Shown: piece by piece, positions 1-37,705 of the stretch
Position numbering within the stretch: the stretch's first letter is position 1
Layout of the letters: each line of letters begins with the position of its first letter
DNA from: Syntrophobacteraceae bacterium CG2_30_61_12
Lineage (GTDB): Bacteria > Desulfobacterota > Syntrophobacteria > Syntrophobacterales > DSM-9756
DNA: 37,705 bases
Direction of reading: 5' to 3'
NCBI GenBank assembly: GCA_001873705.1
Contig: MNZR01000204.1
Coordinates: 1 to 37,705 of the forward strand
The notes under the pieces: generated by a model
The model's input: the letters and a program-made list of their open reading frames with translations, nothing else
What the model was told of the DNA's origin: nothing
The model's database searches: none
Made by a program: the position numbers and the translations under genes

Positions 1-71
1 TACCTGACGATCTTGGCTTGACCTCCTTGGCCTCTCCACTCAAAGTGATTGTTCCAAAAGATGCACACCCA

Positions 72-115
72 TTACCAAATGCGGGCAAGATGCCCGCGAT
101 CCCGGGAAAGCGCCC
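72..115 (+). repeat. Partial copy of dispersed gcgggcaagatgcccgcg element (copy D)
   Basis: attaccaaatgcgggcaagatgcccgcgatcccgggaaagcgc matches the core of the copies at 22387, 28366 and 37411. Confidence 0.75.
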
Positions 116-179
116 ATAAAACGGTAGTTCAGGGTGTGCCAAGCACTCCCTGACGATCCGTTGCCGGCGCCACCGGTTT

Positions 180-210
180 GTCGGGTAGCTCCCGCTGGTC
201 GCAACCCGAC
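180..210. repeat. REP-like palindrome copy 1 (gtcgggt-N17-acccgac)
   Basis: Perfect 7-bp inverted repeat; loop agctcccgctggtcgca is the reverse complement of the loop in the copy at 11877-11907. Confidence 0.75.
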
Positions 211-356
211 CTACGAATGGCTTGGCCTCTCCACTCAAAGAGGTTGTTCCAAAAGATCCACACCCATGTGCTTTCTACTGACCGGCATAGCTCAGAGCCG
301 TTTCAATCCTCCAAATGTCGACGAGACGTAGGGTCTTCCCTGACCCGTTGCCCTAT

Positions 357-1571
357 TCATGGATTCCAAAGTCTTATCGTAAAGATTTCTTCGTCCTCGA
401 TCAAATCAGGAAAAGTCCCATTGTGTTGCCGCATAACCTTAACGATTTTTCGAGGTATCCCCATCCCCATATGCTCAAGATAACCGTAATCTCTCATAAC
501 GTCCTTAAGCAGTTGATTCCGCGCTGAACGGCAGCCCGTTATCATCCGTTGCGGCGTAATGCCGTTCGGGAGCCGGCCTGGGGAAATCACCTCCAAGCGA
601 TCCGCATAAATGGACAACTCCACGGTGGTGCCGGACAGGAGGTAGTCCCGGTGCACAAGAGCGTTGACGATGGTCTCTCTGACCGCTTCTTCCGGATAAG
701 TCCGTTTTTGCTCACGCCTTGCACCGTCCGCCAGTGTTGCCGTAATTTCGGTGTTTCTTCTTGTGAATGCCACCGCTTGTTCAACCAGCCCATTGTCAAC
801 CAGCCCTTCACTTCCCAATAAAGCCGTCATTGGCCCGCGAATAGCCGAGCGTTCCTTGGCGGCGTAATCTTTTTCCTTGCCGGGATAGGCGACAGCATCG
901 ATCCCGGCTTGAGGCAAAAAACGATTCGGGTTGCTGCCAAACAGCAGCAAGCCGGCAACGGTCGCCGGCTTCCGGTCGCCCTCTTCAACCAGAAATTCGG
1001 TGTTCAGAAGCAGGCTTTGCCAAGCATCCGCATCATTGACATCTGGTGTTTCCTGAGAACGAATGCGGTGAAAATAGTCGGTCAACCGACGATAATCGAA
1101 ATCATTTGCGGACGAACCCGATACGCCGCGCACCTCTAACCGAAAGGCTCCGCGCTGCTGGAACAATCGCTCCAATTCCTCGGCACCGGCTTCACGACTC
1201 TGTGTTCCGACACGAATATAGTAGGTCCGGTGGTTATTGTGCCATAAATGGTGGACCGCCCATCCGCGTTCAACGTGGACAATCGCCACATCTTTCCCAC
1301 CCTCCACATCACGGATAACTTCATAGTACGGAATCAACTCAGGGCGAATCTTATCCCTGGAAGTATTCATCACCCATTCCTCCAGGCGATCCCTGGTTAT
1401 CCCCGCAACACTCCCGTCATCATCGATTCCCAGGATCACCCGACCGCCCCGCAAATTTGCAAACGCAACCAACTCTTTCGCCAATGCCCGGTTGTCCATG
1501 GTGTCACGCTTGAACTCAACGCCGGAGTTCTCGCCATTCTTGATTAGATGTAACAGCTCAGTCTTTGTCAT
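357..1571 (-). CDS. AlbA_2 (Schlafen-type) putative DNA/RNA-binding domain protein with C-terminal HATPase_c_4-like domain
   Basis: N-terminus GVEFKRD...GGRVILGIDDDGSVAGI is typical of AlbA_2; PEEAVRETIVNALVHRDY...LEVISPGRLPNGIT is typical of the C-terminal ATP-binding domain. RBS-like AGAGGA overlaps the stop of the upstream gene. Confidence 0.85.
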   Translation of the reverse strand: MTKTELLHLIKNGENSGVEFKRDTMDNRALAKELVAFANLRGGRVILGIDDDGSVAGITRDRLEEWVMNTSRDKIRPELIPYYEVIRDVEGGKDVAIVHVERGWAVHHLWHNNHRTYYIRVGTQSREAGAEELERLFQQRGAFRLEVRGVSGSSANDFDYRRLTDYFHRIRSQETPDVNDADAWQSLLLNTEFLVEEGDRKPATVAGLLLFGSNPNRFLPQAGIDAVAYPGKEKDYAAKERSAIRGPMTALLGSEGLVDNGLVEQAVAFTRRNTEITATLADGARREQKRTYPEEAVRETIVNALVHRDYLLSGTTVELSIYADRLEVISPGRLPNGITPQRMITGCRSARNQLLKDVMRDYGYLEHMGMGIPRKIVKVMRQHNGTFPDLIEDEEIFTIRLWNP

Positions 1572-1582
1572 TGTATTTCCTC

Positions 1583-4261
1583 TTAGAAGCCGTACTTTAA
1601 GCGGCGCATTTCAAAAGCGTCCTTCCCCCCTTCTAGAACCTCCTCAACCATTTCACGAACCAGGCGTATGTCGATGGAGCCCATATGTTCCCGAGAGAGC
1701 CTGGCTTGCCCTTGATCTGCTTCACCGCACGCGGTTAGCCCGACGATCAATTCCGCATCTCCCAACACCGGGATGTTGGCATTGTGGGTGGCAAAAACAA
1801 ACTGGCGGCGGCGTTTTTCTTCCCTCATTTTGGGGACTACTCGGTCGGAAATGAAGCGATTATCAAGATCGTCCTCAGGCTGGTCCACAACCAAGGGCGC
1901 ACTTGACTCAAGCAACAATAGAAGGAGGACAGCTGTCGCTTTCTGGCCCGTGGAGAGGTCTTCCAGGGTCTGCCACAAGGGGGGTTGATCGTCATCGGCA
2001 ACATTTAATTTTATAGCCGTGGTCGGCGGCAGTTCCAATTCCTCGATTTGCATGATGATCTCCGGTTTTGCCTGGATCATGCGTTCGCCTTGGCTGGACG
2101 GGATGTTGAACCGCCGGGACAGCGCTTCCCGACCTTCTCTGCAAGCTGAAGCGAACAGCGGCAGCGAGAAGTCCGTGCTGGTTGTCAGCGTCTCAATCGC
2201 TTCCGACAATCGTCCGCCGATCTGATCGCGCAGAAGTTGAAACAGCGGCTCTCTGTTTGCACCTGCCGCCACCTCCACCAAAACCCGTCCCTCAAGTTTC
2301 CGGTTTACCTTTGCCGCCGCTCGTTCGATCCGGCGGAATTCCTCGGCCTTGACGTCCTCCCATTCGGAAAGCAGGTTGCGCCGTTCAGTTCCATGTTCCT
2401 TCAAGTCGCGCTGAAGCCGAGCCAGGCGTTCCTTTAGCGGGCGAAGTCCCTCAATTTGTCGGCGTAAGCGGATGAACTCGGCACCATCGATATTTGAGTT
2501 TTGCAGTTCACGCAAGATGGCCTCGGAGGCTTCCATGACCGCTTTTTTGCGTTCCTCCCACTGTGTTCGGATTTCGCCCAAGCCGGTCTTGGCCTTGTTG
2601 ATAGACTGTTCCATCTCGGCGGCCATTCGATCCATATCCTTGGTCAATTGATTCAGGATATCGTTCGCATCTCTCAAAATATCCCTTCCGGGAAGACCAT
2701 CCAGTGCTTTTTCGGAAATGAAGGCAAGGTCCACCGGAAGTGCGCCTCTAAACTGATTCAACAGTTCTTCAAAAGGGGTCAGTCGCTCCTCCGAGGTCTT
2801 AAGAACCCCTTCTTCCTGAACAATATGGCTCTGCTCCCGCAATTTTCCCTCGAGTCCGGCAGCCTGAAAGCGCCGCAACGTTTCCTCGAGGGCCGGCAAG
2901 CTGTTCAGGCGTTCCTCAATTTGGACAAGCTCTTCCTGGGCTTCAAGCAGGCGCCGGCGTGAACGCTCCAACTGCCGGCGGACACTGCTTTTTCGTTTTG
3001 GGATATCGGTATCATGCTCGACAAAACGGTCCAGAAGGCGGGTGAGTTTTTCTCGACTTTTCGTGAGTTCTGAAATTTCGTGTTGTCCAAATATTTCGGG
3101 CCGAGGGAGCACATCAGCAGGCGTCAGATTGAGAACGTTGCCGATTTCGTCTCTAACAACCGGCGGATTTGGAATCGTTCTTTCGATCAGGTAATCGCGC
3201 TGATTCGGATGGTACGATCGAACCAGGAGGGATATTTTAGTACCGCTTCGAAGCACCTGACGGATAATACCGTTATGACATTTGATGGCTTCTTCGCCGA
3301 GTGGGTCCACGCCAAGAACATACCGGATACTTTCAATGATTGTTGATTTTCCGGTTCCTCTGCCACCAATGAGCACATTCAGGTTTTCATTGAAATGGAT
3401 TGCCACACCATCTAGAAAGCCACCTTGCCACGTCACCGCAATGAACTTGGCATGCTCATCAGGTGTTGGATCAGTGGCCAGGCGTATCCTGGAAACCGGA
3501 TCCAGAAAGGCCTGTCTCAGTCCCTCGATGGTAACGTTTGACATCTTTATCCAGCAAGACGAACCAGGCTTTTCCAAATCCTCGGGGCTCGATACATCCT
3601 GCGCGTTGACAATCGCCACCGGTCGATCACGAAAATAGTCCCGATTCTTGTTTTGTATGATCGGTCTGACGTTATCGGGAACATCCTCGACCGGTCCCGG
3701 CAATGCGCAGGCCAACAGATGAGGCCAGGTCCAGGCAGCGATCCTTGACTGGCCCGACAGTCTATTGAGAAGCCCGCCCTCACTGGCGACATGAGCCGCG
3801 ATACAAATACTCCCCCAGCACCCGTGGGATTCCTTCAAGAACTCCACAACATCGTATTTGCCGATCGGCGATACCGTTTCATCTTGGTGGATGCCGCAAT
3901 CACCCAGGATCCGCTCCAATGAATGCGCATCCTTGGCCGGATCAAACAAGCAGAGCAAATGCACGCCATCTTTACTAACCGCTTCGAAGCCGGGAAACAC
4001 GATGATTCCTGCGTCTTCCGCCGCCTGGCGCAGTGATTGTGTCGACTGCGCTCGATAATGATCGGTGATCCCGATGACTTCAATGCCGATTCTCTGACAC
4101 GCCTCCACCATCGCCGCATTGTAATTCGCCTCATTGCTGAATGCCGTCGCTTTGTTGTGACGCACAATATACTCAAACGGATTCACCTGCAGCGCGCTAC
4201 GATAGAAACGAGCGCCGCAAGGCAGCTTTCGGGCAGCCAAGATAGCTTCTGTACTCCTCAT
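1583..4261 (-). CDS. PHP-like domain / SMC-type ABC ATPase (TrlF/ppl-like)
   Basis: N-terminal PHP-like segment (IGITDHYR, FPGFEAVSKDGVHLL); Walker A GGRGTGKST; ABC signature LSTGQKAT; Walker B PLVVDQPEDDLDN; central coiled coil. Start placed at MRSTEAIL (4261) instead of the ORF-track start at 4330. Confidence 0.85.
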   Translation of the reverse strand: MRSTEAILAARKLPCGARFYRSALQVNPFEYIVRHNKATAFSNEANYNAAMVEACQRIGIEVIGITDHYRAQSTQSLRQAAEDAGIIVFPGFEAVSKDGVHLLCLFDPAKDAHSLERILGDCGIHQDETVSPIGKYDVVEFLKESHGCWGSICIAAHVASEGGLLNRLSGQSRIAAWTWPHLLACALPGPVEDVPDNVRPIIQNKNRDYFRDRPVAIVNAQDVSSPEDLEKPGSSCWIKMSNVTIEGLRQAFLDPVSRIRLATDPTPDEHAKFIAVTWQGGFLDGVAIHFNENLNVLIGGRGTGKSTIIESIRYVLGVDPLGEEAIKCHNGIIRQVLRSGTKISLLVRSYHPNQRDYLIERTIPNPPVVRDEIGNVLNLTPADVLPRPEIFGQHEISELTKSREKLTRLLDRFVEHDTDIPKRKSSVRRQLERSRRRLLEAQEELVQIEERLNSLPALEETLRRFQAAGLEGKLREQSHIVQEEGVLKTSEERLTPFEELLNQFRGALPVDLAFISEKALDGLPGRDILRDANDILNQLTKDMDRMAAEMEQSINKAKTGLGEIRTQWEERKKAVMEASEAILRELQNSNIDGAEFIRLRRQIEGLRPLKERLARLQRDLKEHGTERRNLLSEWEDVKAEEFRRIERAAAKVNRKLEGRVLVEVAAGANREPLFQLLRDQIGGRLSEAIETLTTSTDFSLPLFASACREGREALSRRFNIPSSQGERMIQAKPEIIMQIEELELPPTTAIKLNVADDDQPPLWQTLEDLSTGQKATAVLLLLLLESSAPLVVDQPEDDLDNRFISDRVVPKMREEKRRRQFVFATHNANIPVLGDAELIVGLTACGEADQGQARLSREHMGSIDIRLVREMVEEVLEGGKDAFEMRRLKYGF

Positions 4262-4460
4262 CTTAATCCCTTTGCTTGAGGCTTTTCTGGACCTCGGCTG
4301 AGGCCTGGGTGACGATAAAAGAGCGCCCAAAGCGGCAGAGTTATTCGTTGACGATTCTTTAGCTCCAGCTTCCAGTGTGGTATCCCGTATGTCCCATCTC
4401 TCGTGAAGTCAATGGCGCCTTCTTTTATACCTGTTTAGCTTGAGAAATTACGTTTTGTGT

Positions 4461-4532
4461 TCCCGCGGAGGCGCTGAGAGCGCGGAGAAGAGCCCTGAAA
4501 TCAACCTCCGCGGCTCTGCGTCTCCGCGCGGA
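4461..4532. repeat. Imperfect inverted repeat (cgcggaggcgctgagagcgcggag ... ctccgcggctctgcgtctccgcg)
   Basis: Arms at ~4461-4487 and 4505-4532 are near reverse complements. Confidence 0.7.
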
Positions 4533-4891
4533 AATGAAACTTTTAAGCCTTCACAAGGATATCTTACCATCATGACCATCAAATCGCAGCTCTCCGGCGA
4601 GAATTTCAGAAAAAATGCAGTCCCGCACCGGGGGCTGAAGGATTGCGATTATCCAGACTGTTTCTTCGTCAGGGTCAAACGAACGGGGTGGTCGGTTCCA
4701 GTGATGAGGGATACCCGCCGAGGACCGAGATGGTCAGGACATGGCCCCGCCAACAAGGCGATTGTTCCAGAACCAGCGGAGGCTTATCGATGGGCGGCCA
4801 ACCCCATTGACGGCGGCGGCCCCTGGGATCGGCCGCCTATTCATCACGCCCGATCCAGCGCCGCGGCGTCACGCCGCCCCCAAAGGTGGTT

Positions 4892-6481
4892 TCACGGGGT
4901 GGAGACGGGAGCGTAACCGCTATCTTGGGGGTTCGAACGGCGCCGGCGATGGTCCTTGAGCATCCGGTCGAGGCCGAACTTTTTCACCCGATAGCCCATT
5001 TGCCTGGAAGTGAGCCCCAGATGCTGGGCGGCCCGGGATTGGATCCAGCGATGGCGTTCCAGGGCGGCGAGGATCTCTTTACGTTCCAATTCCTCCAGTC
5101 GCGAGAGCGGCTCCGGGTCGAGCAGCGCCGCATCCTTCGGCCCAAAGATCAGAAAGGACGGCAGTTGCTTGATATCGATCAACGGCCCTTCCATCATGAT
5201 GGCCAGCCGCTCGATCAGGTTTTCCAGTTCGCGCACGTTGCCGGGCCAGGGGTAGTCTTGCAGCACCTCGATGCTCCTGGGCGTGAAATGCAGCGGCTTG
5301 CCGTATTCCCGGGCCGCTTTTTCGAGGAAATAGTCGGCCAGCAGCGGAATGTCTTCCCGGCGGTCGTGCAGGGGCGGAACCTGAATCGGAAACACATTCA
5401 GCCGATAGTAGAGGTCTCCCCGAAACGCCCCCTCGTTCACCGCTTCGGCCAGGTCCCGGTTGGTGGCGGCAATCATCCGCGCGTCCACCCGCCGGGTCCT
5501 GGTCCCGCCGAGCCGCTCGAATTCGCGATCCTGCAGGAAACGCAGCAACTTGGCCTGGAGCTTGAGACTCAGCTCCCCGATTTCATCAAGGAAGGCGGTA
5601 CCACCGTCGGCTTCTTCAAAACGGCCGGGCTTGGCCTGGGTCGCACCGGTGAAGGCGCCCTTTTCGTGACCGAACAATTCCGATTCCAACAGGGCTTCAG
5701 GCAGGGCCGCGCAATTGATCTTGACGAAGGGACAGCGCGCGCGCGTGCTCATTTCGTGGATGATCCGCGCGATCAGGGTCTTGCCTGTCCCGGATTGCCC
5801 CAGCAGCAGTACCGAAGCGCGGCTGGGAGCCACCTTATCAATCAGCTGCTGCAACTCCATCATGGCCGGACTCACCCCGACCATGAAGAAGTGGTTGTAT
5901 TTTTCCGAAACCTCGGCCTTCAGGGCCAGGTTTTCCCGCGCCGCCGTTCGTTCCCGTTCCCGCACCTGGAGGTTCAGGCTGACGAATTGCGCGATGAGCG
6001 TCGCCACAATGGTGAGAAAACACATGTCTTCTTCAAAAGACACTTCCGACTCGAACAGGCGGTCCACGCTGATCACCCCGATCGGCCGCCCCTGCAGCTG
6101 AATAGGCACACCGATGAAAGCGATGCTGCCCTTTTCGATGTTGCGGCTTCGGGTCTTGTTGAGAAACAGCGGTTCCCGACTGATGTCCGGGACCACGAAC
6201 GGCTGGGCGGTGCGAAAAATGAGGCCGGTGATGCCTTCATCGGGACCGTAGATGCCGCGCTTCTTTTCCTCTTCCAACATGCCGTGGGAGGCGTGAATCT
6301 TGAGATACCCGGTTTCCGGGTCACGCAGCGTCACCGTGGCCCGTTCCATGGCCAACGACCGCGACAAGATCCGCAGCACCGATTCCAGGGTCTGATCGAG
6401 CTGTAGCGCCTGCCCGGCCATCCGGCTGATGTCGTAAAGCACCTTGAGTTCCAGTTCACTGAGTTTCGCTTCCATGCTCAA
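4892..6481 (-). CDS. nifA: NifA-family sigma-54-dependent transcriptional activator (GAF-AAA+-Fis HTH)
   Basis: GAF domain with [32 protein letters not shown]; Walker [15 protein letters not shown] loop; C-terminal [25 protein letters not shown]. Confidence 0.85.
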
Positions 6482-6986
6482 TGGTTAGGCAAAGATCATG
6501 CCCAAAGCGGAAAACCGGCACCATCCGAAGCAGCGGCACTTGGGCAGGTCATCCTGGGATCGGCCGAATCGAACCCGCAACCGCCTCCGACTGGCGCTGG
6601 ATTCTCATGAAATCTTGATCAGCCGCGAATCGGTCCGGAGCCATCACCAGGTTTTTCCTCTAGCCTTCGACTCCCCGTCCCTCCCTCACCCGACTTCTCC
6701 CAGGTGCTCTGGAAGGCTCGCCGGTTCCGTTCCGGCTGGAACAAAAACCGACTTCCAGAGGCAGATTGATACATATTTGTTCCCTAACCGAGAACCAATT
6801 AGATTCCCCGGCCGAATGAGCGCGGTCTCCGGCGCGGCACCCTCCCCTTCCCGTCTGGGCTATTTCGGTCCCGGCACCAACGCTTTTCAATCCGTCCCGG
6901 ATGCCCTATACTGGTCGCGGTGTTGATCCATTTCAGCGGACTCCGTGCGGCGTGGCCGGCCGGTGGAGCGGGACCAAGGAGCATTC

Positions 6987-7817
6987 ATGAGTGAAATCTA
7001 CGGCAAAGTGGCGCTGGTGACCGGTGCCGCCGGCGGTATCGGCCGCCTGATGAGTCTCGATCTGGCCGGTCGCGGCGCCCGCCTGGTGCTGTGGGACATC
7101 GATCAGGCGGGGCTGGCCCGGGTCAGCGAGGAAGTCGCCGCCATGGGGCGCGAAGTCCATGGCTACCGTTGCGATCTGTCGAGCCGGCAAGCGATCCATG
7201 AAGCGGCCGACCGGGTCAAACAGGAAGTGGGCCCGGTGGATATCCTGGTGAACAATGCCGGGATCGTCACGGGTCGGCATTTTCTGCAATGCAGCGATGA
7301 GCAGATCGAACGGACCATGGCCGTAAACCTCATGGCCCACTTCTGGACGCTGAAGGCGTTTCTGCCGGACATGGTGCGGCGCGACCAGGGCCACATCGTC
7401 ACCATCGCTTCGGCCGGAGGACTGGTTGGAGCCAACCGCCTGGTGGACTACTGCGCTTCCAAGTTCGCCGCGGTCGGTCTGGACGACGCGCTGCGCATGG
7501 AACTACGCAAGAACCGCTGGAACATTCGGACCACGGTGGTCTGCCCGTATTTCATCAAGACCGGCATGTTCAGCGGGGTGCGCACCCGCTTTGCCGCGCT
7601 CCTGCCACTGCTGGACGAAGACCGGGTGGCAGCCAAGATCGTCGCCGCCATCGCCGCCGACAAACGGCGGGTGGTGCTGCCCGTCACCGTGTATCTGGTC
7701 TGGCTGTTACGCCTGCTGCCGGTAGAGGCGTTCGACTGGTGCGCCGACCTGCTGGGGATCAACGCCGCCATGGACCGATTCCGCGGGCGCCGGCGGGAAG
7801 CGCAAAACCGGCCATGA
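6987..7817 (+). CDS. SDR-family oxidoreductase
   Basis: TGAAGGIG cofactor motif, NNAG motif, YCASK active site; RBS aagga upstream of ATG 6987. Confidence 0.9.
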   Translation: MSEIYGKVALVTGAAGGIGRLMSLDLAGRGARLVLWDIDQAGLARVSEEVAAMGREVHGYRCDLSSRQAIHEAADRVKQEVGPVDILVNNAGIVTGRHFLQCSDEQIERTMAVNLMAHFWTLKAFLPDMVRRDQGHIVTIASAGGLVGANRLVDYCASKFAAVGLDDALRMELRKNRWNIRTTVVCPYFIKTGMFSGVRTRFAALLPLLDEDRVAAKIVAAIAADKRRVVLPVTVYLVWLLRLLPVEAFDWCADLLGINAAMDRFRGRRREAQNRP

Positions 7818-7846
7818 TCATCGTTTCGGCCACCGCAAAAGGCTTT

Positions 7847-7913
7847 CACCACGGAGACACGGAGAACACGGAGAAAACCGTTGGACTTTCTCTGGGTCCT
7901 CCGTGCCTCCGTG
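7847..7913. repeat. Intergenic inverted repeat (ccacggagacacggagaacacggag ... cctccgtgcctccgtggg)
   Basis: Read directly; arms pair and flank a ~24-nt loop. Composition resembles the repeat at 4461-4532. Confidence 0.65.
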
Positions 7914-7980
7914 GGTGAGCTTGTTTGAAATGGCTCTAACGATGATCAAGACCGCAAAACCGAGTTGATAGGAGTGGCCC

Positions 7981-9678
7981 ATGACCCCCAGCGAGCGGGT
8001 GGATGCATCAAGGGAGATAACCGCGGCGGTCGATCCGGCTCAAGGCGCGGCGCCAAGACGCGCCGCCGAACACCGGCCGGAAGCCATCCCGGCGGCGCTT
8101 TCCCGGGCGCGTCAAGCGCAACGCGAGTGGGCCGCGCGGCCGATTCGAAACCGGGTGCGGGCGCTGCGACCATTGCGTCGATTCCTGGTCGATCAGGCCG
8201 ATCGCATCGCTGCCGTGATCGCGCGCGACACCGGCAAGACCCGGGTCGAAGCCCTGGCCACCGAAGTCATGCCGGCGCTCATGACCCTCGGCTACGCCTG
8301 CCGCAAGGCGCCCCGGTTTCTCCGCCCACGCCCCCAGCTTCCCGGTACCCTGCTGCTCTGGCACAAGTGGAGCCGGATTGTGCGCGTGCCCTATGGGGTG
8401 GTGGCGGTCATTTCGCCCTGGAATTACCCCTTCGCCATTCCCTTCGCCGAAATCGTGCCGGCGCTCCTGGCCGGTAACGCGGTCCTGTTCAAGGGCGCCG
8501 GTCAGACCCCGCGAGCGGCCGCGGTGCTCGACGAATGCCTGGCTTCGGCGGCCCTTCCGCAAGGACTCTTCACCCGCTTCGAACTCCCTGGAGCGGTGGC
8601 GGGGCCCGCTTTTCTCGCGGCCGGGATCGACAAGCTGTTTTTTACCGGATCGGTGGCCGTGGGCCGGGAACTCATGCGCCAGGCCGCCGCCACCATCACC
8701 CCGGTGAGTCTGGAACTGGGCGGCAACGACGCCATGCTGGTGGCGCCCGACGCCGATCTCGACCGCGCCGCCCGGGGCGCGCTCTGGGGCGGACTCCAGA
8801 ACTGCGGCCAATCGTGCGCCGGAGTGGAACGGATTTATGTGCACCGAGACGTCTACGAGCCGTTTCTGGAGCGGCTGAAAAACCTGGTGGAACGCCTTCG
8901 GGTCGGCCCGGACCGGGCCTTCGACGTGGATCTCGGCGCCCTCACCACGGTGGAGCAGAAGCAAACCGTCAGCCGCCACGTGGACGACGCCCTGGCCCGG
9001 GGCGCCCGTCTGTTCGCCCGGTCGCCGGAGCCGCAAGCGCAGCCTCAACCGCAGCAGCAACCGCCGGAGCATGGGCCGGAAAACGGCCTTTTTTACCCCG
9101 CCACCGTCCTCACCGAGGTGACCGAAGACATGCTGGTGATGCGCGAAGAAACCTTCGGACCGGTGCTGGCCGTGGCCCGGGTGGCGGACATGGAAGAAGC
9201 GGTGCGGCGGGCCAACGATTCCCAATACGGCCTCACCGCCTCGGTCTGGAGCCGCAACCCCGATGCCGCGGAGCAACTCGGCCGGCGCCTGCAGGCCGGG
9301 GTGATCACCCTGAACGATCACCTGATGAGCCACGGCATGCCGGAAACCCCCTGGGGCGGTTTCAAGCACTCCGGAATCGGCCGCACCCACGGCCGGATCG
9401 GCTTCGATGAGATGACCCAGCCGCAGGTGATCGTCCACGACCTGCTCGCCTGGACCAAACGCGATCTGTGGTGGCACCCCTACAGCGAGCCGTTATATCG
9501 AGGCCTGCGCGGGGCGATCGTGGTCATTTACGGCGCGGGTTTATGGGAACGGCTGCGCGGCTTGACGCCGCTCGCCCGCATCTTTCCGCGAATATTCACC
9601 AACCGTTGGGATTCCGGCGCCGGGGGGAACTGGTGGCGCCGGCGCTGGAGCAGACAGTCGCCGCGGCGCCGGCCTTAG
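7981..9678 (+). CDS. Aldehyde dehydrogenase family protein
   Basis: PWNYPFAIPF, LELGGND (catalytic Glu), GQSCAG (catalytic Cys), EETFGPVLAV, PWGGFKHSGIG. Confidence 0.93.
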   Translation: MTPSERVDASREITAAVDPAQGAAPRRAAEHRPEAIPAALSRARQAQREWAARPIRNRVRALRPLRRFLVDQADRIAAVIARDTGKTRVEALATEVMPALMTLGYACRKAPRFLRPRPQLPGTLLLWHKWSRIVRVPYGVVAVISPWNYPFAIPFAEIVPALLAGNAVLFKGAGQTPRAAAVLDECLASAALPQGLFTRFELPGAVAGPAFLAAGIDKLFFTGSVAVGRELMRQAAATITPVSLELGGNDAMLVAPDADLDRAARGALWGGLQNCGQSCAGVERIYVHRDVYEPFLERLKNLVERLRVGPDRAFDVDLGALTTVEQKQTVSRHVDDALARGARLFARSPEPQAQPQPQQQPPEHGPENGLFYPATVLTEVTEDMLVMREETFGPVLAVARVADMEEAVRRANDSQYGLTASVWSRNPDAAEQLGRRLQAGVITLNDHLMSHGMPETPWGGFKHSGIGRTHGRIGFDEMTQPQVIVHDLLAWTKRDLWWHPYSEPLYRGLRGAIVVIYGAGLWERLRGLTPLARIFPRIFTNRWDSGAGGNWWRRRWSRQSPRRRP

Positions 9679-9720
9679 CCGTAGCCGCACCCCCCAGGCC
9701 CGCGCCATCCTGCGGAGATT

Positions 9721-9918
9721 ATGATGAGCCGCATGGTTAAGAAAACAATCCTATTGGACCAGGACTACATCGACCGGGCGCGCACCATCTTCAGCGTGAC
9801 AACGGATAGGGAAGCGGTCAACAAGGCCCTGGAGCTGGCCATCACCGACGACGAAATCATCAAGGCGCAGGAACGGGCCGGTGGAAAGGGTGAACTGATT
9901 GATGAGGTCTTCGAATGA
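9721..9918 (+). CDS. VapB-like (RHH) antitoxin, orphan
   Basis: MVKKTILLDQDYIDRARTIFSVTTDREAVNKALELAITDDEI resembles VapB-family/DUF2191 antitoxins; a 4-bp overlapping ATG (9915) follows. Confidence 0.75.
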   Translation: MMSRMVKKTILLDQDYIDRARTIFSVTTDREAVNKALELAITDDEIIKAQERAGGKGELIDEVFE

Positions 9919-10016
9919 CCGTCCTGTTCGATAGCGATTGCCGCGTCCCGGAAGCTACCCCAGGCTGGTCACCCGGAGCACTTCGGAAAGCGTGGTCATG
10001 CCTTCCAGCACCTTGA
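9915..10016 (+). pseudogene. Truncated VapC/PIN toxin N-terminus (MTVLFDSD...)
   Basis: ATG overlaps the antitoxin stop (ATGA). The reading frame gives MTVLFDSDCRVPEATPGW..., which loses PIN similarity after ~8 residues and stops at 10016 inside antisense gspE. Confidence 0.6.
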
Positions 10017-11655
10017 CGCAACCGTCATAGAGCAGCGGCCGATAGCCTTCGTCGTAGGCAATCTTGGCGATGGTGCCGGCGTCTTTATCGGCAACGATGG
10101 CGGAGCGTACCGGTTCGCTCACCCTGAGCAGTTCGAAGATCCCCTGGCGGCCGTGATAGCCGGTGCCGCCGCAGCGATCGCAGCCCTTGCTCTGATAGAG
10201 CTGGAGGTCTTCCGGCAGGTCCGGCATGACCCGCTCCAGGGTGTGCCGTTCCACTTCCCGGGCCCGATAGGTTTCCCTGCAATGGGGGCAGAGCACCCGC
10301 ACCAGGCGCTGGGCCATTACCGCCAGCAGCGAATCGGCCATGAGAAACGACTGGATACCGAGATCGCGCATCCGACTGATGGCCCCGGGAGCGTCGTTGG
10401 TGTGCAGGGTGGACAGCACCAGGTGACCGGTGAGTGCTGATTCGATGGCGATATCGGCGGTTTCCCGGTCGCGGATTTCACCGATCAGGAGGATGTCCGG
10501 GTCTTGGCGCACCAGGGACCGGAGCGCGTTGGCGAAGGTGAGATCGATCTGGGGCTTGACCTGGATCTGATTGATCCCGTTGATCTGGTATTCCACCGGG
10601 TCCTCCACCGTGATGATCTTCTTGGTGCTTTCGTTCAGGCGATTGAGCACCGAATAGAGGGTGGTGGTCTTGCCGGAACCGGTCGGTCCGGTCACCAGGA
10701 TCATGCCATAGCTGTTCAGGATCAGTTCCTTGATCGCTTCCAGGTGCCCCGGGCGGATACCCAGGGTGTCCAGATCGTAGCTCACGGCTTCTTTGGAGAG
10801 CAGTCGCAGCACGATGCTTTCGCCGTAAATGGTGGGGGCGGTGGAGGTTCGAATGTCCACTTCACGATTGCCGAACTTGATCTTGATACGGCCGTCCTGG
10901 GGCAATCGGCGTTCGGCGATGTTCAGCCCGGACATCAGCTTCAACCGGCTGATGATCGCCGCCTGCATATTCTTGGGGGGCTTTTCCAGGTCATAGAGCA
11001 CGCCGTCCACCCGGCAGCGCACCTGGAAGGCATGTTCCAGCGGTTCGAAGTGGATATCGGAAGCGCGCATGTCCAGTGCCCGGGAAATGAGGATGTTGAC
11101 CATCCGGACGATCGGTGCTTCCTGTGCCAACCCCCGCAGGCGTTCCAGGTCTTCCTCGAGACCGGTGGCATTGCCGGCGTAGGCGTCGCCCTCGATCGAC
11201 AGGGCTTCCGCTTCGCGCGCGGCCATGCCGTACAGCCGATCGATGGCGCGCCGAATCTCTTCCCGCTGCCCCAGGCAAAGATCCAATTCCATGTCTGGAA
11301 AATAGCTTTCCACCTGATTCAGCAAGGCAATGTCCAGGGGATCGTTGACCACCACCCGCACCCGCTCGCTTTCCAGCTGGATCGGCAGAATCGCGTGCTT
11401 GCGCAGAAAACCCATGGAAACCCCTTCCAGGATCACCGGTTTATCGGGGTAATCCTCAGGGAGCAGCAGGGGGATCTGAAGGTGCGTGGAGAACACCTTG
11501 AGCACCCGATTTTCATCCGCCAACCCAAGGTTTTCAAGTGTGTCCACCAGGGACAGCGGATGGGCGGCCAGTCCCGCCCGCAAGCCTTCCAGGTCCGTCG
11601 GGGAAAGATTGAGGTCCTTTCCGATGGCGGCCAACAGGGTGTTGTGTTCCGGCAT
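9955..11655 (-). CDS. gspE: Type II secretion ATPase GspE/PilB family
   Basis: VTGPTGSGKTTTLYSVLN Walker A, Asp box TVEDPVEYQI, Walker B LLIGEIRDRETADIA, CPHC...CDRC zinc motif. Start MPEHNTLL at 11655 with GGGAGGA RBS. Confidence 0.92.
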   Translation of the reverse strand: MPEHNTLLAAIGKDLNLSPTDLEGLRAGLAAHPLSLVDTLENLGLADENRVLKVFSTHLQIPLLLPEDYPDKPVILEGVSMGFLRKHAILPIQLESERVRVVVNDPLDIALLNQVESYFPDMELDLCLGQREEIRRAIDRLYGMAAREAEALSIEGDAYAGNATGLEEDLERLRGLAQEAPIVRMVNILISRALDMRASDIHFEPLEHAFQVRCRVDGVLYDLEKPPKNMQAAIISRLKLMSGLNIAERRLPQDGRIKIKFGNREVDIRTSTAPTIYGESIVLRLLSKEAVSYDLDTLGIRPGHLEAIKELILNSYGMILVTGPTGSGKTTTLYSVLNRLNESTKKIITVEDPVEYQINGINQIQVKPQIDLTFANALRSLVRQDPDILLIGEIRDRETADIAIESALTGHLVLSTLHTNDAPGAISRMRDLGIQSFLMADSLLAVMAQRLVRVLCPHCRETYRAREVERHTLERVMPDLPEDLQLYQSKGCDRCGGTGYHGRQGIFELLRVSEPVRSAIVADKDAGTIAKIAYDEGYRPLLYDGCVKVLEGMTTLSEVLRVTSLG

Positions 11656-11876
11656 AGCGAGATCCTCCCTTCCAGGATCGCTTCCTTCTATCAAAGTCCC
11701 CGACCGATGTAAACGCCGCCGCTGCCCGGCTCCGGTCGCCACGGCCTCCATGGACCACCGCGACCACCAGCGCGAGGGTTCGCATTCGGCGCATGCGGCG
11801 CTGTATATTCGACATAAAACCGGACCGGTTACGGGGCAGGAAAACAGCCACGCCCGCGGCGTAATGGCCACCGTAG

Positions 11877-11907
11877 GTCAGGTTGCGACCAGCGGGAGCT
11901 ACCTGAC
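11877..11907. repeat. REP-like palindrome copy 2 (gtcaggt-N17-acctgac)
   Basis: Perfect 7-bp inverted repeat; same loop (tgcgaccagcgggagct) as copy 1 in the opposite orientation. Confidence 0.75.
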
Positions 11908-12217
11908 ACGATCCGGCTACCGTGGCCTCGCCACACCAGTCAGGGAACGCCGCGCGCACCCTGACCCACGGTTGTGATGCTCCATCTGGCGGCCATTGGG
12001 ACGGCTGCCGTGATCTCGCGCGGCGCCCATGGGACGAAGCCACTATGTCGAATATCTGGTTCGGCGCTCCACGGTTGACGGGTCTGGAACGGCGGCATAG
12101 AATACGTCGCCAAGGGTTGAAAACCTTGATCACAAACCTCACCGCCAGGGCAGCGCCAGCTTTTTGCTGTCCTGGTGGTGGAATAATCGCTACCAATTAT
12201 GAAGGATGTGAAGGTTG

Positions 12218-12652
12218 ATGACCCACCATCGCAACAACCGCAAATCCCCCCGTAGCGCCGGTTTCACCTTGATCGAACTGCTGATCGTTATGATCATTCT
12301 GGGATTGCTGGCCGCCCTGGTGGCCCCCAAGATGTTTCAGAAGGTGGGCAGTTCCAGGCAAAAAGCCGCCAAGGCCCAGATCTCCATGCTGGCGACGGCC
12401 CTCGATACCTTCCGGCTGGACGTCGGCCGATATCCGACCACCGACCAGGGTTTGAACGCGTTGCGTACCAATCCCGGCCACGGCGCCTGGGACGGACCCT
12501 ACATGTCCAAGGAAATCCCCAAGGACCCCTGGGGCCAGGATTATGTCTATCAGTGTCCGGGCGAGCACGGCGACTACGATCTCTACTCGCTCGGCGCTGA
12601 TAAGCAGGAAGGCGGCGAGGGCGAAAACGCCGACGTCAACGGTTGGGAATAG
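12218..12652 (+). CDS. gspG: Type II secretion major pseudopilin GspG
   Basis: Prepilin motif GFTLIELLIVMIILGLLAALVAPKMF; YPTTDQGLNAL; GQDYVYQCPGEHGDYDLYSLGAD. Confidence 0.95.
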   Translation: MTHHRNNRKSPRSAGFTLIELLIVMIILGLLAALVAPKMFQKVGSSRQKAAKAQISMLATALDTFRLDVGRYPTTDQGLNALRTNPGHGAWDGPYMSKEIPKDPWGQDYVYQCPGEHGDYDLYSLGADKQEGGEGENADVNGWE

Positions 12653-12734
12653 GACCCGCCGGCGACGCCTTATCAGACCGTTTCCGGAACATCACCTGGA
12701 TCGCGTCCGATCCGCCGAAACCGAGGAGGACTCC

Positions 12735-13490
12735 ATGAAACGCAATGCAATCGCCGGGATCGGCGGCATGGTGCTGGTTTTGGGCTGGACACTCGCGGCG
12801 GCGGCTCAGGTGCCGATCATGGTGCGCGACAACCTATTCAGCCAGGAACGAAAGCCGGTCAGCGGCGAAAGCGCGCAACCCGCCCCGACCGACAAGCGCA
12901 AAACCAAATCCATGGAAAAGGCGTTTCAACTGGATGGGGTGTTTTATTATGGCGATCTGAAATCGGCGCTGCTGAGGATCAATACGCGAACTGGTAAAAG
13001 CGACAAGCAAAAGAATCCGTCGCCCTACGTCCGGGTGCGCGAAAAGGACACCATAGGCGATTACCAGGTGGCGCGGATCGAACCGAAATCGGTAACCCTC
13101 GAGGGCAATGGCGAAACCCTCACCATTCCGCTGTTCCAGCAGGGCAAGGTGTCGCCGCCCGCGGCCGCATTGCCCGCGGCGCCGACCGCCGGAACGCCCC
13201 CCGGGCGACCCGATGCCAAAGCCGGCGCTGAAAGGCCGCCGGAAGGGCAACGCCAGCAGCAACCGCCCCAGCCCGGCGACCAGGCGGCCAATCCGGCTCA
13301 ACCGGAACCAGCCCCGGTGCCCGCTCGGAGCGGCGGCAATCCAGCCGACACCAAATCCTGGCGTGCCCAGGGCGCCAGAGCCGCGCTGCAATCCACCGGA
13401 ACCAACCCAGGCAACAACAGCACCAACGACGCCCTGAACGAAGTGCGCCAGGCCATCGAAACCCTGCAACAAGGGAGCAACCAGCAGTAG
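12735..13490 (+). CDS. Putative exported GspC-like (HR-domain) protein with Pro/Gln-rich C-terminal tail
   Basis: Signal peptide MKRNAIAGIGGMVLVLGWTLAAAAQ; MVRDNLFSQERK and LDGVFYYGDLKSALLRI...YVRVREKDTIGDYQVARIEPKSVTLEGNGETLTIPLF resemble a GspC-type homology region; adjacent to gspG. Confidence 0.6.
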   Translation: MKRNAIAGIGGMVLVLGWTLAAAAQVPIMVRDNLFSQERKPVSGESAQPAPTDKRKTKSMEKAFQLDGVFYYGDLKSALLRINTRTGKSDKQKNPSPYVRVREKDTIGDYQVARIEPKSVTLEGNGETLTIPLFQQGKVSPPAAALPAAPTAGTPPGRPDAKAGAERPPEGQRQQQPPQPGDQAANPAQPEPAPVPARSGGNPADTKSWRAQGARAALQSTGTNPGNNSTNDALNEVRQAIETLQQGSNQQ

Positions 13491-13533
13491 GCCGGGGCCC
13501 TCGGATTCGCTGCCGAAGCGGTATCAAATCGAG

Positions 13534-14301
13534 TCAGAGGATCAACTGATCACCCGGTTCCGGGGCGAAGGCGTCGACTTCGGCGGCCGCATCGAGCATG
13601 GCCCGCGCCCGCTCGAACCGGTCGCGACGCACCTCCCGTTGTACATGCACCACGGCCAGGAATTCAGCCCCGGCGGCCCGGGCGAATTCGATGCAGCCGG
13701 CAACGGTGCCGTGACCGGCAACCGTTTCGGAATCGAGCGCAAACGCTTCGTGCACCACCAACCGGCAGCCCTTCGCCAGTTCCAGGGTGGCGGCGGTGGG
13801 GCGGCCGTCGCCGCTGTAGAAGATACTCCCCCCGGGCCCATCGAGGCGCACCGCGAGGCACCTCTGGCCGTGCTCGGAAACCGCGGTCCGCCACTCATAG
13901 CCGAGCACGTTCAGGGACTCGCCCGGTTCCGCCTGCGAAAATTCCAGAGCAAAGCCGAGTCGTTTCCGAAATCCCGGATAAGCCAGATCCATGGTGCGAT
14001 CCACCAGGTCGCCAATCCCCTGCTGGCCGACGATGGCGAGACGGCGAGTTCGGCCGGTTTCCCAAAGCCTGAGAAGCAGCGCCGGCAGCCCGAAAAAATG
14101 ATCGCCGTGAAAGTGCGACAGCCACACCCCGGCCAGTTCGTCCGGGCTCGAAAGCCAGGGCCAGACCAGCGGCGGCACCGTAAAACCGCAATCGAGCAGA
14201 AGACCGCCCGGCCCGCCCGGATCCATTCCGCGGATCAGCAGGCTGGTGTTCGGATAACGTTCGTCACAGGCTTCTCCCACCCCCAGGAACGTAATCTTCA
14301 T
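13534..14301 (-). CDS. MBL-fold metallohydrolase (RNase Z-like)
   Basis: SHFHGDHFFGLPALLL (HxHxDH), FYSGDGRPTAATLELAKGCRLVVHEAF, final HVQRE. Confidence 0.88.
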   Translation of the reverse strand: MKITFLGVGEACDERYPNTSLLIRGMDPGGPGGLLLDCGFTVPPLVWPWLSSPDELAGVWLSHFHGDHFFGLPALLLRLWETGRTRRLAIVGQQGIGDLVDRTMDLAYPGFRKRLGFALEFSQAEPGESLNVLGYEWRTAVSEHGQRCLAVRLDGPGGSIFYSGDGRPTAATLELAKGCRLVVHEAFALDSETVAGHGTVAGCIEFARAAGAEFLAVVHVQREVRRDRFERARAMLDAAAEVDAFAPEPGDQLIL

Positions 14302-14353
14302 GGGAACTCCCGTCCGGCTTCGAGGCGCCGCGGAGCCGGCACCGAAGCATTGC

Positions 14354-14383
14354 TTGACCTGTTTCCACCCGATTCATTATGAT
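14354..14383 (+). promoter_or_regulatory. Putative sigma70-type promoter for efp: TTGACC-N18-TATGAT
   Basis: Read directly; 44 bp upstream of efp ATG 14428. Confidence 0.6.
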
Positions 14384-14427
14384 AGCGGCGTTTCATGAAC
14401 TCAACTTTTTTGGAAAGGACAGCACTT

Positions 14428-15009
14428 ATGGGATCCGTACTGACGGCGAGCGATCTGCGCAAGGGCATCAAGCTCGAGATCGATGGCGACCCTTATACCG
14501 TGGTGGATTTTGAATTTTCCAAACCGGGCAAGGGCCAGGCCCTGTATCGGTGCCGCCTGCGCAACATGATCACCGGCACTCAGTTCGACCGCACCTATCG
14601 CTCGGTGGACAAGTTTAACGCGGCCGATATGGATGAGCAAGAGATGGAGTACCTGTACCGGGAAGGCAAGATGTTCTGCTTCATGAACACCAGCAGCTTC
14701 GAGCAGATCGAGATGAGCGAGGAACACGTGGGAGAAGCGATCCATTTCCTCACGGAAAACCTGAAGGTGCAGATGTTGTTCTTTTCCGGCCGCCCGATCG
14801 GCATCACCCTGCCCAATTTCGTCGAACTGGAAGTCACCCAGGCGGACCCCGGTATCAAGGGCGACACCGCTTCGGGCGCCACCAAGCCGGTCAGCATGGC
14901 AACCGGCTACGTGATCCAGGTGCCGCTGTTCATCGAACAGGGCGACGTGCTGCGCCTGGATACCCGTTCCGGCGCCTACGTGGAACGGATCAAGACCAGC
15001 AAGTCATGA
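14428..15009 (+). CDS. efp: Elongation factor P
   Basis: DLRKGIKLEIDGDPYTVVDFEFSKPGKGQALYRCRLRN with the modifiable-loop Lys (PGKGQA); RBS ggaaagga. Confidence 0.95.
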   Translation: MGSVLTASDLRKGIKLEIDGDPYTVVDFEFSKPGKGQALYRCRLRNMITGTQFDRTYRSVDKFNAADMDEQEMEYLYREGKMFCFMNTSSFEQIEMSEEHVGEAIHFLTENLKVQMLFFSGRPIGITLPNFVELEVTQADPGIKGDTASGATKPVSMATGYVIQVPLFIEQGDVLRLDTRSGAYVERIKTSKS

Positions 15010-15929
15010 CTTCGCTCGCCCAACTCGCGGCCAAGAAAGCCAATTTGCAGGCCCGCTGCCGGATCATTCAACTGATCCGGCGTTTTTTCCACGCTCGCGA
15101 TTTTCTTGAAGTGCGGACCCCGGTTCGAACCCGAGCCCCGGCCCCGGAACCGTATATCGAGGCGATCCCGAGCGCCGGCTGGTTCCTGGCTCCGAGTCCG
15201 GAGCTCTACATGAAGCGCCTGCTGGCGGCCGGCTATCAAAAGATTTTCCAAATCGCCCCGGCGTTTCGCTGGAACGAAACCGGGCGGCTCCATCACAGCG
15301 AGTTCACCCTGTTGGAATGGTATCGCGCGGACGCGGACCATGAGGCGCTGCAACAGGACTGCATCGAACTCATCACCGAGATCAGCGTTGGGCTCGATCA
15401 GTTTCCGCTAATTTCGTTTCAGGGCCACACCCTGAGCGTCGCCGGGAGGTGGCCGAGGATCACCGTGGCCGAGGCTTTTGAACGCTGGGCCGGATGGTGT
15501 CCGGGACCGGACCCGGATCAGCAGCGGTTCGATCTCGACCTGGTGACCCACGTGGAACCTCGGTTGGGCTTTCCAACCCCGGGTTTTCTCACCGACTACC
15601 CGGCCGGCCAGGCGGCCCTGGCGCGCCTGAAACCGGGCTGCCCCGAGGTCGCTGAACGCTTCGAACTCTACTGGGCCGGAATCGAACTGGCCAACGGCTT
15701 TTCCGAACTGACCGATCCCCGGGAGCAGCGCCGACGTTTCCAGGATACCCTGGAACGGAGGCGCCTGGCCGGTTGTTCCGTCTATCCACTGCCGGAAGCC
15801 TTCCTGGACGCCTTGCGGCACCTCGATCGCGCCGCCGGTATCGCCTTGGGCATCGATCGTCTGGTGGCCATCTTCACCAATGCTTACGACCTGGATCAGG
15901 TGGTGGCGTTTCCTCCCCATCGGGATTGA
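15006..15929 (+). CDS. epmA: EF-P lysine aminoacylase EpmA (GenX/PoxA)
   Basis: Truncated class II LysRS-like: FLEVRTPVRTRAPAPEPYIEAI, FQIAPAFRWNETGRLHHSEFTLLEWYRA, ALGIDRLVAIF; 4-bp overlap with efp. Confidence 0.95.
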   Translation: MTSLAQLAAKKANLQARCRIIQLIRRFFHARDFLEVRTPVRTRAPAPEPYIEAIPSAGWFLAPSPELYMKRLLAAGYQKIFQIAPAFRWNETGRLHHSEFTLLEWYRADADHEALQQDCIELITEISVGLDQFPLISFQGHTLSVAGRWPRITVAEAFERWAGWCPGPDPDQQRFDLDLVTHVEPRLGFPTPGFLTDYPAGQAALARLKPGCPEVAERFELYWAGIELANGFSELTDPREQRRRFQDTLERRRLAGCSVYPLPEAFLDALRHLDRAAGIALGIDRLVAIFTNAYDLDQVVAFPPHRD

Positions 15930-16010
15930 TCGGGCCCCAATCGAGAGCCCCTGGCGGCTCCGCGCGGCGCCCGCCGGGTCGCGGTGCCGGCTGACCCGCG
16001 GCAGCCGCCC

Positions 16011-17273
16011 TCAGGCCGACCCAGCGCTCGGGTGAAACACCATCGCGGCGAAGGTGACGAAGGACCCGTATTGATCCACCAGCGCATGGCGGTGGTCGAG
16101 CAGTTGGCCGCGCGCCCGGCCCTCCAACACCCTGGCCAGCACATACAGGGGCGCTACCCCGCAGACATTGCGGGCATTGTCTTCGGCTCGGATTTGCTCG
16201 ATGAAAGCGGCGGCATCCGAGCGCCCAAGCGCCTCCAGGAGTCTCCGGTCGGCGCTCAGGTGCCGCGCCGGTTCGGCTTCGCCGGGCGCGCTCGCGGCCC
16301 CGTAGCGCGGGCCCACATGGGCCAGATCGACGCTGGCCAGGACCCCCACCGGATAGTCCGCGGCCGCGATCAGCCGGCCGAGCAGCGCACAGAAAGCGTC
16401 GATAAACTCGGTTTCGGTCGGTTGCTCTTGGTGACCGAAAGAACACAGCACCGGCACGATCCTGGCCTGCGGCTGCAGCATGGCCAGAAACACCGCCTGG
16501 AATTCCACCGTGTGTTCCCGCTGATGGTTGATTTCCGAAGCCAGCAGGTCGCGCGGGCTTTGCGCAACCAGCTTGCGGCCCAGATCGCGATCGCAGGCGA
16601 CCATCCCAAAGGGGGTTTCGAAGTCCTTCAAGGTCAGCGCGAAGTGGTTGACCACCGGTTCGTGGCCGGTTCCTAGAACGATCCAGGTGGCGGGAGGACG
16701 GGCCTCGAGCGCGGCCCGATAGGCATGAGCGAAACACGGCCCGCCGGCCCGCGGATCGATGTGGGGTGCCACCAGGCCGACCACGGGCCGGGGATCGGCG
16801 GCGCGTTCGAGCGCTCCGGGCCCACCATTGGCGGGGGCAAAATAGCTCATGAGTTCCCGGCGGAGCTGCTCCGGATCTTCGGCATAACTGTTACCGGCAT
16901 GCTGCATTCGGCGCACCGGGTCCTGCCGAAACGCCGTCACCAGCTCCAGCACCCGCTGGTTGAACCGATCGTTTTCCAAAAACAGCCCTTCGTCCAGGGC
17001 GTGCAGGATCTGCCGCAACTGCTCCGAAAAGAGCAGCCGACCGGTCTCGCGGGTATACCGACCCTGCAGGTCGCGGAGGCTGTTGCCGCCGTCCATGGCG
17101 ATCAGCACCCGCGCCAGATCCGGACTCAGAATCAGGGATTTGTCGCCGTAGCCCAGGCGGTCGCGAAGCAGGATCAGGTCCTGTCCGGAGCGCTGAATGG
17201 GCAGCAGTTCGAGGCCATGGCGCAGTTTTGGATGATCCATCGGCGAGTTCACCCCCGGGTCCGGTTTAAGCAT
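16011..17273 (-). CDS. AmmeMemoRadiSam system protein B (MEMO1 family) with extra N-terminal domain
   Basis: GLVAPHIDPRAGGPCFAHAYRAL region, LGTGHEPV, HQREHTVEFQAVFL, ASVDLAHVGPRYG; ~130 N-terminal residues resemble a winged-helix/PqqD-like domain. Confidence 0.85.
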   Translation of the reverse strand: MLKPDPGVNSPMDHPKLRHGLELLPIQRSGQDLILLRDRLGYGDKSLILSPDLARVLIAMDGGNSLRDLQGRYTRETGRLLFSEQLRQILHALDEGLFLENDRFNQRVLELVTAFRQDPVRRMQHAGNSYAEDPEQLRRELMSYFAPANGGPGALERAADPRPVVGLVAPHIDPRAGGPCFAHAYRAALEARPPATWIVLGTGHEPVVNHFALTLKDFETPFGMVACDRDLGRKLVAQSPRDLLASEINHQREHTVEFQAVFLAMLQPQARIVPVLCSFGHQEQPTETEFIDAFCALLGRLIAAADYPVGVLASVDLAHVGPRYGAASAPGEAEPARHLSADRRLLEALGRSDAAAFIEQIRAEDNARNVCGVAPLYVLARVLEGRARGQLLDHRHALVDQYGSFVTFAAMVFHPSAGSA

Positions 17274-17559
17274 TCAGGCAACATGGGTGCGCCGACCCGC
17301 CGCGACAGCGCCGCTCCGGACCGGCCGAACGATTATAGTGCAGCGCGACTGGAGGCCGCAACCCAATGCTTAACACCCGGCAGGGCCGGCGACCGAGCGC
17401 GGCGACGAACAAGCGCGGCAAAGCCCCCAGCGCTCCATGGGAAACGGCCGGCCCGAAGGCGGTAAGGCTTCCGCAATCCACGACAATTGCGGTGGACCCT
17501 CGGAAACTCCCGGACCGCTACCAAAGAATGGAGAAATACGCCCGCGGCCATTTCGCTTT

Positions 17560-17588
17560 TTGACTTTTGGGGTGTGCTGCGCTAAACA
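17560..17588 (+). promoter_or_regulatory. Possible sigma70-type promoter TTGACT-N17-TAAACA upstream of TPR operon
   Basis: Read directly; ~85 bp upstream of ATG 17673. Confidence 0.4.
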
Positions 17589-17672
17589 TTATAGGTTGAA
17601 TAGATCATAATGATTTTGGTCTCGAATTTTTTTCATGGCTTGCACCCCAATCGATCGCTTCGAGGATGGCCG

Positions 17673-19373
17673 ATGGCACGCATGATCCGGCGGATATTGT
17701 CGCTGTTGCTGATGCTGACGGGAGCCGGCTGTGCCGCGCTTCAGGGGGGCCCGGGTTCGCTCTCCGGATCGTCGCCGCCGATCGACCTACCCAAGACCGC
17801 TGGATATTCATCCTATCTCGTCGCCCAGCAACTCCTGCGGGCCAATGACCTGGAGGGTGCCGCCAAGGCCTACTCGACGGCGCTCGATCAAGACCCGAAT
17901 TCGCCCCTCTTGCTGACCGAACTGGGCGCGCTCAAGGTCCGCCAGGGCAGTATTTCCCAATCCCTGGAATTGGTGCGCAAAGCCACCGACCTTGCCCCCG
18001 ACTACCTTCCGGCGCAGATGCTGCTGGCCCGCCTCTATGCCGGTACCGGGGAGAATCAACTGGCGGTCGAAACCTATCAGAAAATCCTGGCCCAAGACCC
18101 GGGCAATGAGGACGTCTATCTGCTGCTCGGAACGCTCTACGCCCAACAGGGCCAGTACGAACAGGCACTGAACATGCTCGAGCGCCTGCAGGAACTGCTG
18201 CCCGGCAATCCCCTGGCCATCTATTACAAGGCCCGGGTATTGATGGACATGAAATTTTATGAACAGGCCGCAATGACCTATCAGGAACTGCTTTCGATCC
18301 ATCCGAATTTCGAACGCGCCTGGCTGGATCTCGGTTACATTTACGAGATCAAGGAACGTTACGATGACGCCGAACGGGCTTACTCCGCCGTTATTTCCTT
18401 CAAGCCCTCGAGCATCGAAGCCCGCAACCGGCTGGGCAATCTCTACATGCGCACCAAACAATACGATAAGGCTTTGGAGCAGTTTCAGCAGATCTCCAGC
18501 AGCAATCGCGAGGACGTTGAAAGCCGTTTAAAAATCGGCATCATTCATCTGCAACTGCGCAACTACCAGGACGCCATCGCCGATTTCACCAACCTGCTGA
18601 AGCAGCAACCGGAATACGACCAGGCCCTGTATTATCTGGCTTCCACATATGAAGAACAGGACAACACGGCCCAGGCCATCGTCAACCTGAGGTTGATTTC
18701 ACCCGGCAGTGCACTCTGGGACAACGCTCAGATTCGCCTGGCCGTCCTGTTTTCGAAAATGAACGACAGCGTTTCCGGCATCGACTTGCTCCAGAAAGCG
18801 CTGGCCACAAAGCCCGAAGTGCCGGAATTTTACTACTACCTGGCCTACCTGCACGAAGACCTGGGGCAGTACCAGGAAGCGCTCGACGTGATCGACCGGG
18901 GACTGGAAAAGAAGGCCCAGAACGTGGACCTGCTGTTTCGCAAGGGCATCATGCTGGACAAGCTGGCGCGCAAAGACCAGGCCATGCAGATCATGCAGCA
19001 GATCCTGCTGGTCGAACCCGACAACCCCGGAGCGCTGAATTACATCGGCTATACCTACGCGGAACAAGGCATCCGGCTGGAAGAAGCGAAGCGCCTGATC
19101 GAACGCGCTCTCGAAGTGGAACCGAACGACGGTTACATCACCGACAGCCTGGCCTGGGTCTATTTGAAAATGGGTCAGCCGCGGAAAGCGCTGGCCACCA
19201 TCAAGGAAGCGCTCAAACAGGTGCCCAACGATCCGGTGATCCTGGAACATCTGGGCGATATCCAGGCCGCCCTGGGCGACCGCAAACAGGCGATCCAGGC
19301 CTATCAACAGGCCATCGAAGCCAAACACGAACAGCCCAAGACCCTGGAAAAGAAGATCAACGATTTGCAATGA
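17673..19373 (+). CDS. TPR-repeat lipoprotein
   Basis: Lipobox MARMIRRILSLLLMLTGAGC followed by many tandem TPR units (e.g. AWLDLGYIYEIKERYDDAERAYSAVISFKPS). Confidence 0.9.
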   Translation: MARMIRRILSLLLMLTGAGCAALQGGPGSLSGSSPPIDLPKTAGYSSYLVAQQLLRANDLEGAAKAYSTALDQDPNSPLLLTELGALKVRQGSISQSLELVRKATDLAPDYLPAQMLLARLYAGTGENQLAVETYQKILAQDPGNEDVYLLLGTLYAQQGQYEQALNMLERLQELLPGNPLAIYYKARVLMDMKFYEQAAMTYQELLSIHPNFERAWLDLGYIYEIKERYDDAERAYSAVISFKPSSIEARNRLGNLYMRTKQYDKALEQFQQISSSNREDVESRLKIGIIHLQLRNYQDAIADFTNLLKQQPEYDQALYYLASTYEEQDNTAQAIVNLRLISPGSALWDNAQIRLAVLFSKMNDSVSGIDLLQKALATKPEVPEFYYYLAYLHEDLGQYQEALDVIDRGLEKKAQNVDLLFRKGIMLDKLARKDQAMQIMQQILLVEPDNPGALNYIGYTYAEQGIRLEEAKRLIERALEVEPNDGYITDSLAWVYLKMGQPRKALATIKEALKQVPNDPVILEHLGDIQAALGDRKQAIQAYQQAIEAKHEQPKTLEKKINDLQ

Positions 19374-19383
19374 AAGGGGCTTC

Positions 19384-20175
19384 GTGACCGTTTCTGGAGA
19401 GCCCCGGAAGCACATCGGGCGCCTGCACCCAGTCGCGCTCGGTCTGGTCCTGGCGATCTTGGTCCTGGTTCTGAGCAACTGTCAATCCTTGCCTCCGCCC
19501 CCACCCGTGGTCAGCCCCCCGGGCCCGGATTCGCTTTGGGGCCAACGCCTTCAAGACCGCGCCCTGGAATGGCAGCGATCCCAGGTGCTTTATCGAGTCA
19601 GCATCACCAGCCCAAGCGGCAAGGCTTCGGCCAGAGCGCTGGTCACCGCCCAGTTGCCCGACCGGGTACGGATCGAAGCCGGCAGCATCTGGGGTCAAAC
19701 CTACGGCGTGTTGACCCGCGAGCCAGGTCAGGCCAGGCTCTGGCTGGGAGCGGAAAACAAGTTCTATCTGGCCGAAGACAGCGAATTGATGCTCGAACGA
19801 CTGCTGGGCATTCCGATCCCGGCCGAAGCCCTGATTCAACTGCTCCTGGCCTGTGCCGATACCGGTCTCGCGAGTGCGCCGCCGGTCTTGCCCGGCGCCG
19901 CCGCCGTGCCGGGACACTGGCAGCCCCAGGTGGAGGCCGGAGCGCTGGTCGGAATCAGCGCCGAATATCGAGGCGAACGGTATCTGGTGAGCTACGAGCC
20001 GGCCCTGTCGTTGAGCGATACCGGGGCCCCTCGGCGGATTCGACTGGAAACCCGGGACTGGCGACTGCAGGCGGAAGTGCTGACGGCGCGGCACCTGGAT
20101 GAAATCGATCCGAACCTGTTCCAACTGGCGCCTCCCGCCGGCGCCGAAACCACTCTCATTCGCGCCCGACCATGA
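19384..20175 (+). CDS. LolB-like / DUF4292-like outer-membrane lipoprotein
   Basis: LVLAILVLVLSNC lipobox; LYRVSITSPSGKASARALVTAQLPDRVRIEAGSIWGQTYGVL resembles LolB-type folds. GTG start. Confidence 0.6.
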   Translation: MTVSGEPRKHIGRLHPVALGLVLAILVLVLSNCQSLPPPPPVVSPPGPDSLWGQRLQDRALEWQRSQVLYRVSITSPSGKASARALVTAQLPDRVRIEAGSIWGQTYGVLTREPGQARLWLGAENKFYLAEDSELMLERLLGIPIPAEALIQLLLACADTGLASAPPVLPGAAAVPGHWQPQVEAGALVGISAEYRGERYLVSYEPALSLSDTGAPRRIRLETRDWRLQAEVLTARHLDEIDPNLFQLAPPAGAETTLIRARP

Positions 20176-20660
20176 TGGTGCAAAACCCGTCCGATCTCAC
20201 TTTTGTGGTTGATAGCATGTTGGGAAAAGTGGCAAAATGGCTCCGCATATTGGGCTATGATACAGTATTCACCAGGCTCACGGCACCATCGCAACTGGCC
20301 CGCTGGACCGGCCAGGGGCGCCTTATCGTGACCCGCGGCCGTAGATGGCAGCCCGGTGAACGGGTCATCCTGCTGACCGCCGATCGGCTGGAAGTTCAAA
20401 TGCGGCAACTGATCGCGCACCTGGACCTGAAGTTCGATCGGAACCGGGTACTGACCCGATGCCCCCGCTGCAACACCGCGCTGCAGCCGATTTCCCGGCT
20501 CGAGGTGGAAACCCGGGTCCCGGATGCGGTCTTGACCCGCGGCTACCTTTTTCGCCATTGTCCTAATTGCGGCAGGATTTACTGGCCCGGAACCCATTCG
20601 CAGCGGATCCTGAATCGACTGAATCGGTTTTGGACCGACCCTATCCAAGAAAGCAACTGA
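20172..20660 (+). CDS. Mut7-C (DUF82) RNase-domain-like protein with zinc ribbon
   Basis: FVVDSMLGKVAKWLRILGYDTVF and CPRCN...FRHCPNCGRIYWPGTH are family hallmarks; ATGA overlap with the preceding gene. Confidence 0.85.
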   Translation: MMVQNPSDLTFVVDSMLGKVAKWLRILGYDTVFTRLTAPSQLARWTGQGRLIVTRGRRWQPGERVILLTADRLEVQMRQLIAHLDLKFDRNRVLTRCPRCNTALQPISRLEVETRVPDAVLTRGYLFRHCPNCGRIYWPGTHSQRILNRLNRFWTDPIQESN

Positions 20661-20673
20661 AAGGAGAAACAGG

Positions 20674-21069
20674 ATGCAAGGAATCATGGAGAAGCTGCTG
20701 GCATTGGTGATGAAACTAAAGAACCTGGCGCTCGAATACTTCTTTGTTCTGATCCAGTGGAAGCTCAAACTGGTGAAGGTCCAGCTACACAAAATAAAAC
20801 GCGCCAGGGAATTGAAGCATCTGGAAAAGGCCTATAGCGGCTTGGGCGCCGAGGTGTTCGCCCTGATGAAGGATGGTCACGCCAGCTGGCGGGACAACCC
20901 GGTGCTGGCCAATCATGTCAGCAAGATCGAACAGGCCGAAGCCAAGGTCTTTGGAGTGGATGAACTGATCGACCAGCTGGATCAGGCCTATAAGCAAAAG
21001 CGCGAGGAACTCAAGAAAAAGTACAGCGCCACGGCACCAGCACCCGAGCCGGGCGACGAAACCGCCTAG
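20674..21069 (+). CDS. Conserved-looking hypothetical protein, helical/coiled-coil
   Basis: RBS aaaggagaaa; 131 aa rich in Lys/Glu/Leu heptads; directly downstream of the Mut7-C gene. Confidence 0.7.
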   Translation: MQGIMEKLLALVMKLKNLALEYFFVLIQWKLKLVKVQLHKIKRARELKHLEKAYSGLGAEVFALMKDGHASWRDNPVLANHVSKIEQAEAKVFGVDELIDQLDQAYKQKREELKKKYSATAPAPEPGDETA

Positions 21070-21141
21070 CCGATCAGGGAGCCGAATACGCCGGCGCCGC
21101 GGCGGTGGCGTGAGGCGGAAACCCTGCGTGTAGTCCATACC

Positions 21142-21170
21142 GGGGAGGGGTTTGGCCCCTCCCCTCTTTT
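21142..21170 (+). terminator. Rho-independent terminator ggggagggg-tttgg-cccctcccc-tctttt
   Basis: Perfect 9-bp stem followed by T tract, downstream of the 17673-21069 operon. Confidence 0.85.
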
Positions 21171-21268
21171 CCACCGGCAGGCGGCTCCCAACTGCCTGGG
21201 AGCACAATACTTTGCGCGGTCACAAACTGATCCTTTTGATAGGACCAACACGCTCGACCCGATACTCA

Positions 21269-21299
21269 TCAATCCCGTCAATCCCGTCAATCCTGTCAA
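21269..21299. repeat. 9-bp tandem repeat (TCAATCCCG x ~3.4)
   Basis: tcaatcccg tcaatcccg tcaatcctg tcaa read directly. Confidence 0.8.
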
Positions 21300-21346
21300 G
21301 AAAGGCTCTCCCATAACAGCGCAAGTTACGGCCGCGTAAAGTATAA

Positions 21347-21898
21347 TTATACCTTTTCCCCTTCCACCGCAGCGCAGTCGCTGGGATCCCCCTGGATCTT
21401 GGCCAGGGCGTGGGGCAGTGCCGGGAGCAGCGCGGCCAGATTTTCCAGCGCCCCTTTCGGGCTTCCCGGCAGGTTGACGATGAGGCTACGGCCGCGGATC
21501 CCGACCACCGCCCGCGACAACATGGCGTGCGGGGTCTTGGCCAGGCTGGCGGCGCGCATGGCTTCCGCCATGCCCGGCACGCTTCGATCGATCACCCCGA
21601 GGGTGGCTTCCGGAGTCACATCCCGAGGGGCCACCCCGGTGCCGCCGGTGGTGAGGATCAACCCCGCACCGATCTGGTCGGCCGCGGTGCGCAGTTCGCC
21701 TGCGATCAGTTCGATTTCGTCGGGGACCAGGGCGCGCCGGCGCACCGGGTATCCGTGATCCTTCAGATAGGCTTCCAATTCGGCCCCGGACCGGTCTTCG
21801 CGCAGGCCTTGAGCGCCCCGATCGCTCACCGTAATGATGACCACGCCGCGATCACAAGGGGCCGCAGCCGGCCGAATCGAGGTTGTGGCTTCGCTCAT
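21347..21898 (-). CDS. mog: MogA/MoaB-family molybdopterin biosynthesis protein
   Basis: TVSDRGAQGLREDRSG, ILTTGGTGVAPRDVTPEAT, LIVNLPGSPKGALENL. Confidence 0.9.
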   Translation of the reverse strand: MSEATTSIRPAAAPCDRGVVIITVSDRGAQGLREDRSGAELEAYLKDHGYPVRRRALVPDEIELIAGELRTAADQIGAGLILTTGGTGVAPRDVTPEATLGVIDRSVPGMAEAMRAASLAKTPHAMLSRAVVGIRGRSLIVNLPGSPKGALENLAALLPALPHALAKIQGDPSDCAAVEGEKV

Positions 21899-21899
21899 G

Positions 21900-22334
21900 T
21901 CAAGTTTGCTCCTGTAGGATCCGGCGGCGCGCCGCATGAGCTATCACCTGGGGCACCGTCTTGCTCACCGCCAGCAGTTTCAGGTCCTGCCGCAACAGGG
22001 TCGGGATCAGTTTCATGGCCAGAGTGAGCGGGGTTTTCGGATTCCGCACCAGGGCCAGGCGCACCGGGTAAAGTTTCATCCAGTCTCGATTGAGGGCGAT
22101 TCGGCGCAGCACCTCCTCGGAGACCTGACGCGATTTGCAGACGCCGGCAATCTCGCCGTCCTGGATCCGCGGGTTGTTGATCACGGCGAGCTGGATCTGC
22201 TTCACCGGTTCCCGCACCAGGAGGCTTCTGGCTTCCTTATCGCCGAAGGCAGCCAGCTGGATCTTTTCCGGCGTGGTCATGTTTTGGATCTGGACGAATA
22301 AGGGTCGCTTTTCGTCCAGCGTTTTTTCCATCAT
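21900..22334 (-). CDS. Hypothetical HEAT-/DUF2336-like repeat protein (144 aa)
   Basis: MMEKTLDEKRPLFVQIQNMTTPEKIQLAAFGDKEARSLLVREPVKQIQLAVINNPRI...; internal start inside the longer ORF 21900..22925, chosen because the upstream part covers the repeat element. Confidence 0.7.
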   Translation of the reverse strand: MMEKTLDEKRPLFVQIQNMTTPEKIQLAAFGDKEARSLLVREPVKQIQLAVINNPRIQDGEIAGVCKSRQVSEEVLRRIALNRDWMKLYPVRLALVRNPKTPLTLAMKLIPTLLRQDLKLLAVSKTVPQVIAHAARRRILQEQT

Positions 22335-22386
22335 CGGCCATTCTTTCAACCACCAGGTTGCCTCACAACCGCCGCGTCTCCAATGA

Positions 22387-22492
22387 TATACCGGTTTAGG
22401 ATCGGATGTTTCATTACCAAAAGCGGGCAAGATGCCCGCGCTCCCGGCAAAGAGCGCACACGAAACGAAACCTTTTACCCTTAACCGGTATA
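22387..22492 (+). repeat. Dispersed TIR-flanked element, copy A (106 bp)
   Basis: Perfect 10-bp terminal inverted repeats TATACCGGTT ... AACCGGTATA around the core gcgggcaagatgcccgcgctcccggcaaagagcg. Confidence 0.8.
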
Positions 22493-22589
22493 AACCGCCC
22501 GACTGCGCCGCGGCAACCGGTTTCCTCGAACCGCTGGGGGCCGGCCAGCCGGGATCCGGGCGCTCGGTGCCCGGCCGGAGTCCGGAGAG

Positions 22590-22626
22590 AAAAAACCCGG
22601 AGCGAAACCTACCGTTCCACTCCGGG
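22590..22626 (-). terminator. Rho-independent terminator of the EF-G-like gene
   Basis: On the minus strand CCCGGAGTGGAACGGTAGGTTTCGCTCCGGGTTTTTT: ~13-bp stem (two wobbles) followed by six Ts. Confidence 0.85.
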
Positions 22627-22681
22627 CCATCGATTTTCCCAAAGGCTATCGAGCTTTCCCGCCGACTTACGGACGGAAGGC

Positions 22682-24754
22682 TCAGTCTTCCTTTTTCGCC
22701 GCCTCGATGACTTTTTCCTGAAACTGCGCCGGCACTTCTTCGTAGTGGGAAAATTCCATGGTGAACATGCCGCGACCGGCGGTCATTGAACGCAGGTCCG
22801 GCGCGTATTTGAGCACTTCGCTCATGGGCACCAGGGCCTTGACCACCTGTTTCTTGCCCTTGCTGTCCATACCCAGCACTTTGCCGCGGCGCGAGTTGAG
22901 GTCGCCGATCACGTCCCCCATGCAATCATCGGGGATAGTGACCTCCACGTTCATGATCGGTTCCAGCAACGTCGGCCTGGCTTCGATCACCGCCTTCTTG
23001 AAGGCCATGGAACCGGCGATTTTGAAGGCCATTTCAGAAGAATCCACCGGGTGGAACGAACCATCCACCAGGCCCACCTGAAAATCGATCACCGGGTAAC
23101 CGGCCAACACGCCTTCCAAACAAGCTTCGGCGATGCCCTTTTCCACTGCCGGAATGTATTGGCGCGGGATCACCCCGCCCACGATCTTGTCCACGAACTG
23201 AAAGCCGGAACCCCGCGGCAGCGGATCCATTTCGATCCAGCAGTCGCCATACTGGCCGCGGCCTCCGGTCTGCTTCTTGTATCGGCCCTGGACCCGCGCC
23301 TTGCCCTTGATGGTTTCCTTGTAGGGCACCTTGGGAATGGTCAGGTTGACTTCAACCCCGAATTTCCTTTTCAACTTCTCAATGGTGGCTTCCACATGGA
23401 TCTCGCCCATGCCCGACAAGATCACCTGTTTGGTCTCTTCGTTGCGATCCAGCTTCAGGGCCAGGTCTTCTTCCATCAGTCGACTCAGCGAGGAAAATAT
23501 TTTTTCTTCATCGCCGCGGCTTTTGGGTTCGATGGCCAGGGAATAGATCGCCGGCAGATGTTCCAGTCCGGCAAATTTGATGAACTTTTTTTCCTCGCAG
23601 AGGGTGTCGCCGGTGGTGGTTTCCTTGAGTTTGGCTACCGCCACGATATCACCGGGCAAGGCCAGTTCGATGCTCTGCTGGGTCTTGCCCTTGAGCCGGA
23701 GCAAGCTGCCGAAGCGTTCCTTACTCCGTTTGGTGCTGTTGAATATGGTGGAATCCGGCCGCAGCGCTCCGGAAAAAATCCGCATGATGGTGAGCCGACC
23801 GGCGTAAGGGTCGCTCACCGTCTTGATCACGAATGCCGCCTGCGGCCCTTCCGGATCCGGCGCCACTTCGATGGCACCATCGTCAGCCGCTGCCGCGGCC
23901 TTGGAACCGCGATCGAGCGGCGAGGGGAAATGGTTGACGATTTCATCCAGCAGCAACTGCATCCCCACATTGGCGGTCCCGGAACCGCACCCGATCGGCA
24001 CCAGTTGGCCCTTGAGCACCGCGGCCCGAAGTCCGGCCCGGATTTCGTCCCCGCTCAATTCCCCGCCTTCGAGGAATTTTTCCAGCAATTCGTCCGACGA
24101 CTCCGCCACATGTTCGATGATCTCGTCGCGATAGCCCTTCACCCGCTCCGCCATATCGGCCGGTACTTCCTTGACTTCGAACTTGCCGCTGTCCCCCTGG
24201 GTGTAAAAATAGGCCTTGCCGCTCATCACATCCACCACCCCTTTGAAGGCCTCGGCGGCACCCATGGGAACCTGCACCGGCACGCACTTGCTGCCGAAAC
24301 TGTTGCGAATATTATCCACCACCGCGAAAAAGTCGGACCGCTCCCGGTCCATTTTGCTGACGAAGATCATGCGCGGCAACTCGCGTTCGTCGGCAAATTC
24401 CCACACCTTCTCGGTCTGCACCCGCACGCCGTCGATGGCATCGACCAGCACCAGGGCGGCGTCCGCGCCCTCGAGGGAAGCCTTGGTATCGGCAATGAAA
24501 TTGAAATCTCCAGGGGTATCGATCAGGTTGATCTGGTACTTTTGCCATTCCAGCGTGTTGAAGGCCGAACTGATGGTGACCTTGCGATTGACTTCCTCCG
24601 GTTCGTAGTCCATCACCGACGTGCCGTCTTCCACCTTGCCCAGGCGGGTCGTTTCACCTGCATCGAACAACATCGCCTCCGCCAGGGAGGTCTTACCGGC
24701 GCCTCCGTGGCCAATCAGAACCAAAGTCCGGATCATTGCGACCCTGTCTTTCAT
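22682..24754 (-). CDS. fusA: Elongation factor G-like translational GTPase (divergent paralog)
   Basis: P-loop GHGGAGKTS, DTPGDFNF, SKMD; domains II-V as in EF-G (GMGEIHVEATIEKLKRKFGVEV, GRGQYGDCWIEM, TAGRGMFTMEFSHYEEVP). Start 24754 with GGGAGAG RBS. Confidence 0.92.
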   Translation of the reverse strand: MKDRVAMIRTLVLIGHGGAGKTSLAEAMLFDAGETTRLGKVEDGTSVMDYEPEEVNRKVTISSAFNTLEWQKYQINLIDTPGDFNFIADTKASLEGADAALVLVDAIDGVRVQTEKVWEFADERELPRMIFVSKMDRERSDFFAVVDNIRNSFGSKCVPVQVPMGAAEAFKGVVDVMSGKAYFYTQGDSGKFEVKEVPADMAERVKGYRDEIIEHVAESSDELLEKFLEGGELSGDEIRAGLRAAVLKGQLVPIGCGSGTANVGMQLLLDEIVNHFPSPLDRGSKAAAAADDGAIEVAPDPEGPQAAFVIKTVSDPYAGRLTIMRIFSGALRPDSTIFNSTKRSKERFGSLLRLKGKTQQSIELALPGDIVAVAKLKETTTGDTLCEEKKFIKFAGLEHLPAIYSLAIEPKSRGDEEKIFSSLSRLMEEDLALKLDRNEETKQVILSGMGEIHVEATIEKLKRKFGVEVNLTIPKVPYKETIKGKARVQGRYKKQTGGRGQYGDCWIEMDPLPRGSGFQFVDKIVGGVIPRQYIPAVEKGIAEACLEGVLAGYPVIDFQVGLVDGSFHPVDSSEMAFKIAGSMAFKKAVIEARPTLLEPIMNVEVTIPDDCMGDVIGDLNSRRGKVLGMDSKGKKQVVKALVPMSEVLKYAPDLRSMTAGRGMFTMEFSHYEEVPAQFQEKVIEAAKKED

Positions 24755-25386
24755 TGTCTCTCCCTTTCTCTGGACGTGATGGACGACTGGTAGCGACTCA
24801 AGCGGCAGGTGTTGTTGGGCTGATTTCGAACCGATCCCGCCTCGGACGACCGGCACGGCGACCGCTCGCCCCCCTCTTGCCATTTGGTGCGGCGCCGCGA
24901 AACCCGGCTGGAACCGGTGGTAACAACGGCACCCAAAGCGGCGCCCGGTAAACCGGGGGGGGTTGGAGTGGACCCGTTGGACTGAGTCAGCCGGGTGGAT
25001 CCGGTAAACTCGTCGGCGAGTCCATCCATGCCGCGGCAATGTCATGAAATCCCAAGAAAAACACAGAGGTGGAAGATAGTAGAAAAGATCACAAAAAGTC
25101 AAGGGAATTCCTGGCCGGTCCGGCCCCAGACGCCCACAGTCCGCCGGAATCCGGATCTGGGTCCGAGACCCCGCCGCGATTTGCCGTTGATGACACCGCC
25201 TTATCATGGTAAATGAATGTTTTTCCCGGTCTGCCTCGCTTGCGAAGCTGCACGAGGATTTGCAGGCCAGGCAGCGCGGCCTCGGAAGGAAACGTTGATC
25301 GGAACGGTTCCGGATCGGAAGTTGCCGGCGCTGCTCCATGCGGGCGCCACATCCAGCGGTTTTTCAGGGTGCTCGGTAGAGTGAAC

Positions 25387-26352
25387 ATGGTTGAAGTCGA
25401 GAACCAGAACAGCCGGCAGCCACCGGCGCTGGCCGCGGCCATTGCCGGCTTTGCCGCCTACCTAACCAAGGAGCGCGGGGTGAGCCCCGAGACGCTGCGC
25501 GCCTACCGTTCGGACCTCCGCCAGTTTCGGGACTTCCTGGCGGTGCGCAAGGGGAACCGGGACCCCCGCCTGGACCAGATCGAAGACGCCGACGTCAGCG
25601 GCTTTCTGGCCCAACTCCTGGGTTCGGTCCAGAAATCCAGTGTCGGCCGTAAGCTCTCGACCTTGCGTTCGTTCTATCGCTACCTGCGCGAAATGGAAGT
25701 GATAACGAACGACCCCACCGTGACCGCCATGAGTCCGAAAACGGTACGCAAGGTCCCGGCGTTCTTGAACATCGACGATTTGTTCCATTTCCTCAACGCG
25801 CTCAAACAGAACGCCCACGCGGCCGCCAGTCGGTGGCGGCGCAAACGCAACTGGGCGCTGTTCGAATGCCTCTATTCGACCGGCATTCGGGTGAGTGAGC
25901 TGACCGGGATGGATTGCCCGGACCTGGAATCCGAGGAGGCGCTGGTGCGGGTCCGCGGCAAAGGGAACAAACAGCGCATCGTGCCGATCGGGGCGCCGGC
26001 ACTCGAAGCCATTGCCCTTTATCTGGAGGCGGTCACCAAGGAACTGGCGCCCGCCGATCTCGAGGGCAGCAAGGCTTTGTTTCGCAACGCCCGCGGGGGG
26101 CGCCTCAGCCCCCGGTCGGTGAGCCGGATCCTGGAACAGGAAATGCGTCGCTGCGGGCTTTGGCAGCACCTCAGTCCGCACGGTCTGCGCCACAGTTTCG
26201 CCACCCATCTGCTGAACGCCGGCGCGGATCTGAGAAGTATTCAGGAACTCCTGGGCCATGCCAGTCTTTCCACCACCCAGCGTTACACCCATGTGCATCT
26301 GGATCACCTGATGGAAGTCTATGATCGAACCCACCCCAGAGGGCGCAAGTGA
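25387..26352 (+). CDS. xerC: Tyrosine recombinase XerC/XerD type
   Basis: [51 protein letters not shown] with R, HxxR, H and Y catalytic residues; followed by hslVU. Confidence 0.9.
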
Positions 26353-26398
26353 AGGCGGCAGGAACCCGGACCGACCTTCGAGAGTAGTGGAGGAACCG

Positions 26399-26938
26399 AT
26401 GAACGGCGAAACCATGCGCGGCACCACCATTTTGGCCATCCACATGAACGAGCAGGTGGTGGTGGCCGGCGACGGCCAGGTGACCATGGGGCAGACCGTT
26501 ATGAAACACCAGGCGCGTAAGGTCCGGAAGATGTACCATGATCGGATCCTCACCGGGTTCGCCGGCGCCACCGCCGATGCCTTCACCCTGTTCGAAAGGC
26601 TGGAAGCCAAACTGGAACAGTACAACGGCAATCTGCAGCGGGCGGCGGTGGAACTGGCCAAGGACTGGCGGCTGGACCGGGCGCTGCGCCGGCTAGAAGC
26701 CCTGCTGATCGCCGCCGATCGTGATCAATGCCTGATCCTCAGCGGTAGTGGTGATGTCATCGAACCCGACGACGGCATTTGCGCGGTCGGTTCCGGCGCC
26801 CCTTACGCGCTCGCCGCGGCCCGAGCGCTGGCCACCCACACCCAGCTGTCGGCCCGGGAGATCGCCGAAGCAGCGATGAAGATCGCCGCTTCGATCTGCA
26901 TCTACACCAACGAGGTTTTCACCATCGAGGAGTTGTAG
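26399..26938 (+). CDS. hslV: ATP-dependent protease subunit HslV
   Basis: [43 protein letters not shown] ggaggaa. Confidence 0.96.
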
Positions 26939-26943
26939 CGACC

Positions 26944-28341
<1,398 letters not shown>

Positions 28342-28365
28342 CCGCCGCGCCGCGGCGAAACGGTT

Positions 28366-28460
28366 ACCCCGGTTTAGGATGAACGTTTTCAGTGCCAAAG
28401 GCGGGCAAGATGCCCGCGCTCCAGGGAAAGAGTCCACACCAAATGAAGCTTTTTAGTGTC
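28366..28460 (+). repeat. Dispersed TIR-type element, copy B (right end degenerate)
   Basis: ccccggtttaggatgaacgttttcagtgccaaaggcgggcaagatgcccgcgctccagggaaagagtccacacc..., starts 25 bp after the hslU stop. Confidence 0.75.
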
Positions 28461-28486
28461 AACAAGCATGCCAGACGAGGGACGCC

Positions 28487-29383
28487 ATGATCGACATCGC
28501 CGGCACCCTGATTGAAGCCCTGCCCTACATTCGCCGCTTCAGCGGCCAGACCATCGTGATCAAGTACGGCGGCCACGCCATGGTGGATGAAGAGCTGAAA
28601 GAAGGCTTCGCCCAGGACGTGGTGCTGCTGAAATACGTCGGCATCAACCCGGTGGTGGTCCATGGGGGCGGTCCGCAAATCGGCCGAATGCTGGAACGGA
28701 TCGGGAAGAAATCGGATTTCCGGGCCGGTATGCGGGTCACCGATGAAGACACCATGGACATCGTGGAAATGGTGCTGGCCGGTAAGATCAACAAGGAAAT
28801 CGTCAGCCTGATCAACCGCCACGGCGGCCGGGCGGTGGGTTTGAGCGGCAAGGACGGGCGCCTGATCGAAGCGGAAAAGATGCAGATCTTCCGCTATCAG
28901 GGCGACGACCGCCCGCCGGAAATCATCGATATCGGTCTGGTGGGCCAGGTCCGGCGGGTCAACACCGATCTGCTGGAAACGCTCGAGCACAGCCACCACA
29001 TCCCGGTGGTGGCGCCGGTGGGCGGCGGGGACCAGGGTGAAACCTACAACATCAACGCCGATCTGGTGGCCGGCCAGATCGCTTCGGCCCTGAAGGCGAA
29101 AAAGCTCATCTTGATGACCGACGTGGCCGGCGTGCTGGATCGCGATAGCCGGCTCATTTCCACCTTGACCCTTGCGGAAGCGGCCGATCTGCTGCAGGAT
29201 GAAACTTTGAGCGGCGGCATGATCCCCAAGGTGCAGTGCGCTCTGGAGGCGGTTCAGGCCGGAGTGGAAAAGGTCCACATCGTCGACGGCCGGACCCCGC
29301 ACTGTCTGCTGCTGGAAATGTTCACCGACGCCGGCATCGGCACCCAGATCCTGCGCCGGCGCCCCCTGGATCCCGACCACTGA
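28487..29383 (+). CDS. argB: Acetylglutamate kinase
   Basis: [49 protein letters not shown]. Confidence 0.96.
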
Positions 29384-29453
29384 AGCTCGCCGCGGGGCCG
29401 CCGCTGCAACCGATGCCCGGCCGGCTCTGGTATCCGGACCAAAAGGAAAACCC

Positions 29454-30653
29454 ATGACTCAACTGATCGAAACCTGCAACGCCACCATCTGCCGCACCTA
29501 TGCCCGCCTGCCCGTGCTGTTCGTGCGCGGCGAAGGCTGCCGCCTGTGGGACGACACGGGCAAGGAATACCTCGACTTTCTGGCCGGGATCGCGGTCTGC
29601 AACCTGGGTCACAGCCACCCTCTGGTGGCCCGAGCGGTCTGCGAACAGGCGACCACCCTGGTGCACGTGTCCAACCTGTTTTACACCCGACCTCAGATCG
29701 AACTGGCCCGAGAACTCACTCGCCGGTCGTTTGCCGATAAGGTGTTTTTTGCCAACAGCGGCGCCGAAGCCAATGAGGCCGCCATCAAACTGGCGCGAAA
29801 ATACAGCCGTGACCATTTCGGCCCGGGCCGCTTCCACATCATCGCCATGACCAACTCCTTTCACGGCCGCACCCTGGCAACGCTCTCGGCCACCGGCCAG
29901 GCCAAGGTGCACAAGGGCTTTGAACCGCTGGTGGAAGGTTTTTCGTTTGTCCCCTTCGATTCGGTGGAAGCGGTGCGCCAGGCGGTGACGGAACAAACCT
30001 GTGCGGTCCTGGTGGAACCGATCCAGGGGGAAGGCGGGGTGCGTTTTCCGAGCCGCGGGTACCTGCGTGAATTGAAGGAATTCTGCCGCGCTCACAACCT
30101 GCTCCTGATCTTCGACGAAGTTCAGGTGGGCATGGGCCGGACCGGCACCCTGTTCGCCCACGAACAGGAAGAGGTCAACCCGGACATCCTGACACTCGCC
30201 AAGGCGCTCGCCAACGGTCTGCCGATCGGGGCCATGCTGACCCATGACGCCGTGGCCGAAGCCTTCAGCGCCGGCACTCATGCCACCACCTTCGGCGGCA
30301 CCCCGCTGGTCACCCGGGCGGCGCTCACCACCCTGGAAATCATCGCCGAACCGGACTTTCTGGAACGGGTGCGGTCGGTGGGCACCTATTTTCTGCAGCG
30401 GCTGACGCAACTCAAGGAGGCCCACGCCTGCGTGCGCGAAGTTCGCGGCCGCGGCCTGCTGCTCGCCGTGGAACTCGATCGGCCGGCCCAGCCGGTGGTG
30501 GAATACTGCCTGGAGCAGGGTTTTGTGATCAACTGCGTGCAAGACTCGGTGATCCGGCTGGCCCCGCCGCTCATCGTCGAAGAGGACCAGATCGATCGGC
30601 TGCTGCCGGTGCTCGATCGCGCCCTGAGCGAATTGGAGGCGGTTGCGGCCTGA
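29454..30653 (+). CDS. argD: Acetylornithine aminotransferase
   Basis: YLDFLAGIAVCNLGHSHP, FFANSGAEANEAAIKLARKY, FDEVQVGMGRTGTLFAHE, TLAKALANGLPIGAML. Confidence 0.95.
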   Translation: MTQLIETCNATICRTYARLPVLFVRGEGCRLWDDTGKEYLDFLAGIAVCNLGHSHPLVARAVCEQATTLVHVSNLFYTRPQIELARELTRRSFADKVFFANSGAEANEAAIKLARKYSRDHFGPGRFHIIAMTNSFHGRTLATLSATGQAKVHKGFEPLVEGFSFVPFDSVEAVRQAVTEQTCAVLVEPIQGEGGVRFPSRGYLRELKEFCRAHNLLLIFDEVQVGMGRTGTLFAHEQEEVNPDILTLAKALANGLPIGAMLTHDAVAEAFSAGTHATTFGGTPLVTRAALTTLEIIAEPDFLERVRSVGTYFLQRLTQLKEAHACVREVRGRGLLLAVELDRPAQPVVEYCLEQGFVINCVQDSVIRLAPPLIVEEDQIDRLLPVLDRALSELEAVAA

Positions 30654-30729
30654 GCGGCAGCCGCGGAGCGCCGGGGCGCCTGGAGCGGCACCGTGAAGCA
30701 AGCCCCGGAGCGCGTTGAAAGGATACGTT

Positions 30730-31650
30730 ATGAAGCGAGATTTCTTGAGCATTTGGGATTTTACCCGGGACCAACTGGAACACCTGCTCGACCAGGCTCG
30801 CACCCTAAAGGCGCAGGCAGCGGCGGGACCCCTGCCCCGGTCCCTGGACGGCAAGGTCCTGGGCCTTTTGTTCGTGAAACCCTCGACCCGCACCCGGGTT
30901 TCGTTTGAAGCGGCCATGTATCGGCTCGGCGGCCAGTGCCTGTTTCTCACCACCCAGGACACCCAACTCGCGCGCCAGGAACCGCTGCGCGACACGGCCC
31001 GGGTCCTGTCGCGCTACCTCGATGCCCTGGTGGTCCGCACCTACGCTCACCAGGACGTGGTGGAACTGGGCCGCTGGGCTTCCATTCCGGTGATCAACGG
31101 CCTCACCGACCTGCTCCATCCCTGCCAGGTGATGAGCGATCTTTTGACCCTGAGCGAAATCCGCGGCCGCATCGACGACCTCAAGGCGGCCTGGATCGGC
31201 GACGGCAACAACGTCGCCCATTCCTGGATCCACGCCGCCGGCCGGCTGGGATTCACCCTTTACCTGTCCTGCCCGGCCGGCTATTGGCCGGATGCCCGTT
31301 TGATCCACAAGGTGCAACAGGAAGGCAGCGGTACTCTGGTGTTTTGCGACGATCCCCGGGACGCGGTGAAAGCGGTGGATGTGATCAATACCGACGTGTG
31401 GGCGAGCATGGGCCAGGAAGCGGAAGCGGAAACGCGCCGGCGCGTGTTCCAGCCGTTCCAGGTGAACGCCGAACTGGTCCAGGCGGCCCCCGCCCACGCC
31501 GTGGTGATGCATTGTCTGCCGGCCCATCGCGGGGAAGAAATCACCGACCAGGTGATCGAAGGCCCCCGGTCGGTGGTGTTCGATCAGGCCGAAAACCGGC
31601 TCCATTTTCAGACCGCGCTGCTGGACCGGCTGCTCCAGCGCACCCTGTAG
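30730..31650 (+). CDS. argF: Ornithine carbamoyltransferase
   Basis: FVKPSTRTRVSFEAAMYRLGG, DLLHPCQVMSDLLT, HCLPAHRGEEITDQVIEG. Confidence 0.96.
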   Translation: MKRDFLSIWDFTRDQLEHLLDQARTLKAQAAAGPLPRSLDGKVLGLLFVKPSTRTRVSFEAAMYRLGGQCLFLTTQDTQLARQEPLRDTARVLSRYLDALVVRTYAHQDVVELGRWASIPVINGLTDLLHPCQVMSDLLTLSEIRGRIDDLKAAWIGDGNNVAHSWIHAAGRLGFTLYLSCPAGYWPDARLIHKVQQEGSGTLVFCDDPRDAVKAVDVINTDVWASMGQEAEAETRRRVFQPFQVNAELVQAAPAHAVVMHCLPAHRGEEITDQVIEGPRSVVFDQAENRLHFQTALLDRLLQRTL

Positions 31651-31677
31651 TCCCCGTTAACCCTGGAGTTGATCAAG

Positions 31678-32895
31678 ATGAAAGTGAACAAAGTCGTTCT
31701 GGCCTATTCCGGAGGGCTCGACACCTCCATCATCCTCAAGTGGCTGATCCAGACCTATGACTGCGAAGTGGTGGCCTTCGCCGCCGATCTCGGACAGGGC
31801 GACGAACTGGACGCGATTAGAGACAAGGCACTCAAAACCGGCGCAATCAAGGCCCGAGTCGAAGACCTCAAGGAAGAATTCGTTCGCGACTACGTGTTTC
31901 CGGCGTTTCGCGCCAACGTCATTTATGAAGGCCAATACCTGCTGGGGACTTCCATCGCCCGCCCGCTCATCGCCAAACGCCAGATCGAAATCGCCCACGA
32001 GGAAGGGGCCGATGCGGTGAGCCACGGCGCTACCGGCAAGGGCAACGACCAGGTCCGGTTTGAACTCACCTACACGGCGCTCGACCCGCACATCAGGGTG
32101 ATCGCCCCCTGGCGCGAATGGGATTTCAATTCCCGCCAGGCGCTCCTGGATTTCGCCCGCAAGCACCGGATCCCGGTCCCGGTGACCCAGGAAAAGCCTT
32201 ACAGTTGCGACAGCAACCTGCTGCACATCAGCTATGAAGGTGGGGTGCTGGAAGATCCCTGGAACGAACCGGACCCGACCATGTTCACCCTGACCCAGGC
32301 TCCGGAAGCCGCTCCCGACCAGCCACAGGTGATCGAAATCCAGTTCGAACGCGGCGATCCGGTGGCGGTCGACGGGGTGCGCCTGAGCCCCGCGCGGATG
32401 CTGGAGCATCTCAACCAACTCGGGGGCCGGCACGGGATCGGCCGGGCCGATGTGGTGGAAAGCCGGTTTGTCGGGATGAAATCGCGCGGCGTCTACGAAA
32501 CCCCCGGCGGCACCATTCTGCGCACCGCCCACCGGGCGATGGAATCCATCACCATGGACCGGGAAGTGATGTTCCTGCGCGATTCCCTTATTCCCGTATA
32601 CGCCAGATTGATCTATAACGGTTTCTGGTTCGCGCCGGAACGGCGCCTCCTGCAGCAACTGGTGGATCAGTCCCAGGACAGCGTCGAGGGGCTGGTCCGG
32701 GTTAAACTCTACAAGGGCGGCTGCTACGTCACCGGGCGCAAATCCGATCGTTCGCTCTACGACCCCGCCTTCGCCACCTTTGAAGAAGACGCGGTCTACC
32801 AGCAGAGCGATGCCGCCGGCTTCATCCGATTGCAGGGGCTGCGCCTGCGCATCGCTAGTCTGCTCGAAGCCCGCCGCGGCGGCCCGGGCGCCTGA
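31678..32895 (+). CDS. argG: Argininosuccinate synthase
   Basis: [48 protein letters not shown]. Confidence 0.97.
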
Positions 32896-33025
32896 TTACC
32901 GTTGCAGCTTCCAGGCCCGGTCCCGGCTGCGGCCGCGGCCAGGCACGGCACGAGCGATCGCACTTCCGGAGCTGTGGCTGCCCCAGACCAAAGGCCGAGA
33001 GTTCACAGTCAGGGAGAACCCATTC

Positions 33026-34426
33026 ATGTCGGAAAAACTTTGGCAGGGCCGCTTCGAACAGCCCACCGATAAGATCGTTGAAGGCTATACCGCCTCGATC
33101 CAGTTCGACAGCCGCCTGTATCGCTACGACATCGAGGGCAGCATCGCCCACTGCCGCATGCTGGCCGAATGCCGGATCATTTCCCATGAGGAAGCGTCGC
33201 GGATCGTCGAGGGACTGGGCGAGATCCAGCGGGAAATCGAACGCGGCTCCCTGGTGCTCGATGCGTCCCAGGAAGACATCCACATGGCCATCGAGCAGCG
33301 GCTCATGCAAAAGATCGGCGAGACCGGCGGCAAGCTGCATACGGCGCGCAGCCGCAACGACCAGATCTGCCTCGACATGCGTCTTTACCTGCGTGATGTG
33401 CTGACCCTCACCGGCACCCAGTTGCTCGATCTGGAACTGGCCCTGGTCACCCTGGCCGAAACCCACCTGGGCACGGTGCTGCCGGGTTTCACCCATCTCC
33501 AGCACGCCCAACCGGTGCTCCTTTCCCATCACCTGATGGCCTATTACGAGATGTTTCGGCGCGACCACCAGCGCTTCAGCGAATGCCTCAAGCGCACCAA
33601 CGTGCTGCCGCTGGGAAGCGCCGCACTAGCCGGTACCACGTTCCCGATCGATATGGAAAAAACCGCGGCCCTGCTGAACTTCCCCGCGGTGGTTCGAAAC
33701 AGCCTGGACGCCGTGAGCGATCGCGACTATCTGCTGGAATTCCTCGCCGCCGCCGCCATTGCCATGATGCATGTGAGCCGACTGGCGGAAGAATTGATCC
33801 TCTGGTCCAGCAGTGAATTCAAGTTCATCGATATCAGCGATGCATTCTGCACCGGTTCCAGCATCATGCCGCAGAAGAAGAACCCGGATGTGCCTGAACT
33901 GATGCGCGGGAAAACCGGGCGTGTCTACGGCAATCTGATCGCCCTCTTGACCACCACCAAAGCCCTACCGCTGGCCTACAACCGCGATCTCCAGGAAGAT
34001 AAGGAACCGGTGTTCGATACCGCGGACACCCTGTTCGCCACCCTACGCCTGCTCACCAAACTGCTGCCGGAAATTGAGTTCCACACCGAGCGCATGCGGA
34101 CCATGGCCGAAGCCGGCTTCACCCTGGCCACGGAACTGGCCGATTACCTGGTGCGCAAGGGCGTCCCGTTCCGCCGCGCGCACCATGCGGTGGGCCAGAT
34201 CGTGCATCACTGCATCGAAGGCGGCAAGGCCCTGCACCAGTGTCAACTGGATGAGTTGAAGGGCTTCCACAAGGCCTTCGACGCCGACGTCTTCGATTGC
34301 CTGACCCTGGAGAGCGCCGTCGATCGCCGCCAGTCCATCGGTGGTACCGCCACGGTTCGGGTCCAACAGGCCATCGAAGAGGCGCGTTCGGAATTGGCCG
34401 CCAAACGAACCCGACTTGATGGGTGA
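33026..34426 (+). CDS. argH: Argininosuccinate lyase
   Basis: LWQGRFEQPTDKIVEGYTASI, HTARSRNDQICLDMRLY, GSSIMPQKKNPDVPELMRGKTGRVYG. Confidence 0.97.
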   Translation: MSEKLWQGRFEQPTDKIVEGYTASIQFDSRLYRYDIEGSIAHCRMLAECRIISHEEASRIVEGLGEIQREIERGSLVLDASQEDIHMAIEQRLMQKIGETGGKLHTARSRNDQICLDMRLYLRDVLTLTGTQLLDLELALVTLAETHLGTVLPGFTHLQHAQPVLLSHHLMAYYEMFRRDHQRFSECLKRTNVLPLGSAALAGTTFPIDMEKTAALLNFPAVVRNSLDAVSDRDYLLEFLAAAAIAMMHVSRLAEELILWSSSEFKFIDISDAFCTGSSIMPQKKNPDVPELMRGKTGRVYGNLIALLTTTKALPLAYNRDLQEDKEPVFDTADTLFATLRLLTKLLPEIEFHTERMRTMAEAGFTLATELADYLVRKGVPFRRAHHAVGQIVHHCIEGGKALHQCQLDELKGFHKAFDADVFDCLTLESAVDRRQSIGGTATVRVQQAIEEARSELAAKRTRLDG

Positions 34427-34461
34427 CCCAAGGTCCCCTGGAATGTGAAGCGGAGCGCTCC

Positions 34462-35556
34462 ATGGTTCAGTCTCCCAAGGGCCTCGCCGGACTGCGCATG
34501 GCGCTGCTGGCGTGGCTGATTTTGGCGGTCGCGGCCTGTGGCAGCAAAACCCTGCCGCGCCCCATCGACGAACAGGCCAAGCCGGAAATCGCCACCATCA
34601 CCGCCCAGGTGAAAAACGCCCAGGTTCTGCTCAACTGGACCCTGGCCGCGCCGCTGCCTGGGGACCAGAAGGCCGGAACCCATGCCTTCGCCGTTAACCG
34701 GGCCGTCATCGACCCCCAGACCGATTGCCCCGAATGCCCACCGGCCGCCGCCGAACGGGTGGCGGAACTGGAAGCCGCCGCGGCCGCTTCCGGGACCCAG
34801 CCGGAGCTTAAAACCTTTTCCTGGACCGATAAGACCAGCAAGACCGGAGCCACTTATCGCTACCAGGTGGTGCTCCTGGATTCCAAGCAGCGCCCGCTCG
34901 GCCGCTCCGAGCCGGTGCAGGCGACCCTGCTCTCCCCCCCCGCGGCACCCCGCAAGCTGAAGACCACCGTCGAGGCCAAGGGCATCCTGTTGCAGTGGCA
35001 ACCGCCCAAGCGGCCCAAACAGAGCAAGCAGAGCAAAGCGAAAGGGGAGCAACCGGCGGCGCTGCGCTTCGTGGTGGAACGCAGCAATGGCCCCGCCGGT
35101 TGGGCCGTGGTCAGCACCGAACCGATCCAGGGCAACAGTTTTCTCGACTCCGCGGTGGCCGACGGCGGCAACTACGCCTACCGGGTGATTTCCCTGCTGG
35201 ATCAGCAGGGGGTCTATGTGTGGGGGGAGAGCGCCGAAAGCCGAGTGGTGGTTGCCGCCAAACAGATGAAACCGCCGCCGCCGCAAACCGTCTGGGTGAT
35301 TCCGGACCAGGGCAAACTGCAAATTCACTGGACGCTGAGCGAAGGCGCCACCACCGGCTACCACGTCTACCGCAAACAAGACGGCGAAATCTCGCGGCTC
35401 ACCCTGACCCCGATTGCGGCGCCGCCGTTCGTGGACGACAACGCCGCCGCCAATACCGTTTATTCCTATGCGGTATCGGCCGTGGCTCCTCAGGAACCGC
35501 ACGAGGAAGGTCTGTTGTCCAAATGGGTGGAATTTCGCAATCTCGCGTTTCAATAG
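34462..35556 (+). CDS. Putative lipoprotein with fibronectin type III-like segments
   Basis: Lipobox LLAWLILAVAACGS; FN3-like segments with APRKLKTTVEAKGILLQWQPP and YRVISL / YSYAVSAVAP. Confidence 0.8.
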   Translation: MVQSPKGLAGLRMALLAWLILAVAACGSKTLPRPIDEQAKPEIATITAQVKNAQVLLNWTLAAPLPGDQKAGTHAFAVNRAVIDPQTDCPECPPAAAERVAELEAAAAASGTQPELKTFSWTDKTSKTGATYRYQVVLLDSKQRPLGRSEPVQATLLSPPAAPRKLKTTVEAKGILLQWQPPKRPKQSKQSKAKGEQPAALRFVVERSNGPAGWAVVSTEPIQGNSFLDSAVADGGNYAYRVISLLDQQGVYVWGESAESRVVVAAKQMKPPPPQTVWVIPDQGKLQIHWTLSEGATTGYHVYRKQDGEISRLTLTPIAAPPFVDDNAAANTVYSYAVSAVAPQEPHEEGLLSKWVEFRNLAFQ

Positions 35557-35642
35557 TGGATTGATTTTTTCCACCAACCCAAGCTATCGTCAGGCACCGA
35601 GCGAACCAGCGCCTGACGCACACGGAAAGGCGGCCGGCGGCA

Positions 35643-36497
35643 ATGACGCCTGTGCTCCAGGCCGTGGCCTTCACTAAAATGACCGGCTGCGGCAACGACT
35701 TCATCATCATCGATAACCGGCGCGCCGAACTGAACGCCTTCGAACCCGCGGCCCTCGCTCGAAGCCTTTGCCGCCGACGGCTTTCGGTGGGAGCCGACGG
35801 CTTGATCCTGATCGAAACCGATCCCGAGGTGGATTTCCGCTGGCGCTTTTTCAACTGCGACGGCAGCGAAGCGGAAATGTGCGGCAACGGCGCCCGCTGC
35901 GCCGCCCGCTACGCTTTTCTGAAAGGCATCGTAACCGCCCGGCGGCTGAGCTTCCGCACCCTGGCCGGGATCATCCGGGGGGAAATCTTGAGCGACTCCC
36001 GGGTCAAGGTGCGGATGACCAGCCCCCTGCCCTGCTCCGCCCCGCTGGCGCTCACCATCGACGGGGAAGCTTTCAGCTGCCACTCGATCGATACCGGGGT
36101 CCCGCATGCGGTGGTGTTCCTGGAAGATGCGGAACGGCTGCGCGCCTTCGACCTAGACTGCTGGGGCCGGGCGTTGCGGCGGCATGCGGCCTTCGCCCCC
36201 CAAGGCACCAATGTCGATTTCGTCGCCGTGCTGGATTCCGGGAATTTGGCCGTACGCACCTACGAACGCGGCGTCGAACAGGAAACCCTGGCCTGCGGCA
36301 CCGGCGCGATCGCCGCCGCGCTGATTGCTTCCAATCGTCACGGCCTGGGTTCGCCGCTGCGGGTAACCACCAGCGGCGGCGAGGTCCTCACCATTCACTT
36401 TCAGCGGACGGCCGATCGATTTACCGAGGTTTACCTGGAAGGCGAGGCTAAAGTCGTTTATGAAGGACAACTGGGGGATCCACTAACCGTTGATTGA
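35643..36497 (+). CDS. dapF: Diaminopimelate epimerase
   Basis: FTKMTGCGNDFIIIDNR, GSEAEMCGNGARCAARY, ETLACGTGAIAAAL (both catalytic Cys present). Confidence 0.96.
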   Translation: MTPVLQAVAFTKMTGCGNDFIIIDNRRAELNAFEPAALARSLCRRRLSVGADGLILIETDPEVDFRWRFFNCDGSEAEMCGNGARCAARYAFLKGIVTARRLSFRTLAGIIRGEILSDSRVKVRMTSPLPCSAPLALTIDGEAFSCHSIDTGVPHAVVFLEDAERLRAFDLDCWGRALRRHAAFAPQGTNVDFVAVLDSGNLAVRTYERGVEQETLACGTGAIAAALIASNRHGLGSPLRVTTSGGEVLTIHFQRTADRFTEVYLEGEAKVVYEGQLGDPLTVD

Positions 36498-36509
36498 GGG
36501 GAGGTTGTC

Positions 36510-37385
36510 ATGTTTCAGGGAGCCTTTGTGGCCATCGTCACGCCGTTTTCAAACGGGAGCGTGGACGAAGACGGGCTGCGGGAGCTGATCGAATTTCAAA
36601 TCGCCTCCGGCACCCACGGCATTGTGCCCTGCGGCACCACCGGCGAATCCGCCACACTCAGCCATGAAGAACACGAGCGGGTGATTGAAATCACCGTGGA
36701 CCAGGTCAAAGGCCGCGTTCCGGTGGTGGCCGGGACCGGTTCCAACAACACCGCCGAAGCCATCCGCCTCACCCGACATGCCAAAAACTGCGGCGCCGAC
36801 GGCGCTCTCATGATCGCCCCCTACTACAACAAACCGACCCAGGAAGGGCTCTATCAGCACTTCAAGACGGTGGCCGCGGCGGTGGCCATTCCGATCATCG
36901 TCTACAACATCCCGGGCCGCAGCGCCGTCAACATAGCGCCGGACACCCTGGCCCGGCTCTCCAGGATCGATAACATCATCGGGGTCAAGGAAGCGGCCGG
37001 CTCGATCAAGCAGGTAACGGAAATCATCACTCAGTGCGAACCGGGCTTCACCGTGCTGGCGGGCGAGGACTACATCACCTTCCCGCTCCTGTGCGTCGGC
37101 GGCAAGGGGGTGATATCGGTGGTTTCCAACGTGGCCCCCGGAGACATGGCGAACCTGTGCCGGCTATTCTTCGACGGCCAAATGAGCGCGGCGCGGGAAC
37201 TCTATTACCGGCTGCTGCCGCTCTGTGATGCCATGTTCGTGGAAACCAACCCGGCCCCGGTGAAAACGGCGCTGGCCCTGATGGGTAAGATCAAGAGCGC
37301 GGAACTGCGGCTCCCGCTGGTGGCCATGCAACCCCAGAATGTCGACCGACTGCGGCAGGCGCTGAGCGCCTACGGCATTTTGTAG
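36510..37385 (+). CDS. dapA: 4-hydroxy-tetrahydrodipicolinate synthase
   Basis: GAFVAIVTPFSNGSVDEDGLRELIEFQI, GTTGESATLSHEEH, YYNKPTQEGLYQHF, IIVYNIPGRS, GVKEAAGS. Confidence 0.97.
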   Translation: MFQGAFVAIVTPFSNGSVDEDGLRELIEFQIASGTHGIVPCGTTGESATLSHEEHERVIEITVDQVKGRVPVVAGTGSNNTAEAIRLTRHAKNCGADGALMIAPYYNKPTQEGLYQHFKTVAAAVAIPIIVYNIPGRSAVNIAPDTLARLSRIDNIIGVKEAAGSIKQVTEIITQCEPGFTVLAGEDYITFPLLCVGGKGVISVVSNVAPGDMANLCRLFFDGQMSAARELYYRLLPLCDAMFVETNPAPVKTALALMGKIKSAELRLPLVAMQPQNVDRLRQALSAYGIL

Positions 37386-37410
37386 GCGGCGGTGAACCGA
37401 AAACGAATCC

Positions 37411-37554
37411 ATACCGGTTAAGGGCAAAAAGTTTCGTTTCGGCTGCGCTCTTTCCCGGGAGCGCGGGCATCTTGCCTGGAAGCATGGGCAACCTGCCCGG
37501 GAGCGCGGGCATCTTGCCCGCTCTTGGTAATGAACCATTTTATCCTAAACCAGT
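37411..37554 (-). repeat. Dispersed TIR-type element, copy C, with an internal 21-bp tandem expansion (3 units)
   Basis: Reverse orientation: ataccggttaagggcaaaaagtttcg ... tatcctaaaccagt ends. Interior contains ggcaagatgcccgcgctcccg / ggcaggttgcccatgcttcca / ggcaagatgcccgcgctcccg. Confidence 0.8.
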
Positions 37555-37589
37555 CCAGCAACAGTGCGGTTTCCGCACGGGAGGCAGCA

Positions 37590-37705
37590 ATGATTCGGGC
37601 AGCAATAGCCGGCATAGCGGGCCGGATGGGCAGTCGCATTGCCACCTTGATCGAACAGAGCGAAGGCATCGAACTGGCGGGCGGCTTCGACCATCCCCAG
37701 CATCC
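37590..37705 (+). CDS. dapB: 4-hydroxy-tetrahydrodipicolinate reductase, N-terminal fragment (runs off window)
   Basis: Translation MIRAAIAGIAGRMGSRIATLIEQSEGIELAGGFDHPQH; G-x-x-GRMG dinucleotide motif; RBS ggaggcagca; follows dapA. Confidence 0.88.
   Translation, partial: MIRAAIAGIAGRMGSRIATLIEQSEGIELAGGFDHPQH

Follow-up and report, generated by a model that had tools for sequence, protein, structure and literature searches.

The trlF–trlG operon of a Syntrophobacteraceae bacterium, a candidate two-component virus-defence system

The genes trlF and trlG have been published as part of the Temperature Restricting Locus (TRL), trlR–trlF–trlG, of the insect pathogen Photorhabdus laumondii (Hapeshi 2020, PMC7554251). 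TRL is induced on a shift to 36 °C and stops growth, and its deletion abolishes the arrest. TrlG is required for growth arrest at this temperature, and mutations in TrlG relieve it. The trigger found in Photorhabdus is temperature; no trlF mutants arose among the arrest-relieving mutations (PMC7554251), so that a requirement for TrlF is putative. Outside Photorhabdus, the operon was found in Yersinia ruckeri (PMC7554251).

The paper on RptR describes a two-gene module, “RNA-binding protein + AAA-like ATPase,” of unknown function, which is flanked by hsdS and hsdR in each of four genomes (PMC12255303). Ppl of Escherichia coli is a PHP exonuclease system encoded by one gene (PMC12904381), and Schlafen–histidine-kinase proteins occur in BREX loci (PMC12839542). 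The initial annotation of the locus studied here raised the possibility that no catalog lists its two genes together. This is correct insofar as neither TrlG nor the trlF–trlG pair has a model of its own in PADLOC-DB 2.0.0, but as a unit the pair was already known, having been published as TRL genes (PMC7554251) and, judging by the description, noted in PMC12255303.

Organization of the operon and its flanks

The window, that is, the whole stretch of DNA analyzed, comprises 37,705 nucleotides of contig MNZR01000204.1 from Syntrophobacteraceae bacterium CG2_30_61_12. Positions 357–4261 contain two intact minus-strand ORFs, trlF (4261–1583) followed by trlG (1571–357). The features of this region are as follows.

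1583..4261, minus strand: trlF, TrlF-family PHP–SMC-like ABC ATPase (892 aa; NF045780, 518.5 bits versus a cut-off of 350)
357..1571, minus strand: trlG, AlbA_2 (Schlafen) + HATPase_c_4 protein (404 aa; Pfam; AlphaFold model pLDDT 89.8)
1569..1585, minus strand: junction TAAGAGGAAATACAATG, with trlF stop, ribosome-binding site, and trlG start (sequence)
26..72, plus strand: dispersed 47-nt repeat, copy 1, beside the operon (sequence search)
221..267, plus strand: dispersed 47-nt repeat, copy 2 (sequence search)

The trlF gene starts with an ATG at 4261 and has its stop codon at 1585–1583; trlG starts with an ATG at 1571, and its stop ends at 357. On the minus strand, the junction reads TTC TAA GAGGAAATACA ATG, with a gap of 11 nt, and the ribosome-binding site of trlG, AAGAGGAA, overlaps the trlF stop, the last base of TAA being common to both. 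The layout first proposed, two minus-strand genes 11 nt apart with the downstream ribosome-binding site overlapping the upstream stop, is thus borne out by the sequence. Tight spacing is common among trlF–trlG pairs, the stop-to-start distance falling between −60 and +60 nt in 73 of 93. A promoter scan gave three promoter-like sites versus 2.9 in shuffled sequences, hence no excess, and a terminator scan gave eight terminator-like sites versus 5.8, a difference within about 1 s.d.

The contig begins at window base 1, which cuts short the left flank of the pair. Upstream of trlF, no gene for the regulator TrlR (79 aa) was found; the interval up to the next gene holds a single ORF on the strand of trlF, 44 aa long. 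The nearby dispersed repeats mentioned in the initial annotation are indeed present; the genome has 14 sites of the 47-nt element, most of them close to the ends of contigs.

Domains and conserved residues of TrlF and TrlG

The NCBIfam TrlF model (NF045780) spans the window TrlF end to end (profile positions 2–944 of 944). The Ppl model (NF042955) gives 188.8 bits, far below its cut-off of 1000, which identifies the ATPase as TrlF rather than as Ppl, both of which types the initial annotation had named. Pfam detects the ATPase halves (SMC_N/AAA_21) together with a PHP match that is weak and below the Pfam cut-off (E = 0.0014), in agreement with the earlier description of gene 1 as a PHP-like domain joined to an SMC-type ATPase. 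Foldseek searches with the TrlF model, which has a pTM of 0.49 and is indicative only, returned the PHP proteins EndoQ and RNase AM beside SMC-type heads. The assignment of gene 2 as an AlbA_2 plus HATPase-like protein is likewise confirmed by Pfam. The domains and motifs of both proteins are listed below.

3482..4213, minus strand: PHP-like domain of TrlF, about aa 17–260 (Pfam PHP E = 0.0014; Foldseek matches to EndoQ and RNase AM)
4181..4195, minus strand: degenerate PHP motif I, ALQVN for D-x-H-x-H, aa 23–27 (alignment of 164 TrlF proteins)
3341..3367, minus strand: Walker A GGRGTGKST, aa 299–307 (G299, G300, G302, G304, K305, S306, and T307 invariant in 23 relatives)
1943..1957, minus strand: ABC signature LSTGQ, aa 769–773 (L769, S770, G772, and Q773 invariant)
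1859..1894, minus strand: Walker B/D-loop LVVDQPEDDLDN, aa 790–801 (mostly invariant)
1188..1532, minus strand: SLFN_AlbA_2 domain of TrlG, aa 14–128, with E14, E19, K21, N39, and D51 (PF04326, E = 1e-18; Foldseek matches to SLFN13/14 and the SAMD9 tRNase domain)
369..632, minus strand: HATPase_c_4 (GHKL-like) domain of TrlG, aa 314–401 (Pfam E = 3.5e-21; Foldseek matches to histidine-kinase-type ATPase domains)

The ABC ATPase motifs of the window TrlF are intact, with Walker A, signature, and Walker B all conserved. In the PHP domain, HxH is changed to QxN and the final DxH histidine is absent in the window TrlF and its 45-row clade, whereas HxH is kept in 110 of 115 other proteins. Three canonical metal ligands are thus lost in this clade and the remaining ligands are retained, a loss that is newly described here. 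The canonical PHP HxH ... DxH is not part of the TrlF family definition, the curated definition being the HMM. Since these ligands are gone, the domain is probably not a normal metal-dependent nuclease and probably serves in sensing or regulation. The idea that PHP decay follows from the gain of TrlG was rejected as a rule. Some plasmid-borne TrlFs carry ALQVN and have no TrlG, and many TrlFs with an intact DFHTH motif do have TrlG; the decay is therefore a clade trait.

Among the fold matches of the TrlG model are DIP2311, SLFN13/14, and the SAMD9 tRNase domain. The window TrlG contains the Schlafen-like carboxylates E-x4-E ... D as E14, E19, and D51, which we take to be the equivalents of human Schlafen residues. 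An invariant full triad was rejected upon alignment of 86 TrlG proteins. Only E14 is invariant across the family, E19 being Q in 18 of 86 and D51 missing in 14 of 86; in the window’s closer TrlG set, E14 and E19 never vary and D51 hardly does. The arrest-relieving mutations of Photorhabdus TrlG fall on conserved residues in both domains (S16, V35, A36, R126, P318, N335, and G354). The first four are identical in the window TrlG, and P318, N335, and G354 correspond to P335, N352, and G371.

Pairing of trlF with trlG and genomic neighborhoods

Pairing was surveyed in whole-genome draws from five phyla, each centered on a genome known to carry TrlF and together totaling 1830 genomes, with TrlF counted above the family cut-off. 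TrlF occurs in approximately 6% of these genomes (26/395, 28/399, 12/347, 21/343, and 30/346). An AlbA_2 gene lies directly behind TrlF in 64 of the 124 TrlF genes with room downstream, and in the window’s own clade 15 of 16 decidable rows show TrlG pairing. Rare adjacency of homologs would have counted against the initial proposal of a conserved two-gene unit, plausibly a sensor with an effector; these numbers support it. Distances among the TrlF proteins track those among their TrlG partners (86 pairs, r = 0.93; maximum upon permutation, 0.08), which indicates co-divergence. Adjacency is not due to chance, because the genome of the window contains a second TrlF + AlbA_2 pair and because AlbA_2-family ORFs are otherwise sparse (19 ORF matches over approximately 2.4 Mb of fetched loci, some being fragments of the adjacent gene). 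Pairing of trlF and trlG is thus real and widespread.

Not every TrlF has this partner. One clade of 36 TrlF rows is wholly without TrlG, and several of its members adjoin type I restriction–modification (RM) genes. Lone TrlF is found on plasmids and in phage records, and six TrlFs encoded on plasmids share the degenerate PHP motif of the window TrlF and are not followed by TrlG. At one locus of the window’s clade (L066), a TIR/SpbK-like gene stands behind TrlF in the place of TrlG; this replacement, seen in one relative, is also new here.

The genes flanking trlF–trlG pairs match 116 PADLOC families, compared with 27 for controls (106 genes in each set; counts are of families, not distinct proteins). 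Pairs often lie within established anti-phage clusters. On an IncC plasmid, the pair is flanked by hsdS and hsdR; in a BREX-1 locus, it stands between pglX and pglZ; and in E. coli, it accompanies type I RM genes in Tn7-like cargo. Carriage of pairs on plasmids was seen. In E. coli, the pair occurs in 38 of 5426 genomes; among the matches listed, it directly adjoins type I RM genes. The second pair in the window’s genome stands after an HmaA gene (1441 bits). The enrichment near known defense genes predicted earlier is thus found for pairs across genomes, but not in the window’s own right flank, where no defense gene was present among those checked.

Proposed function and comparison with known systems

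On balance, we think that the TrlF–TrlG operon probably is a two-component anti-invader system of the abortive-infection type. TrlF, in which a PHP-fold domain precedes an SMC/Rad50-like ABC ATPase, would be the sensor. TrlG, with its Schlafen-type AlbA_2 and GHKL-like ATPase domains, would be the effector that halts growth, the probable means being cleavage of tRNA or other RNA after licensing by TrlF. In the window’s clade, the PHP domain would have a sensing or regulatory role instead of acting as a metal-dependent nuclease. We infer the phage trigger, the signaling from TrlF to TrlG, and the nuclease activity and substrate of TrlG.

It is unlikely that TrlF alone is the working defense enzyme, with TrlG as an accessory or regulator. 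Such a role would resemble that of Ppl, which acts as a single gene (PMC12904381), and would suit the TrlG-less clade, with several members beside type I RM genes, and the lone TrlFs on plasmids and in phage records. It is at odds with the QxN motif and missing DxH histidine, with the near-constant presence of TrlG in the window’s clade, and with the mapping of the Photorhabdus arrest to TrlG, not TrlF. The carriage of pairs on plasmids, the growth arrest that accompanies TrlG activity, and the tight coupling of the two genes could also reflect a toxin–antitoxin or anti-plasmid module that stabilizes mobile elements, TrlF restraining a toxic TrlG. We consider this quite unlikely, as TrlF is large, ATPase-like, and often alone, unlike a typical antitoxin, and its neighbors are RM/BREX-type systems.

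A locus that controls growth in response to stress or temperature, as proposed for Photorhabdus, rather than a defense system, would account directly for the induction and arrest at 36 °C and for the loss of the arrest upon deletion (PMC7554251). This is very unlikely, given that the pair is patchily distributed, on plasmids and inside RM, BREX, and Tn7-like cargo, the TIR protein replacing TrlG, and the absence of an adjoining TrlR gene in the window; the temperature arrest is equally explicable as autoimmunity of a defense toxin. Finally, AlbA_2/RecG-C-terminal proteins are frequently annotated as DNA-binding transcription regulators, and the function of DIP2311, the closest solved fold to TrlG, is unproven; the Schlafen-like triad is, moreover, incomplete in part of the family. 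That TrlG is a regulator and not a nuclease is nevertheless highly improbable in view of the conserved carboxylates in the window’s closer set, the additional fold matches to SLFN13/14 and the SAMD9 tRNase domain, and the TIR protein that takes TrlG’s position behind TrlF.

The two-component anti-invader reading can be extended, more tentatively and somewhat short of probable, to a widespread, unnamed immune system. Its SMC-type sensor, which in one large clade would have lost a PHP nuclease of its own, would license a nuclease of the Schlafen type or a TIR enzyme whose gene has taken that nuclease’s place, and the Photorhabdus temperature restriction would be autoimmunity of this system. The pair is a good, not wholly new, candidate virus-defense system. 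About half of the TrlF genes sampled are paired with TrlG. If this is a defense system, it would tie bacterial Schlafens to an SMC-type sensor, give a simple explanation for the puzzling growth-arrest locus of an insect pathogen, and provide a natural example of a sensor without its own nuclease that acts via a separate effector.

Compared with TRL, the window has the same two genes, with trlG (AlbA_2 + HATPase_c_4) directly downstream of trlF and the AlbA_2 domain at aa 14–128 in both TrlG proteins. It differs in lacking the upstream TrlR gene and in having a TrlF from the clade with the degenerate PHP motif, where a Yersinia ruckeri plasmid encodes a TrlF with DFHLH; nor is the window pair known to have the temperature role of the Photorhabdus TRL. 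The module adjacent to RptR (PMC12255303) appears to be the same pair, matched by description only. Ppl shares with TrlF the architecture of a PHP domain and a coiled-coil ABC ATPase, but the window TrlF scores far below the Ppl cut-off (188.8 versus 1000 bits), has a partner gene, and lacks the PHP HxH. TrlG shares the AlbA_2 fold with SLFN13/14, its E14, E19, and D51 being placed like the Schlafen carboxylates, and differs from Schlafen/AlbA_2 RNases in that the triad is not conserved in all TrlG proteins and nuclease activity is predicted only. Its GHKL-like C-terminal half resembles the Schlafen–histidine-kinase proteins of BREX loci (PMC12839542), and trlF–trlG also occurs inside BREX. 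PARIS (AriA/AriB) and WonAB are likewise two-gene operons of an ABC ATPase and an effector, built from other ATPase families and other effectors (TOPRIM and PD-(D/E)XK).

Organization of the window operon

The trlF and trlG genes lie close to the left end of the contig, whose first base is base 1 of the window:

4261–1583, minus strand: trlF, intact, 892 aa
1571–357, minus strand: trlG, intact, 404 aa
26–72 and 221–267, left end of contig: 47-nt repeat with 14 genomic locations, most of them close to contig ends

As the initial annotation had read it, the two minus-strand genes are separated by 11 nt, and the ribosome-binding site of trlG overlaps the trlF stop codon. The dispersed repeats that it placed beside the operon are likewise real, the 47-nt repeat being a scattered element that interrupts the assembly. 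To the right, checks covered a sigma-54 activator followed by genes of metabolic, secretion-ATPase, translation, and other kinds, and none of these is a defence gene. A GC-rich stretch upstream of trlF (4440–4580; cgcggaggcgctgagagcgcgg ... ctccgcggctctgcgtctccgcg) has the look of a repeat element, and a gene at 25213–26352 resembles a tyrosine integrase/recombinase.

The trlF product is, by sequence, a TrlF-family ATPase, matching NCBIfam NF045780 over its whole length at 518.5 bits (cut-off 350) and the Ppl model at only 188.8 bits (cut-off 1000). TrlG comprises SLFN_AlbA_2 (aa 14–128) and HATPase_c_4 (aa 314–401) domains.

Pairing of TrlF and TrlG across phyla

With the window TrlF as query, genomes of 84,980 species yielded 29 loci spread over many phyla, with an AlbA_2 gene directly downstream in nearly all of those having an intact neighborhood. 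In five phylum draws, 64 of the 124 TrlF genes fetched with room downstream were paired, bearing out the proposal that the two-gene arrangement is conserved among homologs.

TrlF in five phylum draws. Each draw contains its center, a known TrlF carrier, so that one genome per draw is nonrandom.
Phylum of; genomes with TrlF over the cut-off; paired TrlF genes
Window (own phylum); 26/395; 15/27
Pseudomonadales; 28/399; 22/32
Acidimicrobiaceae; 12/347; 5/12
Pirellulaceae; 21/343; 9/21
Rhodothermales MAG; 30/346; 13/32

For 73 of the 93 pairs, the stop-to-start distance fell between −60 and +60 nt; larger overlaps may be artefacts of mechanically set ORF starts. Pairwise distances of TrlF and TrlG correlated strongly (r = 0.93, 86 pairs; largest value in 500 permutations 0.08), with kinship of the species ignored. 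In L020, close to the end of a contig, TrlF is followed by an opposite-strand TrlG, which may reflect an assembly inversion, and L021 shares 66% identity with the window in TrlF and only 51% in TrlG, a possible exchange of TrlG between operons.

FastTree analysis of 164 TrlF proteins separated 36 never-paired TrlFs from 128 others (92 paired, 32 not, and 4 undecided). The window's clade (18 rows, support 100) holds 15 paired, 2 undecided, and 1 unpaired row; in the last, L066, a TIR_2 protein matching PADLOC spbK is encoded 18 nt behind TrlF. Another TrlF, L172, which carries a DLHIH motif and belongs to the never-paired clade, has a TIR_2 gene (5570–6484) 46 nt behind it. This is evidence that TIR genes next to TrlF turn up again beyond the window's clade, not that swaps are frequent within that clade.

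Defense neighborhoods

TrlF–TrlG is a likely defense operon, a candidacy well supported by context. Annotated records place the pair as follows:

IncC plasmid pCFR-0b27: between hsdS and hsdR
V. parahaemolyticus pLH80-1: between pglX and pglZ of BREX-1
E. coli plasmid: within Tn7-like cargo that also carries type I RM
Y. ruckeri p17Y0189.1: HTH_73 gene upstream

Close relatives of the E. coli pair occur in 38 of 5426 E. coli genomes. The window's own genome has a second TrlF + AlbA_2 pair on contig C274, where it immediately follows an HmaA gene (1441 bits to PADLOC HmaA); a short way past the pair, at 7188–8843 of locus L012, lies a gene for a DUF4062 + HATPase_c_4 protein. TrlF genes without TrlG were found in a P2-like phage and in a Vibrio phage record; in PQ189346, a Vibrio phage record with a small tailless-phage genome, a TrlF split into two ORFs (1343–3959) adjoins an integrase.

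Enrichment near defense genes, expected of a defense operon, was observed: 116 PADLOC families were matched among 106 pair-flanking genes versus 27 among 106 control genes (threshold 1e-25; the counts refer to families, and different families hit the same proteins). The former, among those shown, include BREX, DISARM, HmaA, type III RM, type IIG, and AbiEi, and the latter are mostly kinase-like models.

Domain features and published relatives

A specific mechanism combining a sensor with a Schlafen nuclease seems plausible, and we lean slightly toward it. The AlphaFold model of TrlG (pLDDT 89.8) matched DIP2311 first, followed by SLFN13/14 and the SAMD9 tRNase domain. Across 86 TrlG proteins, E14, K21, N39, G48, E299, N303, H307, R308, N336, R351, N352, and G369 are fully conserved. 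Q replaces E19 in 18 of them, and 14 lack D51; within a set of 22 closer to the window's TrlG, E14 and E19 never vary and D51 hardly does.

In TrlF, the window and 44 further rows have QxN in place of HxH, motif I of the PHP domain (43 with the Q, all 45 with the N), and these 45 rows also lack the final DxH histidine; D67, H68, E93, H101, H157, and D222 are retained in 44 or 45 of them. Because of these two losses, the window's PHP domain is probably not a normal metal nuclease. HxH is retained in 110 of the 115 remaining rows. Motif loss is a clade trait; that it results from pairing is ruled out by plasmid TrlFs showing it without TrlG (L076, L079, L080, L081, L085, and L086).

The suggestion that the unit might be uncatalogued held only in part, since TrlF–TrlG is already published under another function: the trlR-trlF-trlG operon of Photorhabdus laumondii is switched on at 36 °C and brings growth to a halt (Hapeshi et al. 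2020, PMC7554251). Among 29 sequenced escape mutants, 19 had SNPs in trlG and none in trlF (PMC7554251). The Photorhabdus AlbA_2 domain spans 14–128 (PMC7554251), as in the window, and its TrlG residues S16, V35, A36, R126, P318, N335, and G354, mapped via the TrlF loci L178 and L082, fall on conserved positions; N335 corresponds to window N352 (kept in 86/86) and G354 to G371 (85/86). RptR has been reported with two clustered genes of no assigned function downstream of it, one for an RNA-binding protein and one for an AAA-like ATPase; in four genomes they lie between hsdS and hsdR (PMC12255303). E. coli Ppl is, according to a review, a PHP ssDNA exonuclease and antiphage protein (PMC12904381), and a BREX survey describes fusions of Schlafen RNases with a minimal histidine kinase adjoining BREX loci (PMC12839542).
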